Assembly (NCBI GenBank): GCA_020831805.1
Contig: JAFIFX010000007.1
Span: 1-64,000 of the forward strand
Origin: Planctomycetota bacterium
GTDB taxonomy: Bacteria; Planctomycetota; Phycisphaerae; Phycisphaerales; UBA1924
Reading direction: 5' to 3'
Length of the DNA: 64,000 bases
The position numbers and the translations under genes were made by a program. Below, piece by piece: positions 1-64,000 of this stretch. Under the pieces are notes generated by a model. The model did no database searches. It was given only the letters and a program-made list of their open reading frames with translations, and was not told the DNA's origin. Numbering within the stretch: the first letter of the stretch is position 1; each line of letters opens with the position of its first letter.

Positions 1-29
1 GCAACTGCTTCCGACACTGCGGCTACACG

Positions 30-346
30 CTACATCCGGCGTAGAACCGCTCTAGAGCGTTTGTCTGCGAGGTTTTGAATAGAACCACATGCCTCAATAG
101 TTATCACGTCCGCAAACGGAGCAAAACGATTGCTTCCTAGGTTCTCAGGGGCGATTGAAATCCACAAGCCGTCTGGTTGTGTTCTGGGCGTTGCGACTCC
201 GGGTTGAAGTAGGCGAGGGTGGGTTGCGTTTTGCTCTGATACAGGTTGGGCACGCAACCAGACACCATCGGCGACTGCAGGAGTCCAGAGGCGTGTGGCA
301 TTGGGCCACTGCTGTAAGTAGTTTTTGGCTACTGAATCAAGGCGGG

Positions 347-353
<7 letters not shown>
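30..353 (-). CDS. Conserved-looking hypothetical fragment, probably truncated
   Basis: The frame reads as a plausible protein (stretches such as DGVWLRAQP, QPDGLWISIAPE and CGSIQNLADKRSR) rather than a GC-shadow. It stops soon after the KRSR motif, near the window edge. The GTG used as start overlaps the stop of the acyl-CoA mutase gene, so the true 5' end is uncertain. One of the other minus-strand frames stays open to position 1 past the KRSR motif, so a frameshift is possible. From memory the motif resembles a family of unknown function that continues beyond KRSR; this is not verified. It could be a decayed gene. Confidence 0.35.
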
Positions 354-2074
<1,721 letters not shown>

Positions 2075-2212
2075 GGGTCGGTCCTCGCTCGCTGTGTCGG
2101 GCCGTCTGGCCCGAGCCATGGATCGGCCTGGGTGACGGATCGGGTTGGCTGGTAAGAGTTTAGGGGACGGGAGGAGGGGAGGGAAGACCGGGCCGGGCGT
2201 GGCCGCCGGGGA

Positions 2213-3139
2213 TCAGTGGGCAGGGGAAGGGGCAGGGGAAGGGGGGTTGGGTTTGGGGCGGTCTTTGATGCGGGCGACGATGGCGGCGGCGAGGACGAAG
2301 ATGCCGCTGACGGTGGCGATCATGCCGGCGGCGTTGAGGGTCAGGTCGGGGACGAAGAGGGGGGGGAGCTGGGTGGCGGCGAAGTAGCCGCCGACGGCGG
2401 TGGCGATGGCGATGGCCTGGGAGAGGAGGATCTGCGTGCCCAGGCGGTTGGTGAGCATGCGGGCGGCGGCGGGGGGGCAGATGAGCATGGCGATGACGAG
2501 GATCGAGCCGACGGCCTCGAAGGAGGCGACGACGGCGGCGGCGGCGAGGGTCATCAGGAGGGTGTTGACCAGACCGGGGCGGAAGCCGAGGGCGCCGGCG
2601 AGGGCGGGGTCGAAGGAGGTGAGGCGGAGTTCCTTGTAGAAGACGGCGGTGAAGGCGATCGTGCCGAGCATGACGAAGGCGAGGGTGTGGACCTGGCGGG
2701 GGAGGGTGGCGAGGGAGGCGAGGGTGATGTTGTCGGGTGGGAACCAGAGGAGTGCCTCGAGGTTGCCGTGGAGGACGCAGTCGGCGTCGAGGTCGATGGT
2801 GCGGGGGATGTGCTGGATGAGGACGACGCCGAGGGCAAAGAGGGTGGTGAAGGTGACGCCCATGGCGGCGCCGCGGTCGACCTTGCCAAGGGACTGGATG
2901 AGGCTGGTCAGGGCGACGGTGACGAGGCCGGCGGCGGCGGCGCCGAGGAGCATGGGGATGGGCTCGCGCGAGGCGGTGAGGATGAAGGCGGCGGCGATGC
3001 CGGGGAGGACGGCGTGGGAGATGGCGTCGCCCATGAGGGACTGGCGGCGGAGGACGAGGTAGTTGCCGACGAGGGCGCAGGCGCAGGCGGCCAGGGTGGC
3101 GGCGAGGAGGGGGGCGAGATCGAGGGTGAGGAAGGTCAT
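2213..3139 (-). CDS. troD: Metal ABC transporter permease (ABC-3 family)
   Basis: This is a 308-residue polytopic inner-membrane permease of the ABC-3 (zinc/manganese/iron) family. It has the typical opening with NYLVLRRQSLMGDAISHAVLPG near residues 26-47 and about eight hydrophobic segments. It is the last gene of the troA-troB-troC-hypothetical-troD run and should pair with the fused permease at 3672-5036 as a heterodimer served by the TroB ATPase. The start lacks a Shine-Dalgarno; the 37-nt space before it is pyrimidine-rich and contains CCGTCTCT twice. Confidence 0.88.
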   Translation of the reverse strand: MTFLTLDLAPLLAATLAACACALVGNYLVLRRQSLMGDAISHAVLPGIAAAFILTASREPIPMLLGAAAAGLVTVALTSLIQSLGKVDRGAAMGVTFTTLFALGVVLIQHIPRTIDLDADCVLHGNLEALLWFPPDNITLASLATLPRQVHTLAFVMLGTIAFTAVFYKELRLTSFDPALAGALGFRPGLVNTLLMTLAAAAVVASFEAVGSILVIAMLICPPAAARMLTNRLGTQILLSQAIAIATAVGGYFAATQLPPLFVPDLTLNAAGMIATVSGIFVLAAAIVARIKDRPKPNPPSPAPSPAH

Positions 3140-3176
3140 GGGGGAAGAGACGGAGAGATTGAGAGACGGAGTGGGA

Positions 3177-3632
3177 TTAAGGGTTGCCTTGGGGTGTGGT
3201 ACCGGTTGTTCGCAGGATGAGGATCGTGAGGGCCAGACCGATCAGGAGCGTGATTGTGATGAAGATGAATGTTCGCGGACTCTGGCGGACAGCGTTGGTG
3301 CGGCGGTTGTCCGTGGGGAACATGCCGACCAGTTCTTCGAGCGTCTGGCCGGAGTCACTGTCGACGTTTCCGCAATAGATGAGGTGCTCGATCAGTGAGG
3401 ACCGAAGGGCGTTGGTTGATTCCGGGTTCGGGGGCGTGCTTTCGAACTTGCCTCCGGCTTCCACCGTTCCTTGGACGGAGATGCGCGAGCCGTTGGCGGC
3501 GTAGAGGGTATAGTCGCCACTGAGAAGAAAGTACGGTTCGATGTCGGCGCACATCTGCTCGATGCTGTCGTACATGAAGATTTCGAGCCCGTCGATGGCG
3601 AAGATCTTGTTGTCGGTGTCCGTCGATGTCAT
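3177..3632 (-). CDS. Hypothetical membrane-anchored protein inside the metal operon
   Basis: I do not recognise a family. The 151-residue product has a soluble acidic N-terminal part of about 115 residues and one hydrophobic C-terminal helix (TFIFITITLLIGLALTILI). It may therefore be tail-anchored with its N-terminus in the cytoplasm. It lies between the two permease genes in the same direction with gaps of about 37-40 nt, so it is probably co-transcribed with them. Its GC content is lower than that of its neighbours, which suggests later insertion into the operon. Confidence 0.7.
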   Translation of the reverse strand: MTSTDTDNKIFAIDGLEIFMYDSIEQMCADIEPYFLLSGDYTLYAANGSRISVQGTVEAGGKFESTPPNPESTNALRSSLIEHLIYCGNVDSDSGQTLEELVGMFPTDNRRTNAVRQSPRTFIFITITLLIGLALTILILRTTGTTPQGNP

Positions 3633-3671
3633 CTGGTGGCCCTCGTCGCGCTGGTTGAGGTGTGTCCGTGA

Positions 3672-5036
3672 TCAGGCGGGTGGGGGGAGTCGGACGCCTC
3701 GTTTTTCGAGGGCGGATTCGAGGCGATGGATGATGGTGTCGTCGAGGATGTGTTCGACCTGGTCGGTGGGCCAGTCGGTGTGGGTGCGGGCGATGTCGGC
3801 GTAGGTGACGAGGTACTCCTCCCAGAGGAGGTGGTTGCGTCGGAGTTGGGCGCCGAGGGCGAGGCCGGCCTTGGTGGGGGTGAGGCGGGTGTGGGAGGTC
3901 ACGCGGACTTCCCCCTCCGGCCTCGCTGCGCTTTGGCCACCTCCCCCGTCGGAGACGGGGGAGGATCTTTGGGCGAGCCTTGCGGCTTGGAGGTAGAAGG
4001 CCACTGGGCGAGCGATGACCTGTCGGCGGGGGGGGTGGGTGTGGTCGTGGGTATGGGCGAGGTAGAGGTTTTCCAGGGCGTGGTCGGTGGCGATGCGGAA
4101 GCGGTGCCAGGCGGCGCGGGCGGTGGTGGCGAGCGCGCCGCGGCGGGGGGCCAGGAGCATGGAGGCGAAGAAGATCGCGCCAGCGGTCAGGACGATGGCC
4201 GCGCCGGCGGGGGTGTTCGGGGCGAGGGCGGAGATGGCCGCGCCGAGGTAGCCGGAGCCGGCGCCGATGACCGCGCCCAGGGCGACCATGCGGGATGAGC
4301 GGTCGGTCCAGAAGCGGGCGGCGGCGGGGGGGATGATGAGCAGGGCGATGACGAGGATGATGCCGACGGCCTGGATGCCGGCGACGGTCACGAGGACGAT
4401 CAGGGCGAGCAGGGCCAGGTCGAGGAACTGCACGGGCAGGCCGATGGTCTGGGCGAAGTTGGCGTTGAAGGCGAGGAGGCGGAGTTCCTTGAAGAGCAGG
4501 ACGCCGAGGATCAGGGCGGTCAGGGCGAGGGCGCCCATGAGCTTGGCGTCGGCGGGGAGCATGGCGGCGGTCTGGCCGAAGATGAAGTGGTGCAGGCCGG
4601 CGGCGGAGCCCTGGGGGCTGCGCTGGATGTAGGAGAGCAGGACGACGCCGAGGCCGAAGGTGACCGAGAGGGTGATGCCGATGGCGGCGTCCTCCTCGAG
4701 GCGGGTGAGCCGGTTGATGGCGTGCATCATCAGCGCACCGAGGAGGCCCGCGACCGCCGCGCCGAGGAGCAGGACGGGCAGGGACTTGCCGTTGACGCCC
4801 AGGGCGACCGCGGCGAGGTAGGCCGTGGCGACGCCGGGGAGCATGGCGTGGGCGATGGCGTCGGAGGTCAGCGAGCGTTTGCGGAGCAGGGCGAAGGAGC
4901 CGACGACGCCGGACGCCAGGCCGAGCAGGGTCACGCCGACGATGACGGTGGTGGTGTTGAAGCCGGCGCGGAGGGTGAGGACCGTCCAGAGGTCGGAGAG
5001 GAAGGTGGGGTCGGTTGGGGGTGTGGGGGGTTGCAT
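3672..5036 (-). CDS. troC: Metal ABC permease fused to a DtxR/TroR-like C-terminal domain
   Basis: Residues 1 to about 300 form an ABC-3 permease (LLRKRSLTSDAIAHAMLPG near residue 50, several membrane segments, IPPAAARFW near 235). A cytoplasmic extension follows. It begins with LENLYLAHTH, like the first helix of a DtxR winged helix, and ends with LTPTKAGLALGAQ, HLLWEEYL and a helical segment to residue 450 that resembles the DtxR/MntR dimerisation domain. The usual metal-ligand cluster (E..EH) appears degenerate (VEHILDD). In Treponema, TroR is a separate protein encoded in the tro operon. A palindromic repeat lies in the linker at about residues 357-366. The tail may sense metal and gate transport, or it may bind DNA; the sequence does not decide. 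Confidence 0.85.
   Translation of the reverse strand: MQPPTPPTDPTFLSDLWTVLTLRAGFNTTTVIVGVTLLGLASGVVGSFALLRKRSLTSDAIAHAMLPGVATAYLAAVALGVNGKSLPVLLLGAAVAGLLGALMMHAINRLTRLEEDAAIGITLSVTFGLGVVLLSYIQRSPQGSAAGLHHFIFGQTAAMLPADAKLMGALALTALILGVLLFKELRLLAFNANFAQTIGLPVQFLDLALLALIVLVTVAGIQAVGIILVIALLIIPPAAARFWTDRSSRMVALGAVIGAGSGYLGAAISALAPNTPAGAAIVLTAGAIFFASMLLAPRRGALATTARAAWHRFRIATDHALENLYLAHTHDHTHPPRRQVIARPVAFYLQAARLAQRSSPVSDGGGGQSAARPEGEVRVTSHTRLTPTKAGLALGAQLRRNHLLWEEYLVTYADIARTHTDWPTDQVEHILDDTIIHRLESALEKRGVRLPPPA
3937..3966. repeat. Dispersed palindromic repeat, family 1 (inside troC)
   Basis: The core has CCTCCCCCGTC facing GACGGGGGAGG across a 2-nt centre. A near-identical copy, differing by one base, is at 6937-6966. 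Here it is translated in frame as SSPVSDGGGG in the linker before the DtxR-like domain. Confidence 0.85.
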
Positions 5037-5049
5037 GGTGTGTCCGGAA

Positions 5050-5901
5050 TCAGGACGACCGGCTGGAAGCCGGTCCCACCATCTGAGCGGCCTCGGAGAG
5101 CAGGGTGAGTTTGCCGGCGTAGGTGCGGCGGATGTTCTCGTCGGTGAAGGCGTCTTCGACCGGGCCCTGGGCGATGACGCGGGTGTTGAGGAGCAGGCAG
5201 CGGTCGAAGTACGAGCGGACGGTGGTCAGGTCGTGGTGGACGCAGACGACGGTCTTGCCCTGGTCGCGGAGGTCCTTGAGCAGCTCGACGATGGTGCGTT
5301 CGGTGGCGGCGTCGACGCCGGCGAAGGGCTCGTCCATGAAGTAGAGGTCGGCGTGCTGGGTGAGCGCGCGGGCGAGGAAGACGCGCTGCTGCTGGCCGCC
5401 GGAGAGCTGGGCGATCTGGCGTCCGGCGAGGTCGGCCATGCCGACCTGGGCGAGGGCGTCGCGGGCGGCCTGCTTGTGCTTCTTCGAAACGGGCAGGCAC
5501 CAGCCGATCTTGCGGTAGCGGCCCATGGCGACGACATCGAGGGCGGAGACGGGGAACTCCCAGTCGACGGACTCGCGCTGGGGGACATACGCGATGCGGT
5601 CGCGGACCTTGCGGAGCGGGCGGCCCCAGAACTCGACGATGCCGGTGGCCTTGGGCAGCAGGCCGAGGCAGGCCTTGATCAGCGTGGACTTGCCCGCGCC
5701 GTTGGGGCCGACAACGGCCGTGAGCGACCCGGGTGGGGCGTTGAAGTCGATGGACCAGAGGACGGGCTTGCGGTGGTAGGCGACGGTCAGCGCGTGGACG
5801 GAGAGGGGGTTGTCCGCCGAGTGCTCGGGCAGGGGGTCGAGGCGGGAGCGGGTTGGGGCGGTTGCTTGGGTGGTCACGGGGCTGGTCACGGGGGCGGTCA
5901 C
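5050..5901 (-). CDS. troB: Metal ABC transporter ATP-binding protein
   Basis: This 283-residue cytoplasmic ATPase powers the Tro-type importer. It shows Walker A (VVGPNGAGKST), a Q-loop (YVPQRE), the ABC signature (QLSGGQQQRVFLARAL), Walker B (DLYFMDEPFAGVD) and the switch histidine (VCVHHD). It overlaps troA by 4 nt (ATGA type), which indicates translational coupling. The last residues (MVGPASSRSS) are encoded by a hairpin repeat at 5057-5075, so the C-terminus has been extended by a repeat insertion. Confidence 0.93.
   Translation of the reverse strand: MTAPVTSPVTTQATAPTRSRLDPLPEHSADNPLSVHALTVAYHRKPVLWSIDFNAPPGSLTAVVGPNGAGKSTLIKACLGLLPKATGIVEFWGRPLRKVRDRIAYVPQRESVDWEFPVSALDVVAMGRYRKIGWCLPVSKKHKQAARDALAQVGMADLAGRQIAQLSGGQQQRVFLARALTQHADLYFMDEPFAGVDAATERTIVELLKDLRDQGKTVVCVHHDLTTVRSYFDRCLLLNTRVIAQGPVEDAFTDENIRRTYAGKLTLLSEAAQMVGPASSRSS
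5057..5075. repeat. Dispersed hairpin repeat, family 3 (3' end of troB)
   Basis: GACCGGCT and AGCCGGTC form an 8-bp stem around GGA. Sequences of this type are, from memory, scattered through planctomycete genomes. Only one copy is in this window, and it overlaps the last codons of troB. Confidence 0.6.
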
Positions 5902-6854
5902 GGGCTCTCGGGTCGGTGCTCGAACGGGGGCGCGTTGCCGCCGAGGGCCTCGACGATGGTGCGGACATTGTGCTCGATCATGCCGAGGTAGGTTCCTTCC
6001 TTGGTATCGGCGGGACCCATGGCGTCGGAGTAGAGACTGCCGCCGAGGGCGACATCGTGGCCGCGGGCCTGGGCGCCGGCGATCAGGGCGCGGATGTTGC
6101 GGTCGGAAACGGAGGTCTCGGTGAAGACGGCGGGGATGCGCCGGTCGACGAGGAGGGTGACGAGGCGCTCGATGTCGCGGACGCCGGCCTCGGACTCGGT
6201 CGAGAGGCCCTGGATGGCGTGGACCTCGATGTGGTAGCGGTCGGCGAAGTAGTTGAAGGCGTCGTGGGCGGTGACGAGGACGCGCTGGGACTCGGGGATG
6301 GTGGCGACGGCCGCATCGGCCCAGGCGTGCAGGGCGCGGAGGTGCTGCTGGTAGGCCCCGGCGTTGGCGCGGTAGGTGTCGGCGTGGTCGGGGTCGAGGT
6401 CGGCCAGGGCCTCGGCGATGGCGTTGGTGACCTCGAGCCAGGCGAGGGGGTCCATCCAGAGGTGCGGGTCGAGCTGGTCCGGCTCGTCGGGGTCATCGAG
6501 CAGGATGGACTGGTCGACGGCCTCGGCGACGCGGACGACCGGCGTGCCGCGGTCGGCCAGACGCCGGAACGCGTCGTCCATGCGGCCCTCGAGGTAGTGC
6601 CCGTTGGCGAGGACGAGATCGGCCGCGAGCAGGGCGGTCATGTCGGAGCGGGCCGGTCGGAACAGGTGCGGGTCGACGCCCTCGCCCATCAGGGAGGTCA
6701 CGCTGGCACGGTCGCCGGCGATGTGGCGGGTCGGGTCGGCGATCATGGCGGTGGTGGCCACGACGCGGAGGGTCCCTTCCGGCACGGCGGGGGCCGGTTC
6801 GCGGGAGCAGGCGGGCAGGAGCAGGGCGAGGATGAGCAGGAGGCGGGTGGGCAT
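5898..6854 (-). CDS. troA: TroA-type metal-binding lipoprotein of an ABC importer
   Basis: This 318-residue protein has a lipoprotein signal (LLLILALLLPACS; lipidated Cys16) and captures a divalent metal outside the cytoplasmic membrane. The four ligands match Treponema TroA: His63 (GVDPHLF), His131 (DPHLWMD), His197 (VTAHDAFNYF) and Asp277 (YSDAMG). Zinc, manganese or iron are all possible for this ligand set. It is the first gene of the operon. The start follows the -10 box by 6 nt with no ribosome site. Confidence 0.93.
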   Translation of the reverse strand: MPTRLLLILALLLPACSREPAPAVPEGTLRVVATTAMIADPTRHIAGDRASVTSLMGEGVDPHLFRPARSDMTALLAADLVLANGHYLEGRMDDAFRRLADRGTPVVRVAEAVDQSILLDDPDEPDQLDPHLWMDPLAWLEVTNAIAEALADLDPDHADTYRANAGAYQQHLRALHAWADAAVATIPESQRVLVTAHDAFNYFADRYHIEVHAIQGLSTESEAGVRDIERLVTLLVDRRIPAVFTETSVSDRNIRALIAGAQARGHDVALGGSLYSDAMGPADTKEGTYLGMIEHNVRTIVEALGGNAPPFEHRPESP

Positions 6855-6860
6855 GGGGGT

Positions 6861-6888
6861 ATTGTAGCATGGGCTACATTTGGGGCAA
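6861..6888 (-). promoter_or_regulatory. tro operon promoter with embedded dyad operator
   Basis: On the minus strand, TTGCCC (-35; 6883-6888) and TACAAT (-10; 6861-6866) are 16 bp apart. TACAAT ends 6 nt before the troA ATG, which predicts a leaderless mRNA. A perfect dyad, TGTAGC-ATGG-GCTACA (6863-6878), covers the spacer and most of the -10, as expected for a metal-responsive repressor site. Which regulator binds it is not known. Confidence 0.7.
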
Positions 6889-6920
6889 GGGGGTATTGGG
6901 GGCTGGGAAGACCCCCTCCG

Positions 6921-8156
6921 TCACCGCTTCGCGGTGCCACCTCCCCCGTCGGCGACGGGGGAGGATTTGGTGCCCTTGTAGAGGTTGAAGGTCAGCAGGC
7001 GGCACTCGATGGTGGCGTTCATGAAGGGGCGTTTGCGGGCGGGTTTGAGGCCGATGTGCTTGGCCAGGTGGGGGCTGCCGGTGAAGACATGGCCGGTCCA
7101 GCCGGGGCATTTCTGCTTGAAGAAGTCGCCGATGGCGGCGTAGGTGGGTTCGAGGTCGGCGGCGTCGCCCATGCGCTCGCCGTACTCGGGGTTGAGGATG
7201 ATGTGGCCGGGTTCGGACGGGATGGGGGTCTGGCGGAAGTCGCACTCGATGAAGCGGATGAGGTGGTCGACGCCGGCGGCCTGGGCGTTCTTCTTGGCGG
7301 CGTGGAGGGCGGCGGGGTCGTGGTCGGTGGCGATGATGGGGGGGATGTCGGCAGACCCGGGCGTGCCGCCAGTCTTCTTCACTCGCGCGCGGACGGACTG
7401 CCAGAGGTCGTCCACATCCCAGTTGGTTTTGGTGATGGCGTAGTCGGGGCGGAGCAGGCCGGGGGCGCGGGCGGTGGCGATGAGGGCGGCTTCGATGGCG
7501 AGGGTGCCGGAGCCGCACATGGGGTTGACCAGCGGCGTCGAGCCGTCGTAGCCGGCGGCGAGCAGGACGGCGGCGGCGAGGGTTTCGCGCATGGGGGCGG
7601 TGTGGGGGAGGTGGCGGTAGCCGCGGTTGGCCAGGGAGTGGGCGTTGATGTTCAGAAAGAGGGCGGCGCGGTCGTCCTTCCAGTAGAGGCTGAGGACCAC
7701 GCCGCGGCGGTCGGGGCCGGCGTCGGGGCGGGCGCCGGTCTTCTTGACCATGCGGTCGCAGATGGCGTCCTTGACGACCAGGGCGGGGTACATCTGGTTG
7801 TCGATGGTGGGGGTGTCGGCGTGGGCGCGGATGGTGATGTAGGAATCCGGCCCGGACGGCGGGCGGATCAGGTCCTCCCACGGATAGGCGGCCACCTCGG
7901 TGTAGAGGGCCTTGGGGGAGGGGCAGCGGAAGCGGGCGAGCTGCCACATGACATGGGTGGCGGTGCGCAGCCGCAGGGCCAGTTCCATGGCCTGCTCGAG
8001 GGTGGCGCCGACCTGGAGGTAGGTGGGGTGCTCCTCCTGGAACTCCGTGCCTTCACGCCCCCAGCCGAGGGCTTCGAGTTCGGCGCGGAGGATGGGGGCG
8101 GTGTGGGGGGCGCAGGTGATGCGGGTGGAGGCGCGTTTGGTGGGGGGAGGGGGCAC
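6921..8156 (-). CDS. THUMP-domain class I RNA methyltransferase (RlmL-N/COG0116-like)
   Basis: This 411-residue cytoplasmic enzyme probably methylates guanosine N2 in rRNA using SAM. An N-terminal THUMP region (about residues 55-180) is followed by a Rossmann methyltransferase domain with motif I NPMCGSGTLAIEAAL and acidic loop ATDHDPAAL. Catalytic motif IV reads NPEYGER where the family norm is NPPYGER, so Glu replaces the second Pro. The last residues, SSPVADGGGGTAKR, come from a family-1 repeat. I use the GTG start because TATCCT lies 5 nt upstream, consistent with a leaderless transcript. Confidence 0.85.
   Translation of the reverse strand: MPPPPTKRASTRITCAPHTAPILRAELEALGWGREGTEFQEEHPTYLQVGATLEQAMELALRLRTATHVMWQLARFRCPSPKALYTEVAAYPWEDLIRPPSGPDSYITIRAHADTPTIDNQMYPALVVKDAICDRMVKKTGARPDAGPDRRGVVLSLYWKDDRAALFLNINAHSLANRGYRHLPHTAPMRETLAAAVLLAAGYDGSTPLVNPMCGSGTLAIEAALIATARAPGLLRPDYAITKTNWDVDDLWQSVRARVKKTGGTPGSADIPPIIATDHDPAALHAAKKNAQAAGVDHLIRFIECDFRQTPIPSEPGHIILNPEYGERMGDAADLEPTYAAIGDFFKQKCPGWTGHVFTGSPHLAKHIGLKPARKRPFMNATIECRLLTFNLYKGTKSSPVADGGGGTAKR
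6937..6966. repeat. Dispersed palindromic repeat, family 1 (3' end of the methyltransferase)
   Basis: This copy differs by one base from 3937-3966 and is preceded by a second small dyad (CACCGC/GCGGTG). It supplies the last codons of the methyltransferase. Confidence 0.85.
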
Positions 8157-8161
8157 GGGGG

Positions 8162-8167
8162 AGGATA
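8162..8167 (-). promoter_or_regulatory. -10 box TATCCT of the methyltransferase gene (leaderless)
   Basis: TATCCT ends 5 nt before the GTG start, and there is no room for a ribosome site. Confidence 0.6.
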
Positions 8168-8316
8168 GGGAACGGAGTGTGTGCCCCGGCGGTCAAGGGT
8201 GATTGAACGAATCCGGGTCGGCTTTGCAGCCCTTCCAGTCGCTCAAGAGGATGTTCACAGCGGATGTCCCTGCAGCCCAGTGTCAGCCACTTCGCGGCAC
8301 CCTAATAGTGTACCAC

Positions 8317-8343
8317 CTTCAAGGCGATCTCGCGGCCTTGAAG
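8317..8343 (-). terminator. Hairpin downstream of the RelA/SpoT-type gene
   Basis: CTTCAAGGC and GCCTTGAAG form a perfect 9-bp stem with a 9-nt loop, about 33 nt past the stop codon. There is no T-tract, so it may be a processing or Rho-linked structure. The rest of 8168-8375 shows no gene I can support. Confidence 0.4.
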
Positions 8344-8375
8344 TTCCAAAGACGATAGTTCGAAATAATACAAAA

Positions 8376-9407
8376 CTACGCCAAAGCCTCGCGTAGCTTA
8401 GACACAAAAAGCTTCGTGTCAAGAAAATAATTTGGATATGCGCGCTGCAATGATGCTAATGACTTTGACGCGACCAAGACCGTTTCGCCATATCCGTTTA
8501 AATAAAACCGTCGCTCTGATTCCATATAGTGATTGGTCGCGTCTTCAATATCCTTTTCGCCATACCAAGACAAAAGAAGAGAGCTTTCCAATCTGTTGAA
8601 CTCGAGTACATAGTAGCCTTTGCCGTGATTTGCGGAGCTATTCACTAGCCTAAAGGCTTCATTGTAATGTGAAAGTGCATTAAAGGCGGACAATTTTCGT
8701 TCAAGCGCAACAGTACGCCTAACTAGCTCGGAGTCGCTCCTGGGAGTATAGGGAATTCTTGGAGTATTCTCCTTCAGGGCGAGAACTGAGCTTGCCAAGG
8801 CAAAGAATCGCAGCCAAGACTTATCGCCCATCCCTGCCTTAAAATCACAATTATAAACGAGGCCCGCCGCTTCCACTGCAGTTGCCCAGGCGTGCTGAAT
8901 TCTTGATCTAATCTGCAACTCAATCAGGAGTCCGTTGTAGTCTGTATTCTTGTCACTAAAATAGCGATAAACAAGATGCAGACTTCTGTACCCAGATCGC
9001 TTTGGGCGATCAATGTGATCCACTATGGCTTTGAGGTTGTGGCGAATATCGCTCGATCTAATTTCTTCGTGCACCCTTCGTACTTCATTAATGTCTCTGA
9101 CGACGGCTCGGCAGCCTCCGATATCTTGGATTTGACTGAGATTGAACGTCGGCATTCGCTTGAGTTTTGAAATTATAGACGGACTTCTTTTGATTCTTTG
9201 CGCGATTGTCGCGCTCTCGTAGACGCGAGTGGAATACCTTCGGAGTGCATTCTGCATCGTGTTTAATGGGAATGCGTGGGCGGATCTCCAATTGTTGACG
9301 ATCTGAGTAGCGATCTCAATATCTTCAGGTGTTCCAACGCCGTCGGCTAGTAGTCTGCCAGCTCGATCGACAGAAGCTTTTGAGTGTTCTCGCTTTGCCC
9401 ACGCCAA
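8376..9407 (-). CDS. RelA/SpoT-domain nucleotidyltransferase (small alarmone synthetase-like)
   Basis: This 343-residue protein has a (p)ppGpp-synthetase-type fold at about residues 50-185. Visible motifs are RIKRSPSIISKLKR (71-84), Asp95 in QDIGGCR, the RSGYRSLH loop (137-144), and ELQIRSRIQHAW (163-174) with Glu163 as the second metal ligand. No hydrolase, TGS or ACT domain is present, so it is not a housekeeping Rel. The 150-residue C-terminal part is unassigned. Such stand-alone enzymes make (p)ppGpp or ppApp, or pyrophosphorylate tRNA; some act as toxins or phage defence. Its AT-rich composition contrasts sharply with both neighbours and suggests transfer. The start is TTG, fixed by an upstream in-frame stop and by the N-terminal S-x-x-x-R-AG motif. 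No obvious antitoxin ORF adjoins it. Confidence 0.85.
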   Translation of the reverse strand: MAWAKREHSKASVDRAGRLLADGVGTPEDIEIATQIVNNWRSAHAFPLNTMQNALRRYSTRVYESATIAQRIKRSPSIISKLKRMPTFNLSQIQDIGGCRAVVRDINEVRRVHEEIRSSDIRHNLKAIVDHIDRPKRSGYRSLHLVYRYFSDKNTDYNGLLIELQIRSRIQHAWATAVEAAGLVYNCDFKAGMGDKSWLRFFALASSVLALKENTPRIPYTPRSDSELVRRTVALERKLSAFNALSHYNEAFRLVNSSANHGKGYYVLEFNRLESSLLLSWYGEKDIEDATNHYMESERRFYLNGYGETVLVASKSLASLQRAYPNYFLDTKLFVSKLREALA

Positions 9408-9477
9408 TTTAAGAACCCTTGGTTAAGGAGGTGAGTAAGAAAAGTGTCATGAAGTGGAGTGGATCGGTCCGGTCCCG

Positions 9478-10695
9478 TTAATCCAACCAATCCTCCGCCT
9501 TCAACCGCGCCGGCACATACTCCTCCGTCACATAGGAGATGTCCTTGGTGATGAGGGATTCTACCTCCATCTTGAAGCCGTTGTCCAGCATGCGCTTGAT
9601 TTCCTTCTGCCAGCCTTTGTGGTCCTTGAACCACGGGTAGGCCGCGATCTGTTTGGCGCGTTGGATGTCGCGGTCGTTGAGGTCGATTTTGACATCGTCG
9701 GAGAGTTCGCAGCGGTCGTAGTCCATGGCGCGGATGCCCATGAACTTGGCGTCGGGGATGGCCAGGCGTTCGGACTCGAAGGCCAGGGAGATCGAGCCCT
9801 GTTTGATGACCGAGTAGATGTAGTGCCCCCAGGGGTCGCAGTCGAGCAGGCAGTAGATGGGCAGGTTGTGCTCCTTGTTGAGGCGGTGGAGCAGGCGGCG
9901 GACGCCGCGGGGGGGCTGGCCGGAGCCCTCGGTCAGGATGCAGTTGTGCTTCTCCCAGAAGCGGTCCTCGTTGAAGCGCTGCCAGACGGTGTCCTTTTCG
10001 ACATGCAGGACGAAGTCGGCCTGGACATTTTTGAACTGGAGGATGTCGGGCTCGCAGATGGAGGGGATGCCGTAGCCGCCGGTGCCCATGCGTCGGCAGT
10101 TGATCTCGTCGCCGTTGTCGATGACGGTGATGTTGCCGACCATGGTGCCGCGCTTCTTGGCGAAGACATGGAGCTCCTCGCGGAGCGAGCCGAGGGTGAC
10201 CTCGAGGTCCTCGAGGATGGTGTCGGACTCGGTCTGGTCGTCGAAGGTCTTTTCCTTGGTGCCCTCGATGGTGTGCAGGCCGGCGTAGAACATGCCGCGG
10301 AGGCTGGAGGTTTTGTTCTGCTCGATGAGGTTGATGATCCCGTTGGAGTGGATCAGGGTCTGCATGAACTTGCGGGCCTGCCCGAGGTTGAAGAGCTGGC
10401 GGGTGTTGGCCGCGTCGCCCATGCGGAGGATGCCGGCCTTCTTGTCCCACCGGGTGTTGGAGGCGGCCCGGGTGGGGACCTGGAACTCGGGCTCCGTGTT
10501 GGTCAGGGCGGCGGCGACGACGCCGTCGGCGAGCTGGTTGATCCGCCCGGCGGTGTGCTCGTCGCGGGCGGCGCGGTGGGCGGTTTTGGGGCGGGGGGGG
10601 GTCTTGGTGGACGCGCCGCCGGAGGACTTCGCGCCCGCGGCCTTTTTGGTGGTCTTCTTGCCGGAAGGTTTTTTGGTGGTGGTCTTTTTGGCCAT
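9478..10695 (-). CDS. top6A: DNA topoisomerase VI subunit A (Spo11-like)
   Basis: This 405-residue subunit cleaves and religates DNA in the heterotetrameric type IIB topoisomerase. The catalytic Tyr is Tyr137 in SLRGMFYAG. Toprim metal ligands are Glu233 (FVLHVEKD) and Asp285/Asp287 (LLDCDPWG). The first 40 residues are a basic Lys/Thr/Pro/Ala tail not typical of archaeal Top6A. It lies 2 nt downstream of the SUKH gene, with top6B further upstream on the same strand, so all four genes look co-transcribed. Confidence 0.93.
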   Translation of the reverse strand: MAKKTTTKKPSGKKTTKKAAGAKSSGGASTKTPPRPKTAHRAARDEHTAGRINQLADGVVAAALTNTEPEFQVPTRAASNTRWDKKAGILRMGDAANTRQLFNLGQARKFMQTLIHSNGIINLIEQNKTSSLRGMFYAGLHTIEGTKEKTFDDQTESDTILEDLEVTLGSLREELHVFAKKRGTMVGNITVIDNGDEINCRRMGTGGYGIPSICEPDILQFKNVQADFVLHVEKDTVWQRFNEDRFWEKHNCILTEGSGQPPRGVRRLLHRLNKEHNLPIYCLLDCDPWGHYIYSVIKQGSISLAFESERLAIPDAKFMGIRAMDYDRCELSDDVKIDLNDRDIQRAKQIAAYPWFKDHKGWQKEIKRMLDNGFKMEVESLITKDISYVTEEYVPARLKAEDWLD

Positions 10696-10697
10696 GG

Positions 10698-11225
10698 TCA
10701 ATCCTTGAACTTCTCGAAGAGCGGCCGGTACAGGCCCTTGACCTTGTTCATTCCGGGTTGCTGGTAGTCCCACTGGTGGAAGACGCTGCCGTGGCGTTTG
10801 GTTTCCTCGATCGCGCGGCGGAACCATTCGGCGAGGGAGGGGGCGACGATCGCGGTGCCGCGGCCGCTGTCGTGGTTGGAGCCGATGACGGAGCCTTCGG
10901 GGTAGACGGAGTCGCCCGCGTGGACGAGGTAGGTGAAGTCGCCGTTGCCCCAGTTGTGGAAGGAGACGGCTTTGTGGTCGGGGCCCTCGTCGTTCCAGAG
11001 GGCGTCGGCTTCCTGGACGCCGATGATCGAGAGGCCGAAAAAGTCGCCGCCGTCGCAGGAGCGCCAGAGGGCGATCAGGTCGGGGTGCAGGGCCGGGACA
11101 TGGGATTCGAGGCGGGCCTTGGCTTCGAGCCATTCGGGCTCTGGCAGGGGCGGGTTGAGGGTGCAGGTGGCGTCGTCGCCGAGGCGGAGTTTGCGGGCGG
11201 AATCGAGCAGGTCGGTGAGGTTCAC
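10698..11225 (-). CDS. SMI1/KNR4 (SUKH) family protein
   Basis: This 175-residue protein shows the SUKH pattern: PEPEWLEAKARLESHVPALHPDLIALWRSCDGGDF in the N-terminal half and GDSVYPEGSVIGSNHDSGRG in the second. SUKH proteins are often immunity proteins against polymorphic toxins, but many are housekeeping binders. The GTG start overlaps the stop of the upstream gene (GTGA). It sits between the two topo VI subunit genes. No toxin gene is adjacent. Confidence 0.8.
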   Translation of the reverse strand: MNLTDLLDSARKLRLGDDATCTLNPPLPEPEWLEAKARLESHVPALHPDLIALWRSCDGGDFFGLSIIGVQEADALWNDEGPDHKAVSFHNWGNGDFTYLVHAGDSVYPEGSVIGSNHDSGRGTAIVAPSLAEWFRRAIEETKRHGSVFHQWDYQQPGMNKVKGLYRPLFEKFKD

Positions 11226-11668
11226 GGGGTGTCCTCCGTGATCTGGGCGACCCGCCGTTTGATGGCCTCGACCGAGACGCATTCGCGGATTAGGCGGTCG
11301 ATGAGTTCTTCGTGCGGCCAGTCGCTGGTCGGTTCAAGGTAATGGCTGAGCACGCTGCACGCCCACATGTCTTCGGCCGCGGCCTTGATGACCTGGCGGA
11401 CGAGTTCGAGATGGGCTTGGTTGATTGGCTTGTCTTCGTGATACAGAATGGCGACGAGCACGGCATCCACCACCGACGACATGAAGACATCGTTGAGAGC
11501 GTGCCGGTGGGTCAAGTAGAAGCGGGCGAAGCGTTCGAGGTCGTGAGCGGTGGCGTATTGGGCCAGTCCGTCCTGGGCATACGCGTCGATCGTGATGCCG
11601 AGTTCGCGTTGGACGACCATTACCGCGTGGCCGTAGTCATCCTTCGGGTTGGATGGGGTGGTGGTCAT
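11222..11668 (-). CDS. Hypothetical helical protein in the topo VI cluster
   Basis: I do not recognise the family. The 148-residue product is predicted largely alpha-helical, without a signal peptide or membrane segment. It is coupled to the SUKH gene by a 4-nt overlap. An ATG five codons upstream (11683) is an alternative start. Codon use is less GC-extreme than in top6A or top6B. Confidence 0.7.
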   Translation of the reverse strand: MTTTPSNPKDDYGHAVMVVQRELGITIDAYAQDGLAQYATAHDLERFARFYLTHRHALNDVFMSSVVDAVLVAILYHEDKPINQAHLELVRQVIKAAAEDMWACSVLSHYLEPTSDWPHEELIDRLIRECVSVEAIKRRVAQITEDTP

Positions 11669-11728
11669 TCGTGTGCGGAGCATGCGGCAGTACGATCTTG
11701 CTGATGTCTTTGGGAGCTTGGCGGTGAG

Positions 11729-11782
11729 GGGCCGCTTCCTTCCGGGCGCGGCTTGTGTTTGTCCGGGCGCGGCTTGTGTTTA
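11729..11782. repeat. Repeat cluster at the 3' end of top6B
   Basis: Positions 11729-11756 are identical over 28 nt to 11916-11943 inside top6B. A 21-nt unit is also repeated in tandem at 11741-11761 and 11762-11782. The top6B stop codon lies in the last unit, so the gene end has been reshaped by local duplication. Confidence 0.85.
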
Positions 11783-13888
11783 GTCGTCACCGAAGAGGGC
11801 GGCGCCGGTGGGTTTGGTCTGGCGTTTCTTGGCAATCTTTTTGACGACCTTTTTCTTTTTGCGGGCGGCGGGGGTGGGAGGGTCGGACTTGGTGGGGTTC
11901 GACTTCGGCTTGGTTGGGCCGCTTCCTTCCGGGCGCGGCTTGTCGGGCAGGTCGGCCGGGGCGATCACGGGCTTGCCGTTGTCGCCGATGATGACGACAT
12001 CGTCGTCCTTGGCCAGGCGGCCGTGCTCGTCCTTGATGAAGCGGCCTTCCTCGTCGAGTTGGGCGTCGGCGATCTCGGTGCGGGCGCGGGCCTGTTCGAG
12101 CAGGGCGTTGTAGACCTGTTCGATCTCCGAGCCGGTGATGGCGTGGCAGGCCTTGGCGATCTCGCCGATGTAGCGCTCGAACACATCGCGCTTCTCGCCC
12201 TCGCGCTTCATGCGCTGGCGCCGGCGGACATACTGGCCGAGCTTGCGGCCGCACTCCTGCAGGGCGAGCTTCATCTCCTTGCGGATCTCGTCGTAGTCGG
12301 CGATGGCCTCCTTGGACTCGCTGGTGAAGGGGACCCAGACGGAGGCCATGTGGATCATGACGACGAGGGGGCCGACGGGGGCGCCGCCGCGGGGCTGCTG
12401 GAGGCCGTAGTTCTTCCAAGCGGTCTCGGTGACGGCCTTGAAGGACGAGCAGGCGGACTGCTGGTAGAGCAGCGGCACGCGGTTGGCGAAGCGGATGACG
12501 CGGGCGGACTGGTCGCCGGGCAGGTTGCCGCCGAAGGCGATGGCGCACTCGATGAGGAAGGGCCGGCCGCGGTAGACGGTCGCGACGCGGGTCGAGGCGG
12601 TGTAGAACTCGGCCTGGACGCCCTTGACCATGCCGGCGAGCATGGTTTTGACGCCGATGGGGGCCAGACAGTTGGTGGGGGGGTTGGGCAGCTTGGTGGC
12701 CTGCATGGCCTTGAAGAGGGCCTCGGCCTTGGCGTGGTCGATCGCGCCGACCTTGGTGCGGACGGGGATCTTGGCGTCGGCGCAGAGCTTGGAGGCCGTC
12801 GCGGGCGAGACGCGGGAGAAGCGGTCGGACAGGAAGGACGCGATGGTGGGGTTCTTCTGGTCGTGCTCGCTGTCGCGGAGCATCTGGAGGAGCATGCCGA
12901 GTTCGATGCCCTTGGGGTGGGGCATGATCTCCTGGGTCTCGGGGGGCAGCTCGGCCGTGCCGCGGGGGTAGATGATGACGCCCTTGTGCTCGGTGGTGTT
13001 GGTGGCGGCCAGGGCCTCGAGGTGGGAGGGGGCGACGGCGGAGTCAGGCTTGACGCCGCCGGACTCGGACGCGCCGGGGGCGAGGGTCGGGCCGTCCTCG
13101 TCGTCGGCGCCCCCCCCGGCGGCCTTGGTGGGCGGGACGAAGACGATGCGGGCGTGGGGGTTGGCGATGGCGGTCAGCTCGAGGAACTCGTCGACGGAGC
13201 CGCGGCCGCGCCGGTACTGGCCCTCGAGTTCGACGGTGACGCTGGTGCCGGTGGCGTAGATGGAGACGGGGAGGAACTCGCCGCCCAGGGCGAGCTCGCG
13301 GGTGCCGGCGGTCAGCTCGCGGAAGCGTGCGGGGGGGAAGTCGTCGGTCTCGGTGTCGACGGTGACCTCGGCGCGGTTGGTCTTGGTGTTCATGGCCAGC
13401 TCGATGTGGTGAGCCTTGGCCTTGGGGCTGGTGCGGGTGTGGATGACCATGGGCTTGCCGGTGGTCAGCAGGCCGTACATGCCGGCGGCGGAGATGCCGA
13501 TGCCCTGCTGGCCGCGGGACATCTTCAGGCGGTGGAACTTGGAGCCGTAGAGGAGGCGTCCGAAGATGTGCTCGACCTGCTTGCGGACGATGCCGGGGCC
13601 GTTGTCGGCGATGGTGACGCGGTACTTGGAGGACTTGGCGCTGGCCGGGCGATCGGGCTGGAGGTCCTCGATCACGACGGTGATGTCGGGGAGGATTTCG
13701 GCCTCCTCGCAGGCGTCGAGGGCGTTGTCGACGGCCTCCTTGACGGTGGTCAGGAGGGCCTTGCGGGGGTTGTCGAAGCCGAGCAGGTGGCGGTTCTTGG
13801 CGAAGAACTCCGAGACGGAGATCTCGCGCTGCTTGGCCGCCATGGTCTCGGCGGTGGCGCGCTGCTTGGATGCGGCTTTTTTGGCCAT
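11780..13888 (-). CDS. top6B: DNA topoisomerase VI subunit B (GHKL ATPase)
   Basis: This 702-residue ATPase subunit gates the DNA passage of topo VI. It carries the GHKL N-box (EAVDNALDA, 51-59), G1 box (DNGPG, 95-99) and G2 box (GQQGIGISAAG, 126-136), followed by a transducer domain. The WKxY motif typical of Top6B is present (AWKNYGL). The C-terminal 60 residues are rich in Lys and Pro (KKKKVVKKIAKKRQ), like the basic N-terminal tail of its partner. AAGGAGGGC lies about 6 nt before the chosen ATG. It shares one direction with the hypothetical, SUKH and top6A genes. Confidence 0.93.
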   Translation of the reverse strand: MAKKAASKQRATAETMAAKQREISVSEFFAKNRHLLGFDNPRKALLTTVKEAVDNALDACEEAEILPDITVVIEDLQPDRPASAKSSKYRVTIADNGPGIVRKQVEHIFGRLLYGSKFHRLKMSRGQQGIGISAAGMYGLLTTGKPMVIHTRTSPKAKAHHIELAMNTKTNRAEVTVDTETDDFPPARFRELTAGTRELALGGEFLPVSIYATGTSVTVELEGQYRRGRGSVDEFLELTAIANPHARIVFVPPTKAAGGGADDEDGPTLAPGASESGGVKPDSAVAPSHLEALAATNTTEHKGVIIYPRGTAELPPETQEIMPHPKGIELGMLLQMLRDSEHDQKNPTIASFLSDRFSRVSPATASKLCADAKIPVRTKVGAIDHAKAEALFKAMQATKLPNPPTNCLAPIGVKTMLAGMVKGVQAEFYTASTRVATVYRGRPFLIECAIAFGGNLPGDQSARVIRFANRVPLLYQQSACSSFKAVTETAWKNYGLQQPRGGAPVGPLVVMIHMASVWVPFTSESKEAIADYDEIRKEMKLALQECGRKLGQYVRRRQRMKREGEKRDVFERYIGEIAKACHAITGSEIEQVYNALLEQARARTEIADAQLDEEGRFIKDEHGRLAKDDDVVIIGDNGKPVIAPADLPDKPRPEGSGPTKPKSNPTKSDPPTPAARKKKKVVKKIAKKRQTKPTGAALFGDD

Positions 13889-14091
13889 CCATGCCCTCCT
13901 TGGCGTGGTGGTGGGTGGGAACGGTCGGGCGTGAAGGGAAGGATAGCGTGGATCGGCTGGTTTTGCCCGGTTGCGGGGCGTTTGCGGGCGGGCGTGGCCG
14001 GGGTTTGGGGAGATCTGGACGGGGTGAAGGCGTGGGCGGGCGCGCCTAGGCTTGCGGCCCCTAACCAATCACCAAGGATGAGGTAAACCCC

Positions 14092-14562
14092 ATGGAAACC
14101 ACGCTGATCATCTTCAAGCCCGACGCCGTGCAGCGGGGCCTGTCCGGCAAGATCCTGACCCGCTTCGAGGAGAAGGGCCTGCAGATCGTCGGGATGAAAC
14201 TGATGCAGATCTCGCAGGAGCTGGCGGCGACCCACTACGAGGCGCACCAGGGCAAGCCGTTCTACGACGGTCTGGTCAAGTTCATGACCTCCAGCCCGGT
14301 GGTGGTGCTGGCCGTGCGCGGCATGGGCGCGATCGGGGTGTCCCGCAAGATGATGGGCGCGACCTTCGGGTCCAAGGCCGAGCCGGGGACCATCCGGGGC
14401 GACTTCGGCGTGTCGAACAGCTTCAACCTGATCCACGGCTCGGACAGCCCCGAGGCGGCCGAGCGGGAACTCAAGCTGTTCTTCAAGGACGGCGAGGTGC
14501 TCGACTACAACCGGGCGATCGCGAGCTGGGTCTACGACATGTCCAGCGGCTCGCCGGAGTGA
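14092..14562 (+). CDS. ndk: Nucleoside diphosphate kinase
   Basis: This 156-residue cytosolic enzyme transfers the gamma-phosphate from ATP to other NDPs through phosphohistidine His115 (NLIHGSDSPE). The usual start ETTLIIFKPDAVQRG and the Kpn-loop region are present. AAGGATGAGG precedes the ATG by about 9 nt. Transcription probably ends at the hairpin 29 nt downstream. Confidence 0.96.
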   Translation: METTLIIFKPDAVQRGLSGKILTRFEEKGLQIVGMKLMQISQELAATHYEAHQGKPFYDGLVKFMTSSPVVVLAVRGMGAIGVSRKMMGATFGSKAEPGTIRGDFGVSNSFNLIHGSDSPEAAERELKLFFKDGEVLDYNRAIASWVYDMSSGSPE

Positions 14563-14590
14563 GCGGGCCTGTCGGTTGACAAAAAAAGAG

Positions 14591-14627
14591 AACGCCAGCC
14601 TTTCCCTCTTGGCTGGCGTTTTTCTTT
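14591..14627. terminator. Intrinsic terminator between ndk and csrA (bidirectional)
   Basis: AACGCCAGCC and GGCTGGCGTT form a perfect 10-bp stem with a 10-nt loop. T-rich DNA follows on the plus strand and A-rich DNA precedes it, so it can serve both convergent genes. Confidence 0.9.
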
Positions 14628-14673
14628 GGATCCCTGCTGTCTCGTACGAGCCTGCTGTGCGGGGAAGGCGTGT

Positions 14674-14907
14674 TCAGACGGAGGCGGCGGGCTTGATGGT
14701 GCCGATGACGGAGGGCGGTGACTCCTCGGCCGGCTCGGAGGTGATCTGGTCGGCGATCTCGCGTCGGTGGATCTCGACATCGCGGGGGAAGTCGAAGGCG
14801 ACGCGGACGCGCTCACCCTTCACGGAAGCGATGCGGACGATCCCGATGGGGTTCCTCGGGTCTCCGATGACGACTTCTTCGCCTTCTCTGCGTGTGATCA
14901 CCAGCAT
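14674..14907 (-). CDS. csrA: Carbon storage regulator CsrA
   Basis: This 77-residue RNA-binding regulator binds GGA motifs in mRNA leaders. The N-terminus MLVITRREGEEVVIGD and the RVAFDFPRDVEIHRREI segment are the two RNA-contact strands. A 16-residue Pro/Ser-rich tail extends beyond the usual length of about 61 residues. It has its own promoter (14965-14993) and a GGAG ribosome site. Confidence 0.94.
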   Translation of the reverse strand: MLVITRREGEEVVIGDPRNPIGIVRIASVKGERVRVAFDFPRDVEIHRREIADQITSEPAEESPPSVIGTIKPAASV

Positions 14908-14964
14908 TGCTTGCTCCCTGCCGCCGCGATCGTGAATGGGGGCCGATCCTCAGCCGCTCAGATC

Positions 14965-14993
14965 AGTATACGGTGAAGCGGGGTTGGATCCAA
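14965..14993 (-). promoter_or_regulatory. csrA promoter
   Basis: TTGGAT (-35; 14988-14993) and TATACT (-10; 14965-14970) are separated by 17 bp. The predicted leader is about 50 nt, long enough for the ribosome site seen. Confidence 0.7.
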
Positions 14994-15087
14994 GCATTGT
15001 TTTGACGCAAACCGGTGCGGGGGCAGGAATTGCGCTCAAGGTCCGATTACTCGGGCTTCCACGCAGGCTTTCGTGCACAGGGGCCGC

Positions 15088-15345
15088 TCAATCGACGGCT
15101 TCGACGCCCGTGATGCCCGGGACGCGGTCCTGGAGGTTGCGTTCGATGCCCATGCGCAGGGTCATCGAGGCCGAGGGGCAGCCGACGCAGGCGCCGTGCA
15201 TGCGGATGCGGACGGCGTTTGATTGGGTGATTTCAACCAGTTCGATGTCGCCGCCGTCGGCCTGGACGGCGGGGCGGATGCGCTCGATGACGAACGCGAC
15301 CTGGTCCCAGAGAGGGTGCTGGGTGGTGTCCTGGGGGGTGGGCAT
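15088..15345 (-). CDS. nfu: NifU-like (Nfu) iron-sulfur scaffold domain protein
   Basis: This 85-residue single-domain protein has the Nfu core: ERIRPAVQADGGDIELVEI and the CxxC cluster site CVGCPSAS. It probably carries a 4Fe-4S cluster to client enzymes. TAAACT lies 6 nt before the ATG with no ribosome site, so the mRNA should be leaderless. Confidence 0.93.
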   Translation of the reverse strand: MPTPQDTTQHPLWDQVAFVIERIRPAVQADGGDIELVEITQSNAVRIRMHGACVGCPSASMTLRMGIERNLQDRVPGITGVEAVD

Positions 15346-15351
15346 CGGGGG

Positions 15352-15357
15352 AGTTTA
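15352..15357 (-). promoter_or_regulatory. -10 box TAAACT of nfu (leaderless)
   Basis: The hexamer ends 6 nt before the ATG. Confidence 0.55.
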
Positions 15358-15401
15358 TGCCGCGATCGGATCGGCGGGCGGGGCGGGTGCGGGGCGGCGG
15401 G

Positions 15402-15869
15402 TCAGAAGGTGATGACCCGGCGGTCGGATTTGAGGTCTTCGCTGAGCGGGGCGCCCATGTAGCGGACTTCCAGGCCGGCTTCGCGGAGGTCGTCGGCGAT
15501 GCCGTAGGAGTCGGCGCAGGCGAGGCAGGCGACGACCTCGACGCCGAGTTGCTGGAGGGCCTGGATCTTGGCGCGGATGTCCTTGTCGGCGACGACGAGG
15601 CGCTGCGAGGGGCCCCAGATGATCAGGCGGATGTCGGCGAACCACTCCTGGCGCTGGGCCCCGGTGGCGTACATCAGGACCATGCGGTGGGCGACATCGG
15701 GGTCGGCGCTGGTCCAGACGATGGTCAGGGCGTCGGGCTGGGTGTTGGGCTGGGCGTCGTGCTCGCTGGGGCGCTGATCGGAGGCGAAGGCGAACCAGGC
15801 GGCCCCGGCGAGGAGCAGGGCGAGGAGGATTGCGGGCAGGGTGTTACTGTGGGGCTGTGGGCTGGGCAT
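15402..15869 (-). CDS. Membrane-anchored DsrE/DsrF-like protein
   Basis: The 155-residue product has one N-terminal hydrophobic helix (about residues 12-29) followed by a DsrE-like domain: LTIVWTSADPDVAHRMVLMYA, IIWGPSQRLV, and the loop VVACLACADSYGIADDL with two Cys. DsrE proteins handle sulfur or sit in regulatory complexes; the role here is unknown. AAAGGAACC precedes the start. Confidence 0.75.
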   Translation of the reverse strand: MPSPQPHSNTLPAILLALLLAGAAWFAFASDQRPSEHDAQPNTQPDALTIVWTSADPDVAHRMVLMYATGAQRQEWFADIRLIIWGPSQRLVVADKDIRAKIQALQQLGVEVVACLACADSYGIADDLREAGLEVRYMGAPLSEDLKSDRRVITF

Positions 15870-16188
15870 GTCGGTTCCTTTCGTTGCCCGTTCCTGCGGT
15901 CAAAGGGTACCGTCGCGGGCGGGATGCCGCAAGGATGGCGTATTCTGGGGTGAGGCGTGTCCGGGCGGTGGAGGCCGCGGTGTTCGTGTTTGGGGGGCGA
16001 AGTGGCGTGCGGGGTCCGGTTGGGCGGGGTGCTGTGGCACTACGAACGGCGACGGGCGGCCTGAAACGGGCGGGACGGAGTATTTGCACCACGCTGGGGA
16101 GCGGGTTTCGAGCGTCAGGTCGCCGCTTCATTGCCCGGATCAGTTTTGCATACGGCGGGCCTTGCATGCGATGCAAAGATCGTGCAGA
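15870..16188. other. Intergenic stretch at the left edge of the accessory patch
   Basis: I see no gene. It holds the promoter region of the DsrE-like gene and a copy of repeat R2 (16060-16089). GC falls towards the right end, where the low-GC genes begin. Confidence 0.5.
16060..16089. repeat. Direct repeat R2, copy 1
   Basis: About 30 nt, running from CCTGAAA to GAGTATTTGCAC. It matches 17353-17383 with a few substitutions and one extra base in the second copy. Confidence 0.7.
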
Positions 16189-16905
16189 TTACCCTCCTCC
16201 CCCTTTGGATTGGGCACTCCCTGTCCAACAATACATCTTCATTGAGAGCGACAATGACAGAAAAATGCCTCGCGCCAAGTCGTCTGAAACCACGCGATCG
16301 ATAGACTCCCGGGAGGCATCAAAGATGGGAACTGCCTCATCAAAGATCCTCTTTGCAGGAATCCTCCTTGTCACAATTCCCCGCAACAGATGGTAGGTTT
16401 GCGTGAAGGTTCCGGTGTTCGAGCCTGAGAGTCCAAACTCGGCCCGGCTGTCGAGGTCCACAACCCGAATATGCGACGGGATCAAGAGCCCCCCGTATGC
16501 CAGGCTGTACCGACGGCCGCAAACAACGACCTCGGGGCACAAAACACGGGACGAAACTCGTGGATCAGTCCGCGACATTCTGTGTGACATCCGAAAATGG
16601 GCGGAGGAAGATGCCGCGTGCCCGCGGATGAACACGCAGAAATCATAATCGTGCGCAGTTGAAAACGATGTCCACTTAGCAGAATGGATGAGCATGCTGC
16701 CCCCGTGAGCGACATGGTGATCAAACGGTTGACAAAAGACTGTTCCAACGCGCCTTCGGACAAGAAAGTTATCTGAAAACTCTGCAACTGCCCAAGGTTT
16801 CATTCCGAGGTGGTAAGGGCTCGTTAGAAGAGCACTCCAGCTCCGGATTGGGCCGCTGTCGATGTCTTCCGAGACTTCGCTCTGCAAGAACTCGGCATGG
16901 CTCAA
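16189..16905 (-). CDS. Hypothetical protein of the accessory patch
   Basis: I recognise no domain. The 238-residue frame is the only long one in a stretch of lower GC and reads like a soluble protein (VAHGGSMLIHSAKWTSFSTAHDYDFCVFIRGH; YSLAYGGLLIPSHIRVVDLDSR). No signal peptide is evident. It lies between repeat copies together with the degraded ORF at 16940-17432. Confidence 0.55.
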   Translation of the reverse strand: MSHAEFLQSEVSEDIDSGPIRSWSALLTSPYHLGMKPWAVAEFSDNFLVRRRVGTVFCQPFDHHVAHGGSMLIHSAKWTSFSTAHDYDFCVFIRGHAASSSAHFRMSHRMSRTDPRVSSRVLCPEVVVCGRRYSLAYGGLLIPSHIRVVDLDSRAEFGLSGSNTGTFTQTYHLLRGIVTRRIPAKRIFDEAVPIFDASRESIDRVVSDDLARGIFLSLSLSMKMYCWTGSAQSKGGGG

Positions 16906-17310
16906 AGCCTCTTCCGCGGCGGCCGACTAACCATCCCTGTCATCGCTTCGGCAGCATTCGAGATAGTCTTTCGCCGCTCCGCTCCATGCGGCGTTTGTCG
17001 GTCTTTGTTTCATAGATTTGGACACTCTTGCAGCCTAAAACTAAAAGTTCCCCGTTGCTGAGTATGCCATTGCCCCTCAGGCGAGTCGTTCCAAGACGCG
17101 CCGAATCTGCTTTCGGGTCTGTACTCGAACCAGATCCTGACGCTCGCATCCACACAGGCCTTGACCAAGAACCGGGATTCGTACCCTTTCCCACCTCCGT
17201 TGCGCGAGAGGCAAAGCTGGCCTGAAACGCCTGCTTGGCCCCGGCCGCGCACACCATCCGGATCCGTACCTCCCGCGGGCGGGGCGCCCGGCTGAGTCAG
17301 TCTATTGGGG

Positions 17311-17347
17311 TGCGGGGTTTGACGCAAGGCGGGTGGGGCGGGGTCGG
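17311..17347. repeat. Direct repeat R1, copy 1 (37 nt exact)
   Basis: It begins TGCGGGGTTTGACGC and is identical over 37 nt to 18187-18223. The two copies bracket the low-GC membrane-protein gene at 17433-18065. Confidence 0.9.
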
Positions 17348-17352
17348 GGCGA

Positions 17353-17383
17353 CCTGAAATGAGTCGGGACCGAGTATTTGCAC
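17353..17383. repeat. Direct repeat R2, copy 2
   Basis: It lies 5 nt after R1 copy 1, so R1 and R2 form one composite element here. It matches 16060-16089. Confidence 0.7.
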
Positions 17384-17432
17384 GTCGACGAGAAGTGAGA
17401 TTCGAAGCCCGGACCGTTGTCCGGCACCCCAA

Positions 17433-18065
17433 TCATTTTTTTACACGACAAGGCATAACGCTTTTCTCCCTGTGATTTGGTGGAATTAAATTAGTCAAGA
17501 TAGCCCTTGAAGAGGTTATATCTACTATTTTAACATCATCAACCAGTATGCCATGATCACACAAATCACGGAGAAACTGTAGTGTTGAAGAGTGAGAGGG
17601 GAAAAATACGGTTCTCATCGCCGATCGATGATCTGTCGACGTAAAAGATATAGTGCCATATGGATCCCTGTTTAAATCGCGCGTGCGAAACCACGTTGCG
17701 TGACTGCCCGCTTTTACTTTTATTGTGATTGCTTTCTGGGAAGACGCATTGCCAATACATATGTTCAAGAAATTATCATTAACAAGGTCTGCGTGAACCG
17801 AATACGAAGGAGACTGCTTGATCAGTAGCAGCCTTATGTCTAGCAATAAAGCCATAGAGATGAACAATGGAATAAAAATCAGCGAAACAATAATAGTCAT
17901 TACCCACCAGTCCGTTCCTTGGCTGGTTAGTCCAATGAGAGCATACACAATGGCGCCGAGTAAAATTAATAGTAAGCATACTTTTGTTTCTCCCCAGGAA
18001 AACCAGGAGGACAGGGGTGACTTGGAACCGGAAGGTACAAATGAGATGGTCACAAAGTTCTCCAT
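17433..18065 (-). CDS. Hypothetical two-helix membrane protein (low GC)
   Basis: The 210-residue product has two membrane helices near residues 28-50 and 54-78 and a soluble domain of about 130 residues. I do not recognise the family. The gene is among the most AT-rich in the window and is flanked by the 37-nt repeat R1, which suggests recent acquisition. Confidence 0.65.
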   Translation of the reverse strand: MENFVTISFVPSGSKSPLSSWFSWGETKVCLLLILLGAIVYALIGLTSQGTDWWVMTIIVSLIFIPLFISMALLLDIRLLLIKQSPSYSVHADLVNDNFLNICIGNASSQKAITIKVKAGSHATWFRTRDLNRDPYGTISFTSTDHRSAMRTVFFPSHSSTLQFLRDLCDHGILVDDVKIVDITSSRAILTNLIPPNHREKSVMPCRVKK

Positions 18066-18186
18066 TCGGGCTCACGAAAAACAACTAGGAACCAGGGGGA
18101 CATGGGGGTTGCCCTAGCCGGTCGGGAGTGTGCGGGGGCGCACGCCATGGGAGCGGGGTCGCCCTGAGGGGTCAGTGTACCGGATC

Positions 18187-18223
18187 TGCGGGGTTTGACG
18201 CAAGGCGGGTGGGGCGGGGTCGG
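18187..18223. repeat. Direct repeat R1, copy 2
   Basis: It is an exact 37-nt match to 17311-17347 and lies just upstream of the lipoprotein gene at 18267. Confidence 0.9.
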
Positions 18224-18251
18224 TGTGGCGGTCGGGGCCCGGGGATTGCAC

Positions 18252-18257
18252 TAGACT
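18252..18257 (+). promoter_or_regulatory. -10 box TAGACT upstream of the lipoprotein gene
   Basis: It ends 9 nt before the ATG, and no ribosome site lies between. Confidence 0.5.
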
Positions 18258-18266
18258 GCTCTCGTC

Positions 18267-19826
18267 ATGGAAGACCATTCTTCGATCGTTCGTCGTGTGT
18301 GCGTCGTGGTGCTGGGGGTGCTGCTCGGCGCGGGTGTGCTTGGGGTGGGCTCCTGCGCGTCGTCCGGGTCGCGGTTCACGCCGTCGGGTAATCCGTTGCT
18401 GGATGTCCGGAATCCGGAGTTGCGGGCGCGGGACCGGGTAGCGGCGGCGGAGCGGGCTTGGCGCGAGGTCGAGTCGGGCGTGCGGGACCGGTCGCGGACG
18501 CGGGAGGCCTTCAAGAGCCTCGCCTGGTCGACGGCCACGGACGATGCGGTCCGCCAGACGCTGGTGCGGCTGCTACTGAGCGATCGGACGCCCGAGGGGG
18601 AGGCGGACTCGCTGAGCATGGCCAGGCTGATGCTGCCGACGGAGCGGTCGCCGGAGATCACGCGGCTGCTGGCCGCGGGGGGGGTTGAGCGGGGGTGGGA
18701 CGAGCTGATCCCGGCGTTGGTGCGCAGTTACGCGCGGATGCGTCCCGGGGTGAGCGATTCGGTGCGGGTCGAGCGGGAGGCGATCGGCGCGCTGCGGCCG
18801 GGCGTGCCGGTGGAGGAGACGATCTACAGCGTGTTTGTCCGGCCGTCGAAGGCGGTGGTCGACGGGCAGGAGCGGGCCGTGCTGCGGGCGGAGGATCGGG
18901 CGCGGGATGATGCGTGGACGCTTCTGTCGCGGCTCGACGCGGAGGGGCGGCTGCGGGCGCGGCTGATCGGTGAGCCCCTGCCGGCGGACGCGGACGAGGA
19001 CTCCCGGGCGGATGTGGAGACGCTGCGGGCCGGGTTGGCGGAGTTGGGGGCCCTGCCGCGGACCGGGGCGGAGTTGGCGTGGCTGCGTCGGCTGCACCGG
19101 CACGAGGACGCCGCGCTGCGGGCGGAGAACCGGGCGTGGTGGGCGCAGGCCTCGGGCGCGATCGCGGGCCTGCGGACCGATCAGCGTCGGGGTCTGGAGC
19201 TGCGTCACGCGGAGGCGGTCCGCTGGGCGTCGGCGGAGCGGCCCGAGTGGCTCGCGGCGTCGCGTCAGGAGCTGCTCACCGAGCTGGCGTCGCGGTTGTC
19301 GGGCCGGAGCATCCGCCAGCGGTCGGCGGAGCGCGGGCAGCGGCCACGCTCCGAGCGGCTCCGGGGGTACGCCGACCGGATGTCTTGGGGCGATGTGCTG
19401 ACGGTCTTGGTGGTGGACGAGGCGCTCGCCAGCGAAGGGATCGACGCGGCGGTGTTCGAGCAGACGGAACTGGACCGGCGCGACACAACCACGGAGTACG
19501 GCGGGGTCCTGGATGTGGGGCCGGACGGGACGCACCGGCTGGTGCTGTTCCGGCCGCGGGCGCGGGACCGGATCAGCGATGACCGGTTCGTGGCCAGCAG
19601 CGACATGATCCGGTTCAGCGACCGCGCCCTGGCGCACTATCACCTGCAGGTGCAGCGGGCGCGCATGGCCAGCCAGGCGGGGCCGAGCGAGGGCGACCTG
19701 GTGTATGCGGCGGATTCGGGTCGGACCTGCCTGGTGTTCACGAGCGTCGGATCGCGGACGCTCAATGTGGATGTGTATACGCCGGACGGTGTGATCATCG
19801 ATCTCGGGATGGTCCACGCGCCATAA
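18267..19826 (+). CDS. Putative lipoprotein with a JAMM-like C-terminal region
   Basis: This 519-residue protein has a signal with a possible lipobox (VLGVGSCAS, Cys30). A long Arg/Glu/Ala-rich helical middle follows, with HEAT-like character near residues 80-140. The last 110 residues contain TEYGGVLDVG, then HYHLQVQ, then GPSEGDL. This order resembles the Glu...HxH...SxxD metal motif of JAMM/MPN peptidases, although the HxH-to-Ser spacing is longer than usual. No family is certain. It is transcribed alone. Confidence 0.75.
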   Translation: MEDHSSIVRRVCVVVLGVLLGAGVLGVGSCASSGSRFTPSGNPLLDVRNPELRARDRVAAAERAWREVESGVRDRSRTREAFKSLAWSTATDDAVRQTLVRLLLSDRTPEGEADSLSMARLMLPTERSPEITRLLAAGGVERGWDELIPALVRSYARMRPGVSDSVRVEREAIGALRPGVPVEETIYSVFVRPSKAVVDGQERAVLRAEDRARDDAWTLLSRLDAEGRLRARLIGEPLPADADEDSRADVETLRAGLAELGALPRTGAELAWLRRLHRHEDAALRAENRAWWAQASGAIAGLRTDQRRGLELRHAEAVRWASAERPEWLAASRQELLTELASRLSGRSIRQRSAERGQRPRSERLRGYADRMSWGDVLTVLVVDEALASEGIDAAVFEQTELDRRDTTTEYGGVLDVGPDGTHRLVLFRPRARDRISDDRFVASSDMIRFSDRALAHYHLQVQRARMASQAGPSEGDLVYAADSGRTCLVFTSVGSRTLNVDVYTPDGVIIDLGMVHAP

Positions 19827-20027
19827 GCGGATCGGCGCATCCCGTATCGGCTTTGTCAAGACTGCACAAATCTGATCGTTTCTGGAAACCGGCCGCGCGG
19901 AGTTGCGAATCGTTTCGCAATCCGGCGGGGAGGGGCGTTCTTTCTCTTGCCGGGTGGGTAGGCACTGATGCGGTTCCGCGCGGCGCGTGGTGCCATGGCT
20001 GTCTTTGCGCGGTTTGAGGAGTGTCAG

Positions 20028-20684
20028 ATGAAGACTCGGATGATGACGGGTATGTTCGTTCTGGCGGGGGCCGCTGGCCTGGCCGCGGCGCAGGTCGATG
20101 TGACCGGGGGGCAGACCTCGGTGCTGCTCGACACCGCGACGCTGAGCTCGGCGGCGAGCCTGGATCTGTCGGGGGTGTCCGGCGATGTGATCGCGCCGGG
20201 CAATCTCGGCGAGGGTTCGGTGGCCTTCGGGATCAATCCCCGCAACGCATCGTCGCTGCCGACGACCTTCTCGTACGACCCGGCCGACTTCCTCGGGACT
20301 TTCTCCGGGACGATCGAGCACACCGGCTCGGTGTTCTTCAACAGCGGCACCGTCGAGGTGGGCAACTTCACGATCGCGTTCGACGCGGCCCGGGTGGGCG
20401 GCGACCGGTCGGGATTCTTCGTTGAATCGACGACGGGGATCGCCGCGATCCTGTTCGATGTCGGCGCGCCGAGCACGCTCGACGCGACGGCCAGCTCGCT
20501 GACGATCGGCGCGGACCTGCTGGTCAGCGCGGAGTTCGCCGGGTTCCTGCTGGACAACCAGCTCGCGTCGGTTGACCTGACCGGCGCGGTGGTCGGCAGC
20601 GCCTTGGTGCAGGCGGTCCCGGCTCCCGGCGGGGCCGCGGCGCTGGGTCTGGCCGGGCTGCTCGCGGCGCGTCGGCGTCGTTAA
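20028..20684 (+). CDS. PEP-CTERM-like secreted protein
   Basis: This 218-residue protein has a signal peptide (MMTGMFVLAGAAGLAAAQ) and a beta-rich body. Its C-terminus VPAPGGAAALGLAGLL plus an ARRRR tail matches the PEP-CTERM sorting layout, with Pro-x-Pro, a membrane helix and an Arg cluster. An exosortase would process it at the cytoplasmic membrane. I chose the ATG at 20028 because GAGGAG precedes it and the signal follows directly. Confidence 0.85.
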   Translation: MKTRMMTGMFVLAGAAGLAAAQVDVTGGQTSVLLDTATLSSAASLDLSGVSGDVIAPGNLGEGSVAFGINPRNASSLPTTFSYDPADFLGTFSGTIEHTGSVFFNSGTVEVGNFTIAFDAARVGGDRSGFFVESTTGIAAILFDVGAPSTLDATASSLTIGADLLVSAEFAGFLLDNQLASVDLTGAVVGSALVQAVPAPGGAAALGLAGLLAARRRR

Positions 20685-20735
20685 GTTTTCTTGACATCTG
20701 TCCAGGCTCGCCTCCGTGCGGGGCGGGTCACCAGG

Positions 20736-20765
20736 CGCCCCCGGTCTCCGCCCGGGGGCGTTTCT
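20736..20765 (+). terminator. Intrinsic terminator of the PEP-CTERM gene
   Basis: CGCCCCCGG and CCGGGGGCG form a 9-bp stem with a 7-nt loop, followed by TTTCT. Confidence 0.75.
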
Positions 20766-20793
20766 GCGCGGGGTTTGTGCGGGGTCGGGCGGC

Positions 20794-20799
20794 TAGACT
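20794..20799 (+). promoter_or_regulatory. -10 box TAGACT of the ast-type operon (leaderless)
   Basis: It ends 5 nt before the GTG start of the M20 gene. Confidence 0.6.
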
Positions 20800-20804
20800 G
20801 TTGG

Positions 20805-22022
20805 GTGGCACTCAGTGAGATCGAACAACGTATCGTGAAGGCCGTGGAGCGCCGGGAATCGGCCCTGCTGGAGGATCTGCGGCTGCATGTGGGCCTGCCG
20901 ACCGGGGGGTTCAACGGGGAGGCGATCGAGCAGACCCGGGCGTTGCTGGTCGGGCGGCTGGACGCGTTGGGGGCGACGCACCGGTTTATCGAGCCGGACG
21001 ACAAGCCAGAGTGGCTTCTGGGCGGCGGCCGGGGCGGCTATCGGCCGGGGACTTCGGTCTGCTCACGGCTCGGCCCAGCCGAGGGTGGGCGGGTGCTCAT
21101 CGCCGGGCACATGGACACGGTGCACGACCCCGCGGGCGATTTCCGGGCGCTGAGCGTGGCGCCGGGCGGCAAGACCGCGGTGGGCCCGGGCTGCGTGGAC
21201 ATGAAGGGCGGGCTGGTCATTGCGGTGGCGGCGTTGGAGGTGCTCGAGGAGGTGGGGGTGCCGGCGTCGTGGTCCTTCCTGCTCAATGGGGACGAGGAGA
21301 CGGGGACCTACCACTCGCAGCGGGCGATCCGGGAGGCGTGCGTGGGGCACGATTTCGGGCTGGCGTTGGAACCGGCGCTGCCCGGGGGAGCCTTGGCGAT
21401 CGAGCGGGTGGGGGCGGGGCAGTTCATGATCGAGACGAAGGGGCGTGCGGCCCACGCGGGCCGGGAGTTCACCAAGGGGGTCTCGGCGGTGAACAAGCTG
21501 GCCGAGTGCATCGTCGCGGTGGCGGCGATGCCGCGGCCGGAGCGGGGGATGATCGCGAATATCGGGCCTTTGCGTGGTGGGGTGGCGACGAACGCGGTGC
21601 CGGATTCGGCGGCGGCCTGGGGGAATGTTCGGTACCCGGACCCGGCGTCTGCCGATGAACTCGGGGCCATGCTCGACGCCCTCCAGACCGATCCGGACGC
21701 GATGCCCGCGGTGGTGGTGCGTCGGAGTTTCAACCGGCCGGCCAAGCCGCTGACGCCGGCGACCGAGGCGTTGGCGTTGCGGGCGCGGGGGGCGGCGGAG
21801 GACCTGGGGCAGGGCCTGCTGTTCGAGAAGACCGGGGGGGTGTGCGACGGGAACATCATGCAGGACGCGGGCCTGCCAACAATCGACACGGTGGGGGTGC
21901 GCGGCGGCGGGCTGCACACCCCGGACGAGTGGATCGACCTGACGAGCCTCGTTGAACGCTGCCAGTTGCTCGCGGTGCTGATCGCGAGACTCTCGGCGGG
22001 CGGTTCCGCGGCCGATCGATGA
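20805..22022 (+). CDS. M20 family metallopeptidase/deacylase heading the ast-type operon
   Basis: This 405-residue cytosolic dizinc hydrolase belongs to the ArgE/DapE/CPG2 family. Metal and catalytic residues appear in AGHMDTVH, GPGCVDMKGG, NGDEETGTYHS, GLALEP and GLHTPDEWID. A dimerisation lid lies between about residues 190 and 305. It is 21 nt upstream of the astC-like gene and probably co-transcribed. Substrates in this family are N-acyl amino acids, so an N-succinyl or N-acetyl glutamate or ornithine is a reasonable guess; the sequence alone does not fix it. Confidence 0.88.
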   Translation: MALSEIEQRIVKAVERRESALLEDLRLHVGLPTGGFNGEAIEQTRALLVGRLDALGATHRFIEPDDKPEWLLGGGRGGYRPGTSVCSRLGPAEGGRVLIAGHMDTVHDPAGDFRALSVAPGGKTAVGPGCVDMKGGLVIAVAALEVLEEVGVPASWSFLLNGDEETGTYHSQRAIREACVGHDFGLALEPALPGGALAIERVGAGQFMIETKGRAAHAGREFTKGVSAVNKLAECIVAVAAMPRPERGMIANIGPLRGGVATNAVPDSAAAWGNVRYPDPASADELGAMLDALQTDPDAMPAVVVRRSFNRPAKPLTPATEALALRARGAAEDLGQGLLFEKTGGVCDGNIMQDAGLPTIDTVGVRGGGLHTPDEWIDLTSLVERCQLLAVLIARLSAGGSAADR

Positions 22023-22043
22023 GGCAATGACCAGGAGCATTCG

Positions 22044-23489
22044 ATGAGCAACCAGACCATGGCCGCGACGGTGGGCGAACAGATCAAACAGGATCCGGCG
22101 ATCGCCTCGGCGATCGAGACGATCGTCGAGCGGGTGAGGGCGCACTCGGAGCAGATCACGGACATCCGCCCGCCCAACGCGGACCTGAAGGTGTCGTACG
22201 ACGAGCTGCTGGATCGGGCGGGCCGGGTCAAGGGGCGTGCGCTGCTCTACCCGACGCTGTCGAGCGGTGTGGGCAACGGGCCGCTGGTCGAGATGGCCGA
22301 CGGCTCGGTGAAGTGGGACATGATCACGGGGATCGGCGTCCACTTCCTCGGGCACTCGCACCCGGAGGTGATCCGGGCCCAGGCGGTGGCGGCGATCGAG
22401 GACACGACCAAGCACGGGAACCTACAGAGCGGGTTCGGGGCGTACGAGTTCGGCGAGAAGCTGATCGCGCACGCGTCGAAGAACTCACGGCTCAAGCACG
22501 CGTTCATCACGACCTCCGGCGCGATGGCCAACGAGAGCGCGCTGAAGGTGTGCTACCAGAAGCACTACCCGGCCAGCCGGGTGCTGGCGTTCAAGCACTG
22601 CTTCATGGGCCGGAGCGTGACGATGTGCCAGATCGGAGACTCGCACGCGGGGCGGGAGGGCATCCCGCTGTCTACGCAGGTCGACTACATGCCGTTCTGG
22701 AACGATGTGGCAGTGGAGAAGGTGGGCGGGCCGACCAAGTTCATCGATCACTGCGTGTGGCGGCTGCAACAGTACATCGACCGGTACCCGAAGATGCACG
22801 CCTGCTTCATCTTCGAGCTTGTGCAGGGCGAGGGGGGATTCAACACCGCGAACCGGGACTTCCTGCGGGCGCTGATGGAGTGCTGCAAGGCGAACAACAT
22901 CGCGGTTTGGGACGACGAGATCCAGAGCTTCGGGCGGACCGAGCGGATGTTCGCGTACGAGATGTACGACCTGGGCGAGTATGTGGATGTGTTCTGCGTG
23001 GGCAAGATGACGCAGGCGTGCGCGACCCTGTTCACGGAGGAGTACAACCCCAAGCCCGGGCTGCTCAGCGGGACCTTCACCGGGGCGTCGGCGGACTTCA
23101 CGGTCGGCTCGAGGCTGCTGGACATCCTCGGCTCGGGCGATTACTACGGCCCCGACGGGCTGTTCGCCCGGCACCACAAGGCGTTCCGGGAGCAGGTCCG
23201 GTCGCTGATGGAGCGGCACCCCGACTGGTTCCCCGAGGCGTCGTTCACCGGCGAGCTGGTCGGCGGCGTGGGCGGGATGATGCGGTTCACGCCGTTCGGT
23301 GGCGAGAAGGCCAAGGTCGCCAAGCTGTCCCGCGTGGCCTATGACGAGGGCGTGATCATGTTCTACTGCGGGCACGGGCCGTACCACGCCCGGGTGCTGC
23401 CGCCGCTGCCGGCGATGGACATCGCCGACTGGCCCCGGGTGTTCTCGGTGATCGAGAAGGCGATGGCGCGGGTGGCCTCCGAGGGATGA
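22044..23489 (+). CDS. Class III aminotransferase, probable succinylornithine transaminase
   Basis: This 481-residue PLP enzyme has the class III pattern: TTSGAMANESALKVCYQKHY (phosphate and pyridine region), ELVQGEGGF, VWDDEIQSFGRT (Asp-Glu) and the PLP-lysine in FCVGKMTQACATLF. It diverges from textbook AstC/ArgD (GK rather than the usual AKxxGGG surroundings), so the AstC role rests on the following astA and astD genes. CAGGAG precedes the start. Confidence 0.85.
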   Translation: MSNQTMAATVGEQIKQDPAIASAIETIVERVRAHSEQITDIRPPNADLKVSYDELLDRAGRVKGRALLYPTLSSGVGNGPLVEMADGSVKWDMITGIGVHFLGHSHPEVIRAQAVAAIEDTTKHGNLQSGFGAYEFGEKLIAHASKNSRLKHAFITTSGAMANESALKVCYQKHYPASRVLAFKHCFMGRSVTMCQIGDSHAGREGIPLSTQVDYMPFWNDVAVEKVGGPTKFIDHCVWRLQQYIDRYPKMHACFIFELVQGEGGFNTANRDFLRALMECCKANNIAVWDDEIQSFGRTERMFAYEMYDLGEYVDVFCVGKMTQACATLFTEEYNPKPGLLSGTFTGASADFTVGSRLLDILGSGDYYGPDGLFARHHKAFREQVRSLMERHPDWFPEASFTGELVGGVGGMMRFTPFGGEKAKVAKLSRVAYDEGVIMFYCGHGPYHARVLPPLPAMDIADWPRVFSVIEKAMARVASEG

Positions 23490-23559
23490 TCTCGCGGGGC
23501 TTTGGTTGGGTAGGGTGCGTCCCCGGCAACGACGCGCCGATCGGTCCGAGGAGACCCCC

Positions 23560-24744
23560 TTGTTTGTGATCCGCCGAGCCAGGATGGAAGACGCGACGAC
23601 GCTGCTGAAGATGGCCAAGATGGTCCACTTCATCAATCTGCCGCCGGACAAGGAGATCATCGCCGAGAAGATCACCAACTCGCGTGCCAGCTTCGAGCGG
23701 GCCGCGGGGGTCAACCGCAAGCAGGTAACGCCCAAGCGCCACTCTGGCTCGGGCGGGATCAGTGAGAAGACGGCTCTGGCCGAGTTGTTCATGTTCGTCG
23801 TCGACGACCTGAGCAACCCGGGCTGCCTTGGAACGAGCCAGATCGTCAGCCAGATGGGCGGGCCCGGCAACCCGAATGTGTGCTTCAAGCTCGAGGAGCG
23901 GGAGAAGTACTCCGAGTCGCTCAAGTTCGGCACCAAGACCACGGTGGCGCGGATGTACCTGGATGAGAGCGGGCCGACCGAGATCGGCGGGCTGATCCTG
24001 CAGCCGTCGTACCGGGGGCACCCGGCCAAGCTGGGGCGGTTCGTCAGCTCGGTGCGGTTCCATTTCATGGGTCTGCACCGCAAGATCTTCCGGCCGACGG
24101 TGCTGGCCGAGATGATGGCGCCGATCACCACCGACGGTGAGAACCTGATCTGGAACGCGCTGGGGCGCCGGTTCATCCCGCTGAGCTACACCGAGGCGGA
24201 CCGGTTCTGCCAGTACTCGCGCGAGTTCATGACCAGCCTGCTGCCGACGGGGGACATCCAGCTCTCGATCCTGCCGCCCGAGGTGCGGATGCAGTTCGGC
24301 GAGGTGGGCAAGGAGACGGCCCCGGCCCGGCGGATGCTCGAGAAGCTGGGGTTCCGCTACGAGAACTTTGTCGATCCGTTTGACGGCGGGCCGTACCTGT
24401 TTGCCAAGACCGACGAGATCCCGCTGGTGCGCGACACGCGTCGGATGGAGCTGGGGGAGGCGGCCTCACCCTCGACCGTGAAGGGGCAGGCGATCGTCTC
24501 GGTGCTGGACAAGGACGGCGAGTTCTTCGCCGTGCAGTCGGCCTACCGGATCGGCAAGGACGGGCGCGTGGGGCTGCCCCGGGAGGCGTATGAGGTGCTG
24601 GGGGGCAAGGCCGGGGTGACGGTCGGCTTCACGCCGGTCGATGGTTTGGCCTCGCCCGACAACCCGCGATCGAAGAAGGGGGATGCCAAGCCGATCGCGA
24701 AGAAGAGCCCGAAAGCCCGGACCACGAAGAAACTGGAGAAGTAA
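23560..24744 (+). CDS. astA: Arginine N-succinyltransferase-like protein
   Basis: The 394-residue product matches AstA from its start: FVIRRARMEDATTLLKMAKM, INLPPDKEIIAEKITNSRASF, and later FRYENFVDPFDGGPYLFAKTDEI. It would transfer succinyl from succinyl-CoA to the alpha-amino group of arginine or ornithine. I chose the TTG at 23560 because GAGGAGA lies about 5 nt upstream; the GTG two codons on is possible. It has about 50 residues beyond the family norm, ending in a Lys-rich tail. It lies 3 nt before astD. Confidence 0.88.
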   Translation: MFVIRRARMEDATTLLKMAKMVHFINLPPDKEIIAEKITNSRASFERAAGVNRKQVTPKRHSGSGGISEKTALAELFMFVVDDLSNPGCLGTSQIVSQMGGPGNPNVCFKLEEREKYSESLKFGTKTTVARMYLDESGPTEIGGLILQPSYRGHPAKLGRFVSSVRFHFMGLHRKIFRPTVLAEMMAPITTDGENLIWNALGRRFIPLSYTEADRFCQYSREFMTSLLPTGDIQLSILPPEVRMQFGEVGKETAPARRMLEKLGFRYENFVDPFDGGPYLFAKTDEIPLVRDTRRMELGEAASPSTVKGQAIVSVLDKDGEFFAVQSAYRIGKDGRVGLPREAYEVLGGKAGVTVGFTPVDGLASPDNPRSKKGDAKPIAKKSPKARTTKKLEK

Positions 24745-24747
24745 GCG

Positions 24748-26292
24748 ATGACCACCGCCACGCAGTTGACCCACGGCCCGGCGCACCTGATCGGCGGGAT
24801 CTGGAGCGACATCCCCGGCGACTCGGTGAGGTCGCACAACCCGGCGCACCCAGCGAGGGTGGTGTGGTCGGGCTCACCCTCGGTCGGCGATGTGGACGCC
24901 GCGGTCGGCGCGGCCCGCGCCGCGCTGCCGGCGTGGTCGCGCACGACGATGGAGGGGCGGGTCCGAGCCTTGCGCCGGTTCCAGGAGATCGCCAAGGCGC
25001 GCAAGGACGATCTGGCCGAGCTGATCTGCGAGGAGACCGGCAAGGCGATGTGGGAGTCGGCCGCGGAGGCCGGGCTGATCGCCGGCAAGGTGGACATCAC
25101 GCTGGAGGAAGGCCCCAGGAGCGGCCGGCACCGGGTGGAGACCTTCGAGTTCGATCTGGGCGGGTCGAAGACGGCGCGGTGCCATTTCCGGCCGCATGGC
25201 GTGATGGCGGTGGTCGGGCCGTACAACTTCCCGGCGCACCTGCCCAACGGGCACATCGTGCCGGCGCTGCTGACGGGCAACACGGTGGTGTTCAAGCCGT
25301 CGGACAAGGCCCCGGCAGTGGGGCAGATGCTGGCCGAGATGTTCGACGAGGCGCTGCGTGATTCGGATGCGCCGGCGGGCGTGGTCAACCTGGTGCAGGG
25401 CCGGGCCGATGTCGCCTCACGGCTGGTCTCGCACGACGGGATCGACGGCATCCTGTTCACGGGCTCTTGGCCGGTCGGCCGGAAGATCCTTGAGGCGAAC
25501 CTGGACCGCCCGGGCCGGATCGTCGCCTTGGAGATGGGCGGCAACAACCCGGCCGTCATCATGCCCGATGCGGACCTGTACCAGGCGGTGGTGGAGGTCG
25601 TCCGGTGCGCGTTCAATACCACCGGGCAGCGCTGCACCAGCACCCGGCGTCTGATCGTGCACGAGCAGGTCGCCGACCGGGTCATCCCCGCGATTGTCAA
25701 GGCCGCGTCGAGCCTGGTCATCGGCGACCCGCGCTCCGACCAGCCGGTCTTCATGGGCCCGATCATCTCCGAGGAGGCACGCAGCGCGGTGTTCGCGGCG
25801 GAGCGGCGCTTCGCGGAGCGCGGCGGGCGGGTGATCCTCGAATCCACCGCCGTACCTGGGCTGGAGGGCTGGTACCTGACGCCGTCGATCGTGGGCGTGG
25901 ACCGGTTCGCGCTGGACGCGGACGACAGCGGCTGCGACGAGGAGGTCTTCGGGCCGATGCTGCGGATCGCGACGGTCAAGTCGCTCGACGAGGCGATCGA
26001 GCAGGCCAACGCCACGCGGTACGGTCTGTCGGCATCGATCTTCACGGCCGACCAGGCCGCCCAGGAGCGGTTCCTGACCGAAGCCCGCGCAGGCTGCGTC
26101 AACATCAACTGCGGCACGGCCGGGGCGAGTTCCAAGCTGCCGTTCGGCGGGCTGGGCTTCTCGGGCAACCACCGGCCGGCGGGCGCGTTCAGCATGGATT
26201 ACTGTGCGTACCCCGTCGCGACGATGATCGAGGCCGGCGACGCGGCGACGGTGGCGCAGGGCATGCGGGTCGAGCGGGAGTGGGTGGGGTGA
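24748..26292 (+). CDS. astD: Succinylglutamate-semialdehyde dehydrogenase
   Basis: This 514-residue aldehyde dehydrogenase has the catalytic Cys in NTTGQRCTSTRR, the general-base Glu in VALEMGGNNPAV and cofactor contacts in GPYNFPAHLPNGH. The AstD-type N-terminus (HLIGGIWSDIPGDSV) is present. It oxidises N-succinylglutamate 5-semialdehyde to N-succinylglutamate. It is the last gene of the operon, which ends at a UUCG-loop hairpin. Confidence 0.9.
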   Translation: MTTATQLTHGPAHLIGGIWSDIPGDSVRSHNPAHPARVVWSGSPSVGDVDAAVGAARAALPAWSRTTMEGRVRALRRFQEIAKARKDDLAELICEETGKAMWESAAEAGLIAGKVDITLEEGPRSGRHRVETFEFDLGGSKTARCHFRPHGVMAVVGPYNFPAHLPNGHIVPALLTGNTVVFKPSDKAPAVGQMLAEMFDEALRDSDAPAGVVNLVQGRADVASRLVSHDGIDGILFTGSWPVGRKILEANLDRPGRIVALEMGGNNPAVIMPDADLYQAVVEVVRCAFNTTGQRCTSTRRLIVHEQVADRVIPAIVKAASSLVIGDPRSDQPVFMGPIISEEARSAVFAAERRFAERGGRVILESTAVPGLEGWYLTPSIVGVDRFALDADDSGCDEEVFGPMLRIATVKSLDEAIEQANATRYGLSASIFTADQAAQERFLTEARAGCVNINCGTAGASSKLPFGGLGFSGNHRPAGAFSMDYCAYPVATMIEAGDAATVAQGMRVEREWVG

Positions 26293-26301
26293 CGAAGACA
26301 C

Positions 26302-26323
26302 GGGTTGCCCTTCGGGTCAACCC
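26302..26323. repeat. UUCG-loop hairpin repeat, family 2
   Basis: GGGTTG and CAACCC pair around CCTTCGG. A relative is at 32743-32770. Both lie between convergent gene ends, here astD and the gene ending at 26335. Confidence 0.75.
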
Positions 26324-26334
26324 GTGGCACCCGG

Positions 26335-27246
26335 TCAGCCCGACTTGCGCAGGTTGAGGATCAGCTCGATCTGCCCGATCGGCTGATTGAGGGATCGGGC
26401 GATCTCAAGCGTGGGCATGCCGTCGTCGGCCAGGGCCCAGACGCGCCGGTGGACCGGGTCCGCGTGGTGTTCGCGGTGCTCGGCTTGCTGGTCGGCCGGG
26501 GGAACGGGCTTGGGCTCGGCGTGGTCGCGTGCGTGGTGGCCGTTGCGTTCGGCGCGGTCCTGCTCGACGCGTGCCAGGTCGAGGACGGAGGGGTCGATGG
26601 CGCGGCCCGGGCGTGGGCGCTCGGCGACGGGCGTGGCGCGGGAGACCTGGGCGACGGCCTTGTTGAGTTCATCGAGCTTGCGGTCGGCTTCCTCGATGAG
26701 CAGTTCGAGCCGGGCGGCCTTGTTCTCCATGGACGCGGCGAGCCGGCGGGAGAGCTGCTCGGCCTCGGACATAGTCCGCTCGATGGGCCCGATGGAGCCG
26801 GTGGCCCGCTCGTGGATGGCGGCGATGCGGTCCTGCGAATCGGGCACGGCCACGCGGTTGCCGTGACGCCGGCGCAGCATCCGCATCATCACGATCATGG
26901 CCAGGACCACGCCCGCCGCGAGCAGCAGGGAGGGGAACAGCGAGTTGCTGGCCTCGGCGCGGGCGCCGAAGTCCCACCACGGGATGTCGGCCTGGGACTG
27001 CGACTCGGCGAACGCCGGATCGCTCTCGGTCCAGGGCATGGGGTCGAGGATGATGGACGGATCCTCGTCTCGGGCCGTGCCGGCGGCGTCGCTCGGGGTG
27101 GCGGACGGGCGGATCGAGCGGATGGCCGGCTCTTCGGCGGGCGTCTGGGTCTCGGCCGGGGACTCGGCCGGGCGGTCGGGGGCCTGCTCCGGCTCGGGCG
27201 GTGGGGCTTCCTGGGGCGGTCGGGGGCCGATCGGGGTGGATTTCAT
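26335..27246 (-). CDS. Membrane protein with coiled coil and DUF2802-like C-terminal helix pair
   Basis: The 303-residue product starts with a Pro/Glu-rich disordered stretch (to about residue 95), has one membrane helix (LLLAAGVVLAMIVMM, about 104-120), then a coiled coil (MSEAEQLSRRLAASMENKAARLE). It ends with VWALADDGMPTLEIARSLNQPIGQIELIL, which resembles the C-terminal helix pair of DUF2802/DUF6115 proteins. Function is unknown. AAGGA precedes the ATG. Confidence 0.75.
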   Translation of the reverse strand: MKSTPIGPRPPQEAPPPEPEQAPDRPAESPAETQTPAEEPAIRSIRPSATPSDAAGTARDEDPSIILDPMPWTESDPAFAESQSQADIPWWDFGARAEASNSLFPSLLLAAGVVLAMIVMMRMLRRRHGNRVAVPDSQDRIAAIHERATGSIGPIERTMSEAEQLSRRLAASMENKAARLELLIEEADRKLDELNKAVAQVSRATPVAERPRPGRAIDPSVLDLARVEQDRAERNGHHARDHAEPKPVPPADQQAEHREHHADPVHRRVWALADDGMPTLEIARSLNQPIGQIELILNLRKSG

Positions 27247-27311
27247 CGGGGCGATCCTTGCTCCGGGTCGGCGGCCGCGTCGGTCTGGCGGGCCGGCATG
27301 GGTCTACACAG

Positions 27312-27317
27312 TATCAT
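27312..27317 (+). promoter_or_regulatory. -10 box TATCAT of tilS (leaderless)
   Basis: It ends 6 nt before an in-frame GTG and so selects that start. Confidence 0.55.
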
Positions 27318-27323
27318 CGGGGC

Positions 27324-28415
27324 GTGTCCGGTGCATCTCCAGCGGCCCAATCCGGTGAAGACGGCCCCCCCGATCGGGGTAGGGCGGGCGGTCGCCCGGC
27401 GCGGAATCACCCCGTCTGCCGCAAGGTTGTGACGGCGTGGCGTGGGCTGGCGGGGGGACGGGACGCGTCCGACCGCGACCGGCCCACGCTGGTGGCGTGC
27501 TCGGCGGGGGTGGATTCGAGCGCCCTGGCGATCGCGTTGTCGGTGGTGCGGCCCGCGCCGGTGATCGGGCATGTGGTCCATGATCTGCGGGATCGTCCGG
27601 ACGCGCTGGCGGACCGGGACGCGGCGCGGGCGCTGGCCGAGCGGCTGGGGCTGGTTTTTGTCGAGGCCGAGGCGCTCGTGCGGGCGAAGAAGGGCAATCT
27701 TGAAGCGGCGGCCCGGCGGGCGCGGTACGACGCCCTGGCGGCGCTGGCCCGTGCGAACGGATGCCGGTACATCGCCACGGCGCACCACGCGGATGACCAG
27801 CTTGAGACGGTGCTGATGCGGCTGATCCGCGGGTCGGGGCCGCGGGGGATGGGGGGGATCCGGGCGGTGCGTTCGCTGGGGGATGTCTCTGTGGTGCGGC
27901 CGATGCTGGGCATGGCGCGGGACGACGCGGTGGCGATCTGCCGTGAAACCGGATGGGCATGGAAAGAGGACGCCTCGAACCGGGACGAGTCGTTCCTGCG
28001 CAACGCGGTGCGGGCGCGGGTGATCCCGGCCATCAAGGCCGTGCGACCGGACGCGGCGGAGCGGGCGGCGGTGACGGCGGAGGTCTGCACCCTGGCGGCC
28101 GAGGCGATCGAGCGGTCGGCCCGCCTCGTGCTCAACGCCGCGACGCGCAAGGCGGAGGACGGGCGGGGGGTGCTGCTGGTGCGCAAGGACCTGGCGGCGG
28201 CGCCACTGGCGGTGCGGTGCGAGGCGATGCGGATGGTGCTGCGCGACGCGGGCGGCGCGGGGATGGACAAGGCGGGTTGGAAGGTGATCGAGCCGGCGGC
28301 GCGGGCGGTGGGGGACGGGCACACCGAGCCGCGGACCTTCCGGGTGGGGTCTATCGTGCTGGGCGTGAAGGCGCACGAGATCACGGTGACGAGGGCCGAG
28401 GGTTCGCATGGGTGA
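27324..28415 (+). CDS. tilS: tRNA(Ile)-lysidine synthase
   Basis: The enzyme ligates lysine to C34 of the CAU-anticodon tRNA-Ile. The PP-loop reads CSAGVDSSAL where SGGxDS is usual. Other N-type ATPase motifs follow (HVVHDLR, AARRARYDAL, TAHHADDQLETVLMRLIRGSG, WKEDASNRD). The C-terminal domain is short. A GTG at 27429 was an alternative start, but the TATCAT box 6 nt before the GTG at 27324 favours the longer form. Its end overlaps the next gene by 8 nt. Confidence 0.88.
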   Translation: MSGASPAAQSGEDGPPDRGRAGGRPARNHPVCRKVVTAWRGLAGGRDASDRDRPTLVACSAGVDSSALAIALSVVRPAPVIGHVVHDLRDRPDALADRDAARALAERLGLVFVEAEALVRAKKGNLEAAARRARYDALAALARANGCRYIATAHHADDQLETVLMRLIRGSGPRGMGGIRAVRSLGDVSVVRPMLGMARDDAVAICRETGWAWKEDASNRDESFLRNAVRARVIPAIKAVRPDAAERAAVTAEVCTLAAEAIERSARLVLNAATRKAEDGRGVLLVRKDLAAAPLAVRCEAMRMVLRDAGGAGMDKAGWKVIEPAARAVGDGHTEPRTFRVGSIVLGVKAHEITVTRAEGSHG

Positions 28416-28791
28416 GACTTCGCAGCGGGGAACACGGGTGGTGCTGGTCGGTCACTGCGGGCCGGACGCGTTCATGCTCCGGCGCGCGGTCGAGCAGGCC
28501 GTGCCGGGGGTGGCTGTCGGTGCGAATACCGAGGAGAAAGCCCTCTGGGAGACCCCGGCGGACCTGCTGCTGGTCAACCGGGTGCTCGACGGGTGGTACG
28601 AGGATGAATCCGGCCTGCGCCTGATCGGCGAGGCGGCTCGCCGGGGCGTGCCCGCGCTGCTGATCAGCAACTACGCGGACGCCCAGGAAGCCGCGGTCGC
28701 GGCGGGCGGCAAGCCGGGCTTCGGCAAGACCGAGGTGCGGTCGGAGAAGGCGTCGCGGGCGATCCGCGGGGCGTTGGGTCTGGACGATTGA
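28408..28791 (+). CDS. Receiver-like protein lacking the phospho-acceptor
   Basis: The 127-residue protein follows the CheY alternation: RVVLVGHCGPDAFMLRRAVE at strand 1/helix 1, DLLLVNRVLDGWYEDESG at strand 3, ALLISNYADAQEAA at strand 4, and GFGKTEV at strand 5. Asn occupies the position of the phosphorylatable Asp, and the acidic pair on strand 1 is missing. It is probably a non-phosphorylated pseudo-receiver. It is coupled to tilS by overlap. Confidence 0.7.
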   Translation: MGETSQRGTRVVLVGHCGPDAFMLRRAVEQAVPGVAVGANTEEKALWETPADLLLVNRVLDGWYEDESGLRLIGEAARRGVPALLISNYADAQEAAVAAGGKPGFGKTEVRSEKASRAIRGALGLDD

Positions 28792-28822
28792 ACCGGATGA
28801 CTGAGTCGGAGAGGGAACACGC

Positions 28823-30040
28823 ATGCGGATGCTCGAAGGGATCGCGTTGTCGGAGTACGCCAAGCGGCGCGAGGCGGTGCTCAAGTCGCTGAAGGGCTCG
28901 GTGGGGATCGTGATGGCGGGCGACCACGCGCCGCCGCTGCGGGGGGACTGGGATCCCAACTTCCACTTCCTGTACCTGACGGGCATCACCGACGAGGTGG
29001 GGGCGATGGTGTTCTTCGACCCGACCGCGCCCGACCCGGACAAGCGGGTCGTGCTGCTGCTGCGCCCGACGAACCCCGAGCACGACATCTGGGACGGCTT
29101 CCGCGAGCCGCTGGGCAAGGCGCTGCGGGAGCAGACCGGGTTCAAGAGCGTGATGCGGACGACGATGCTGCCGCGGCTGCTGACCGAGGCGGCCCGCCGG
29201 GCGAAGAAGCTGTCGTTGCTGCACCCGATCGCGTCGTACACCCAGCCGGTCGGGCCGGACTACGAGCTGTTCCAGAAGGTCGCGGCCCGCATCCCGGGCT
29301 GCGGGATCGAGGACCGGTCGGACCTGCTGGTGGCGATGCGGATGGTCAAGAGCCCGGCGGAGATCAAGCAGATCGAGGCCGCCATCGCGGCGACGAAGTC
29401 CGGCATCGAGCGGCTGTGGAAATCGGTCAGACCCGGCGTCTCGGAGCGGACGCTGCACCAGGAGCTGATCCGGGGCTTCGAGGACGCCGGCTCCAAGCGG
29501 GTGGCCTTCGACCCGATCGTGGGCTCCGGGCCAAACGGCGTGGTGCTGCACTACAAGCAGAACGACCAGATCGCCAACGACGGCGACCTGATGGTGCTCG
29601 ACTGCGGCGCGTCGATCAACGGCTACGCGGCGGACATCACCCGCTCGTTCCCGGTCAACGGCAAGTTCACCGAGGACCAGCGGTCGGTGTTCAACGCCGT
29701 GCTCAAGGCGCAGGAGGCCGCGATCAAGGCGGTCAAGCCCGGGGCCTTGCTCTCCGACGCGGACAAGGCGGCGCGGGCAGTGCTGGAGAAGGCCGGCTAC
29801 GGCGACTTCATGCCGCACGGGATCGGGCACCACCTCGGCCTGGAAACCCACGACCCCGGGCTGGCCCAGGAGGAACTCAAGCCGGGCATGGTGGTGACCA
29901 TCGAGCCGGGCGCGTACCTGCCGGACAAGGGCATCGGCGTGCGGATCGAGGACGACATCCTGGTGACCAAGGACGGGAACAAGAACCTGTCGGCGTCGGT
30001 CCCGAAGTCGGCGGTGGAGATGGAGCGGGTGGGGAAGTAA
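28823..30040 (+). CDS. pepP: Xaa-Pro aminopeptidase (M24B)
   Basis: This 405-residue cytosolic dimetal peptidase removes N-terminal residues preceding proline. Metal ligands are in [18 protein letters not shown] (two Asp), [12 protein letters not shown] (His), TIEPGAY (Glu) and [10 protein letters not shown] (Glu). An N-terminal creatinase-like domain spans about residues 1-170. GAGAGGG precedes the start. A hairpin repeat follows the stop by one base. Confidence 0.92.
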
Positions 30041-30041
30041 T

Positions 30042-30066
30042 CCATGGAGCAAGCCAGGCTCCATGG
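30042..30066. repeat. Hairpin repeat, family 4 (3' end of pepP)
   Basis: CCATGGAGC and GCTCCATGG form a perfect 9-bp stem around a 7-nt loop, starting one base after the pepP stop. Confidence 0.7.
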
Positions 30067-30106
30067 CAGCGGTCTGGTACAGCAGGCTGCGGTCGTTGCC
30101 CGGGAA

Positions 30107-31519
30107 CTATTGCTTCTCGGCGCGGCTCAGGGTGTCCGAAGCGTGGATCAGCATGCTGTAGCGAGCGAATGGCCCCCAGGTGCTCAACATTCCTGAGCGA
30201 GTCATGTAGTGGGTGACACCGATTCCGAGCGCCACTTGCTCTTGATAAATCAGGCTTGTCAGATCGCGTTCCCGTGATAAAGTGCTGGTAAACAGATTGA
30301 TGAATGCATGCGCGTTCTCAAGTCGTTCGCCGTACACTCCGAGGACGCGGACGATCGTGAGTGCGAGTTGCGCATCGGGGTCGGCATGGAGCAGCGTAGG
30401 ACGCCATGCTGCAGGATCGAGCGTCGACTCTTCGGTGTGGGCCAGGATCATCGCCTGGGCTTCCGCTGAGGCGATCGGATCGGACAAGGCGGCGGCCCGC
30501 GCTTCCGCCTCGGCGATGCGGCCGGCCTTCGCCAACTCCCGGATGATCCCAATCCTGGCCAAGTCAGCGATGTATGGCTTCGTGATGCGATCGATGGCCT
30601 GATCGGCCGCGCGGTACTCGCCCTGTTGGGCGAGGGTACGGGCAACTTCCAGGCGGACTTTCGCGGCCTGGTCTGGCTCCAGCGATTCGATGATCTCCGC
30701 CGCCTCTTCCGTCATCCAGGCCCGAGCCATGAATCGTGCCGTGTCGGTCAGCAGTTCGTTCTTCTCTGAGCCATCCGGAAGCGTGCGGATGTTGTCCATC
30801 GCGGCGGTGAGGTTGCCCGCGGCTTCCCGCCGGGCGTCGAACAGGATCTGGCCTTCCGCCGTATCGATCAGCACCCTGGCAAGCTGCGCTGGGTCTTTGA
30901 TATCCCGCTGCAATGCACTTGCGTTCATGCGGGCGGTCTCAGCCATGTTCGAGAGACCGGCCCGGTCGAACGCCGGCGCGAGCCCGCCCCACAGGGCGGC
31001 TGATGTGGCCTGGTCATCTCTGACCGCCCACTTCACGGTATCGGCCATCGACAGGAAGGAAAGGCTCAGCCCGACATGCCGGATCGCCACCAATGGGGTG
31101 TCGCCGCCTTCCAATCGCTCCTGCGCTTGCGGCACGAGTTGCCTTGCCCTCGTGTTTGCGTGGAGTTTGGCGGCAATATCAGCGAGGATTTCGTCCGTCA
31201 TGAAGTCCGGCGCTTCCCGACGCAAACCGGCGAGGACAACCGCGCCGGCGGCGGGGTCTTGCGCCGCGACGGCCCACCTGCCTAAGGCTACCCAGACTTC
31301 ACGAGGCGCCGGCAACGGGCGTTCGAGGACCGGACGCATCAGGTCCATCGCTTCGCCGAGTTTCTGTTGAGACGGCCCCGAGCTGATCGGGGCGGTCAGG
31401 CTCTGGGCCAGGTATTCGGCGGACCGAAGCGCGAGGAGGTCCTCGTTGCTCAGCGGCTCGGCCGGTGCGAGCGTCACGGAGAGGAAGAGGACGGCCAGGG
31501 TGGTGCGGATGGGGTGCAT
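30107..31519 (-). CDS. Hypothetical secreted helical-repeat protein
   Basis: The 470-residue product has a short signal peptide ([22 protein letters not shown]) and a body of helical pairs of TPR type ([63 protein letters not shown]). I do not recognise the family. I start at 31519 because TATCCT lies 6 nt upstream and the signal follows directly. An ATG 11 codons earlier is less likely. Confidence 0.75.
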
Positions 31520-31525
31520 GGGCGC

Positions 31526-31531
31526 AGGATA
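31526..31531 (-). promoter_or_regulatory. -10 box TATCCT (leaderless) of the gene at 30107-31519
   Basis: The hexamer ends 6 nt before the ATG. Confidence 0.55.
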
Positions 31532-31568
31532 ACGCCCTACGGAGTCCTGCACAAGTCCGAAAACGGAA

Positions 31569-32495
31569 TTAGTCGCCCGCCCGGCCTAGGGCGACCATGA
31601 CCATGCCGATCGGGATGATCGAGTCCTCGATCGCCCGGCGGCTGAGGGCCTGCATGTCACCGATGCGGCCGGATTCCACGCCGCGACGGAGGTCGTCGAG
31701 GAGGGCCTCGACGGTGGCCAGGAGGCTGCCCCAGATCTGGAACTCGGTCTCGCTGGTGGGCATGAAGCGGCGGATCATGGGCAGGGTGGTGGGCGGGACG
31801 ACGCGCCAGCCCTCGGGGTGCTGGCGCATGGTCAGGCCGAAGGGGGGCAGGACGGGGCGGTCGTCGAAGGTGACCGCGACGGTGTCGAAGCCGATCTCGG
31901 CGATGCCCACGCGGTCGATGTTGTCGGTGACGGTGCGGTTGAGGCGGCCGAAGGGGTCGGCCAGGATCTGGGCGAAGGCGCGTTCGCGGGCCTCGCGTCG
32001 GGCGGAGGACTCCGGCGGCGGCTGGCCGCGCCGGGGGCGGCGTTCGGGCATGATGGCGGCCATGAGCGAGGTGGCCTCGCCGCGGGCCTCTGCGGCCTCG
32101 ATGTCACGGGCGAGCTTTTCGAGTTCCTCGGGCATGGCGCGCTCGATCGAGCTGTGCAGGTCCTGTGCGGCGGCGAGGACGCGGCCGAGTCGGATGTAGA
32201 GGTCCTTCATCCGTTGTTCGCGGTCCGTGCCATGCTCGTCGGGCGGGACGGGCTCGAGTAGCTCGACGAGCCGGTCGGCGCGGCGGTCGGCGAGCATCTG
32301 GCCGGCGGTGGCGATGACCGCCTCGGGTGTGCTGGTGTCGTAGGACTTCTCCGGCCAGAGCCGCACGGTGGCCCAGATGATGGTGGAGAGCAGGACCGCC
32401 GCGGACAGGCCGATCATGCCGACGAGGATGCCCAGGGGCAGGGGCTCGGGGGCTTCGGGCGGGGGTTTCGTGGCGGTGGGCGGTTTGGCGGTCAT
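31569..32495 (-). CDS. Hypothetical single-pass membrane protein
   Basis: The 308-residue product has a Pro-rich cytoplasmic start, one membrane helix (LGILVGMIGLSAAVLLSTIIW, about residues 20-41) and a large charged outer domain with a helical segment near residues 95-150. No family is recognised. It is divergent from thiS with only 27 nt between starts; GGGAG lies about 9 nt before the ATG. Confidence 0.75.
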   Translation of the reverse strand: MTAKPPTATKPPPEAPEPLPLGILVGMIGLSAAVLLSTIIWATVRLWPEKSYDTSTPEAVIATAGQMLADRRADRLVELLEPVPPDEHGTDREQRMKDLYIRLGRVLAAAQDLHSSIERAMPEELEKLARDIEAAEARGEATSLMAAIMPERRPRRGQPPPESSARREARERAFAQILADPFGRLNRTVTDNIDRVGIAEIGFDTVAVTFDDRPVLPPFGLTMRQHPEGWRVVPPTTLPMIRRFMPTSETEFQIWGSLLATVEALLDDLRRGVESGRIGDMQALSRRAIEDSIIPIGMVMVALGRAGD

Positions 32496-32511
32496 CCGGC
32501 GTGCTCCCGCG

Positions 32512-32517
32512 TAGGAT
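32512..32517 (+). promoter_or_regulatory. -10 box TAGGAT of thiS (leaderless)
   Basis: It ends 5 nt before the ATG. Confidence 0.6.
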
Positions 32518-32522
32518 CGGGC

Positions 32523-32723
32523 ATGGAATGCATCATCAACGGTCAGCCTATGGAACTGCCCGAGGATACCACGGTTGCACAACTGATCGAGCGGCTGGGG
32601 CTTTCGGATGCGATCTGTGCGGCCGAGGTGGAGAAAGAGCTGGTTCCGAAGCGGGAACGGGCCACGCGGGTGCTCCGGGCGGGGGAACGGGTCGAGGTGG
32701 TGACGCTGGTCGGTGGGGGGTGA
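32523..32723 (+). CDS. thiS: Sulfur carrier protein ThiS
   Basis: The 66-residue ubiquitin-fold protein begins MECIINGQPMELPEDTTVAQLIERL and ends VEVVTLVGGG. The C-terminal Gly-Gly is adenylated and thiocarboxylated to donate sulfur to the thiamin thiazole ring. No other thi gene is adjacent. A UUCG hairpin 20 nt downstream may end the transcript. Confidence 0.92.
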   Translation: MECIINGQPMELPEDTTVAQLIERLGLSDAICAAEVEKELVPKRERATRVLRAGERVEVVTLVGGG

Positions 32724-32742
32724 GGGGTTCCGGGGTTGGGAG

Positions 32743-32770
32743 CACTGGTTGCCCTTCGGGACAACCAGTG
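32743..32770. repeat. UUCG-loop hairpin repeat, family 2 (second copy)
   Basis: CACTGGTTG and CAACCAGTG pair around CCCTTCGGGA. It lies between the convergent thiS and pyk genes. Confidence 0.75.
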
Positions 32771-32792
32771 GCGCCCGGGGTTGGGGGTCCGG

Positions 32793-34376
32793 TCAGTCGG
32801 CGGGGTCGGGGGCCCGGAAGCCGGAGGCGGGGTCGCCGATGCGGAGGATGGCCAGGGTTGACTGGGCCTGGACCTCGCCGAGGGGTTTGCCTGCGATCAT
32901 GACGACGGGGTCGCCGTCGGTGGCGAGGCCGTCGGCGATGAGGCGGGCCTCGACCTCGTCGGTCCAGTCGCGGAGGCGGGCGTAGCCGGGTGGCTCGATG
33001 CAGATGGGTGTGACGCCGCCGAAGAGGGCCATGCGCCGGGCGGCGACGCGGGAGGATGTGTAGGCGTAGATGGGCACGCGGAAGTTGTGCTGGCTGAGGT
33101 AGCGGGCCATGCCGCCGATCTGGGACCAGACGACCACGCACTTGGCGTCGAGTTCGTTGGCGATGTGCCACGCGCCGTGGGCGAGGGCGGCGGAGCGGTA
33201 GGGGTATTCGTCGGGACGCTTGGGCACGCCGGTGACGGGTGCGAGCTCGTCGATGCGGGCCTCGGTGACCTGGATGATGCGGCGCATGGTGTCGACGACG
33301 AGGTCGGGGTGGCGTCCGACGGCGGTCTCGCCGGAGAGCATGACCGCGTCGGCCCCGTCGAAGACGGCGTTGGCGACATCGGAGGCCTCGGCGCGGGTGG
33401 GCGAGGCGTTGTCGATCATGGTCTCGAGCATCTGGGTGGCGACGATGCAGGGCTTGGCCTTGTCGGCGCAGGTGGCGAGGATGTACTTCTGGGCGACGGG
33501 AACGCGGGCGACATCCATCTCGACGCCGAGGTCGCCGCGGGCGACCATGATCGCGTCGGAGGCGTCGATGATTTCGTCGAGGTTGATCAGGGCCTGGGGC
33601 TTCTCGATCTTGGCGACGATGGGGATGCGCGGGGGCACGCCGGGCTTGTCGGCGCAGTGGCCGTCGGCGCACATCGCCTCGAGGCGTTCACGCAGTTCGA
33701 TGACCTCGGCGGCGTTGCGGACGAAGGAGAGGGCGAGGTAGTCGAGCCGGTTGCGGACGGCCCACTCCACGCACGCCCAGTCCTTCTCGGTGATGGCGGG
33801 CATGGCCAGGTCGGACTCGGGCAGGTTGACGCCCTTGGCGGAGGTGATGCGCCCGCCGATCGTCACGCGGCAGCGGAGCCAGGAGCCGTCGGCGCGGTCG
33901 ACGGCGAGCATGCGGATCGCGCCGTCGTTGATCAGGACGCGCTGGCCGGGGTCGACATCGTGGAAGAGGCGGTCGAAGGTGGCCCCGAAGACGGGGACCC
34001 CGTTCTCGATGACGGCCTCGCCCTGGCCGTCGCGGAACATGACATCGTCGCCCGGGCGGACGACGATACCGCCCTCGGGGTCGATGTCCGGCACCCTGCC
34101 GACGCGCATCTTGGGGCCCTGGAGATCGCCGAGGAGGGCGACGGCCCGCTCGGTCTGGTCGAGCACGGCGCGGACGCGGGCGAGGCGCTGGTCCATGGCG
34201 GCGAAGTCGCCGTGGGAGAAGTTGAGCCGGAAGACATTGACGCCGATGTCCACCAGTTTGGCGAGCATCTCGGGCGAGTCCGAGGCGGGGCCGAGGGTGG
34301 CGACGATCTTCGCGTGCGGGGGGCGTGTGGGGTCCTTGGTGAGCCAGACCGGGGCTTGGGTGTGCGATCGGATCAT
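32793..34376 (-). CDS. pyk: Pyruvate kinase
   Basis: The 527-residue enzyme makes pyruvate and ATP from PEP and ADP. It has VFRLNFSHG near the N-terminus, VAKIEKPQAL (catalytic Lys), MVARGDLGVE (metal and PEP site) and SPTRAEASDVANAV (ADP loop). A C-terminal allosteric domain completes it. It is about 50 residues longer than typical, partly from an N-terminal lead. The ATG at 34376 fits the family start best; the ribosome site is weak (GGGGAC). Confidence 0.93.
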   Translation of the reverse strand: MIRSHTQAPVWLTKDPTRPPHAKIVATLGPASDSPEMLAKLVDIGVNVFRLNFSHGDFAAMDQRLARVRAVLDQTERAVALLGDLQGPKMRVGRVPDIDPEGGIVVRPGDDVMFRDGQGEAVIENGVPVFGATFDRLFHDVDPGQRVLINDGAIRMLAVDRADGSWLRCRVTIGGRITSAKGVNLPESDLAMPAITEKDWACVEWAVRNRLDYLALSFVRNAAEVIELRERLEAMCADGHCADKPGVPPRIPIVAKIEKPQALINLDEIIDASDAIMVARGDLGVEMDVARVPVAQKYILATCADKAKPCIVATQMLETMIDNASPTRAEASDVANAVFDGADAVMLSGETAVGRHPDLVVDTMRRIIQVTEARIDELAPVTGVPKRPDEYPYRSAALAHGAWHIANELDAKCVVVWSQIGGMARYLSQHNFRVPIYAYTSSRVAARRMALFGGVTPICIEPPGYARLRDWTDEVEARLIADGLATDGDPVVMIAGKPLGEVQAQSTLAILRIGDPASGFRAPDPAD

Positions 34377-34426
34377 GTTGCTCGGGTCCCCTGCGTGCGC
34401 CCGGTCGGGCGTTCGTGGCGTCTGGT

Positions 34427-36148
34427 TCAGCGGTCGCGGACGGCTCGGATGATGGTGCGGTAGTTCTCGCGGAAGAACTTCGTGTACTCGATGCGGAGCC
34501 GGGCCTCGCGGCCGGGCTGACGCCACTCGTTGCGGATGGTGTCGAAGGTGTCTTGGGTGAATGGCAGGCGGTGGTCAGACTCGGCCAGCGCCAGGACTTC
34601 CGCCTCGGCCGGCCCGGCCACGGGCGCGGAGGTGCGACGGCTCCATGCCCGGATCTCGGATGTCCAACGCCATTCGCGCTCCGCGATGAATGATCTGGCC
34701 TCGGCGGACAGATCGGCGAACCCCGGAAGAGCGGTCAGGGCCTCGATGCGTGTCTCCGGGAAGGCGTAAAACAAGGCTTCGAGTTCGGCGACCTCGCGGG
34801 CGGTGAACGCGGCGGACCGGCGGGCGCGATCGATGGCGGCGTAGGCGTTGCGGCATTCGTCGGCCAGATCGACGCCGAACGCCCCCATCATCACCTGCAC
34901 CCCGGCCCGCCACCCGGGGTTCTGGACATCGGAGACGATCTCGAACGGATCGACCTGATCGATGAAATAGTCCATGTGGCGTTCGTACATCATCCGGCGG
35001 ACGGGCATGCGACGGAGTTCGTGGTCGCGCGGGCCCATGGGCTGGCCGGAGGGGCCGACGGGATTGTCGGTGTGTGAAGCGCGGAACTGCCAGAGGGCCT
35101 GGGCTTCCTCGGTCAGGGTGAAGCGGATGAAACGCTTGGCCAGTTCGGGGTTCGGTGCGCCGTTGAGCAGGCTGACGGGGTCGGCGTCGACATAGACCGA
35201 TCCGGCGGGGTCGGTGTAGCCGACACGGTCGCCGCCGCCGGTGTCGGCGATGACCTGGGCCTGGCCGCGGCCGTAGAAATCGATGGCCAGCCCGGCCGCT
35301 GCCTCGCCCATGGAGACATCGATCGGCGGCTTCGTGGATGAGTTGGTGAAGTAGCGGGTAGTGCCGCACATGCCCCGGAGGATCCGCCAACCCCGCTCCC
35401 AGCCCTCGTTGCCGAGGATGGAGTCGAAGGTGGTGGTGACCGAACCGGACTGTCGCGGATCGGCCAGGGCGACCCAGCCGATCAGGCGGGGGTCGGTCAG
35501 GCTGGCGAAGCTGGTCGGCTCGGGCAGGCCGAGGCGGGCGAGCACTTCGCGGTTGAAGACGATGCCGAAGCTGGACAGGGCGGTGCCGATCCAGCGCTGC
35601 TCGGGGTCGTAGAGCTGTTGGGGGCCGATGCTGTTGTGGCCGAAAAGGTCGTCGAGTTCGTCCTGCGTGAAGCCGGCGGGGGCGGATTGGCGGATGCGGA
35701 CGACCACATCGCGTCCGTCCGGCGTGCGGGCCGCGATGGACATCGGCCGGGCGGTCTGGCCGTGGTCGAAGGACCCGCCGCCAAAGAAGAGGTCGTACTC
35801 GATGGCGCCGGGCGGGAGAATGGTGTCGTCGGGCTGGTCCGGATCGAAGAGGCCGCGTTCGACCTGGTTCTTGATCGAGCTGCTGAACATGGCCTCGAGC
35901 TGCTTGCGGATCTCGCTGGTGCCGCCGGGGGTCCGCCAGTCGACGACGGCGGGCGTGCCGTGCTCGCGGAGGTGCCACTCAGAGAACGCGCGGCCGAACT
36001 CGGCCCGGATCTGCGGGACATGGGGGGTGATGACGATGATGCGTTCGGCGTCGGCGGGGGCGGCGTCGCCGCCGCGGCCGAGCGTCAGCGCGAAGGGCAC
36101 CCCGAGGATGATCCCCAGCAGCACCGTGATGATGATCCGTCCGGACAT
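34427..36148 (-). CDS. Extracellular solute-binding protein (ABC, family 1-like)
   Basis: The 573-residue product has an N-terminal membrane or signal segment (IIITVLLGIILGVPFALTLG) and a binding-protein fold with ITPHVPQIRAEFGRAFSEW, DLFFGGGSFDHGQ, FGIVFNREVLARLGL and LLNGAPNPELAKRFIRFTL. The last two motifs are typical of iron(III)- and polyamine-type family 1 binding proteins. No permease or ATPase gene is adjacent. About 150 C-terminal residues exceed the usual fold. The ligand is unknown. Confidence 0.8.
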   Translation of the reverse strand: MSGRIIITVLLGIILGVPFALTLGRGGDAAPADAERIIVITPHVPQIRAEFGRAFSEWHLREHGTPAVVDWRTPGGTSEIRKQLEAMFSSSIKNQVERGLFDPDQPDDTILPPGAIEYDLFFGGGSFDHGQTARPMSIAARTPDGRDVVVRIRQSAPAGFTQDELDDLFGHNSIGPQQLYDPEQRWIGTALSSFGIVFNREVLARLGLPEPTSFASLTDPRLIGWVALADPRQSGSVTTTFDSILGNEGWERGWRILRGMCGTTRYFTNSSTKPPIDVSMGEAAAGLAIDFYGRGQAQVIADTGGGDRVGYTDPAGSVYVDADPVSLLNGAPNPELAKRFIRFTLTEEAQALWQFRASHTDNPVGPSGQPMGPRDHELRRMPVRRMMYERHMDYFIDQVDPFEIVSDVQNPGWRAGVQVMMGAFGVDLADECRNAYAAIDRARRSAAFTAREVAELEALFYAFPETRIEALTALPGFADLSAEARSFIAEREWRWTSEIRAWSRRTSAPVAGPAEAEVLALAESDHRLPFTQDTFDTIRNEWRQPGREARLRIEYTKFFRENYRTIIRAVRDR

Positions 36149-36154
36149 GGCGTG

Positions 36155-36160
36155 AGTGTA
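36155..36160 (-). promoter_or_regulatory. -10 box TACACT of the solute-binding protein gene (leaderless)
   Basis: It ends 6 nt before the ATG. Confidence 0.55.
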
Positions 36161-36196
36161 TCGCGGGCAGCGGCGGGGTTGGGAAGGTGCTTTCCG

Positions 36197-36778
36197 TCAG
36201 GCGTGGCCCAGGGCCCGCTCGATCGCGCCGACGAGGGAGTGAAGGATGAGCATGTGCAGTTCCTGGATCCGGTCGGCGGTCTGGCCGGGGACGATCCAGG
36301 TCTCGTCACCGGCGTTCGCGAGGCGTCCGCCGTCCTTGCCCAGCAGCAGCACGACGGATGCTCCGCGGGTGCGGGCGGCCTCGACGGCCAGGGCCACATT
36401 AGCGCTGTTGCCGCTGGTGGACAGGGCGATCAGGGTGTCCTCCGGCCCGGCCAACGCCTCGACCCAGCGGGCGAAGATGTGGTCAAATCCGTAGTCGTTG
36501 CCGGTGCAGGTGATGTGCCCGGCGTCGGCGCAGGCGATGGCGGCGATGGGGGGGCGGTCCTTGCGATAGCGTCCGGTCAGCTCCTCGCAGAAGTGGACCG
36601 CGTCGGCGCAGGATCCGCCGTTGCCCACGGCGAGGACCTTGCCGCCGCGCCGGGCGCGGTCGGCGATCGCCCCGGCGACGCGGGCGACGCGGGCGGACGA
36701 ATCGGCGTCCTCGGCGAGCACGGCCGAGAGCCGGGCGGCCTCGGCGAACTCGGACTGCACCACGGAGGCGTCGGTCAT
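36197..36778 (-). CDS. gmhA: SIS-domain phosphoheptose isomerase
   Basis: The 193-residue protein fits GmhA, which converts sedoheptulose 7-phosphate to glycero-manno-heptose 7-phosphate for LPS core. The SIS motifs are VLAVGNGGSCADAVHFCEEL and IALSTSGNSANVALAVEAA. TATCAT lies 5 nt before the ATG, which indicates a leaderless mRNA and fixes the start. Confidence 0.88.
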   Translation of the reverse strand: MTDASVVQSEFAEAARLSAVLAEDADSSARVARVAGAIADRARRGGKVLAVGNGGSCADAVHFCEELTGRYRKDRPPIAAIACADAGHITCTGNDYGFDHIFARWVEALAGPEDTLIALSTSGNSANVALAVEAARTRGASVVLLLGKDGGRLANAGDETWIVPGQTADRIQELHMLILHSLVGAIERALGHA

Positions 36779-36783
36779 GGGCC

Positions 36784-36789
36784 ATGATA
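36784..36789 (-). promoter_or_regulatory. -10 box TATCAT of gmhA (leaderless)
   Basis: It ends 5 nt before the ATG. Confidence 0.55.
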
Positions 36790-36931
36790 CGGCGCCGGGC
36801 CGGCTTTGGTCGGGGTTTGGCGGGATTGTTTGGCCGCGGCGGGCTCTGGCGTATAAACTATGACAGAGGGACCTGGGCTCCCGCCGGATCCGACCGGCAC
36901 CGAACCGCCCAAGAGCTTGGAGACAACGAAA

Positions 36932-38128
36932 ATGACCACCGCGTCGACCCAAACCAGCCGATCGCTGGCCGCGGATCCGCTTGCGCTGATCGATGTGGAC
37001 CATGTGCGGTTCTATGTCGGCAACGCGAAGCAGGCGGCCTATTTCTACGCGCAGACCTTCGGGTTCAACATCTCCCAGGTGGCCGACCTGACCACGGGCA
37101 GCCGGGAGGAGGCCGATTACCTGCTGACGCAGGGCAACATCCGCCTGCTCCTGACCACCCCGCTGAGCAAGGGTCACCCGGCGTCGGAGGAGATCAAACG
37201 CTACGGCGACGGGGTCAAGGATGTGGCCCTGACCGTCGAGGACGCCGAGGCGGCCTTCGAACTGGCCGTACGCAACGGGGCCGAGCCGGCGTCGGAGCCG
37301 CGCGTCATCAAGGATGACAAGGGAAGCGTGACGGCTGCGTCGATCAAGACCTACGGCCGGGTCGTTCACACCTTCGTCTCCCGGACCGGGCACTACGCGC
37401 TCGAGAACATCAAGCGGGGCGGGGCCGAGTTCATGCCGGTGTTCAGGAAGGTCGACTCGCCCCTGAACGAGTACAACCGGAAGCACCCCTGCGGCCTGAT
37501 GTACTTCGATCACTGCGTGGGCAATGTCGAAGAGGGCAAGATGAACCACTGGGTCAAGTGGTACGAGGATGTCATGGGCTTCAAGATGTTCAAGCATTTC
37601 GATGATGCGGACATCTCGACGGAGTACTCGGCCCTGATGTCCAAGGTGATGGCCAGCGGCAACCACCTCATCAAAATGCCCATCAACGAGCCCGCCGAGG
37701 GCAAGAAGAAAAGCCAGATCCAGGAGTATCTGGAGTGGCACGACATGACGCCCGGCGTCCAGCACCTCGCCCTGCGGACCGACGACGAGCTGCACTCGGT
37801 CGCCGAGCTGCGCCGGCGCGGCGTGGACTTCCTCAGTCTGCCCGACTCGTACTATCAGATCGTGTGGGACCGCGTCAACAAGATGCTCACCGCGAACGGC
37901 CACGAGGCGGTCAAGGAGGACCACGACCGGATCAAGGACCTGGGCATTCTGGTCGACGCCGACGATGAGGGATACCTGCTGCAACTGTTCACCAAGCCGC
38001 TGCAGGATCGCCCGACGCTGTTCTTCGAGATCATCTGCCGCCGCGGCAGCCAGAGCTTCGGCAAGGGCAACTTCAAGGCCCTCTTCGAGGCCCTGGAGCT
38101 TGAGCAGGAGCGGCGTGGGAACCTCTGA
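36932..38128 (+). CDS. hppD: 4-hydroxyphenylpyruvate dioxygenase
   Basis: The 398-residue non-heme iron enzyme converts 4-hydroxyphenylpyruvate to homogentisate in tyrosine breakdown. It has two VOC-fold halves, with iron ligands His194 (FDHCVGNV), His278 (GVQHLALRTDD) and Glu366 (FFEIICRRG). I start at 36932 because GGAGA lies about 9 nt upstream and the family start follows. A TATAAACT box at 36852-36859 then gives a leader of about 70 nt. An intrinsic terminator follows the stop. Its pathway partner hmgA is at 54546. Confidence 0.94.
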   Translation: MTTASTQTSRSLAADPLALIDVDHVRFYVGNAKQAAYFYAQTFGFNISQVADLTTGSREEADYLLTQGNIRLLLTTPLSKGHPASEEIKRYGDGVKDVALTVEDAEAAFELAVRNGAEPASEPRVIKDDKGSVTAASIKTYGRVVHTFVSRTGHYALENIKRGGAEFMPVFRKVDSPLNEYNRKHPCGLMYFDHCVGNVEEGKMNHWVKWYEDVMGFKMFKHFDDADISTEYSALMSKVMASGNHLIKMPINEPAEGKKKSQIQEYLEWHDMTPGVQHLALRTDDELHSVAELRRRGVDFLSLPDSYYQIVWDRVNKMLTANGHEAVKEDHDRIKDLGILVDADDEGYLLQLFTKPLQDRPTLFFEIICRRGSQSFGKGNFKALFEALELEQERRGNL

Positions 38129-38151
38129 ACCCGTGCGTCCAGTCTGGATCG

Positions 38152-38178
38152 AAAGAGGGGCCGACAAGGCCCCTCTTT
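38152..38178 (+). terminator. Intrinsic terminator of hppD
   Basis: AAAGAGGGGCC and GGCCCCTCTTT form a perfect 11-bp stem with loop GACAA, followed by GTTTG. Confidence 0.88.
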
Positions 38179-38313
38179 GTTTGGGTCGGGATCGGGTGCC
38201 GGCGGCCTGTTGAAACATTGGGATTTCATAAACATTCCGTTTAAATTCTGGCCAAGTTGGGGTACATTAGCGTGTCGGGATGTGCAGCCCGGCCCCCCAG
38301 GAGGTCAGAAGCA

Positions 38314-40881
38314 ATGGTTCGTTTAGATATTTTGACCCACACCGTTCTTCTCGGCGGTGCGGTGTGTGTGGTTTTTGCCCAGCCGAATGTGGCGATCACG
38401 GAGTGGATGTACGCGGGCAGCACGCCGGTGGGCGGAGAGTTCATCGAGTTTACGAACATCGGGACGGAGCCGGTGGACATGACGGGCTGGAGCTTCGACG
38501 ACGATGCGCGGCAGCCCGGCGCGTTCGATCTGAGCGGGTTCGGGGTGGTGATGCCGGGCGAGTCGGTGGTGCTGACCGAGGACCCGGCGGAGGTGTTCCG
38601 TGCCGACTGGGGGCTAGGACCCGAGGTGAGGATCGTGGGGGACTTGGGCCTCAAGTCCGGGAACAACATCGGCCGCAACGACGAGATCAATCTGTACGAC
38701 GCGCAGGGCGAGCTGGTGGACCGGCTGACCTACGGGGATCAGGACTTCCCCGGGTCGATCCGGACCCGCTGGATCAGCGGGAACCCGGCGTTGGCGGGTG
38801 CGTTGGGTGCGAACGACCCGTACCAGTGGGTGTACGCGGAGGCGGGTGACCTGCAGGGCTCGTGGCAGAGCGCGGCGGGTGACTGGGGCAATCCTGGGGT
38901 GTTCGTGATGCCGCCGAGCGGCGAGCTGCCGGGTCCGGTGACGGTGTCGAAGGCGGGTGGCTTCTACACCGAGGCTTTCACGGTGGAGCTGGATGCGACG
39001 GGGGACGGGATCCGGTACACGCTGGACGGGTCGGTGCCGACGCTGGACTCGCCGCTGTACACGGGACCGATCCTGATCGAGAACCGGGCGGGGGATCCGA
39101 ACTACTTCTCATTGATTCGAACCTCACCGGTGTGGATCCCGCCGAACGGAACCGTGAACAAGGGAACAGTGCTGCGTGCGGCGGCGGTGAACAACGACGG
39201 CCAGACCGGGCCGGTGGCGACACGGACCTTCTTCGTGGATCCGGCCGGCGCGGATCGGTACACGCTGCCGGTGGTGTCCGTGGTGACGGAGGAACGAAAC
39301 TTTTACGATTACGAGTACGGGATCTCTGTGCCGGGAGCGATCTACGACCAGTTCTTTGATCCCGACATTCCCTGGTGGCGGCGTGAGGGGAACTACACGC
39401 AGCGCGGGGTCGAGTGGGAGCGTCCTGGCCATCTGGAGTTCTTCGAGCCCGACGGGTCGCTGGGCTTCGCGCAGGATGTCGGCTATCGGATCCACGGGGG
39501 GACCTCACGCTCGTACCCACGTAAGTCGCTCCGGGTCTACGCCAGAAGCGACTACGGCGTTTCATCGATCCAGTATCCGGTTTTTCCTGGCGATGCGCAG
39601 ACCGAGTTCAAGCGTCTGATCATCCGCAACAGCGGAAATGATCACGAACGCACCCTGTTCCGCGATGCGTTCATTCAGGACCTTGTCAAAGACACGGGCG
39701 TTGCGACTCAGCTGTACCGCCCTGTCGTTGTGTTTGTCAACGGCGAGTACTGGGGCGTGCAGAACATCAGGCAGCGGTACGACAAGCACTTCCTGGCACT
39801 CCGCAAGGGTGCCGATCCGGACAACATCGATCTCTTGACAGGTGGGCAGGCGATCGCGGATGAGGGCGATAACACCCACTTTCTTGAAACCTACCAGCAC
39901 CTCCTGGATAACGACCCTTCGGACCCGGCGGTTTACGAGTACGCCGCGAGCAGGATCGATCTGGAGAACTTTGCCACCTACTACTCGATTCAGATGTTCA
40001 TCGCCAACTCGGATTGGCCCACGAACAACATCGACTTCTGGCGCCCGCGGACTGAGAACGGCCGATGGCGATGGTTGCTCTATGACACGGATCTTGCGTT
40101 CAATCACGGGGCGAATCATGTGCCGTCGACCAACGCTGCGGATCGGATCCTCAAGCAGCTGGTCACCCGGAACGCGAGGATTCTCCAGCGGATGCTCATG
40201 AATGAGCGATTCCGTGACGATTTTATGAATCGATCCGCGGATCTGATGAACGCGGAGCTTTCTGTTGAGAACATGACCGCGCGGCTGGCGGATTTCCGGA
40301 CGGACTATGCTCCGGAAATCCCAGAGCACATCCTGCGGTGGCGTCAGCCCGTGAGTTTCCAGGAATGGGACACGACACTGCTCGGCCGGATTCAGACCTT
40401 CATCGATCAAAGGGCGAACTTCCACCGCCAGCAGCTCGCGGAAGCCGTTGGCTTGCCCGGCATCGCGGCCTTGACCGTCTCGATGCTCCACCCGGATCGT
40501 GGAGACATCCGCGTCAGTGCGATCGATCTCCCGTCCGACGAGGCTTCATGGTCTGGTGTCTACTTCCAGACCATCCCCGTCCCGATCGTCGGCACCCCCG
40601 CCCCCGGCTACCGCTTCCACGGCTTCGAGGAGCTGCCCGATGCGCCCGACGCCGAGGGCCGCGTGATCTGGGTGCCCGACGGTGACCAGACGCTCACCGC
40701 TCGGTTCGCCTGCCTGGCGGACTTCGACGGCAACGGCGTCGTCAACTTCTTCGATATCTCGGCGTACCTGCAGGCGTTCGCGGCTGGAGATCCGGCCGCG
40801 GATCTGGCCGAGCCGTTCGGAGAGCTCAACTTCTTCGACCTCGCGGCGTACCTGCAGCTGTTCAACGCGGGCTGCCCGTAA
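38314..40881 (+). CDS. Secreted CotH-kinase/lamin-tail protein with GC-type dockerin tail
   Basis: This 855-residue exported protein has these domains in order: signal peptide (to about residue 24); lamin-tail domain (ITEWMYAG...GGEFIEFTNIG, about 28-150); chitobiase-C-like Fn3 domain (AFTVELDATGDGIRYTLDGSVPT, about 215-300); and CotH-like kinase domain (about 320-680) with GYRIHGGTSRSYPRKSLRV, VNGEYWGVQNIRQRYDKHF and LLYDTDLAF. The last 55 residues carry two dockerin-like repeats, DFDGNGVVNFFDISAYLQAF and LNFFDLAAYLQLFNAGCP. This is the GC-type dockerin layout known in Phycisphaerae and is probably a surface-sorting signal. AGGAGGT precedes the ATG by 8 nt. A TACATT box at 38263 may be the -10. 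Confidence 0.92.
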   Translation: MVRLDILTHTVLLGGAVCVVFAQPNVAITEWMYAGSTPVGGEFIEFTNIGTEPVDMTGWSFDDDARQPGAFDLSGFGVVMPGESVVLTEDPAEVFRADWGLGPEVRIVGDLGLKSGNNIGRNDEINLYDAQGELVDRLTYGDQDFPGSIRTRWISGNPALAGALGANDPYQWVYAEAGDLQGSWQSAAGDWGNPGVFVMPPSGELPGPVTVSKAGGFYTEAFTVELDATGDGIRYTLDGSVPTLDSPLYTGPILIENRAGDPNYFSLIRTSPVWIPPNGTVNKGTVLRAAAVNNDGQTGPVATRTFFVDPAGADRYTLPVVSVVTEERNFYDYEYGISVPGAIYDQFFDPDIPWWRREGNYTQRGVEWERPGHLEFFEPDGSLGFAQDVGYRIHGGTSRSYPRKSLRVYARSDYGVSSIQYPVFPGDAQTEFKRLIIRNSGNDHERTLFRDAFIQDLVKDTGVATQLYRPVVVFVNGEYWGVQNIRQRYDKHFLALRKGADPDNIDLLTGGQAIADEGDNTHFLETYQHLLDNDPSDPAVYEYAASRIDLENFATYYSIQMFIANSDWPTNNIDFWRPRTENGRWRWLLYDTDLAFNHGANHVPSTNAADRILKQLVTRNARILQRMLMNERFRDDFMNRSADLMNAELSVENMTARLADFRTDYAPEIPEHILRWRQPVSFQEWDTTLLGRIQTFIDQRANFHRQQLAEAVGLPGIAALTVSMLHPDRGDIRVSAIDLPSDEASWSGVYFQTIPVPIVGTPAPGYRFHGFEELPDAPDAEGRVIWVPDGDQTLTARFACLADFDGNGVVNFFDISAYLQAFAAGDPAADLAEPFGELNFFDLAAYLQLFNAGCP

Positions 40882-40912
40882 GCGGCCGACATCGAAGCTC
40901 AAAGATTGATTC

Positions 40913-40940
40913 AGCCCGCCGGCCGACGGCGGGCTTTTTT
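40913..40940 (+). terminator. Intrinsic terminator of the CotH/dockerin gene
   Basis: AGCCCGCC and GGCGGGCT form an 8-bp stem with a 7-nt loop, followed by a T-run that touches the stop codon of the convergent ABC gene. Confidence 0.88.
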
Positions 40941-41835
40941 ACATCGCCCCGCCGTCGAAGGTCACGCGTTGTTTCGTTCTGCGGGGGTCGGGCTCGGGCA
41001 CCGCAGAGAGCAGCGATTGCGTGTAGAGGTGCTGGGGATTTTCGATGATCTCTTCGCGGGTGCCCGCTTCGACGATCTTGCCCCGGTACATCACGGCGAT
41101 CCGTCGGCAGACATGCTGGATCACGGCCATGTCGTGCGAGATGAACAGGTACGACAGGCCGAACTCGCCCTGGAGATCGGTCAGCAGGTTGATGATCTGG
41201 GCCTGGATAGACACATCGAGCGCGCTGGTCGGCTCGTCGCAAACGATGAACTTCGGCTCGAGCGCCAGGGCCCGGGCGATGCCGATGCGCTGGCGCTGGC
41301 CGCCGGAGAACTCGTGCGGGTAGCGGTCCGCCGCCGCCCGCGGCATGCCGCAGCGTTCCAGCAGCGACTCGACCCGTTCACGCAGCTCGGCCTTGTCCTT
41401 GATCAGCCCGTGGATGATCAGCGGCTCGCCGACGATCGAGGCGATCCGCATGCGGGGGTTGAGCGATCCGGCAGGGTCCTGGAAGACGATCTGCATGTCC
41501 CGCCGGAGTTTCTGAAGCTCCGAACCGGACGCCGCGAACACGTCGCGGCCTTCAAAGGTGACTCGCCCGCCGGTGGCGGGGATCAGCCGGAGCAGCGTGC
41601 GACCGACCGTGGTCTTGCCGCAGCCGGACTCGCCGACCAGACCCAGGGTTTCGCCCCGTCCGATCTCGAATGAGACCCCGTCAACCGCCTTGAAGTGGTC
41701 TGTCACCCGCTGGAGCAGCCCCGAACGGATCGGGAAGTAGGTTTTCAGATCCTCGACCTTGAGCAGCGGCTGCGGGTCGCTGCCGGGGCCTTGGGGCTTG
41801 TTCTCGGGCTTTTCGAGCACGGCGGAATCGGTCAT
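40939..41835 (-). CDS. Oligopeptide/dipeptide ABC transporter ATP-binding protein (OppF/DppF type)
   Basis: This 298-residue ATPase has Walker A (GESGCGKTT), Q-loop ([12 protein letters not shown], characteristic of the Opp/Dpp branch), signature ([16 protein letters not shown]), Walker B ([12 protein letters not shown]) and the oligopeptide C-terminal extension ([16 protein letters not shown]). Binding protein, permeases and the OppD partner are not nearby. It has its own leaderless promoter: TACGAT lies 6 nt before the ATG, which selects this start over an upstream in-frame codon at 41874. Confidence 0.92.
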
Positions 41836-41841
41836 GCCCCC

Positions 41842-41847
41842 ATCGTA
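41842..41847 (-). promoter_or_regulatory. -10 box TACGAT of the OppF-like gene (leaderless)
   Basis: It ends 6 nt before the ATG. Confidence 0.55.
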
Positions 41848-41960
41848 GCCGAACAAACAGTCCGGCCCAAGCACTCAGGGTTGGGTCTCGGGTGTTTGCA
41901 GGGTTGACCGGACGGCGCGGGACGATAAAGATGTGCCTCCACCGGGCACGCCCGGCGGGC

Positions 41961-42033
41961 GGGCAGGTAGCTCAGTTGGTAGAGCACCGCATTGAAAATG
42001 CGGGTGTCGCCGGTTCAAGTCCGGCTCTGCCCA
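41961..42033 (+). tRNA. tRNA-Phe (GAA)
   Basis: The 73-nt cloverleaf has acceptor GGGCAGG with TCTGCCC (one G-T pair), D-arm AGCTCAGTTGGTAGAGC, anticodon stem CCGCA/TGCGG with loop TTGAAAA, and T-arm GCCGGTTCAAGTCCGGC. The discriminator is A. CCA is not encoded. Confidence 0.97.
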
Positions 42034-42143
42034 TTCCGAGCCATTCGTGGCGTGTCAGGCCGGTCGCTCACCGGCCTGTCCTGTTTTTGCGTTTTCTGCC
42101 AGGAAGTACGCCCGATCGCACCCTTCAGCCGAAATGACCCGAC

Positions 42144-43997
42144 ATGTGCGGCGTGATTGGTATCGTCGGCCTTGGCAGCCCCGTCCGTCTCGGGGACGAC
42201 GACGCGGTTCGTTTGCGCGACACCATGCTCCACCGCGGGCCGGATTCCGCGGGCCGGTGGCGGTGCCCTTGGGCGTTGCTCGGGCATCGCCGGTTGGAGG
42301 TCATCGCACCGGGCCCGGAGGGCCACCAGCCGATGTGCACGCCCGACGGCCGGTTCGCGTTGGTCTATAACGGCGAGTTGTACAACGATGCCGAACTCCG
42401 CCGGGCGTTGGAGGCCGAGGGCGTCCGCTTCCAGACCCGCTGCGATACGGAGACCGTGCTCTGGGCTCTGGCGAGATGGGGCGAGCAGGCGGTGTCGCGT
42501 TTCCGCGGTATGTTCGCCCTCGGCTTTGTTGACACGGTGGAGAACCGCCTGATCCTGTCCCGGGATCCGCTGGGCATCAAGCCGCTCTATGCCGCCCGTG
42601 TTGTCACGCCCGATGGGCCGCAGGTAGTCTTCGCCAGCGAACCCACGGCGATCCTTGGCCACCCGTCGATGGCGATCGAGCCGGACTGGGCCGTTGTCTC
42701 GGCCTACCTGACGACCATCCGCCCCCTGCTCGGGCGGCGGACGATGTTCGCCGGCCTGGAGACCCTCCTGCCAGGCGAGACCCGGGTCTACGACGCATCG
42801 ACGCCGGACGCACCGCGCGTGCTTGATGCGTGGGAAGCGGGCGAACGCTCCGGGCTGTCGGATCCCGCCGAGACGGTCGAGGTCATCGCCGAGGCGGTGC
42901 GGTCGCACCTGCGCACGGATGTTCCGATGTGTGCCCTGCTCTCGGGCGGGCTGGACTCGGCGGCTGTGGTGTCACTGGCGCACCGCGACCTGTCCGAGCG
43001 GCTGCACACCTACTGCGCCGGCGCCAAGATGGGCGGCTTCGACGACGATTTCACGCACGCCGACGCGATGGCCCGCGGGCTCGGCACGACGCACGCCGAG
43101 GTGACGATCGACCAGGCCCTGTTCGGATCCCGCTGGGCTCAGCTCATCGACCAAACCGGCGTGCCGGTCTCCACGCCCAATGAGATCGCGATCCACGCGG
43201 TGGCGTTGGCCTTGCGTGCGGACGGCCATGTCGTCACCCTCTCCGGGGAGGGGGCGGATGAGCTGTTCGGCGGGTACGCCCCGCCGATGATGCAGGCCGC
43301 CGCGCATGTGGCCGCCCTGGACGGGCGTCCCGACGCGGACGGCGGGCTGTTCCATCTGCTCTCGAACGCGTGGGTCTCGCCGCAGATCAAGGGCTCCGTG
43401 CTCCGCGACGGGATCCTGGCCCGGGCGGACGGCGACGCGGCCCTGGCCGAGGAGTACCAGCGTACCTTCGCCGACTTGGCCGCCGACGCCCCGGGGGATT
43501 CGCCGCTTCAGCCGCATCTGCGGTTCCACCGGCGGATGAACCTGCCCAACCTGCTGCGCCGGCTGGACTCGACGACGATGCTCGCTTCGGTCGAGGGGCG
43601 CACGCCCTTCGCGGACATCCGCGTGGCCCGGTTCGCCGAGTCACTGGCGATGGCCGAGAAGTTCGTGCCCGGCGAGCCGGCGCGGACGAAGATCGCGCTC
43701 CGCGAGGCCTTCCGGGACGTGCTGCCGGGGTCCGTCGTCGATCGGCCAAAGGCCAGTTTCCCGCTGCCGTTCCAGTCGTGGATGGGCCCGCTCGCGGAAG
43801 GCCTGCGCACTTCACCATTCGCGAGCGAGATCTTCACCCGGGAGTCGGTCGACGCCGTGTCCGGCCATCCGGAGGGGCTGTGGACGCTGGCGTGGCCAAT
43901 GATCAACATCGCCGCATGGGGCGATCGGTGGTGGGGGCCAGGGACCCTCGCGGAACAGTTCGGAGCTCAGGCCGCGGGCGCGGTCACGACGCGGTAA
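42144..43997 (+). CDS. asnB: Asparagine synthase (glutamine-hydrolysing)
   Basis: The 617-residue enzyme amidates aspartate using glutamine and ATP. Cys2 (MCGVIGIVG) is the class II glutaminase nucleophile, and the synthetase PP-loop is LLSGGLDSAAVV. Such paralogues sometimes modify other carboxylates in polysaccharide clusters, but no such cluster is here. It follows tRNA-Phe by 110 nt. Its 3' end overlaps the convergent aspS by 14 nt. Confidence 0.9.
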   Translation: MCGVIGIVGLGSPVRLGDDDAVRLRDTMLHRGPDSAGRWRCPWALLGHRRLEVIAPGPEGHQPMCTPDGRFALVYNGELYNDAELRRALEAEGVRFQTRCDTETVLWALARWGEQAVSRFRGMFALGFVDTVENRLILSRDPLGIKPLYAARVVTPDGPQVVFASEPTAILGHPSMAIEPDWAVVSAYLTTIRPLLGRRTMFAGLETLLPGETRVYDASTPDAPRVLDAWEAGERSGLSDPAETVEVIAEAVRSHLRTDVPMCALLSGGLDSAAVVSLAHRDLSERLHTYCAGAKMGGFDDDFTHADAMARGLGTTHAEVTIDQALFGSRWAQLIDQTGVPVSTPNEIAIHAVALALRADGHVVTLSGEGADELFGGYAPPMMQAAAHVAALDGRPDADGGLFHLLSNAWVSPQIKGSVLRDGILARADGDAALAEEYQRTFADLAADAPGDSPLQPHLRFHRRMNLPNLLRRLDSTTMLASVEGRTPFADIRVARFAESLAMAEKFVPGEPARTKIALREAFRDVLPGSVVDRPKASFPLPFQSWMGPLAEGLRTSPFASEIFTRESVDAVSGHPEGLWTLAWPMINIAAWGDRWWGPGTLAEQFGAQAAGAVTTR

Positions 43998-45789
43998 CGG
44001 CGGTGTCCGCGGTGCTGCGGACATGGAGTTCCTTGAGCTGATCCTCGTCGACCACATTCGGCGCTTCGCACATCAGATCCTGCCCCGTCATGGTTTTGGG
44101 GAAGGCGATGACCTCGCGGATGTTCTCCGTTCCGGTCATGTGCATGACCAGCCGGTCCAGCCCGAAGGCGATGCCCCCGTGCGGCGGTGCGCCGTACGAC
44201 AGAGCCTCGAGCAGGAAGGAGAACTTGGTTTTCGCCTGCTCCTCGGTCAGCCCGAGCAGGCTGAAGACCTTTTTCTGGACTTCCTGACGGTGGATACGGA
44301 TCGAACCGCCGCCGATCTCCGAGCCGTTGCAGATCATGTCGTAGCCGTCGGAGACGATCGACTCGACGGTGTCGATGTCCGCCGGATCCGCGGCGAGGAA
44401 CCGTTCGGTCTCCGCCGCAGTGGGGGCGGTGAACGGGTGGTGCAGCGAGTAGTACCGCCCGGTCTCGGCGTCGTGCTCGAACATCGGGAAGTCGTAGACC
44501 CACAGGAAGTTCCATGCTCCCTCGGGGATCATGCCCAGGTCCTTGGCGACTTTCTGGCGCAGCTCGCCGAGGGCCTTGGTACACACGCCGTACGCGTCGG
44601 CCCCGAAGACGACGACATCGCCGTCGGTCAGGTCGAGGCGTTCGACCAGCGTGTCCGCGATCGGACCGAGGAACTTGGCCACCCCGCCCTCGAACGCCCC
44701 GTTGACGAACCGGGCGAACGGCACACCGCCCGCCCCGAACTGCTGGACGAACGCGCTGTAGCCATCGAGCACCTTCCGCGTGAGTTTCTCGGCAGCGCCG
44801 GGGATGCGGATGGCCTTGACCACACCCCTGGGCTTCTCCAACGCCCCGGTGAACACGCCGAACTCCGTCTGCGCGGCCATATCCGAGATGTCCACCAGCT
44901 CGAGCCCGTACCGCGTGTCGGGGCGATCGATCCCGAAGCGGTCCATCGCCTCCCGGTAGGTCATCCGCGGGAAGTCCGGCAGGGTGACCCCGAGAACATC
45001 TTTCCACAGGGTTTTCGCGAAGCCCTCCATCGTCTTAAGCACCGTCTCCCGATCGGCGAACGCCATCTCAAGATCGATCTGCGTGAACTCGGCCTGCCGG
45101 TCGAAGCGGGGATCCTCGTCGCGGAAGCACTTGACGATCTGCAGGTAGCGGTCCGCCCCCGCGATCATCAGGATCTGCTTGAACAACTGCGGCGACTGCG
45201 GCAGGGCATACCACATGCCCTCCTGCAACCGGCTGGGCACCAGGAAGTCCCGGGCCCCCTCCGGCGTCGAGCGGCAGAGCATCGGCGTCTCGACCTCGAG
45301 GAACCCGTGCGCGTCGAAGTAGTCCCGTGTGATCTTGGCCACACGGTGCCGCGTCCGCATGATCTCCTGCATCCGCGGGCGGCGCAGGTCCAGGTAGCGG
45401 AACTTCAGACGCGTTTCCTCGTCGGGCAGGTTGGTCTCGTCCGATGGCACGAACGGCAGGCGGGCGGTCTTGGACAGCACCTCCATCGACTCGACCACGA
45501 CCTCGATCGCCCCGGTATGGATCTTCGGGTTGGCCTTCTCGCGTTGGCGAACCACGCCGCGCACCGCCACGCAGTCCTCGTTGCGGAGCTTGCCCCCGGC
45601 TTCGACCACGGCGTCGGGCGTGCCGCCCTGCTCAAAGACCACCTGCGTGACGCCCTCCCGGTCGCGGAGGTCGACGAACACCAGCCCATGGCCGTGCCCG
45701 CGATAGGCGTTGACCCAGCCGTTGAGTGTGACGGTCTGACCGACATGGCCGGCTGTGAGCTGGCCGCAGGTGTGGGTGCGCTTGAACAT
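43984..45789 (-). CDS. aspS: Aspartyl-tRNA synthetase (bacterial type)
   Basis: The 601-residue class II synthetase has an N-terminal OB anticodon-binding domain (about 1-110), motif 1 near FLEVETPMLCRSTPEGARDFLVP, motif 2 FRDEDPRFDRQAEFTQIDLE, a bacterial GAD insertion (about 290-420) and motif 3 (GIAFGLDRLVMHMTG). It charges tRNA-Asp. Whether it also charges tRNA-Asn was not decided. GGAAGGCGG precedes the ATG. Confidence 0.96.
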   Translation of the reverse strand: MFKRTHTCGQLTAGHVGQTVTLNGWVNAYRGHGHGLVFVDLRDREGVTQVVFEQGGTPDAVVEAGGKLRNEDCVAVRGVVRQREKANPKIHTGAIEVVVESMEVLSKTARLPFVPSDETNLPDEETRLKFRYLDLRRPRMQEIMRTRHRVAKITRDYFDAHGFLEVETPMLCRSTPEGARDFLVPSRLQEGMWYALPQSPQLFKQILMIAGADRYLQIVKCFRDEDPRFDRQAEFTQIDLEMAFADRETVLKTMEGFAKTLWKDVLGVTLPDFPRMTYREAMDRFGIDRPDTRYGLELVDISDMAAQTEFGVFTGALEKPRGVVKAIRIPGAAEKLTRKVLDGYSAFVQQFGAGGVPFARFVNGAFEGGVAKFLGPIADTLVERLDLTDGDVVVFGADAYGVCTKALGELRQKVAKDLGMIPEGAWNFLWVYDFPMFEHDAETGRYYSLHHPFTAPTAAETERFLAADPADIDTVESIVSDGYDMICNGSEIGGGSIRIHRQEVQKKVFSLLGLTEEQAKTKFSFLLEALSYGAPPHGGIAFGLDRLVMHMTGTENIREVIAFPKTMTGQDLMCEAPNVVDEDQLKELHVRSTADTAVTAS

Positions 45790-45897
45790 GGTCCGCCTTC
45801 CAGATCCGAACGAAGACCGCCCGGGCGCGTGCCCGAGCGGGGTGCGTTGCGAACAGGATGGTAGGCGGGAACGCCCGAAAACCGGGCTTCGCCGGGA

Positions 45898-46260
45898 TCA
45901 GGCCGCGGCGGTTCCGAGTGCCCGTTCAACGGCGCAGGATACCAGGATCGACCAGTCCGCTTCCAGCCGATCGGTCCAGGTGTAGTGGCAGTGCTCGGCG
46001 ATCGCTTCGAGCAGCGCGTGCTCCTCGGCGCCCCACCCCGCCCGGTCGCGGACGCGGCCCGGGATGCCCAGACCGTCCGTGCGGCAGGCCGAGAGCATCG
46101 TCGCCCGGAGCTGCTCCAGGCACGCGGACGAACGGGCGCACGGCGACTGCCCCCGGGCTTGCAGGTTCGCCTCGAAGCGTTGCTCCAGCCGATCGAAGTG
46201 CGGCTCGATCGTGGCGAAGGAGCGGGTCAGTCGGTCGATCTGGGCGGCGGTCAGCGGCAT
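45898..46260 (-). CDS. Small hypothetical protein with globin-like ends
   Basis: The 120-residue product starts LTAAQIDRLTRSFATIEPHFDRLEQRFEANLQ, like the first two helices of bacterial globins, and ends with TWTDRLEADWSILVSCAVERAL, like the last helix. The heme-binding centre is not evident: no clear proximal His-Phe pair, and the middle is short. It may be a heme-free globin relative, or the likeness may be chance. GGAG precedes the ATG. Confidence 0.5.
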   Translation of the reverse strand: MPLTAAQIDRLTRSFATIEPHFDRLEQRFEANLQARGQSPCARSSACLEQLRATMLSACRTDGLGIPGRVRDRAGWGAEEHALLEAIAEHCHYTWTDRLEADWSILVSCAVERALGTAAA

Positions 46261-46426
46261 GGTTCGGCTCCGTGGTGAGTGTCGTCGCCCCGGTAATCGG
46301 ACCGAGCGGCCGCCCGCTTCAGCACAATCGGCCGATCCGGCGCAGACCGACCCGGTCAACCGCCCGCCGCACAGCTCCCGGTACTCGATCTGGCGCGAAA
46401 TCGAGGCAATTACCCTGATTGGGGGA

Positions 46427-46454
46427 TTGTGCCCCGGCCGGATTCGGGTATGGT
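46427..46454 (+). promoter_or_regulatory. Candidate promoter of the choice-of-anchor protein gene
   Basis: TTGTGC (46427-46432) and TATGGT (46449-46454) are 16 bp apart. This leaves a leader of about 70 nt that holds the ribosome site. Confidence 0.5.
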
Positions 46455-46530
46455 AAACCCCTGAAGAGGTGTATGCCTCCCCGAGAAAGAGTGTCCAGAT
46501 TCACCACAGAGAGAAAGAGGAGAAACACAG

Positions 46531-47139
46531 ATGCGAACCGCATGGACCGCCGGTCCCATGATGGCGGTGCTGGCTTTCGGCACCGCCGCGACGCAGGCCG
46601 AGTTGATCATCGGCAACCTCAACGCCCCACAGGTCAGTTCCACGGTCTTCGGAGGTGGAAGCGTCAGCCAGTTCAAGGCCGTGGGCTTCACCATGGGCGC
46701 CGATGCCTACTTCGTCGATCGCGTCACGCTCGCGATGGACATGCAGGGCGGGCTGGGCAACCCCGTCGTCTCGATCTGGAGCGGTGCAAATGCCCCGCAG
46801 ACCGAGCTGGCCGTTCTCAACAACCCGGCGAACCTGAGCGGTGGTGGAACCGGCAACTTTGCCTTTACGCCCACCGGGAGCTTCATCCTCGATTCGAACA
46901 CCACCTACTGGATCCATGTCCGCTCCGACCCGGTGGACGGCGCTGATTTCAACTGGCTCTCGACCGACATCAGCAACCCGCCCAGCGGTCCGCACGCCGC
47001 GTTCCTGGGCTACAACTTCAACGGCAGCCCGTCGAGCTTCTACAACCGGTTTGAGATCCAGGGCACGCTGGTGCCCGCCCCCTCTGGGGTGGCGGTGCTC
47101 GGCATGATCGGTCTCGCGGCTTCCCGCCGTCGCCGCTGA
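46531..47139 (+). CDS. PEP-CTERM protein, choice-of-anchor R-like
   Basis: The 202-residue product has a signal peptide (MMAVLAFGTAATQAE), a beta-sandwich body of choice-of-anchor R type (FKAVGFTMGADAYFVDRVTLAMD; NPVVSIWSG; LDSNTTYWIHV) and a VPAPSGVAVLGMIGLAASRRRR-type sorting tail. It is probably exported and processed by an exosortase. AGAGGAG precedes the ATG. A strong terminator follows. Confidence 0.9.
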   Translation: MRTAWTAGPMMAVLAFGTAATQAELIIGNLNAPQVSSTVFGGGSVSQFKAVGFTMGADAYFVDRVTLAMDMQGGLGNPVVSIWSGANAPQTELAVLNNPANLSGGGTGNFAFTPTGSFILDSNTTYWIHVRSDPVDGADFNWLSTDISNPPSGPHAAFLGYNFNGSPSSFYNRFEIQGTLVPAPSGVAVLGMIGLAASRRRR

Positions 47140-47169
47140 GCCGGCAGGCGCACGCCAAAACACATTGCG

Positions 47170-47202
47170 ACCGGGCCGCGCGGGTGCGCGGCCCGGTTTT
47201 TT
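47170..47202. terminator. Intrinsic terminator, PEP-CTERM gene/SDR convergent pair
   Basis: ACCGGGCCGCGC and GCGCGGCCCGGT form a 12-bp stem with loop GGGT, followed by a T-run on the plus strand. Confidence 0.92.
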
Positions 47203-47205
47203 GTT

Positions 47206-47910
47206 TCACCAGGGCAGCGGCTTGCCGTCATAGTTCAGGAACTTGCCCGCATCCTCAATGCCAAGGCTGTCAACGGTATCGAGGATCGAGGAAGCCGAGG
47301 CATCCGGGGTCAGGTGGGCGTTCGGCCCGCCCATGTCGGTCTGGACCCAGCCGGGGTGGACCCCCACACAGGCGACGCCCTTGTCCTTGAGCTGGTTGGC
47401 GATCAGCGTGTTGGCCATGTTCAGGGCCGACTTGGAGCTGTGGTAGGCGAGGTTGCCGGTCCAGCCCTGGTCCACGGCGTTGGTCAGGCTGCCCATGATG
47501 CTGGAGATCTGCACAACCAGCTTGCGCCGCGAGGCCTCGACATTCGGCAGCAGGGCGCGGGTGACCAGGAGGGGGCCGACCGAGTTGGTCCGCAGGCAGG
47601 CGAGATACGCCCCGGGATCGAAGGTCGCCAGGTCCTTGCTGCCGTCGGGCGAGACGCCGGCGTTGTTGATCAGGATGTCGATCGGCGTGCCGGCGAGGGC
47701 CTTGGCCAGGGCCTTGCACGACTCGTCCGAGTCTGCGTCCAGCCGCTCGATGCGCACGCCTCCGGCCGGGCCGGACACGGCCCTGAGCTCGTCGGCCTTG
47801 CCTGGGTCGCGGGCGGTGCCAATGACGGTGTGGCCGCGTTGGGCGGCGTGACGGGCGAGAGCCAGACCGATGCCGCGGTTGGCGCCGGTGATGAGGATGG
47901 TGGTGGTCAT
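47206..47910 (-). CDS. Short-chain dehydrogenase/reductase
   Basis: The 234-residue Rossmann oxidoreductase has the cofactor motif TGANRGIGLALA, NNAGVS and the active-site Ser...YxxxK (YHSSKSALN). The HPGWVQTDMG segment is typical of the sniffer/carbonyl-reductase branch. Arg after the first Gly and the TARDP strand 2 suggest NADP(H). The substrate is unknown. TAGAAT 6 nt before the ATG makes it leaderless. Confidence 0.9.
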   Translation of the reverse strand: MTTTILITGANRGIGLALARHAAQRGHTVIGTARDPGKADELRAVSGPAGGVRIERLDADSDESCKALAKALAGTPIDILINNAGVSPDGSKDLATFDPGAYLACLRTNSVGPLLVTRALLPNVEASRRKLVVQISSIMGSLTNAVDQGWTGNLAYHSSKSALNMANTLIANQLKDKGVACVGVHPGWVQTDMGGPNAHLTPDASASSILDTVDSLGIEDAGKFLNYDGKPLPW

Positions 47911-47916
47911 GGTACT

Positions 47917-47922
47917 ATTCTA
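47917..47922 (-). promoter_or_regulatory. -10 box TAGAAT of the SDR gene (leaderless)
   Basis: It ends 6 nt before the ATG. On the other strand the same bases form part of a TATTCT box (47916-47921) that could serve the divergent gene at 47963. Confidence 0.55.
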
Positions 47923-47962
47923 CTCAGGCCTGGCAGGAACGGGTCGGTCAGGATTTAGACAG

Positions 47963-48682
47963 ATGAGCAGGGTTGGACAGCTGATTTACCGCGCATTGCG
48001 TGCCTACCACGCCGACGAATGGGATGATGTGATTGCGCAGTTGGGTCCGTGCATAGAGACTGCTGCATTGCACGATTATGGGTATTCCCGGCGGAAGGGC
48101 TTTCGGGACTTCGTCAATGACAACCTGCGCATCGCCAGTCGGTGTTTTTCGCCCGGGATGGAGAATTTAACGATTTCTTTTAAAGCAAAAGACATTTTTT
48201 CCGAGCAGGCTTATGAAGAACTTTTAAAAGCTCATGTCCTGCCCCAAACAATCAGCAGGTCCGAGAATCTCAGCGATTTAAAACTCGAAACAGTTAAATA
48301 TCTTGAAATCGACTTGTCAAGCGAAGCAGATCGAAGATTCAAAGAGGGCTATGTGCATGTCCCCATCGGACATGTGTTTTACCATTGCTTGCGTTGTGAA
48401 TTTGCGCATAATGCTGATTCAGCAAAGACAGTCGTATTTACCCGTGAGAAAAAAATTGACGCACAGGGTCCGGTGCTAATTTTGCCGATTGAAATGCTGT
48501 ACGGATATATAGTTGCGGTGGTTGCGTCCCCGGCATTTGAATTTGAGACACACGAATTTGATGAATTGATTAACTGGCAAGAGAAGGGGGCTGTGTCGAG
48601 GCTGCACTGGCTTTGGGGCAAGAGGAAAGATGTAATTGAGATTTTAGGCCTAGATGCCCCTGCTGTGTCCCAGTCGACTTAG
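47963..48682 (+). CDS. Low-GC hypothetical protein
   Basis: I recognise no family. The 239-residue soluble protein (RRKGFRDFVNDNLRIASRCFSPGMENLTISFKAKDIFSEQAYEELLKAHV; FYHCLRCEFAHNADSAKTVVFT) lacks signal and membrane segments. The RCEFAHNA segment recalls RNase-like or HEPN-type H-x-x-x-R/N patterns, but this is speculative. The AT-rich composition points to recent acquisition. Its 3' end overlaps the convergent thiolase gene by 4 nt. Confidence 0.7.
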   Translation: MSRVGQLIYRALRAYHADEWDDVIAQLGPCIETAALHDYGYSRRKGFRDFVNDNLRIASRCFSPGMENLTISFKAKDIFSEQAYEELLKAHVLPQTISRSENLSDLKLETVKYLEIDLSSEADRRFKEGYVHVPIGHVFYHCLRCEFAHNADSAKTVVFTREKKIDAQGPVLILPIEMLYGYIVAVVASPAFEFETHEFDELINWQEKGAVSRLHWLWGKRKDVIEILGLDAPAVSQST

Positions 48683-49875
48683 ACTAGTTCCACCGCCATC
48701 GCCACCGCGTTGCCGCCGCCCAGGCACAGGGCAACCACGCCCTTCTTCCCTCCGGTGCGCTGCAGCTGGTGCAGCAGGGTGGTGAGCACGCGGGCGCCCG
48801 ACGCGCCGATGGGGTGGCCCAGCGCCACGCCGCCCCCGCAGATGTTCAGCTTGTCCTCACCGATGCCCAACTCCTTGATGTTGCAGAGCACCTGGGCGGC
48901 GAAGGCCTCGTTGATCTCGAACAGGTCGACCTCATCGACGGACCAGCCGGCCTTGGTCAGCACGCCGGATACGCCGGTGATCGGGGCGGCGAAGATGTCC
49001 TTGGGGTCCACGCCCGAGGTGTTGTACGCCACGACGCGGGCCATCGGCTTGACGCCGAGTTCCGATGCCTTGGACTCGGACATCACGATGGTGGCCGCGC
49101 CGCCGTCGGAGATCTGCGACGCGTTGCCCGCGGTGACGGTCCCTTCCTTGTCGAAGGCGGGCCGCAGCTTGGCGAGGGTGTCGGCGGTCGAGCCCGGGCG
49201 GACGCCCTCGTCGGCCGAGACGCCGCCCTCGGGGCCGGGGTTCTTGCGGTTGCCGACCTGCTCGCCGGTCAGGGCGACGATCTCGCTGTTGAACCAGCCT
49301 TCCTTCTGGGCCCGCTCGGCCCGGTTGTGGCTCTGGGCGGCGAAGCGGTCCTGGTCCTCCCGCGTGATGCCGTACTTGCGGGCGATGTGGTCGGCCCCGT
49401 TGCCCATGGCCCAGCACTCGAAGGCGCAGCGCAGGCCGTCGTAGGCCATGTGGTCCTCCATCGTGCCCGGGCCGTACTTGACGCCCTGGCGGACATGGGC
49501 GAAGTGGGGGGCCCCGGTCATGTTCTCCAGCCCGCCCGCGACCACGCAGTGGTTGTCGCCTGCCTTGATGGACTGGGCGGCCATGATGACGGCCTCAAGC
49601 CCCGAGCCGCAGACCTTGTTGATGGTCTTGGCCGACAGGGTGCTGGGCAGGCCGGCCTTGAGCCCGGCCTGGCGGGCAGGGTTCTGTCCCAGCCCGGCCT
49701 GGAGCACGCAGCCCATCACGCACTCGTCCACATGGTCCTTGGCCGCGGGGACATCGCCCAGGACCGCCTGGATCGCGTACGCCCCGAGCTGCGGCGAGGG
49801 GACGGAGGACAGCCCCCCGAAGAACTTCCCGATGGGGGTGCGGCGGGCGGCGACGATCACGGGCTGGTTGGACAT
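48679..49875 (-). CDS. Acetyl-CoA C-acetyltransferase (thiolase)
   Basis: This 398-residue thiolase has nucleophile Cys89 (INKVCGSGLEAV), the EINEAFAAQ loop, catalytic His in ALGHPIGASGAR and the second Cys in VALCLGGGNAVA. It condenses or cleaves acetyl-CoA units; biosynthetic or degradative use cannot be separated by sequence. TTGAGGGAG precedes the ATG at 49875. Confidence 0.94.
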   Translation of the reverse strand: MSNQPVIVAARRTPIGKFFGGLSSVPSPQLGAYAIQAVLGDVPAAKDHVDECVMGCVLQAGLGQNPARQAGLKAGLPSTLSAKTINKVCGSGLEAVIMAAQSIKAGDNHCVVAGGLENMTGAPHFAHVRQGVKYGPGTMEDHMAYDGLRCAFECWAMGNGADHIARKYGITREDQDRFAAQSHNRAERAQKEGWFNSEIVALTGEQVGNRKNPGPEGGVSADEGVRPGSTADTLAKLRPAFDKEGTVTAGNASQISDGGAATIVMSESKASELGVKPMARVVAYNTSGVDPKDIFAAPITGVSGVLTKAGWSVDEVDLFEINEAFAAQVLCNIKELGIGEDKLNICGGGVALGHPIGASGARVLTTLLHQLQRTGGKKGVVALCLGGGNAVAMAVELV

Positions 49876-49989
49876 GACAGCTCCCTCAAGCTGGGTGCAT
49901 TCGATCGGAAATTTGGCCATTCGACCGGGCTGGGCCCGGGAGCCGATGGTAGGCGAGCGCCCGGATTGCTTCGGGCCCTGGAGGTCTTC

Positions 49990-50508
49990 ATGGGCGTGCT
50001 GTTCGCGGTGCTGGCGGGCTTGTGCTGGGGCGTCGGCGAGGTCTGCGCCCGATCCGTCCTGCACGGCGGGAAGGTCGGGCCGTTCATGGCGGTGGCGATC
50101 CGGTCGTCGGTCGCGCTGCCGCTGATCTGGCTGGCCTTCGCCGCGGCCCACCGCGTCGCGCCGGCGGCCTCCGGGAAGGGCCTCGGCCATCTCGACACAC
50201 GGGAATGGCTGCTGCTCATCCTCGGCTCGGGCGTGGTCGCCGGGGCCGCCGCCATGATCTGCTTTTACATCTCCCTGAGCCTCGGCGAGGTCTCGAAGAT
50301 GAAGCCGATCGCGTTCACCGTGGCGCCCGCCGCGGCGGTCCTGCTCGGGGCGTGGTTCCTCGGGGAGTCGCTGACGGCCCGCAAGCTGGTCGCCGTGGGC
50401 CTGGTGATTACCGGCGTGCTGCTGCTGGCGACCGCGGGCCCGGGTTCGGCCCGCGGCACGGAAACAAAACATCCCGGCGGGACCGGGATGCGTGGAACGG
50501 TCGGTTGA
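49990..50508 (+). CDS. Single EamA-domain (DMT) membrane transporter
   Basis: The 172-residue protein is one EamA half-unit of about five helices (VLFAVLAGLCWGVGEVCAR; LLLILGSGVVAGAAAMICFYISL; GLVITGVLLLATAG). Canonical DMT exporters have two such units, so this one probably dimerises. GGAGGTCTTC precedes the ATG. The C-terminal tail is hydrophilic. Confidence 0.82.
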   Translation: MGVLFAVLAGLCWGVGEVCARSVLHGGKVGPFMAVAIRSSVALPLIWLAFAAAHRVAPAASGKGLGHLDTREWLLLILGSGVVAGAAAMICFYISLSLGEVSKMKPIAFTVAPAAAVLLGAWFLGESLTARKLVAVGLVITGVLLLATAGPGSARGTETKHPGGTGMRGTVG

Positions 50509-50518
50509 TCGTGTTTGC

Positions 50519-51241
50519 TCAGGCCGTGCGGCGACGCTTGATCGCGCGGTAGCCCGCGCACGCGCCGAGCATGCCCAGCCCGGCCCAGGCGGCGGCGGGC
50601 AGGGGGACCACCGTCAGCGTTCCGACCAGCAGGCTGCTGTGAGAAGCGGCATCGCCGGCGTGGAAACGCTGAACGAGGCGCATCTCGTCGTTGCGGACGG
50701 CGTCGATCAGGCTCTCAAGCGAGAATGTGCCGTCGTGCGAGAAGGTCAGCGAGAGCGACTGGCCGGCTCCCTGCCCGTTCTCGAACGCGCCTTCGCGGGT
50801 CATGCCGAAGAAGGTGCCCGCCCATCCATTGATCGAGCCGGCGGATCCGGCGCCGGGGAACGGCACCGATGGTCCGAACACGGCACGTCCCTGGGCCTGG
50901 TTCACACCGGCCGCGGAGCCCATCCCGAAGGCGCCCGAGTTGCCCTGATTGGGGGACTCGCCGCCGAGCGCGGAGAACTGCACCCCTTGGCCGTTGTGGA
51001 TCACCGCGTCGCCCAGGCTTCCCAAGGCCGTGCCCGCTTCGATGTAGAAACCGGTCATCAGCCCTGCGGCGCTGTTGTTCTGGAAGGTGATGGTAAACGA
51101 GGAGGCATCCGCGCTGAGCGTGGCGTTGGTCTGAACCCCGCTCATCGAGCCGTTGGGCGCGACCGGTGCGAACTGGATCGTGGCGGCCGAAGCCAGCCCG
51201 GCCGAGGTCGCGGAAATCAGAATGGCGGATCGGATCATCAT
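50519..51241 (-). CDS. PEP-CTERM-like secreted protein, tandem paralogue 1
   Basis: The 240-residue product has a signal peptide (MIRSAILISATSAGLASAA) and a beta-rich body with TNATLSADASSFTITFQNNSAAG, FYIE, FSHDGTFSLESLIDAV and a VPLPAAAWAGLGMLG...KRRR sorting tail. It is homologous to the two genes that follow at 51464 and 52372. Two adjacent ATG codons are possible starts; GGGAG precedes them. Confidence 0.85.
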   Translation of the reverse strand: MMIRSAILISATSAGLASAATIQFAPVAPNGSMSGVQTNATLSADASSFTITFQNNSAAGLMTGFYIEAGTALGSLGDAVIHNGQGVQFSALGGESPNQGNSGAFGMGSAAGVNQAQGRAVFGPSVPFPGAGSAGSINGWAGTFFGMTREGAFENGQGAGQSLSLTFSHDGTFSLESLIDAVRNDEMRLVQRFHAGDAASHSSLLVGTLTVVPLPAAAWAGLGMLGACAGYRAIKRRRTA

Positions 51242-51463
51242 CGCTCGGCTCCCGGGGCTTCTTTCCACCGGTTTCGGGGAAATTCGCCCTGCTCCAGTTG
51301 TATTAAAGCGTGAACCGAGCCGTTTAGCAACACCAATTTTGTGAAAATAGGATGTTCTCGGCCCTCGATGGGTGAGGGATCGCACAATTACCTCATCGGA
51401 GTGTCATGAATAACACTCGTCGGCTGTCGGGAGCCCTGAGTAGGGGGGTGGGGCAGGGCGAGT

Positions 51464-52102
51464 TCAGAGCCGCCGGGACCGCCGGGCGGTCCGGACCCCG
51501 GCGATCAGGCCGAGGGTTCCCAAGCCAGCCCAAGCGGCCGGGGGCAGGGGGATGATCGTGGTCGTGAGCCACTCGCTCTCGCCGTTGGGGCCGTAGGCGA
51601 TGAAGTGCTGGGCCATGCGGATCTGGCCGGTGTCGATCGCCTGGATCAGGGCGTTGAGGTTGAAGCCGCCATCGTGGTCGAAGACGACGGTGATCGACTC
51701 GCCGACCAGAACGCCGTTGTGCGGCTTGGGGTTCACGCCGGACATCGAGAAGAAGTTGCCGGCCCAACTGCCGGACTCGGCATTGCCGAACTCTGCGGGG
51801 AGGTTGGGCGAGCCACCGGCGACAAACTGCGGTCCGCCCGTGACATTCAGGATGTTGAAGCCCGTGATCGCGGCGAACACATTGAGGTCGGCGTTCTGCT
51901 CGATGTAGAAGTTGGCGATGCTGCCCGAGGTCGAGTTGTTGAAAAGCGTCACCGTGAAGGTGGACGCATCCGCGGAAAGCGTGGCGCTGTTGTTGATCCC
52001 GGAGGTGTCGCCGGAGTTGTTCGAAAGGGCGGAAAAGTTGACGGTATGGGCCGACGCATGCGTGGCGAAGGCGGCGGCGATCAATGCGACTGTCCGGGTC
52101 AC
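51464..52102 (-). CDS. PEP-CTERM-like secreted protein, tandem paralogue 2
   Basis: The 212-residue protein has a signal peptide (VALIAAAFATHASA) and the same body as its neighbours: NNSATLSADASTFTVTLFNNSTSG, FYIEQNADL, VVFDHDGGFNLNALIQAI, IRMAQHFIAYG. The tail is IPLPPAAWAGLGTLGLIAGV plus an Arg cluster. The GTG start follows GGAG by about 6 nt. Confidence 0.85.
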   Translation of the reverse strand: MTRTVALIAAAFATHASAHTVNFSALSNNSGDTSGINNSATLSADASTFTVTLFNNSTSGSIANFYIEQNADLNVFAAITGFNILNVTGGPQFVAGGSPNLPAEFGNAESGSWAGNFFSMSGVNPKPHNGVLVGESITVVFDHDGGFNLNALIQAIDTGQIRMAQHFIAYGPNGESEWLTTTIIPLPPAAWAGLGTLGLIAGVRTARRSRRL

Positions 52103-52315
52103 GGGGCACTCCGATCTCAAATATCTGCCTCTCACACGCCACCCAAAGCGGGGGGCATTCTCCTCCCACAGTCTACCTCATTCAGGTGGGTTGTCGAGGG
52201 GGTTGTCGAGAAACCTGCAGGCGGTGCCGGGGGTGCGGCTGCATGCAGGGCTGATGATGAGCAAGGGACAGGTTATAGGACTTGGCTGGATGGTCCGGTT
52301 GGACCATGGCCAAGC

Positions 52316-52342
52316 GAAAAACGCCCGCTTGACGCGGGCGTT
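52316..52342 (-). terminator. Intrinsic terminator of tandem paralogue 3
   Basis: AACGCCCGC and GCGGGCGTT form a 9-bp stem with a 5-nt loop, followed on the minus strand by a T-run. Confidence 0.85.
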
Positions 52343-52371
52343 GTGTGGAGCATCCAGACTGGGCGATTGGG

Positions 52372-53001
52372 TCACGCCCGGCCGCGCCGGCGAACCCCCC
52401 GGACGCCGGCGATCAGTGCGAGCGTTCCAAGACCGGCCCAGCCGGCCGGAGGCAGCGGGATGACGGTCACGAGCCACTCGCTGTCGTTGCCAGGCCCAAA
52501 CGACTGGTAGTGGATCGCCATGCGAATCTCTGCAGATTGAATCGCAGCGGTCAGGCCTGAAAAATCAAAGTTCGCATCACGATCGAAGATGACGGTGACA
52601 GATTCATTGTAGTTCAAGCCGGTCGAAGTCGGTGGAGGCGCAGCCTGCATGGCAAAAAACGAGGGGCCAGCCCAACTCCCAACCGCGCCGCCAGGATTTC
52701 CCTGCCCAGGATGACCGGTGGAGTTGTTGAAGTTCACATCAGGCGGACTGTTCAGAATAGTTGCGTTGCTGAGTCCTGAAAGGGCCGACCCCGACTCAAT
52801 GTAGAAACTGGTGATCACCCCTGAACTCGAGTTGGAAAGGGTGAAACTAACCGTGTTGTTGAGAAGATCTTGTGAAACCTGTACCGAAGTGTTGATCTGT
52901 GAAGAGATCCCTGAGTTGTTTGACACGGCAACAAAGTCGATGGTGGCCGCGTGTGCCCCCCCCGCGACGGCGAGCAGCGCTCCGAGTGCGATCCTTTTCA
53001 T
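52372..53001 (-). CDS. PEP-CTERM-like secreted protein, tandem paralogue 3
   Basis: The 209-residue protein has a signal peptide (MKRIALGALLAVAGGAHAA), VSFTLSNSSSGVITSFYIESGSAL, GSWAGPSFFAM, VIFDRDANFDFSGLTAAI and IPLPPAGWAGLGTLALIAGV with an Arg-rich end. It is closest to paralogue 2 in the tail. GC content is lower than that of the other two copies. It has its own terminator. Confidence 0.85.
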   Translation of the reverse strand: MKRIALGALLAVAGGAHAATIDFVAVSNNSGISSQINTSVQVSQDLLNNTVSFTLSNSSSGVITSFYIESGSALSGLSNATILNSPPDVNFNNSTGHPGQGNPGGAVGSWAGPSFFAMQAAPPPTSTGLNYNESVTVIFDRDANFDFSGLTAAIQSAEIRMAIHYQSFGPGNDSEWLVTVIPLPPAGWAGLGTLALIAGVRGVRRRGRA

Positions 53002-53162
53002 AAGATGTGTCCCTCCCCAGGAACGGTGTGGATCCAAAATGGGGTTGGAGTAACGCCCCCCGCTCCCCATACGCATGATTATCACTGCAGCGCAAAGAAG
53101 TGCAAGTAAAAACGCGTGATGGTCCGAAAATGAACTGAATCGGACTATTTGATCGGTTTTTG

Positions 53163-54449
53163 CTAGGATTCTCCGAGGAGCGAGCAGTGTGCTTCGAGGA
53201 GCGACAGCCTGAGCATGCCGAGGGCGTTCATGGCCGACCATTGCCGGACCCAGTCCCGCCCGCCCTGGAAGCGGAACCGGCGTGCCTCTGGCTCGCTTTT
53301 CGTGCAGGCTCGGGCGATCCAGACCGTTCCGACGGGCTTGGCCTCGGACCCGCCGCCAGGGCCGGCGATGCCCGTGATGGCCAGGGCGTGGTCGGCCCCG
53401 GTCCGTTCCAGCCCGCCCGCCGCCATGGCCAGGGCGACCTCGCGTGAGACGGCGCCGTGTTGCTCGATCAGGCTCGGGTCGACGCCGGCGAGTCGGGCTT
53501 TCAGCGCGTCCGTGTAGGTCAGCAGCCCCCCCGCGAACACATCGGACGAACCGGGCAGGCGTGTGATCATCTCGCCGAGCAGCCCGCCGGTGCAAGATTC
53601 GACGGTGGCCACGGTTTGCCCGCGTTGGCGGAGCAGATCGCTGACGGAGCGAACCAGCGCGAGCCCGTCGTCGCGCGGGTCGTGTCCGCTGAGCACGGCC
53701 GGCCCGAGCCGGCCGCGGATGTCCGCGATGGACTCCTCCAGCAGCCGGTCGGCATCGGCGGCGGGGCCCGTGTACCGGATGCGGCAGGTGACGATGCCGC
53801 CGGAGGCGGTCGTGCCGACCACGGGGTTGCGTTCGCGGTTCATCAGGTCACCAAGAAGGTCCGCGACCGTCGACTCGCCCAGGCCGAAGGTGGGCACGAT
53901 GCGAACATGCACCCGCATCTGCGGGGCTGCCTGCAGCGCCGGCGTGACAAAGCGATCGAACATCGGGCACATCTCACGCGGCGGGCCGGGAAGGCAGAAG
54001 ATCCGGGCCTGACCGAGCGTGGCGGCCAGCCCCGGGGCGGTGCCGTGCGGGTTCTCGAGGCGGCGGGCTGATTCGGGCCGCAGGGCCTGCACCCGGTTCG
54101 CTTCGGGCATGGGCGTGCTGCGTCCGGTGTACCACTTGCGCAGCGCCGCCAGTGCTTCCGGATCCTCGACCAGGGGAGACCCGAGCACCTCCGCCAGCGC
54201 GGGGCGGGTCAGGTCATCGAGGGTCGGGCCGAGGCCGCCGGTGGTGATGAGCAGGGTTGACTGGGCGGCCAGATCGCGCATGGCCCGGGCGATGCGGGGC
54301 TGGTCGTCCCCGACGGTCCGGTGCTCCACCGTTCGCACGCCCATGGCGGCGGCTTTCGAGGCGATCCAGGCCGAGTTGGTGTCGACGCGCTCGCCGCTGG
54401 TCAGTTCGTCGCCGATGGCCAGGATCGCGAGGGTGGGTGGCGGAGTCAT
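53163..54449 (-). CDS. cinA: CinA family protein (nicotinamide-nucleotide amidohydrolase)
   Basis: The 428-residue protein joins a MoCF/COG1058 domain (about 1-170: AILAIGDELTSGERVDTNSAWI, TTGGLGPTLDDLTRPAL) to a CinA C-terminal amidase domain (about 265-420: TVATVESCTGGLLGEMITRLPGSSDVFAGGLLTY, ITGIAGPGGG). It recycles nicotinamide mononucleotide and may also act as an ADP-ribose pyrophosphatase. AATCAT lies 6 nt before the ATG, a weak leaderless candidate. Confidence 0.92.
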   Translation of the reverse strand: MTPPPTLAILAIGDELTSGERVDTNSAWIASKAAAMGVRTVEHRTVGDDQPRIARAMRDLAAQSTLLITTGGLGPTLDDLTRPALAEVLGSPLVEDPEALAALRKWYTGRSTPMPEANRVQALRPESARRLENPHGTAPGLAATLGQARIFCLPGPPREMCPMFDRFVTPALQAAPQMRVHVRIVPTFGLGESTVADLLGDLMNRERNPVVGTTASGGIVTCRIRYTGPAADADRLLEESIADIRGRLGPAVLSGHDPRDDGLALVRSVSDLLRQRGQTVATVESCTGGLLGEMITRLPGSSDVFAGGLLTYTDALKARLAGVDPSLIEQHGAVSREVALAMAAGGLERTGADHALAITGIAGPGGGSEAKPVGTVWIARACTKSEPEARRFRFQGGRDWVRQWSAMNALGMLRLSLLEAHCSLLGES

Positions 54450-54492
54450 GGCGGGATGATTCGCGGCTTGGGCGGGTCACGATGCGGGCATG

Positions 54493-54516
54493 AAAAACGC
54501 GGCCGAGCGGCCGCGT
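54493..54516 (-). terminator. Intrinsic terminator of hmgA
   Basis: ACGCGGCC and GGCCGCGT form an 8-bp stem with a 4-nt loop, followed on the minus strand by a T-run. Confidence 0.85.
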
Positions 54517-54545
54517 GTGGGAAGTCGGTCAGTGCGGGGAGCGGT

Positions 54546-55865
54546 TCAGTCCCAGGTGTCGACTGTCCCGTTGGCCGCGGACTTGGCCGGGTGCTCGCCG
54601 GTGTCCTTGGCCTTGGGGGCTCGGACCTCACCCGGGGCGTGGTGGTCCGCGCGCCAGGACTCGGGGTACTGCTCGTCGTCCATCTCCAACGCGGCCTTGG
54701 TGGGGAACATGGGCCGGAAGGTGTCGCACATCACCGCCAGTTCGTCGGTGAAGGTCTTGCCGAGCGAGGCCTCGACGGTGCCGGGGTGCGGGCCGTGGGG
54801 GATGCCCTGGGGGTGCAGGGAGATCGAGCCCGAGGTGATGCCGCGCCGGGCCTTGTAGTTGCCCTCCACATAGTACAGGATCTCGTCGGAGTCGATGTTG
54901 GAGTGGTTGTAGGGGACGGGAATGGCCTCCGGGTGGAAGTCCAGCATCCGGGGGCAGAACGAGCAGATGACGAAGTTGTGGGCCTCGAAGGTCTGGTGGA
55001 TGGGCGGCGGCATGTGGAGCTTGCCGACGATGGGCGCGAAATCGTCGATGTTGAAGATGTAGGGGTAGTAGCAGCCGTCCCAGCCGACCACATCGAGCGG
55101 GTGGTAGGGGTAGATGTAGGAGTGGACACGGTCTCGCGCCTTGATGCGGACCTCGAAGTCGCCCTTCTCGTCGAAGGTCAGCGGCAGCTCGGGGATGGCC
55201 AGGTCGCGCTCGCAGTACGGCGCATGCTCCAGGAACTGGCTGGTCTGCTTGGAGAGGTAGCGGGGGGGCGGGCCGATGTGGCTGGCGTTGCAGGTCTCGA
55301 AGGAGACGAACTTGCCGAAGGGCATCTCGGCTTTGGGGTGCCCGCCGAAGACCTCGTTGTCCGAGCCGTCATCGGGGCGTTGATCCATGATGATCTTGTA
55401 GATCGTTCCCTTCGGGATGATCAGGTAGTCCTTGCGCTTGAACTTCAGCGTGCCGAACATGGTGTGGCACACGCCGGAGCCGTAGTGGAAGAACAGGCAT
55501 TCATCGCCCTGCCCGTTCTTGAAGTGATAGTCCATCGGCTCGGAGGGGTTCGCGACGGCCATCTCGACATCGGCGTTGCCGAAGAGGACCACGCGCCCGG
55601 TGACGGGATCGCCGTGCGGCTTCATGTGCTGCGTCTTGGTGTGACGCATGCGCATGACATCCTGCTCGACATACTCGGGCTTGGTCCCGTAGAGCGTCTT
55701 CCAGCCTGTCACCTGGGTGGGGGGGTGGATGTGGTAGAGCGTGGAAGTAGGGCCGACAAAGCCCTCGGTGCCGAACAGCTCCTCCGAATAGAGGGCGCCG
55801 TCCGGGCGGCGAAACTGAACATGGCGTTGCTTGGGCAGGTTGCCCAGTTTGGTGTAGTACGGCAC
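54546..55865 (-). CDS. hmgA: Homogentisate 1,2-dioxygenase
   Basis: The 439-residue cupin enzyme opens the homogentisate ring to maleylacetoacetate. The likely iron ligands are His321 and Glu328 (HSNIDSDE) and His357 (IPHGPHPG). The N-terminal part contains YYTKLGNLPKQRHVQFRRPDG. It completes the step after HppD (36932), 18 kb away. The GTG start follows GAGGA. Fumarylacetoacetase and maleylacetoacetate isomerase are not in the window. Confidence 0.93.
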   Translation of the reverse strand: MPYYTKLGNLPKQRHVQFRRPDGALYSEELFGTEGFVGPTSTLYHIHPPTQVTGWKTLYGTKPEYVEQDVMRMRHTKTQHMKPHGDPVTGRVVLFGNADVEMAVANPSEPMDYHFKNGQGDECLFFHYGSGVCHTMFGTLKFKRKDYLIIPKGTIYKIIMDQRPDDGSDNEVFGGHPKAEMPFGKFVSFETCNASHIGPPPRYLSKQTSQFLEHAPYCERDLAIPELPLTFDEKGDFEVRIKARDRVHSYIYPYHPLDVVGWDGCYYPYIFNIDDFAPIVGKLHMPPPIHQTFEAHNFVICSFCPRMLDFHPEAIPVPYNHSNIDSDEILYYVEGNYKARRGITSGSISLHPQGIPHGPHPGTVEASLGKTFTDELAVMCDTFRPMFPTKAALEMDDEQYPESWRADHHAPGEVRAPKAKDTGEHPAKSAANGTVDTWD

Positions 55866-56222
55866 GGCACCGTCCTCGGTCTTCCCCGCGCCGGGGTGGG
55901 CCCGAAGGCTGGGCCGGCGGAGGAGGGCATGGGCCGGTCGGCTGGGGCCTCCCTCGGGCCCCCGGCATCGGGCGTCCGACCGGTGAGACTCATTCTAGGT
56001 TTGTTGCGCCGGGATCCATGCGAGCGAGCCGATTTCGATGGGCTGTTTTTCCCATTCACGGCTTCTGGAGCCCGGATGACCCAGTGTCCGAAGATATGCT
56101 GTCTCAGCACCGTGCCTTGGGTTTGGATAGACTCGGGGCCTGCCGGACCTCGGTCCGGTCGCCGATAAGGACCCAGAGCGAGCCGCAAGACTTTGGCGGT
56201 TCGCACCGTTGATCGAGCAGAA

Positions 56223-57041
56223 GTGAACCGATTCGGCCCGTACAGACTGATTCATCCGTTGGAGCATGTCCGAGGCTGGCAGCGGTTCATCGCGCTGCAC
56301 GAGCAGGATGACACCGATCACATCGTGTACCGGCACCCCTCGGTGCGCGAGCCGTCGGAACGCCGCCGGCTGGTCGAGGCGATCCGCCCGCTCGCCCAGG
56401 TGCGCCACAGCCACCTGCTCGAAGTGTCGGCCTACAGCTTCGATCAGCACGAGCGTTTGTGCCTGATCACCCCGTACACGGGCAACCAGGAAGGCCTGGT
56501 GACCCTCGCCGATCTCGTCGAACGCCGCAGCGGCCGGCTCGAGGTGGCGGAGGTGGCCCGGTGCGTGGATCACCTTCTGACCGCGATCGCCGCGGCCCGG
56601 ACGGGCGGTCTGACGGACGGGCCAGTGCAGGCCGAGCGGGTGCTGGTCGATCGGCGTGGTTCCTTGCGGATCGAGCTGTTCGGTTTGCCGGGCCCCGACC
56701 GGCGTCGGCGCGGCGTCTGCACGGCGGCCGACCAGGTGCGTGCGATCGCGGGGATGGCGGCGTGGCTGCTGACCGGCCTGCGTCAGGATGTGCCGTCGGC
56801 GGCGATCGCGCGGATCGCGGGACGGTCGGCCCGGGGTTGGGATGCGTGGATCGAAACTGCGCTGGACCCGCTGGGTGGGTTTGAAACGCCGGAAGAGGCC
56901 CTCGCGGCCATGCCCGGCCACGCCGAGGCGACCCGAGAGCACACGCCGGAACCGGTTGTGACGCCCGGGGCGAGCCTGCGGTTTGCCGAGATGCTCCGTC
57001 GCTTCCGACGCACGCCGGCCGAGCAGGCGCGCAAGGACTAA
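56223..57041 (+). CDS. Protein kinase-like protein lacking catalytic residues
   Basis: The 272-residue product starts like a bacterial Ser/Thr kinase (RFGPYRLIHPLEHV) and keeps the helix C to hinge pattern (HSHLLEVSAYSFDQHERLCLITPY). The catalytic loop reads TDGPVQAERVLVD instead of HRDLKPxNILVD, and the metal loop IELFGL lacks the DFG Asp. The glycine-rich loop is also poor. It is probably a pseudokinase. No membrane helix is present. GTG at 56223 with GAGCAGAA upstream is chosen; a TTG at 56193 is possible. Confidence 0.65.
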   Translation: MNRFGPYRLIHPLEHVRGWQRFIALHEQDDTDHIVYRHPSVREPSERRRLVEAIRPLAQVRHSHLLEVSAYSFDQHERLCLITPYTGNQEGLVTLADLVERRSGRLEVAEVARCVDHLLTAIAAARTGGLTDGPVQAERVLVDRRGSLRIELFGLPGPDRRRRGVCTAADQVRAIAGMAAWLLTGLRQDVPSAAIARIAGRSARGWDAWIETALDPLGGFETPEEALAAMPGHAEATREHTPEPVVTPGASLRFAEMLRRFRRTPAEQARKD

Positions 57042-57065
57042 ATCGCCAACGGGTCTTCACCGGCG

Positions 57066-58970
57066 TCAGTCGTCGGGGTTTGCGTTGTCGGCGGCGTTGG
57101 TCAGACCCAACTCTTCACGGACTTCCCGGGTCATCTCGCGTGCATGCCGTTCGGCGATAAGTTCGGCGACAGGCTGGCGCAGTTCTGAGTTCTCGGGCAG
57201 GTTCCGCCAGGCGGTCAGCCAGTCGTCCAGCGACGGGGCGTTGAGGGCGCGGGCCTGCTCCAGGTCGCCCGCACCGACCGCGGCGGTGAGCCGGAGGCGG
57301 TTCCACCGACGGACCTGGGACTCGCCGAGCATGGTCGCGTCGAGCGTGGCGAGCAGGTCGCGGGCGGATTCATTTCGGCGCAGCTGGACGCGTTTTTCCG
57401 CGAGCAGAAGCAGGCCTTCGATGACGCCCGGGGTGCGTTGCAGTTCCGGATCGGCCAGCCTTGCGAGCGCCTGCTCGCTCAAGGTGATCGGCAGGCCCGC
57501 GGCGATGACGGCCCGGGCGAGGTCCTCGGGGCGGATGCGAGCGGCCAGATCGAGGATCGCCGCCTCCCGCGTGGCGGGGTCGATCACGGGCAGGCCGGCG
57601 AGCATGCTCAGCCCCTCGGGGCTGGCGTGGTGCGTGTTGATCGCCCGGGTGGCCGGGGGGAACAGACGCGGATCCTGGGCGGCGGCTTCGATGAGCAGGG
57701 CCGAGCCGCGCCGGGTCTCGGCCAGCGCGTTGGCGGCGGTGTTGCGCTGGGGGTCGTCGGTGGCTTCCAGCAGTTCGGCCACGCGGTCGAGGTCCGCGTC
57801 GGTCCCGAGACGCACGAGCAGCTTCAGGGCGGGCTCGCCCCCGCGGCCGAGCCCCCGCTCGCGGAGCGTCGTGGTGATCCGATCGCGCAGGGCCTGTTCG
57901 TTGAGCAGGTCGGCCTGGGCGAGCGCCCAGAGGGCGGTGGTGGTCGCCCCGTACGGGGCGTCCTCGCGTTCGAGCCAGCGGATGGTGGGCAGGACGGCCT
58001 CTTCGTTCGGCCAGCGGGCCACGCCGAGCAGCATGGGTTCGGCCGCGATGGGGTCGCGCTCGTTCTTGAGGGCCCGCGTCAGCGTCAGCATCGCGTCCGG
58101 GGGAACCAGGCGGCTGACGAGCGTGGCGGCCTTGGCCCGCGTCGCGCCGTCCGGATGGGCCAGCCGGGCCGCGGCGGCGGCGGCGACCTCGGGGCCGAGT
58201 TGGGTCCGCGCCGAGAGGTCGCGCCCGGCCAGTTCGAAGCCGAGATCCCGCAGCGGGGGACGCTCATCGCGGATCAGCTCGGCCAGCAGCGTGGTCCGGC
58301 CGGCGGCGTCGAGTTCCACATGGAGGCGCCGGTACAGGCCCACGACCTCTTCGCCGAGTGCCCGGTGCCGGACGGAGAGATCGCGGTGCCGGGCGGCCAG
58401 TCTGGTGGTCATGGCGCTGGCCCAGGCACGATCGGACCAGCCCTCGATCTCGGAGCCCCAGGCCCGCCAGCGGTCGTCGTCCCAGTCATCCCCCCGGCCC
58501 GTCATGTCACGGAGGGCGTGTCGGGCCGCGTCGGCGAGGCCAGGGCCTGGGTCACTCAGCAGGGCGATGAGGCGGGTGGCGGCCTCGCGGGTGCCGAAGC
58601 GGGGGAGCACCCGGATCGCGGCGAGACGGGTCGCGCTGGGGTATTCATCCGTTGTGGAGGTCGAAACCGCTCGCCAGATGCCTGTGGGGAGCCGCTCGAA
58701 CGCCATCAGGGCGTCCAGGACGGGCTCGGCGTGATCAGGGCTGCGGAGCAGGCGGATGATCTCAGCCTCCGAGCCGGACTGCTCGTTGCGGAATGCCTGA
58801 ATGGCCCGTTCGACGACCGAGCCGTTGGGCTCCGCGGAGACGGTTCCGTTGGGTTCCGCCGAGCGTTCGAACCCATGGACGGGGGGGGTGGCCAAGGCCA
58901 GGCCGAGGGCCAGAAGGGGTAAGACGGCCCGGATTGTCGGACCAAAGGACCGGAGTGGCCGATCAAACAT
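57066..58970 (-). CDS. Secreted HEAT-repeat protein
   Basis: The 634-residue protein has a signal peptide (IRAVLPLLALGLALATPPVHG) and helical HEAT-type repeats over most of its length (RLAAIRVLPRFGTREAATRLIALLSDPGPGLADAARHAL; ALKLLVRLGTDADLDRVAELLEATDDPQRNTAANAL). It is probably a periplasmic scaffold. A duplicated SAEPNG segment follows the signal. An upstream ATG at 59003 is the alternative start. Confidence 0.8.
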   Translation of the reverse strand: MFDRPLRSFGPTIRAVLPLLALGLALATPPVHGFERSAEPNGTVSAEPNGSVVERAIQAFRNEQSGSEAEIIRLLRSPDHAEPVLDALMAFERLPTGIWRAVSTSTTDEYPSATRLAAIRVLPRFGTREAATRLIALLSDPGPGLADAARHALRDMTGRGDDWDDDRWRAWGSEIEGWSDRAWASAMTTRLAARHRDLSVRHRALGEEVVGLYRRLHVELDAAGRTTLLAELIRDERPPLRDLGFELAGRDLSARTQLGPEVAAAAAARLAHPDGATRAKAATLVSRLVPPDAMLTLTRALKNERDPIAAEPMLLGVARWPNEEAVLPTIRWLEREDAPYGATTTALWALAQADLLNEQALRDRITTTLRERGLGRGGEPALKLLVRLGTDADLDRVAELLEATDDPQRNTAANALAETRRGSALLIEAAAQDPRLFPPATRAINTHHASPEGLSMLAGLPVIDPATREAAILDLAARIRPEDLARAVIAAGLPITLSEQALARLADPELQRTPGVIEGLLLLAEKRVQLRRNESARDLLATLDATMLGESQVRRWNRLRLTAAVGAGDLEQARALNAPSLDDWLTAWRNLPENSELRQPVAELIAERHAREMTREVREELGLTNAADNANPDD

Positions 58971-59016
58971 GTGGCCGGATTGTGCTTCTCGGATTGCAGG
59001 CATGGTTCGGGCCGGT

Positions 59017-59022
59017 TAGGAT
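59017..59022 (+). promoter_or_regulatory. -10 box TAGGAT upstream of the leader ORF
   Basis: It ends 6 nt before the ATG at 59029. Confidence 0.5.
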
Positions 59023-59028
59023 CTGGGA

Positions 59029-59079
59029 ATGGTTTGGGGTTCGAACCCGGGGCGGAGCCCCTCTGGCGGTGCGGCATGA
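59029..59079 (+). CDS. Short leader ORF coupled to the TPR gene
   Basis: A 16-codon frame (MVWGSNPGRSPSGGAA) starts 6 nt after a TAGGAT box and ends with a TGA that overlaps the ATG of the TPR gene (ATGA). If the mRNA is leaderless, ribosomes would enter here and reach the TPR gene by coupling. The peptide itself need not have a function. Confidence 0.4.
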   Translation: MVWGSNPGRSPSGGAA

Positions 59080-60488
59080 ATGACTGGATGGATGCTGAAC
59101 ATCATGTCGAGCGCGCCCATGAACTGTACGATGCCGGGCGCTGGGATGAGGCGGAAACCGAGCTTCGCCGCGCTCTTTTTCTGAATCCGTACCAGGCGGA
59201 GTGGCATTTCAACCTCGGATTGACCCTGGAGGCGGCCGGTCGCCACGCCGACGCGGCCTCGGCGTTCGAGCGTTGCTTTGAACTTCATTCGGCCGAATCG
59301 GACCGGGACGCCAACAGCGCCCTGCTGGTGGGGGTCAATCTCCTGCGGTCGGGCCAGCCGGAGGCCGCGATCCGCTGGCTGGACCGGGCGGGCGAGATCG
59401 AGCCGATGAGCGTGGCGCCGTTCGTGCATCGTGTCGAGGCGCTGGGCGAGATCGGCCGGCTCGACGAGGCCGAAGAGGCCTTCTACCTCGGCCAGCAGAT
59501 CGACCCCGACCACGCCGAGCTGTACGCCTCGATGGCCCATGTGCTCTCGCTCAAGGGCGACCACGAGCGGTCCGTCTGGTGTCTGCGTGAAGCGGCGCGG
59601 CTCGATCCCGACCTGCCGCGCGTGCGGGCCCGGCTCGCACGGGCCTACGCCGAGTCGGGCCGGCTCGAGCGTGCCCGCCAGCTCTATGTCCGCGAGCTGC
59701 GCGAGGACCCCGGCGATGCGGACACGCTGCTGGATCTCGGCGAACTGCTGATGGACATGCACCGGCTGACCGAGGCGGGCGAGAAGTTCCGCCGCGTGCT
59801 GGAGATCGAGCCGGATCATCCCGACGCCCACCATCTGCTCGGCGAACTCGCGGAGCGAGAGGGCCGGACCGCAGACGCGCTCGTCCAGTACGATGTGGTA
59901 CTGCGGCTCGACCCCGCCTACCCCGGCGCGCGTCGCCGTCTGGCCAAGGTGATGCTCGACCGCGGGCGCGAGGAAGACCTGCCCCGCGTGCGCGACCTGC
60001 TGCGGCGCGAGCTGCGCGAGGCCGCCGCCGAGGCCAAGGCCGGCGCGGAGGAGTTCGAGGAGCTGGGTCGCCTGATGCTCGACGCGGGCGTGCCCGCCGA
60101 CGCGATCAAGGCCTATCGCGAACTGCTGGCCCGCCAGCCCGGCAACCACCGCGGCCATCACGGCATGAGCGTCGCGCTGCTGGAGGTCGGTCGCACGACC
60201 GACGGCATCGAAGAGGCCCGCCGGGCCCTGGCGCTTCAGCCCCGCTTTGTGCCGGCCATGCACAACCTCGCCCTCGCCCATCTCCGCGAGCACCGCTGGG
60301 TGCGGGCGCGGTACTGGGTCCGCCAAGCCCTGCGGATCGAATCGGACGACCCGGCGCTGCGCCGCCTGCGTCTGAAGCTTCGCCTGCACTCGGTCTTCGG
60401 TGTGGTGACCTGGGCCGCGAACTGGACGGCGCGTGGGTGCCGCAGGGTCTGGGCCGTGGTCGGCCGGCCCGTGCGGCCGCGGGCCTGA
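59076..60488 (+). CDS. TPR-repeat protein
   Basis: The 470-residue protein is built of about ten tetratricopeptide repeats (AHELYDAGRWDEAETELRRALFLNPYQAEWHFNLG is the first). It has a basic C-terminal stretch (TWAANWTARGCRRVWAVVGRPVRPRA) that may touch the membrane. No signal peptide is present. The ATG at 59076 is chosen because it overlaps the leader ORF and begins the first repeat. Partners are unknown. Confidence 0.85.
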   Translation: MNDWMDAEHHVERAHELYDAGRWDEAETELRRALFLNPYQAEWHFNLGLTLEAAGRHADAASAFERCFELHSAESDRDANSALLVGVNLLRSGQPEAAIRWLDRAGEIEPMSVAPFVHRVEALGEIGRLDEAEEAFYLGQQIDPDHAELYASMAHVLSLKGDHERSVWCLREAARLDPDLPRVRARLARAYAESGRLERARQLYVRELREDPGDADTLLDLGELLMDMHRLTEAGEKFRRVLEIEPDHPDAHHLLGELAEREGRTADALVQYDVVLRLDPAYPGARRRLAKVMLDRGREEDLPRVRDLLRRELREAAAEAKAGAEEFEELGRLMLDAGVPADAIKAYRELLARQPGNHRGHHGMSVALLEVGRTTDGIEEARRALALQPRFVPAMHNLALAHLREHRWVRARYWVRQALRIESDDPALRRLRLKLRLHSVFGVVTWAANWTARGCRRVWAVVGRPVRPRA

Positions 60489-60528
60489 TCCGCATCACCG
60501 CTCCGGCTTCATCTTGACGGGACCTCGG

Positions 60529-61803
<1,275 letters not shown>

Positions 61804-61811
61804 GAGCAAGC

Positions 61812-63152
61812 CTATTCGGACGGGGTGAAGGTGGCGGTCGGTCGGGCGGGAGCAGGAGCGTCTTCGTCGTGTCCGGCGGCCCGGATCCCATCGGCCTCAT
61901 CGATCCGAAGCAGCAGCAGCCAGCCCGTCCCGAACAGGGCCGCGGCGAGCAGCAGCGCGACCGGTTGGCCCGCCAGATGGCTGACAAGCCCGAACAAGCC
62001 CACCCCGACCATGCCGGCCAGCTTGTAGGCCATGCCCCACAGGCCGAAGAACTCCCCGGACCGGCCGGCTGGTGTAAACGCCCCAACGATCGCCCGGGAG
62101 GAGGTTCCGATCCCTCCCAGGCCAAGACCGATGAGCGCGGCGACCCCGAAGTAAACCGGCGGTGGGGGCTTGATGAACTCGGCGGCGGCCATCGCGATGG
62201 TGCAGAGCACCCAGATTCCCAGGAAGATCGAGATCGTCCGGACATGGCCCAGGCGGTCCTGGACCAGGCCCGCGCCAGCCGCGGAGAGGCCTCCCGTCAC
62301 GGTCACCACCAGGGCCATCCGGATGAGTTCCTCGAGCCCGAAGCCGAGCCGGTCGCCGATCACCCCCAGACCGAAGATCATGGTCATCGTGCCCATGCTG
62401 TACACGGAGAACGCGGCGTAGAACCGGGCGAGCTGGCGGTAGCGGGTCGACTCGCGGGCGCTCTCCGCGAGGCGACGGAACGCCCCCCCGATGATCGTGG
62501 CGGCATCGGTCTTGACCGGCGTCGCCTTCTCCCGCAGCCAGATCGCGGCGGGGATGATGCCCAGGCCGAACCAGACGCCCGCAAAGTACAGCATCGGGCG
62601 GATCTCGATCGTGCCGTTCTCGTCCCGGGCCGCGATCGTCGCGTAGGCGGCGGTGATGATCAGCAGCACGAGCGCGCCGACATAACTCATCGTCCAGCCG
62701 ATCGCCGAGACGCGTCCGACGGTCTTCGGCGTGGAGATCTCGGGCAGGAAGGAGCCGAGAAAGTTTTCGCCGAGGCCGAGGGCCACGGCCGCGATGATGT
62801 ACAGGGCGATGGCGAGCGGGAGCTGCCCGGGCTGCAGGAATCCCAGGGCGAAGGTCAGGGTGGCGCAGATCACCCCGGTCGTGAGCAGCAGTTCGCGTTT
62901 CCAGGCACGCTGGTCGGCCATCGCCCCGATGACCGGGGACAAGACCACGATCAGGCCGAGGCTGACCGCGCTCATGCTGAACCACGCCAGACGCCCCTTG
63001 CTGTCGTCGGCCACGATCACGCCGACGATGAAGAGGGGAAAGAGCAGCGTGTTGATGAGCAGCTGGAAGGACTGGTTGGCGACATCGTAAATGCCCCACG
63101 AGAACACGGCCCGCGGTTCGGCTAGCGAGCGGAATGGGGGGGGCCATCGCAT
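61812..63152 (-). CDS. MFS transporter, UMF1/Atg22-like
   Basis: The 446-residue membrane protein has 12 predicted helices and opens with [27 protein letters not shown], which resembles the family's 'WxxYDxANSxF' start. [14 protein letters not shown] and [22 protein letters not shown] are further matches. The substrate is unknown. TACCCT lies 6 nt before the ATG (leaderless). Confidence 0.88.
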
Positions 63153-63158
63153 GGGGGC

Positions 63159-63164
63159 AGGGTA
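63159..63164 (-). promoter_or_regulatory. -10 box TACCCT of the MFS gene (leaderless)
   Basis: It ends 6 nt before the ATG. Confidence 0.5.
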
Positions 63165-63175
63165 TCCGGGGGGCG

Positions 63176-63997
63176 TCAGGTCCGCTCGCCCAGAAGCACG
63201 CTTTCGAGAAAGGCGAGCTGGATGTTCTTGGCGTCGTTGGCGTGGCGGCCGAACCCGGCGTGCTCCTCGGGGGCGCCGGTCTCGCTGAAGGTGTGTAGGC
63301 GGATCAGGTCCGGGTCGGCGTCCTTGGCCCGGTAGTGGTCACGCAGGCGGTCTAGGAAGGCCCGCTGGACCTGGAAGGGGACCATGCGGTCCCCCTCGTT
63401 GTGCAGGGCGAGCAGGGGGATCGGGCGGAAGCCCGCCAGGTGGCGGCTGGTGTCGATCGCCTCGACCGCGGCGCGGTCGTGCGGCACGGGCCAGGGCCGC
63501 GCCGAGCCGGCGTCCTCGGGGAAGTACAGCGCGGCCAGGTCGCCCGTGGTGCCTTCCACGGCGGCCGCGATGAACGGATGCGGATCGCACAGGCGGCGCA
63601 GCGTGGCCATCCCCCCGGCGGACATCCCGCCGATGGCGGCCCGGCCGGTGTCCAGGCGGGGGAAGCGTTCGCGGATCGAGGCGAGCACGCCGTCGATCTC
63701 GCCGACCATGCGGGCGACGACGCCGGGTGTCTGCTCGGCGCTGTGGGCGCCGGGCTCGAACCGCTCGCCGTGGCCGGGCAGGTCCAGCGCGACCGCGCCG
63801 ATGCCGGTTCTGACCCAGCGCAGGTAGCGGCCGGGGTCGAGTTCCTTGCTGACCGTCCGACCGTGCATCCAGAGCACGAACGGCACGGGGCCGTCGCCTT
63901 CTGGCGTTGCGATCAGCGCGGGAACCCCGTCGCCGAGGTTTTCGTGCGTGGCGCGCTCGGCGAGGGCCCGGGGGAGTTGGGCGAAGCGTGGTTCCAT
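63176..63997 (-). CDS. Alpha/beta hydrolase (dienelactone hydrolase/prolyl oligopeptidase-like)
   Basis: The 273-residue product has the oxyanion strand VPFVLWMHGRTVSKE, the nucleophile elbow GGMSAGGMA, the acid in HNEGDRMVPF and a candidate His in EEHAGFGRHAND. It is cytosolic, with no signal. The substrate is unknown. The ATG lies 3 bases from the window end, so a longer N-terminus outside the window cannot be excluded. Confidence 0.8.
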   Translation of the reverse strand: MEPRFAQLPRALAERATHENLGDGVPALIATPEGDGPVPFVLWMHGRTVSKELDPGRYLRWVRTGIGAVALDLPGHGERFEPGAHSAEQTPGVVARMVGEIDGVLASIRERFPRLDTGRAAIGGMSAGGMATLRRLCDPHPFIAAAVEGTTGDLAALYFPEDAGSARPWPVPHDRAAVEAIDTSRHLAGFRPIPLLALHNEGDRMVPFQVQRAFLDRLRDHYRAKDADPDLIRLHTFSETGAPEEHAGFGRHANDAKNIQLAFLESVLLGERT

Positions 63998-64000
63998 CCG

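Follow-up and report, generated by a model that had tools for sequence, protein, structure and literature searches.

The window analysed here, a stretch of 64,000 nucleotides from a planctomycete assembly, carries on its minus strand (positions 8376–9407) a gene for a 343-residue protein that we take, with a probability of about 85%, to be a horizontally acquired, single-gene fused CapRel toxin–antitoxin, in which a C-terminal domain would fold onto the toxSYNTH domain and a phage trigger would set off pyrophosphorylation of tRNA. Fused CapRels are already known, and this one is an added member. The assignment draws on Pfam, PADLOC, phmmer, structure and residue mapping. The reading frame (343 codons and a stop) is intact throughout and opens with TTG, a start backed by homologues whose alignments begin at residue 1. 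The toxSYNTH (toxin) domain covers residues ~1–216 (8760–9407, minus strand), as placed by PF04607, residue mapping and the structures of small alarmone synthetases. It is followed by a C-terminal anchor and pseudo-zinc-finger antitoxin/sensor domain of residues ~217–343 (8379–8759, minus strand), delimited from the 7ztb alignment, the helix–sheet order of the model and the sequence. Near its end lies a YPNY neutralisation motif of the YXXY type (residues 324–327; 8427–8438, minus strand), located by alignment to CapRel-SJ46 and by residue mapping.

The sole Pfam match of the protein is RelA_SpoT (PF04607; residues 70–186, E 1.1e-18), and neither an HD hydrolase nor a TGS or ACT domain was found by Pfam, in keeping with the original prediction of a stand-alone synthetase without a hydrolase domain. 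That prediction had regarded the C-terminal part as a domain of no recognisable kind, which does not hold: the last ~125 residues match the CapRel antitoxin/sensor domain. Its suggestion of a toxSAS or CapRel-like fusion, on the other hand, is supported by a full-length match to CapRel-SJ46 in both sequence and structure. In a phmmer search of the PDB the top matches were the CapRel entries 9erv and 7ztb (residues 7–334, E ~6e-37), with small alarmone synthetases next (E 4e-10, residues 68–191 only), and a tblastn search of phages placed the CapRel of Salmonella phage SJ46 first (E 7e-35; 96% of the query aligned at 29% identity). The PADLOC model PDC-S33 covers residues 1–342 of the 343 (385.3 bits, E 7.8e-116). 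An AlphaFold2 model built from a 38-row alignment (mean pLDDT 92.7, pTM 0.89) gave 7ztb as the first-ranked structure in Foldseek and again in VIA-align (Z 26.6, 278 aligned residues, rmsd 2.9), the latter alignment running from model residue 5 through the C-terminal part to residue 343; 9erv came second (Z 24.7). The best match outside CapRel was SAS1 of B. subtilis (Z 15.1), restricted to the front half (residues 34–214), and small alarmone synthetase structures as a class align to residues ~28–215. Since the CapRel matches run over nearly the full length and those of ordinary synthetases over the front half only, the C-terminal part can be identified as the CapRel antitoxin/sensor. There is no cysteine among residues 217–343, in line with a pseudo-zinc finger that has lost its zinc ligands. 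The Foldseek rmsd was judged an unsafe guide to whether the model is open or closed.

Some observations count against the CapRel assignment. Identity to the SJ46 protein is just 29–31%, and in a quick tree the window protein falls in no supported subclade with SJ46. The same tree, which has long outgroup branches and an ingroup chosen by similarity, separates 142 CapRel-type rows, SJ46 included, from four other synthetases of this bacterial order with an SH-aLRT of 99. The tree and the residue counts given below omit three of the 80 genome loci, which have broken or cut frames, and the row of one full-length relative (genome G017) starts a few codons past its likely start.

One competitor is a housekeeping small alarmone synthetase of the RelP/RelQ kind, which would make (p)ppGpp and whose tail would be an unrelated regulator. 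All synthetase motifs are present, no other gene of its genome matches RelA_SpoT, and ordinary small alarmone synthetases do match the front half, all as this explanation would have it. Against it, the NCBIfam model YjbM (RelP/RelQ) gives 52.9 bits, far under its cut-off of 320, and spoT_relA, the model for long RSH proteins, gives 32 bits against a cut-off of 499.2; the tail is a CapRel antitoxin and the composition of the gene is foreign. Its distribution points the same way. PF04607 is present in 10 of 101 genomes including its own; the nine other PF04607 genes of relatives include one, in G032 (L004), that was missed by the motif filter and lies outside the present reading. With the window protein as query, matches were obtained in 3 of 100 relatives, of which only G017 is full length (35% identity), and a family profile matches 3 of 392 genomes of the phylum (its own, G196 and G136). 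The gene is absent from both same-genus genomes (G001 and G002), so that the housekeeping clade with conserved synteny, for which a search was made, was not found. On family scores, distribution and synteny the housekeeping synthetase was rejected, and we consider it highly improbable. Two RelA_SpoT domains from the same order and family (L006 in G093 and L010 in G055) head long proteins with TPR-like repeats (frames of 705 and 674 aa) that, by eye, are neither CapRel nor long RSH.

The synthetase core is intact, as had been predicted: R71, R100 and the G-loop Y140 correspond to R79, R116 and Y155 of SJ46, and all three are kept in each of the 142 family rows. For CapRel-SJ46 it has been described that A77K, R116A, V338A, L339A, A341K, A351K, Y352A and Y355A each turned the protein toxic (PMC9712102). 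In the alignment of the 142 rows, all eight of these autoinhibition residues are identical in the window protein (A69, R100, V310, L311, A313, A323, Y324 and Y327, respectively), although the eight identities do not amount to eight independent tests, because the lock residues are family-wide. The YPNY motif aligns with SJ46 residues 352–355, where the two tyrosines are replaced by F in some family rows: 10 of them at Y352 (Y in 132) and 4 at Y355 (Y in 138). Together with the YPNY motif, the eight identities support a self-inhibitory C-terminal part, as had been proposed. The surface that meets the trigger is different: of the two SJ46 contacts compared, L280 and L307, the first falls in a gap and the second is replaced by Ser276, and neither is conserved, as would be expected if the sensor face keeps changing along with the phages it meets. 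The model has a short separate helix at residues 325–328, inside the YPNY motif, and a 3-10 helix at the YXXY motif is described for the closed state of CapRel-SJ46 (PMC9712102); as a sign of a closed state the predicted helix is given little weight.

From these residues the window protein would be expected to be both catalytically active and autoinhibited, and by analogy with CapRel-SJ46 a closed state, a tRNA target, a phage trigger and abortive infection can be proposed. Without infection, the pseudo-zinc-finger domain at the C-terminus would fold onto the N-terminal toxSYNTH, placing YPNY between R71 and R100 and so blocking the ATP donor site. Binding of a phage protein to the variable sensor face would swing the C-terminal domain away and admit ATP, and the released enzyme would then transfer pyrophosphate to the 3'-CCA end of tRNA, halting translation and aborting phage production. 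A CapRel-shaped toxSAS could instead have toxic (pp)pApp, and not modified tRNA, as its product, as other toxSAS enzymes do (PMC9712102, PMC11782079), and the acceptor is not readable from sequence alone. However, a donor-blocking YXXY antitoxin is described as going with tRNA-targeting toxSAS (PMC11782079), and CapRel-SJ46, the closest studied relative, is reported to modify tRNA (PMC9712102), so we regard (pp)pApp as an improbable product and retain tRNA as the likely target.

The gene stands out from its surroundings, as had been noted from its AT-richness and foreign composition. Its GC is 0.469 and its GC3 0.483, against a GC3 of 0.79–0.94 in six flanking housekeeping genes, and a GC this low occurs in 2 of 630 segments of 1032 bp (z = -4.0). 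The adjoining topo VI cluster lies upstream on the same strand (topo VI A, 9478–11133; topo VI B, 11780–14068), and the downstream neighbour encodes an RlmL-like methyltransferase. In same-genus genomes, DNA similarity to the window extends up to 8169, inside the intergenic region between the RlmL-like gene and CapRel (8157–8375), and resumes on the other side at ~9470–9506, where readable; in the intergenic region between CapRel and topo VI A (9408–9477), similarity to same-genus and same-family genomes stops near 9470–9480. Because the similarity breaks at these two places, the CapRel stretch would be the part missing from the same-genus genomes, although in both of them (G001 and G002) the two flanks of the site sit on separate contigs. 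Among the best 80 of at least 557 relatives encoded in genome contigs, the GC of the gene is below that of its flanks at 75 loci, and AT-richness therefore goes with the CapRel family. The window CapRel is probably a recent import.

It could be supposed that the newly acquired gene is no longer expressed or active. The TTG start, the lack of a strong ribosome-binding site ahead of it (by eye), the lack of a convincing promoter or terminator, and a composition yet to adapt all favour such a decayed state, and the missing expression signals also count against the CapRel explanation itself. The frame, however, is intact, and all family-invariant catalytic residues and all checked lock residues are retained, so that an inactive gene appears quite unlikely and a functional CapRel remains the preferred reading.

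With regard to the site, topo VI A is conserved in this bacterial order (19 of 21 genomes), and in the window copy of topo VI (9478–14068) ~190 residues precede the region matched by NCBIfam models. The idea that the 3' end of topo VI A serves generally as a hotspot for cargo was not supported, since only G001, of 17 relatives, has an AT-rich insert there. In that genome another AT-rich gene (GC 0.50; L220, 7735–9606, on contig C98) directly follows topo VI A and matches the phage-defence candidate PDC-S39 of PADLOC, DUF4209 (E 6.6e-40). The window itself has a second AT-rich stretch at 16–18 kb, with ORFs at 17433–18065 and 16189–16905, neither of which has a Pfam match; the 210-aa ORF of this stretch has a GC of 0.42, two apparent membrane segments and a weak PADLOC match to PycTM (E 0.02).

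As predicted, no small ORF that might encode an antitoxin adjoins the window CapRel. The flanks of 77 homologues comprise 139 genes, among them restriction, Fic and transposase genes, with no recurrent partner, and this supports a one-gene system; a two-gene toxin–antitoxin with a hidden partner was rejected on the same two grounds. The commonest flanking family is a lipoyl ligase (7 of 139), which is not antitoxin-like and whose count may stem from near-identical loci of the Gemmatimonadota type. The homologue of G136 (L233) is arranged differently: a 241-aa toxin ORF is followed by an 87-aa ORF in another frame (1432–2157 and 1166–1429, respectively), and in hhalign the latter aligns with residues 263–329 of the fused family (probability 77.5, E 1.9e-5) but is without YXXY. 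It is possibly a split CapRel within the same phylum, or it may be a frameshifted fused gene.

Whom the switch serves is a separate question. The same switch could be a selfish or superinfection-exclusion gene left by a mobile element and kept for the element rather than for host defence. The gene is AT-rich and sporadic, and its relatives are common on viral contigs (126 encoding stretches, of which the best 80 were examined and 24 of those, mostly near-duplicates, left unused) and on plasmids (99 records); an IS1595-type transposase domain is matched by 6 of the 139 genes that flank homologues, and a phage integrase domain by 3. No defence gene adjoins the window CapRel, its neighbours being topo VI and the RlmL-like methyltransferase, and this counts against the defence reading. 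On the other side, the neighbourhood of the window gene yielded neither an integrase or transposase nor an attachment repeat, and the idea of a prophage or insertion sequence here was rejected for want of an attachment repeat or integrase. In addition, two homologues, one at family and one at phylum level, lie within or beside restriction–modification genes: that of G196 sits between hsdM and hsdS and overlaps both, and that of G017 begins 6 nt past an AT-rich gene for an N6/N4-methylase with an Mrr domain. Service to a mobile element is thus a possibility to be kept in mind, if an unlikely one, and use of the CapRel as host antiphage defence is likely.

The relatives extend to assemblies from outside the bacteria. 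The best 80 genome loci include ten from archaeal and three from CPR assemblies. The full-length relatives from assemblies of DPANN-type archaea (L154, L182, L189, L192, L195, L198, L200, L204, L208 and L209) group with two CPR rows in a single branch (SH-aLRT 99). The gene of L154 lies on a 771-kb contig with an integrase adjoining it, and that of L209 has the archaeal protein Nre as its neighbour, which argues against simple contamination for L209 alone. The CapRel phyla given in PMC9712102 are all bacterial and the word 'archaea' is absent from its main text; in the open-licence literature, no report was found of either a CapRel or a toxSAS from Planctomycetota, from archaea or from DPANN. 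Another branch, tight and mostly of Gemmatimonadota (L159, L162, L163, L166, L168, L175, L184, L186 and L197), differs from most homologues in that the GC of its genes is about that of their flanks, and it has perhaps been vertically kept.

The host is likely to belong to Planctomycetota: its 16S shows 83% identity over 1191 nt to the genome of a named assembly of that phylum, as against 72–76% for the three other genomes matched over 800 nt, the rest of the ten genomes compared having yielded short pieces or nothing. CapRel is the sole RelA/SpoT synthetase domain in its genome, which is without a long RSH, and across the phylum a long RSH scores over the cut-off in 1 of 246 genomes, as against 10 of 14 control genomes; most of the 109 other phylum genomes with a match to the long RSH model match it at the HD end only. 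A 2011 survey found zero RSH in the single planctomycete covered, and its authors state PVC bacteria to be without Rel (PMC3153485). The genome does encode one stand-alone HD protein (contig C8, 41309–41572; L219) of the small alarmone hydrolase, MESH1-like kind, and the HD domain PF13328 occurs in 37 of 61 genomes searched. FtsZ_C was found in none of 41 genomes of this kin, its own included, versus 13 of 14 controls. The CapRel of Enterobacter chengduensis, CapRel-Ebc, is described as sensing T7 Gp0.4 bound to host FtsZ (PMC13423816), and because that trigger needs FtsZ, which is absent here, the window CapRel must sense something else. It could be speculated, though we hold it to be rather doubtful, that CapRel is a cross-domain immune switch in cells without any (p)ppGpp synthetase, such as this planctomycete, lacking FtsZ and Rel, and the DPANN/CPR clade, and that the HD hydrolase could strip the pyrophosphate from tRNA, making the outcome reversible dormancy and not death. 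As a defence gene the window CapRel is one among several hundred relatives and hence modest alone, but it lends itself to asking whether CapRel depends on anything from the stringent-response or FtsZ machinery, and what the orphan HD hydrolases of the phylum act on.

Among known systems, the window protein resembles CapRel-SJ46 (7ztb, 9erv) in its two-domain fusion, near-whole-length fold, catalytic residues, YPNY lock and eight autoinhibition residues. It differs in being only 29–31% identical, in its shorter sensor loops and altered positions (L280 to a gap, L307 to Ser276), and in its setting, as CapRel-SJ46 is a phage gene whereas the window CapRel is chromosomal, in a probable planctomycete. 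With CapRel-Ebc it shares the fused architecture, but the FtsZ-dependent route described for that protein would be closed in a host without FtsZ. From PDC-S33, a single-gene phage defence candidate, there is no evident difference, the profile spanning residues 1–342; no paper naming PDC-S33 was found, and the PADLOC model, as a candidate, carries no mechanism. RelP and RelQ share the synthetase fold (window residues ~34–214) but are without the antitoxin domain, and the window protein scores far under their curated cut-off. FaRel2:ATfaRel2, as described, is likewise a tRNA-targeting toxSYNTH restrained by an ATP-blocking YXXY antitoxin, but it is encoded by two separate genes, whereas the window CapRel is one polypeptide.
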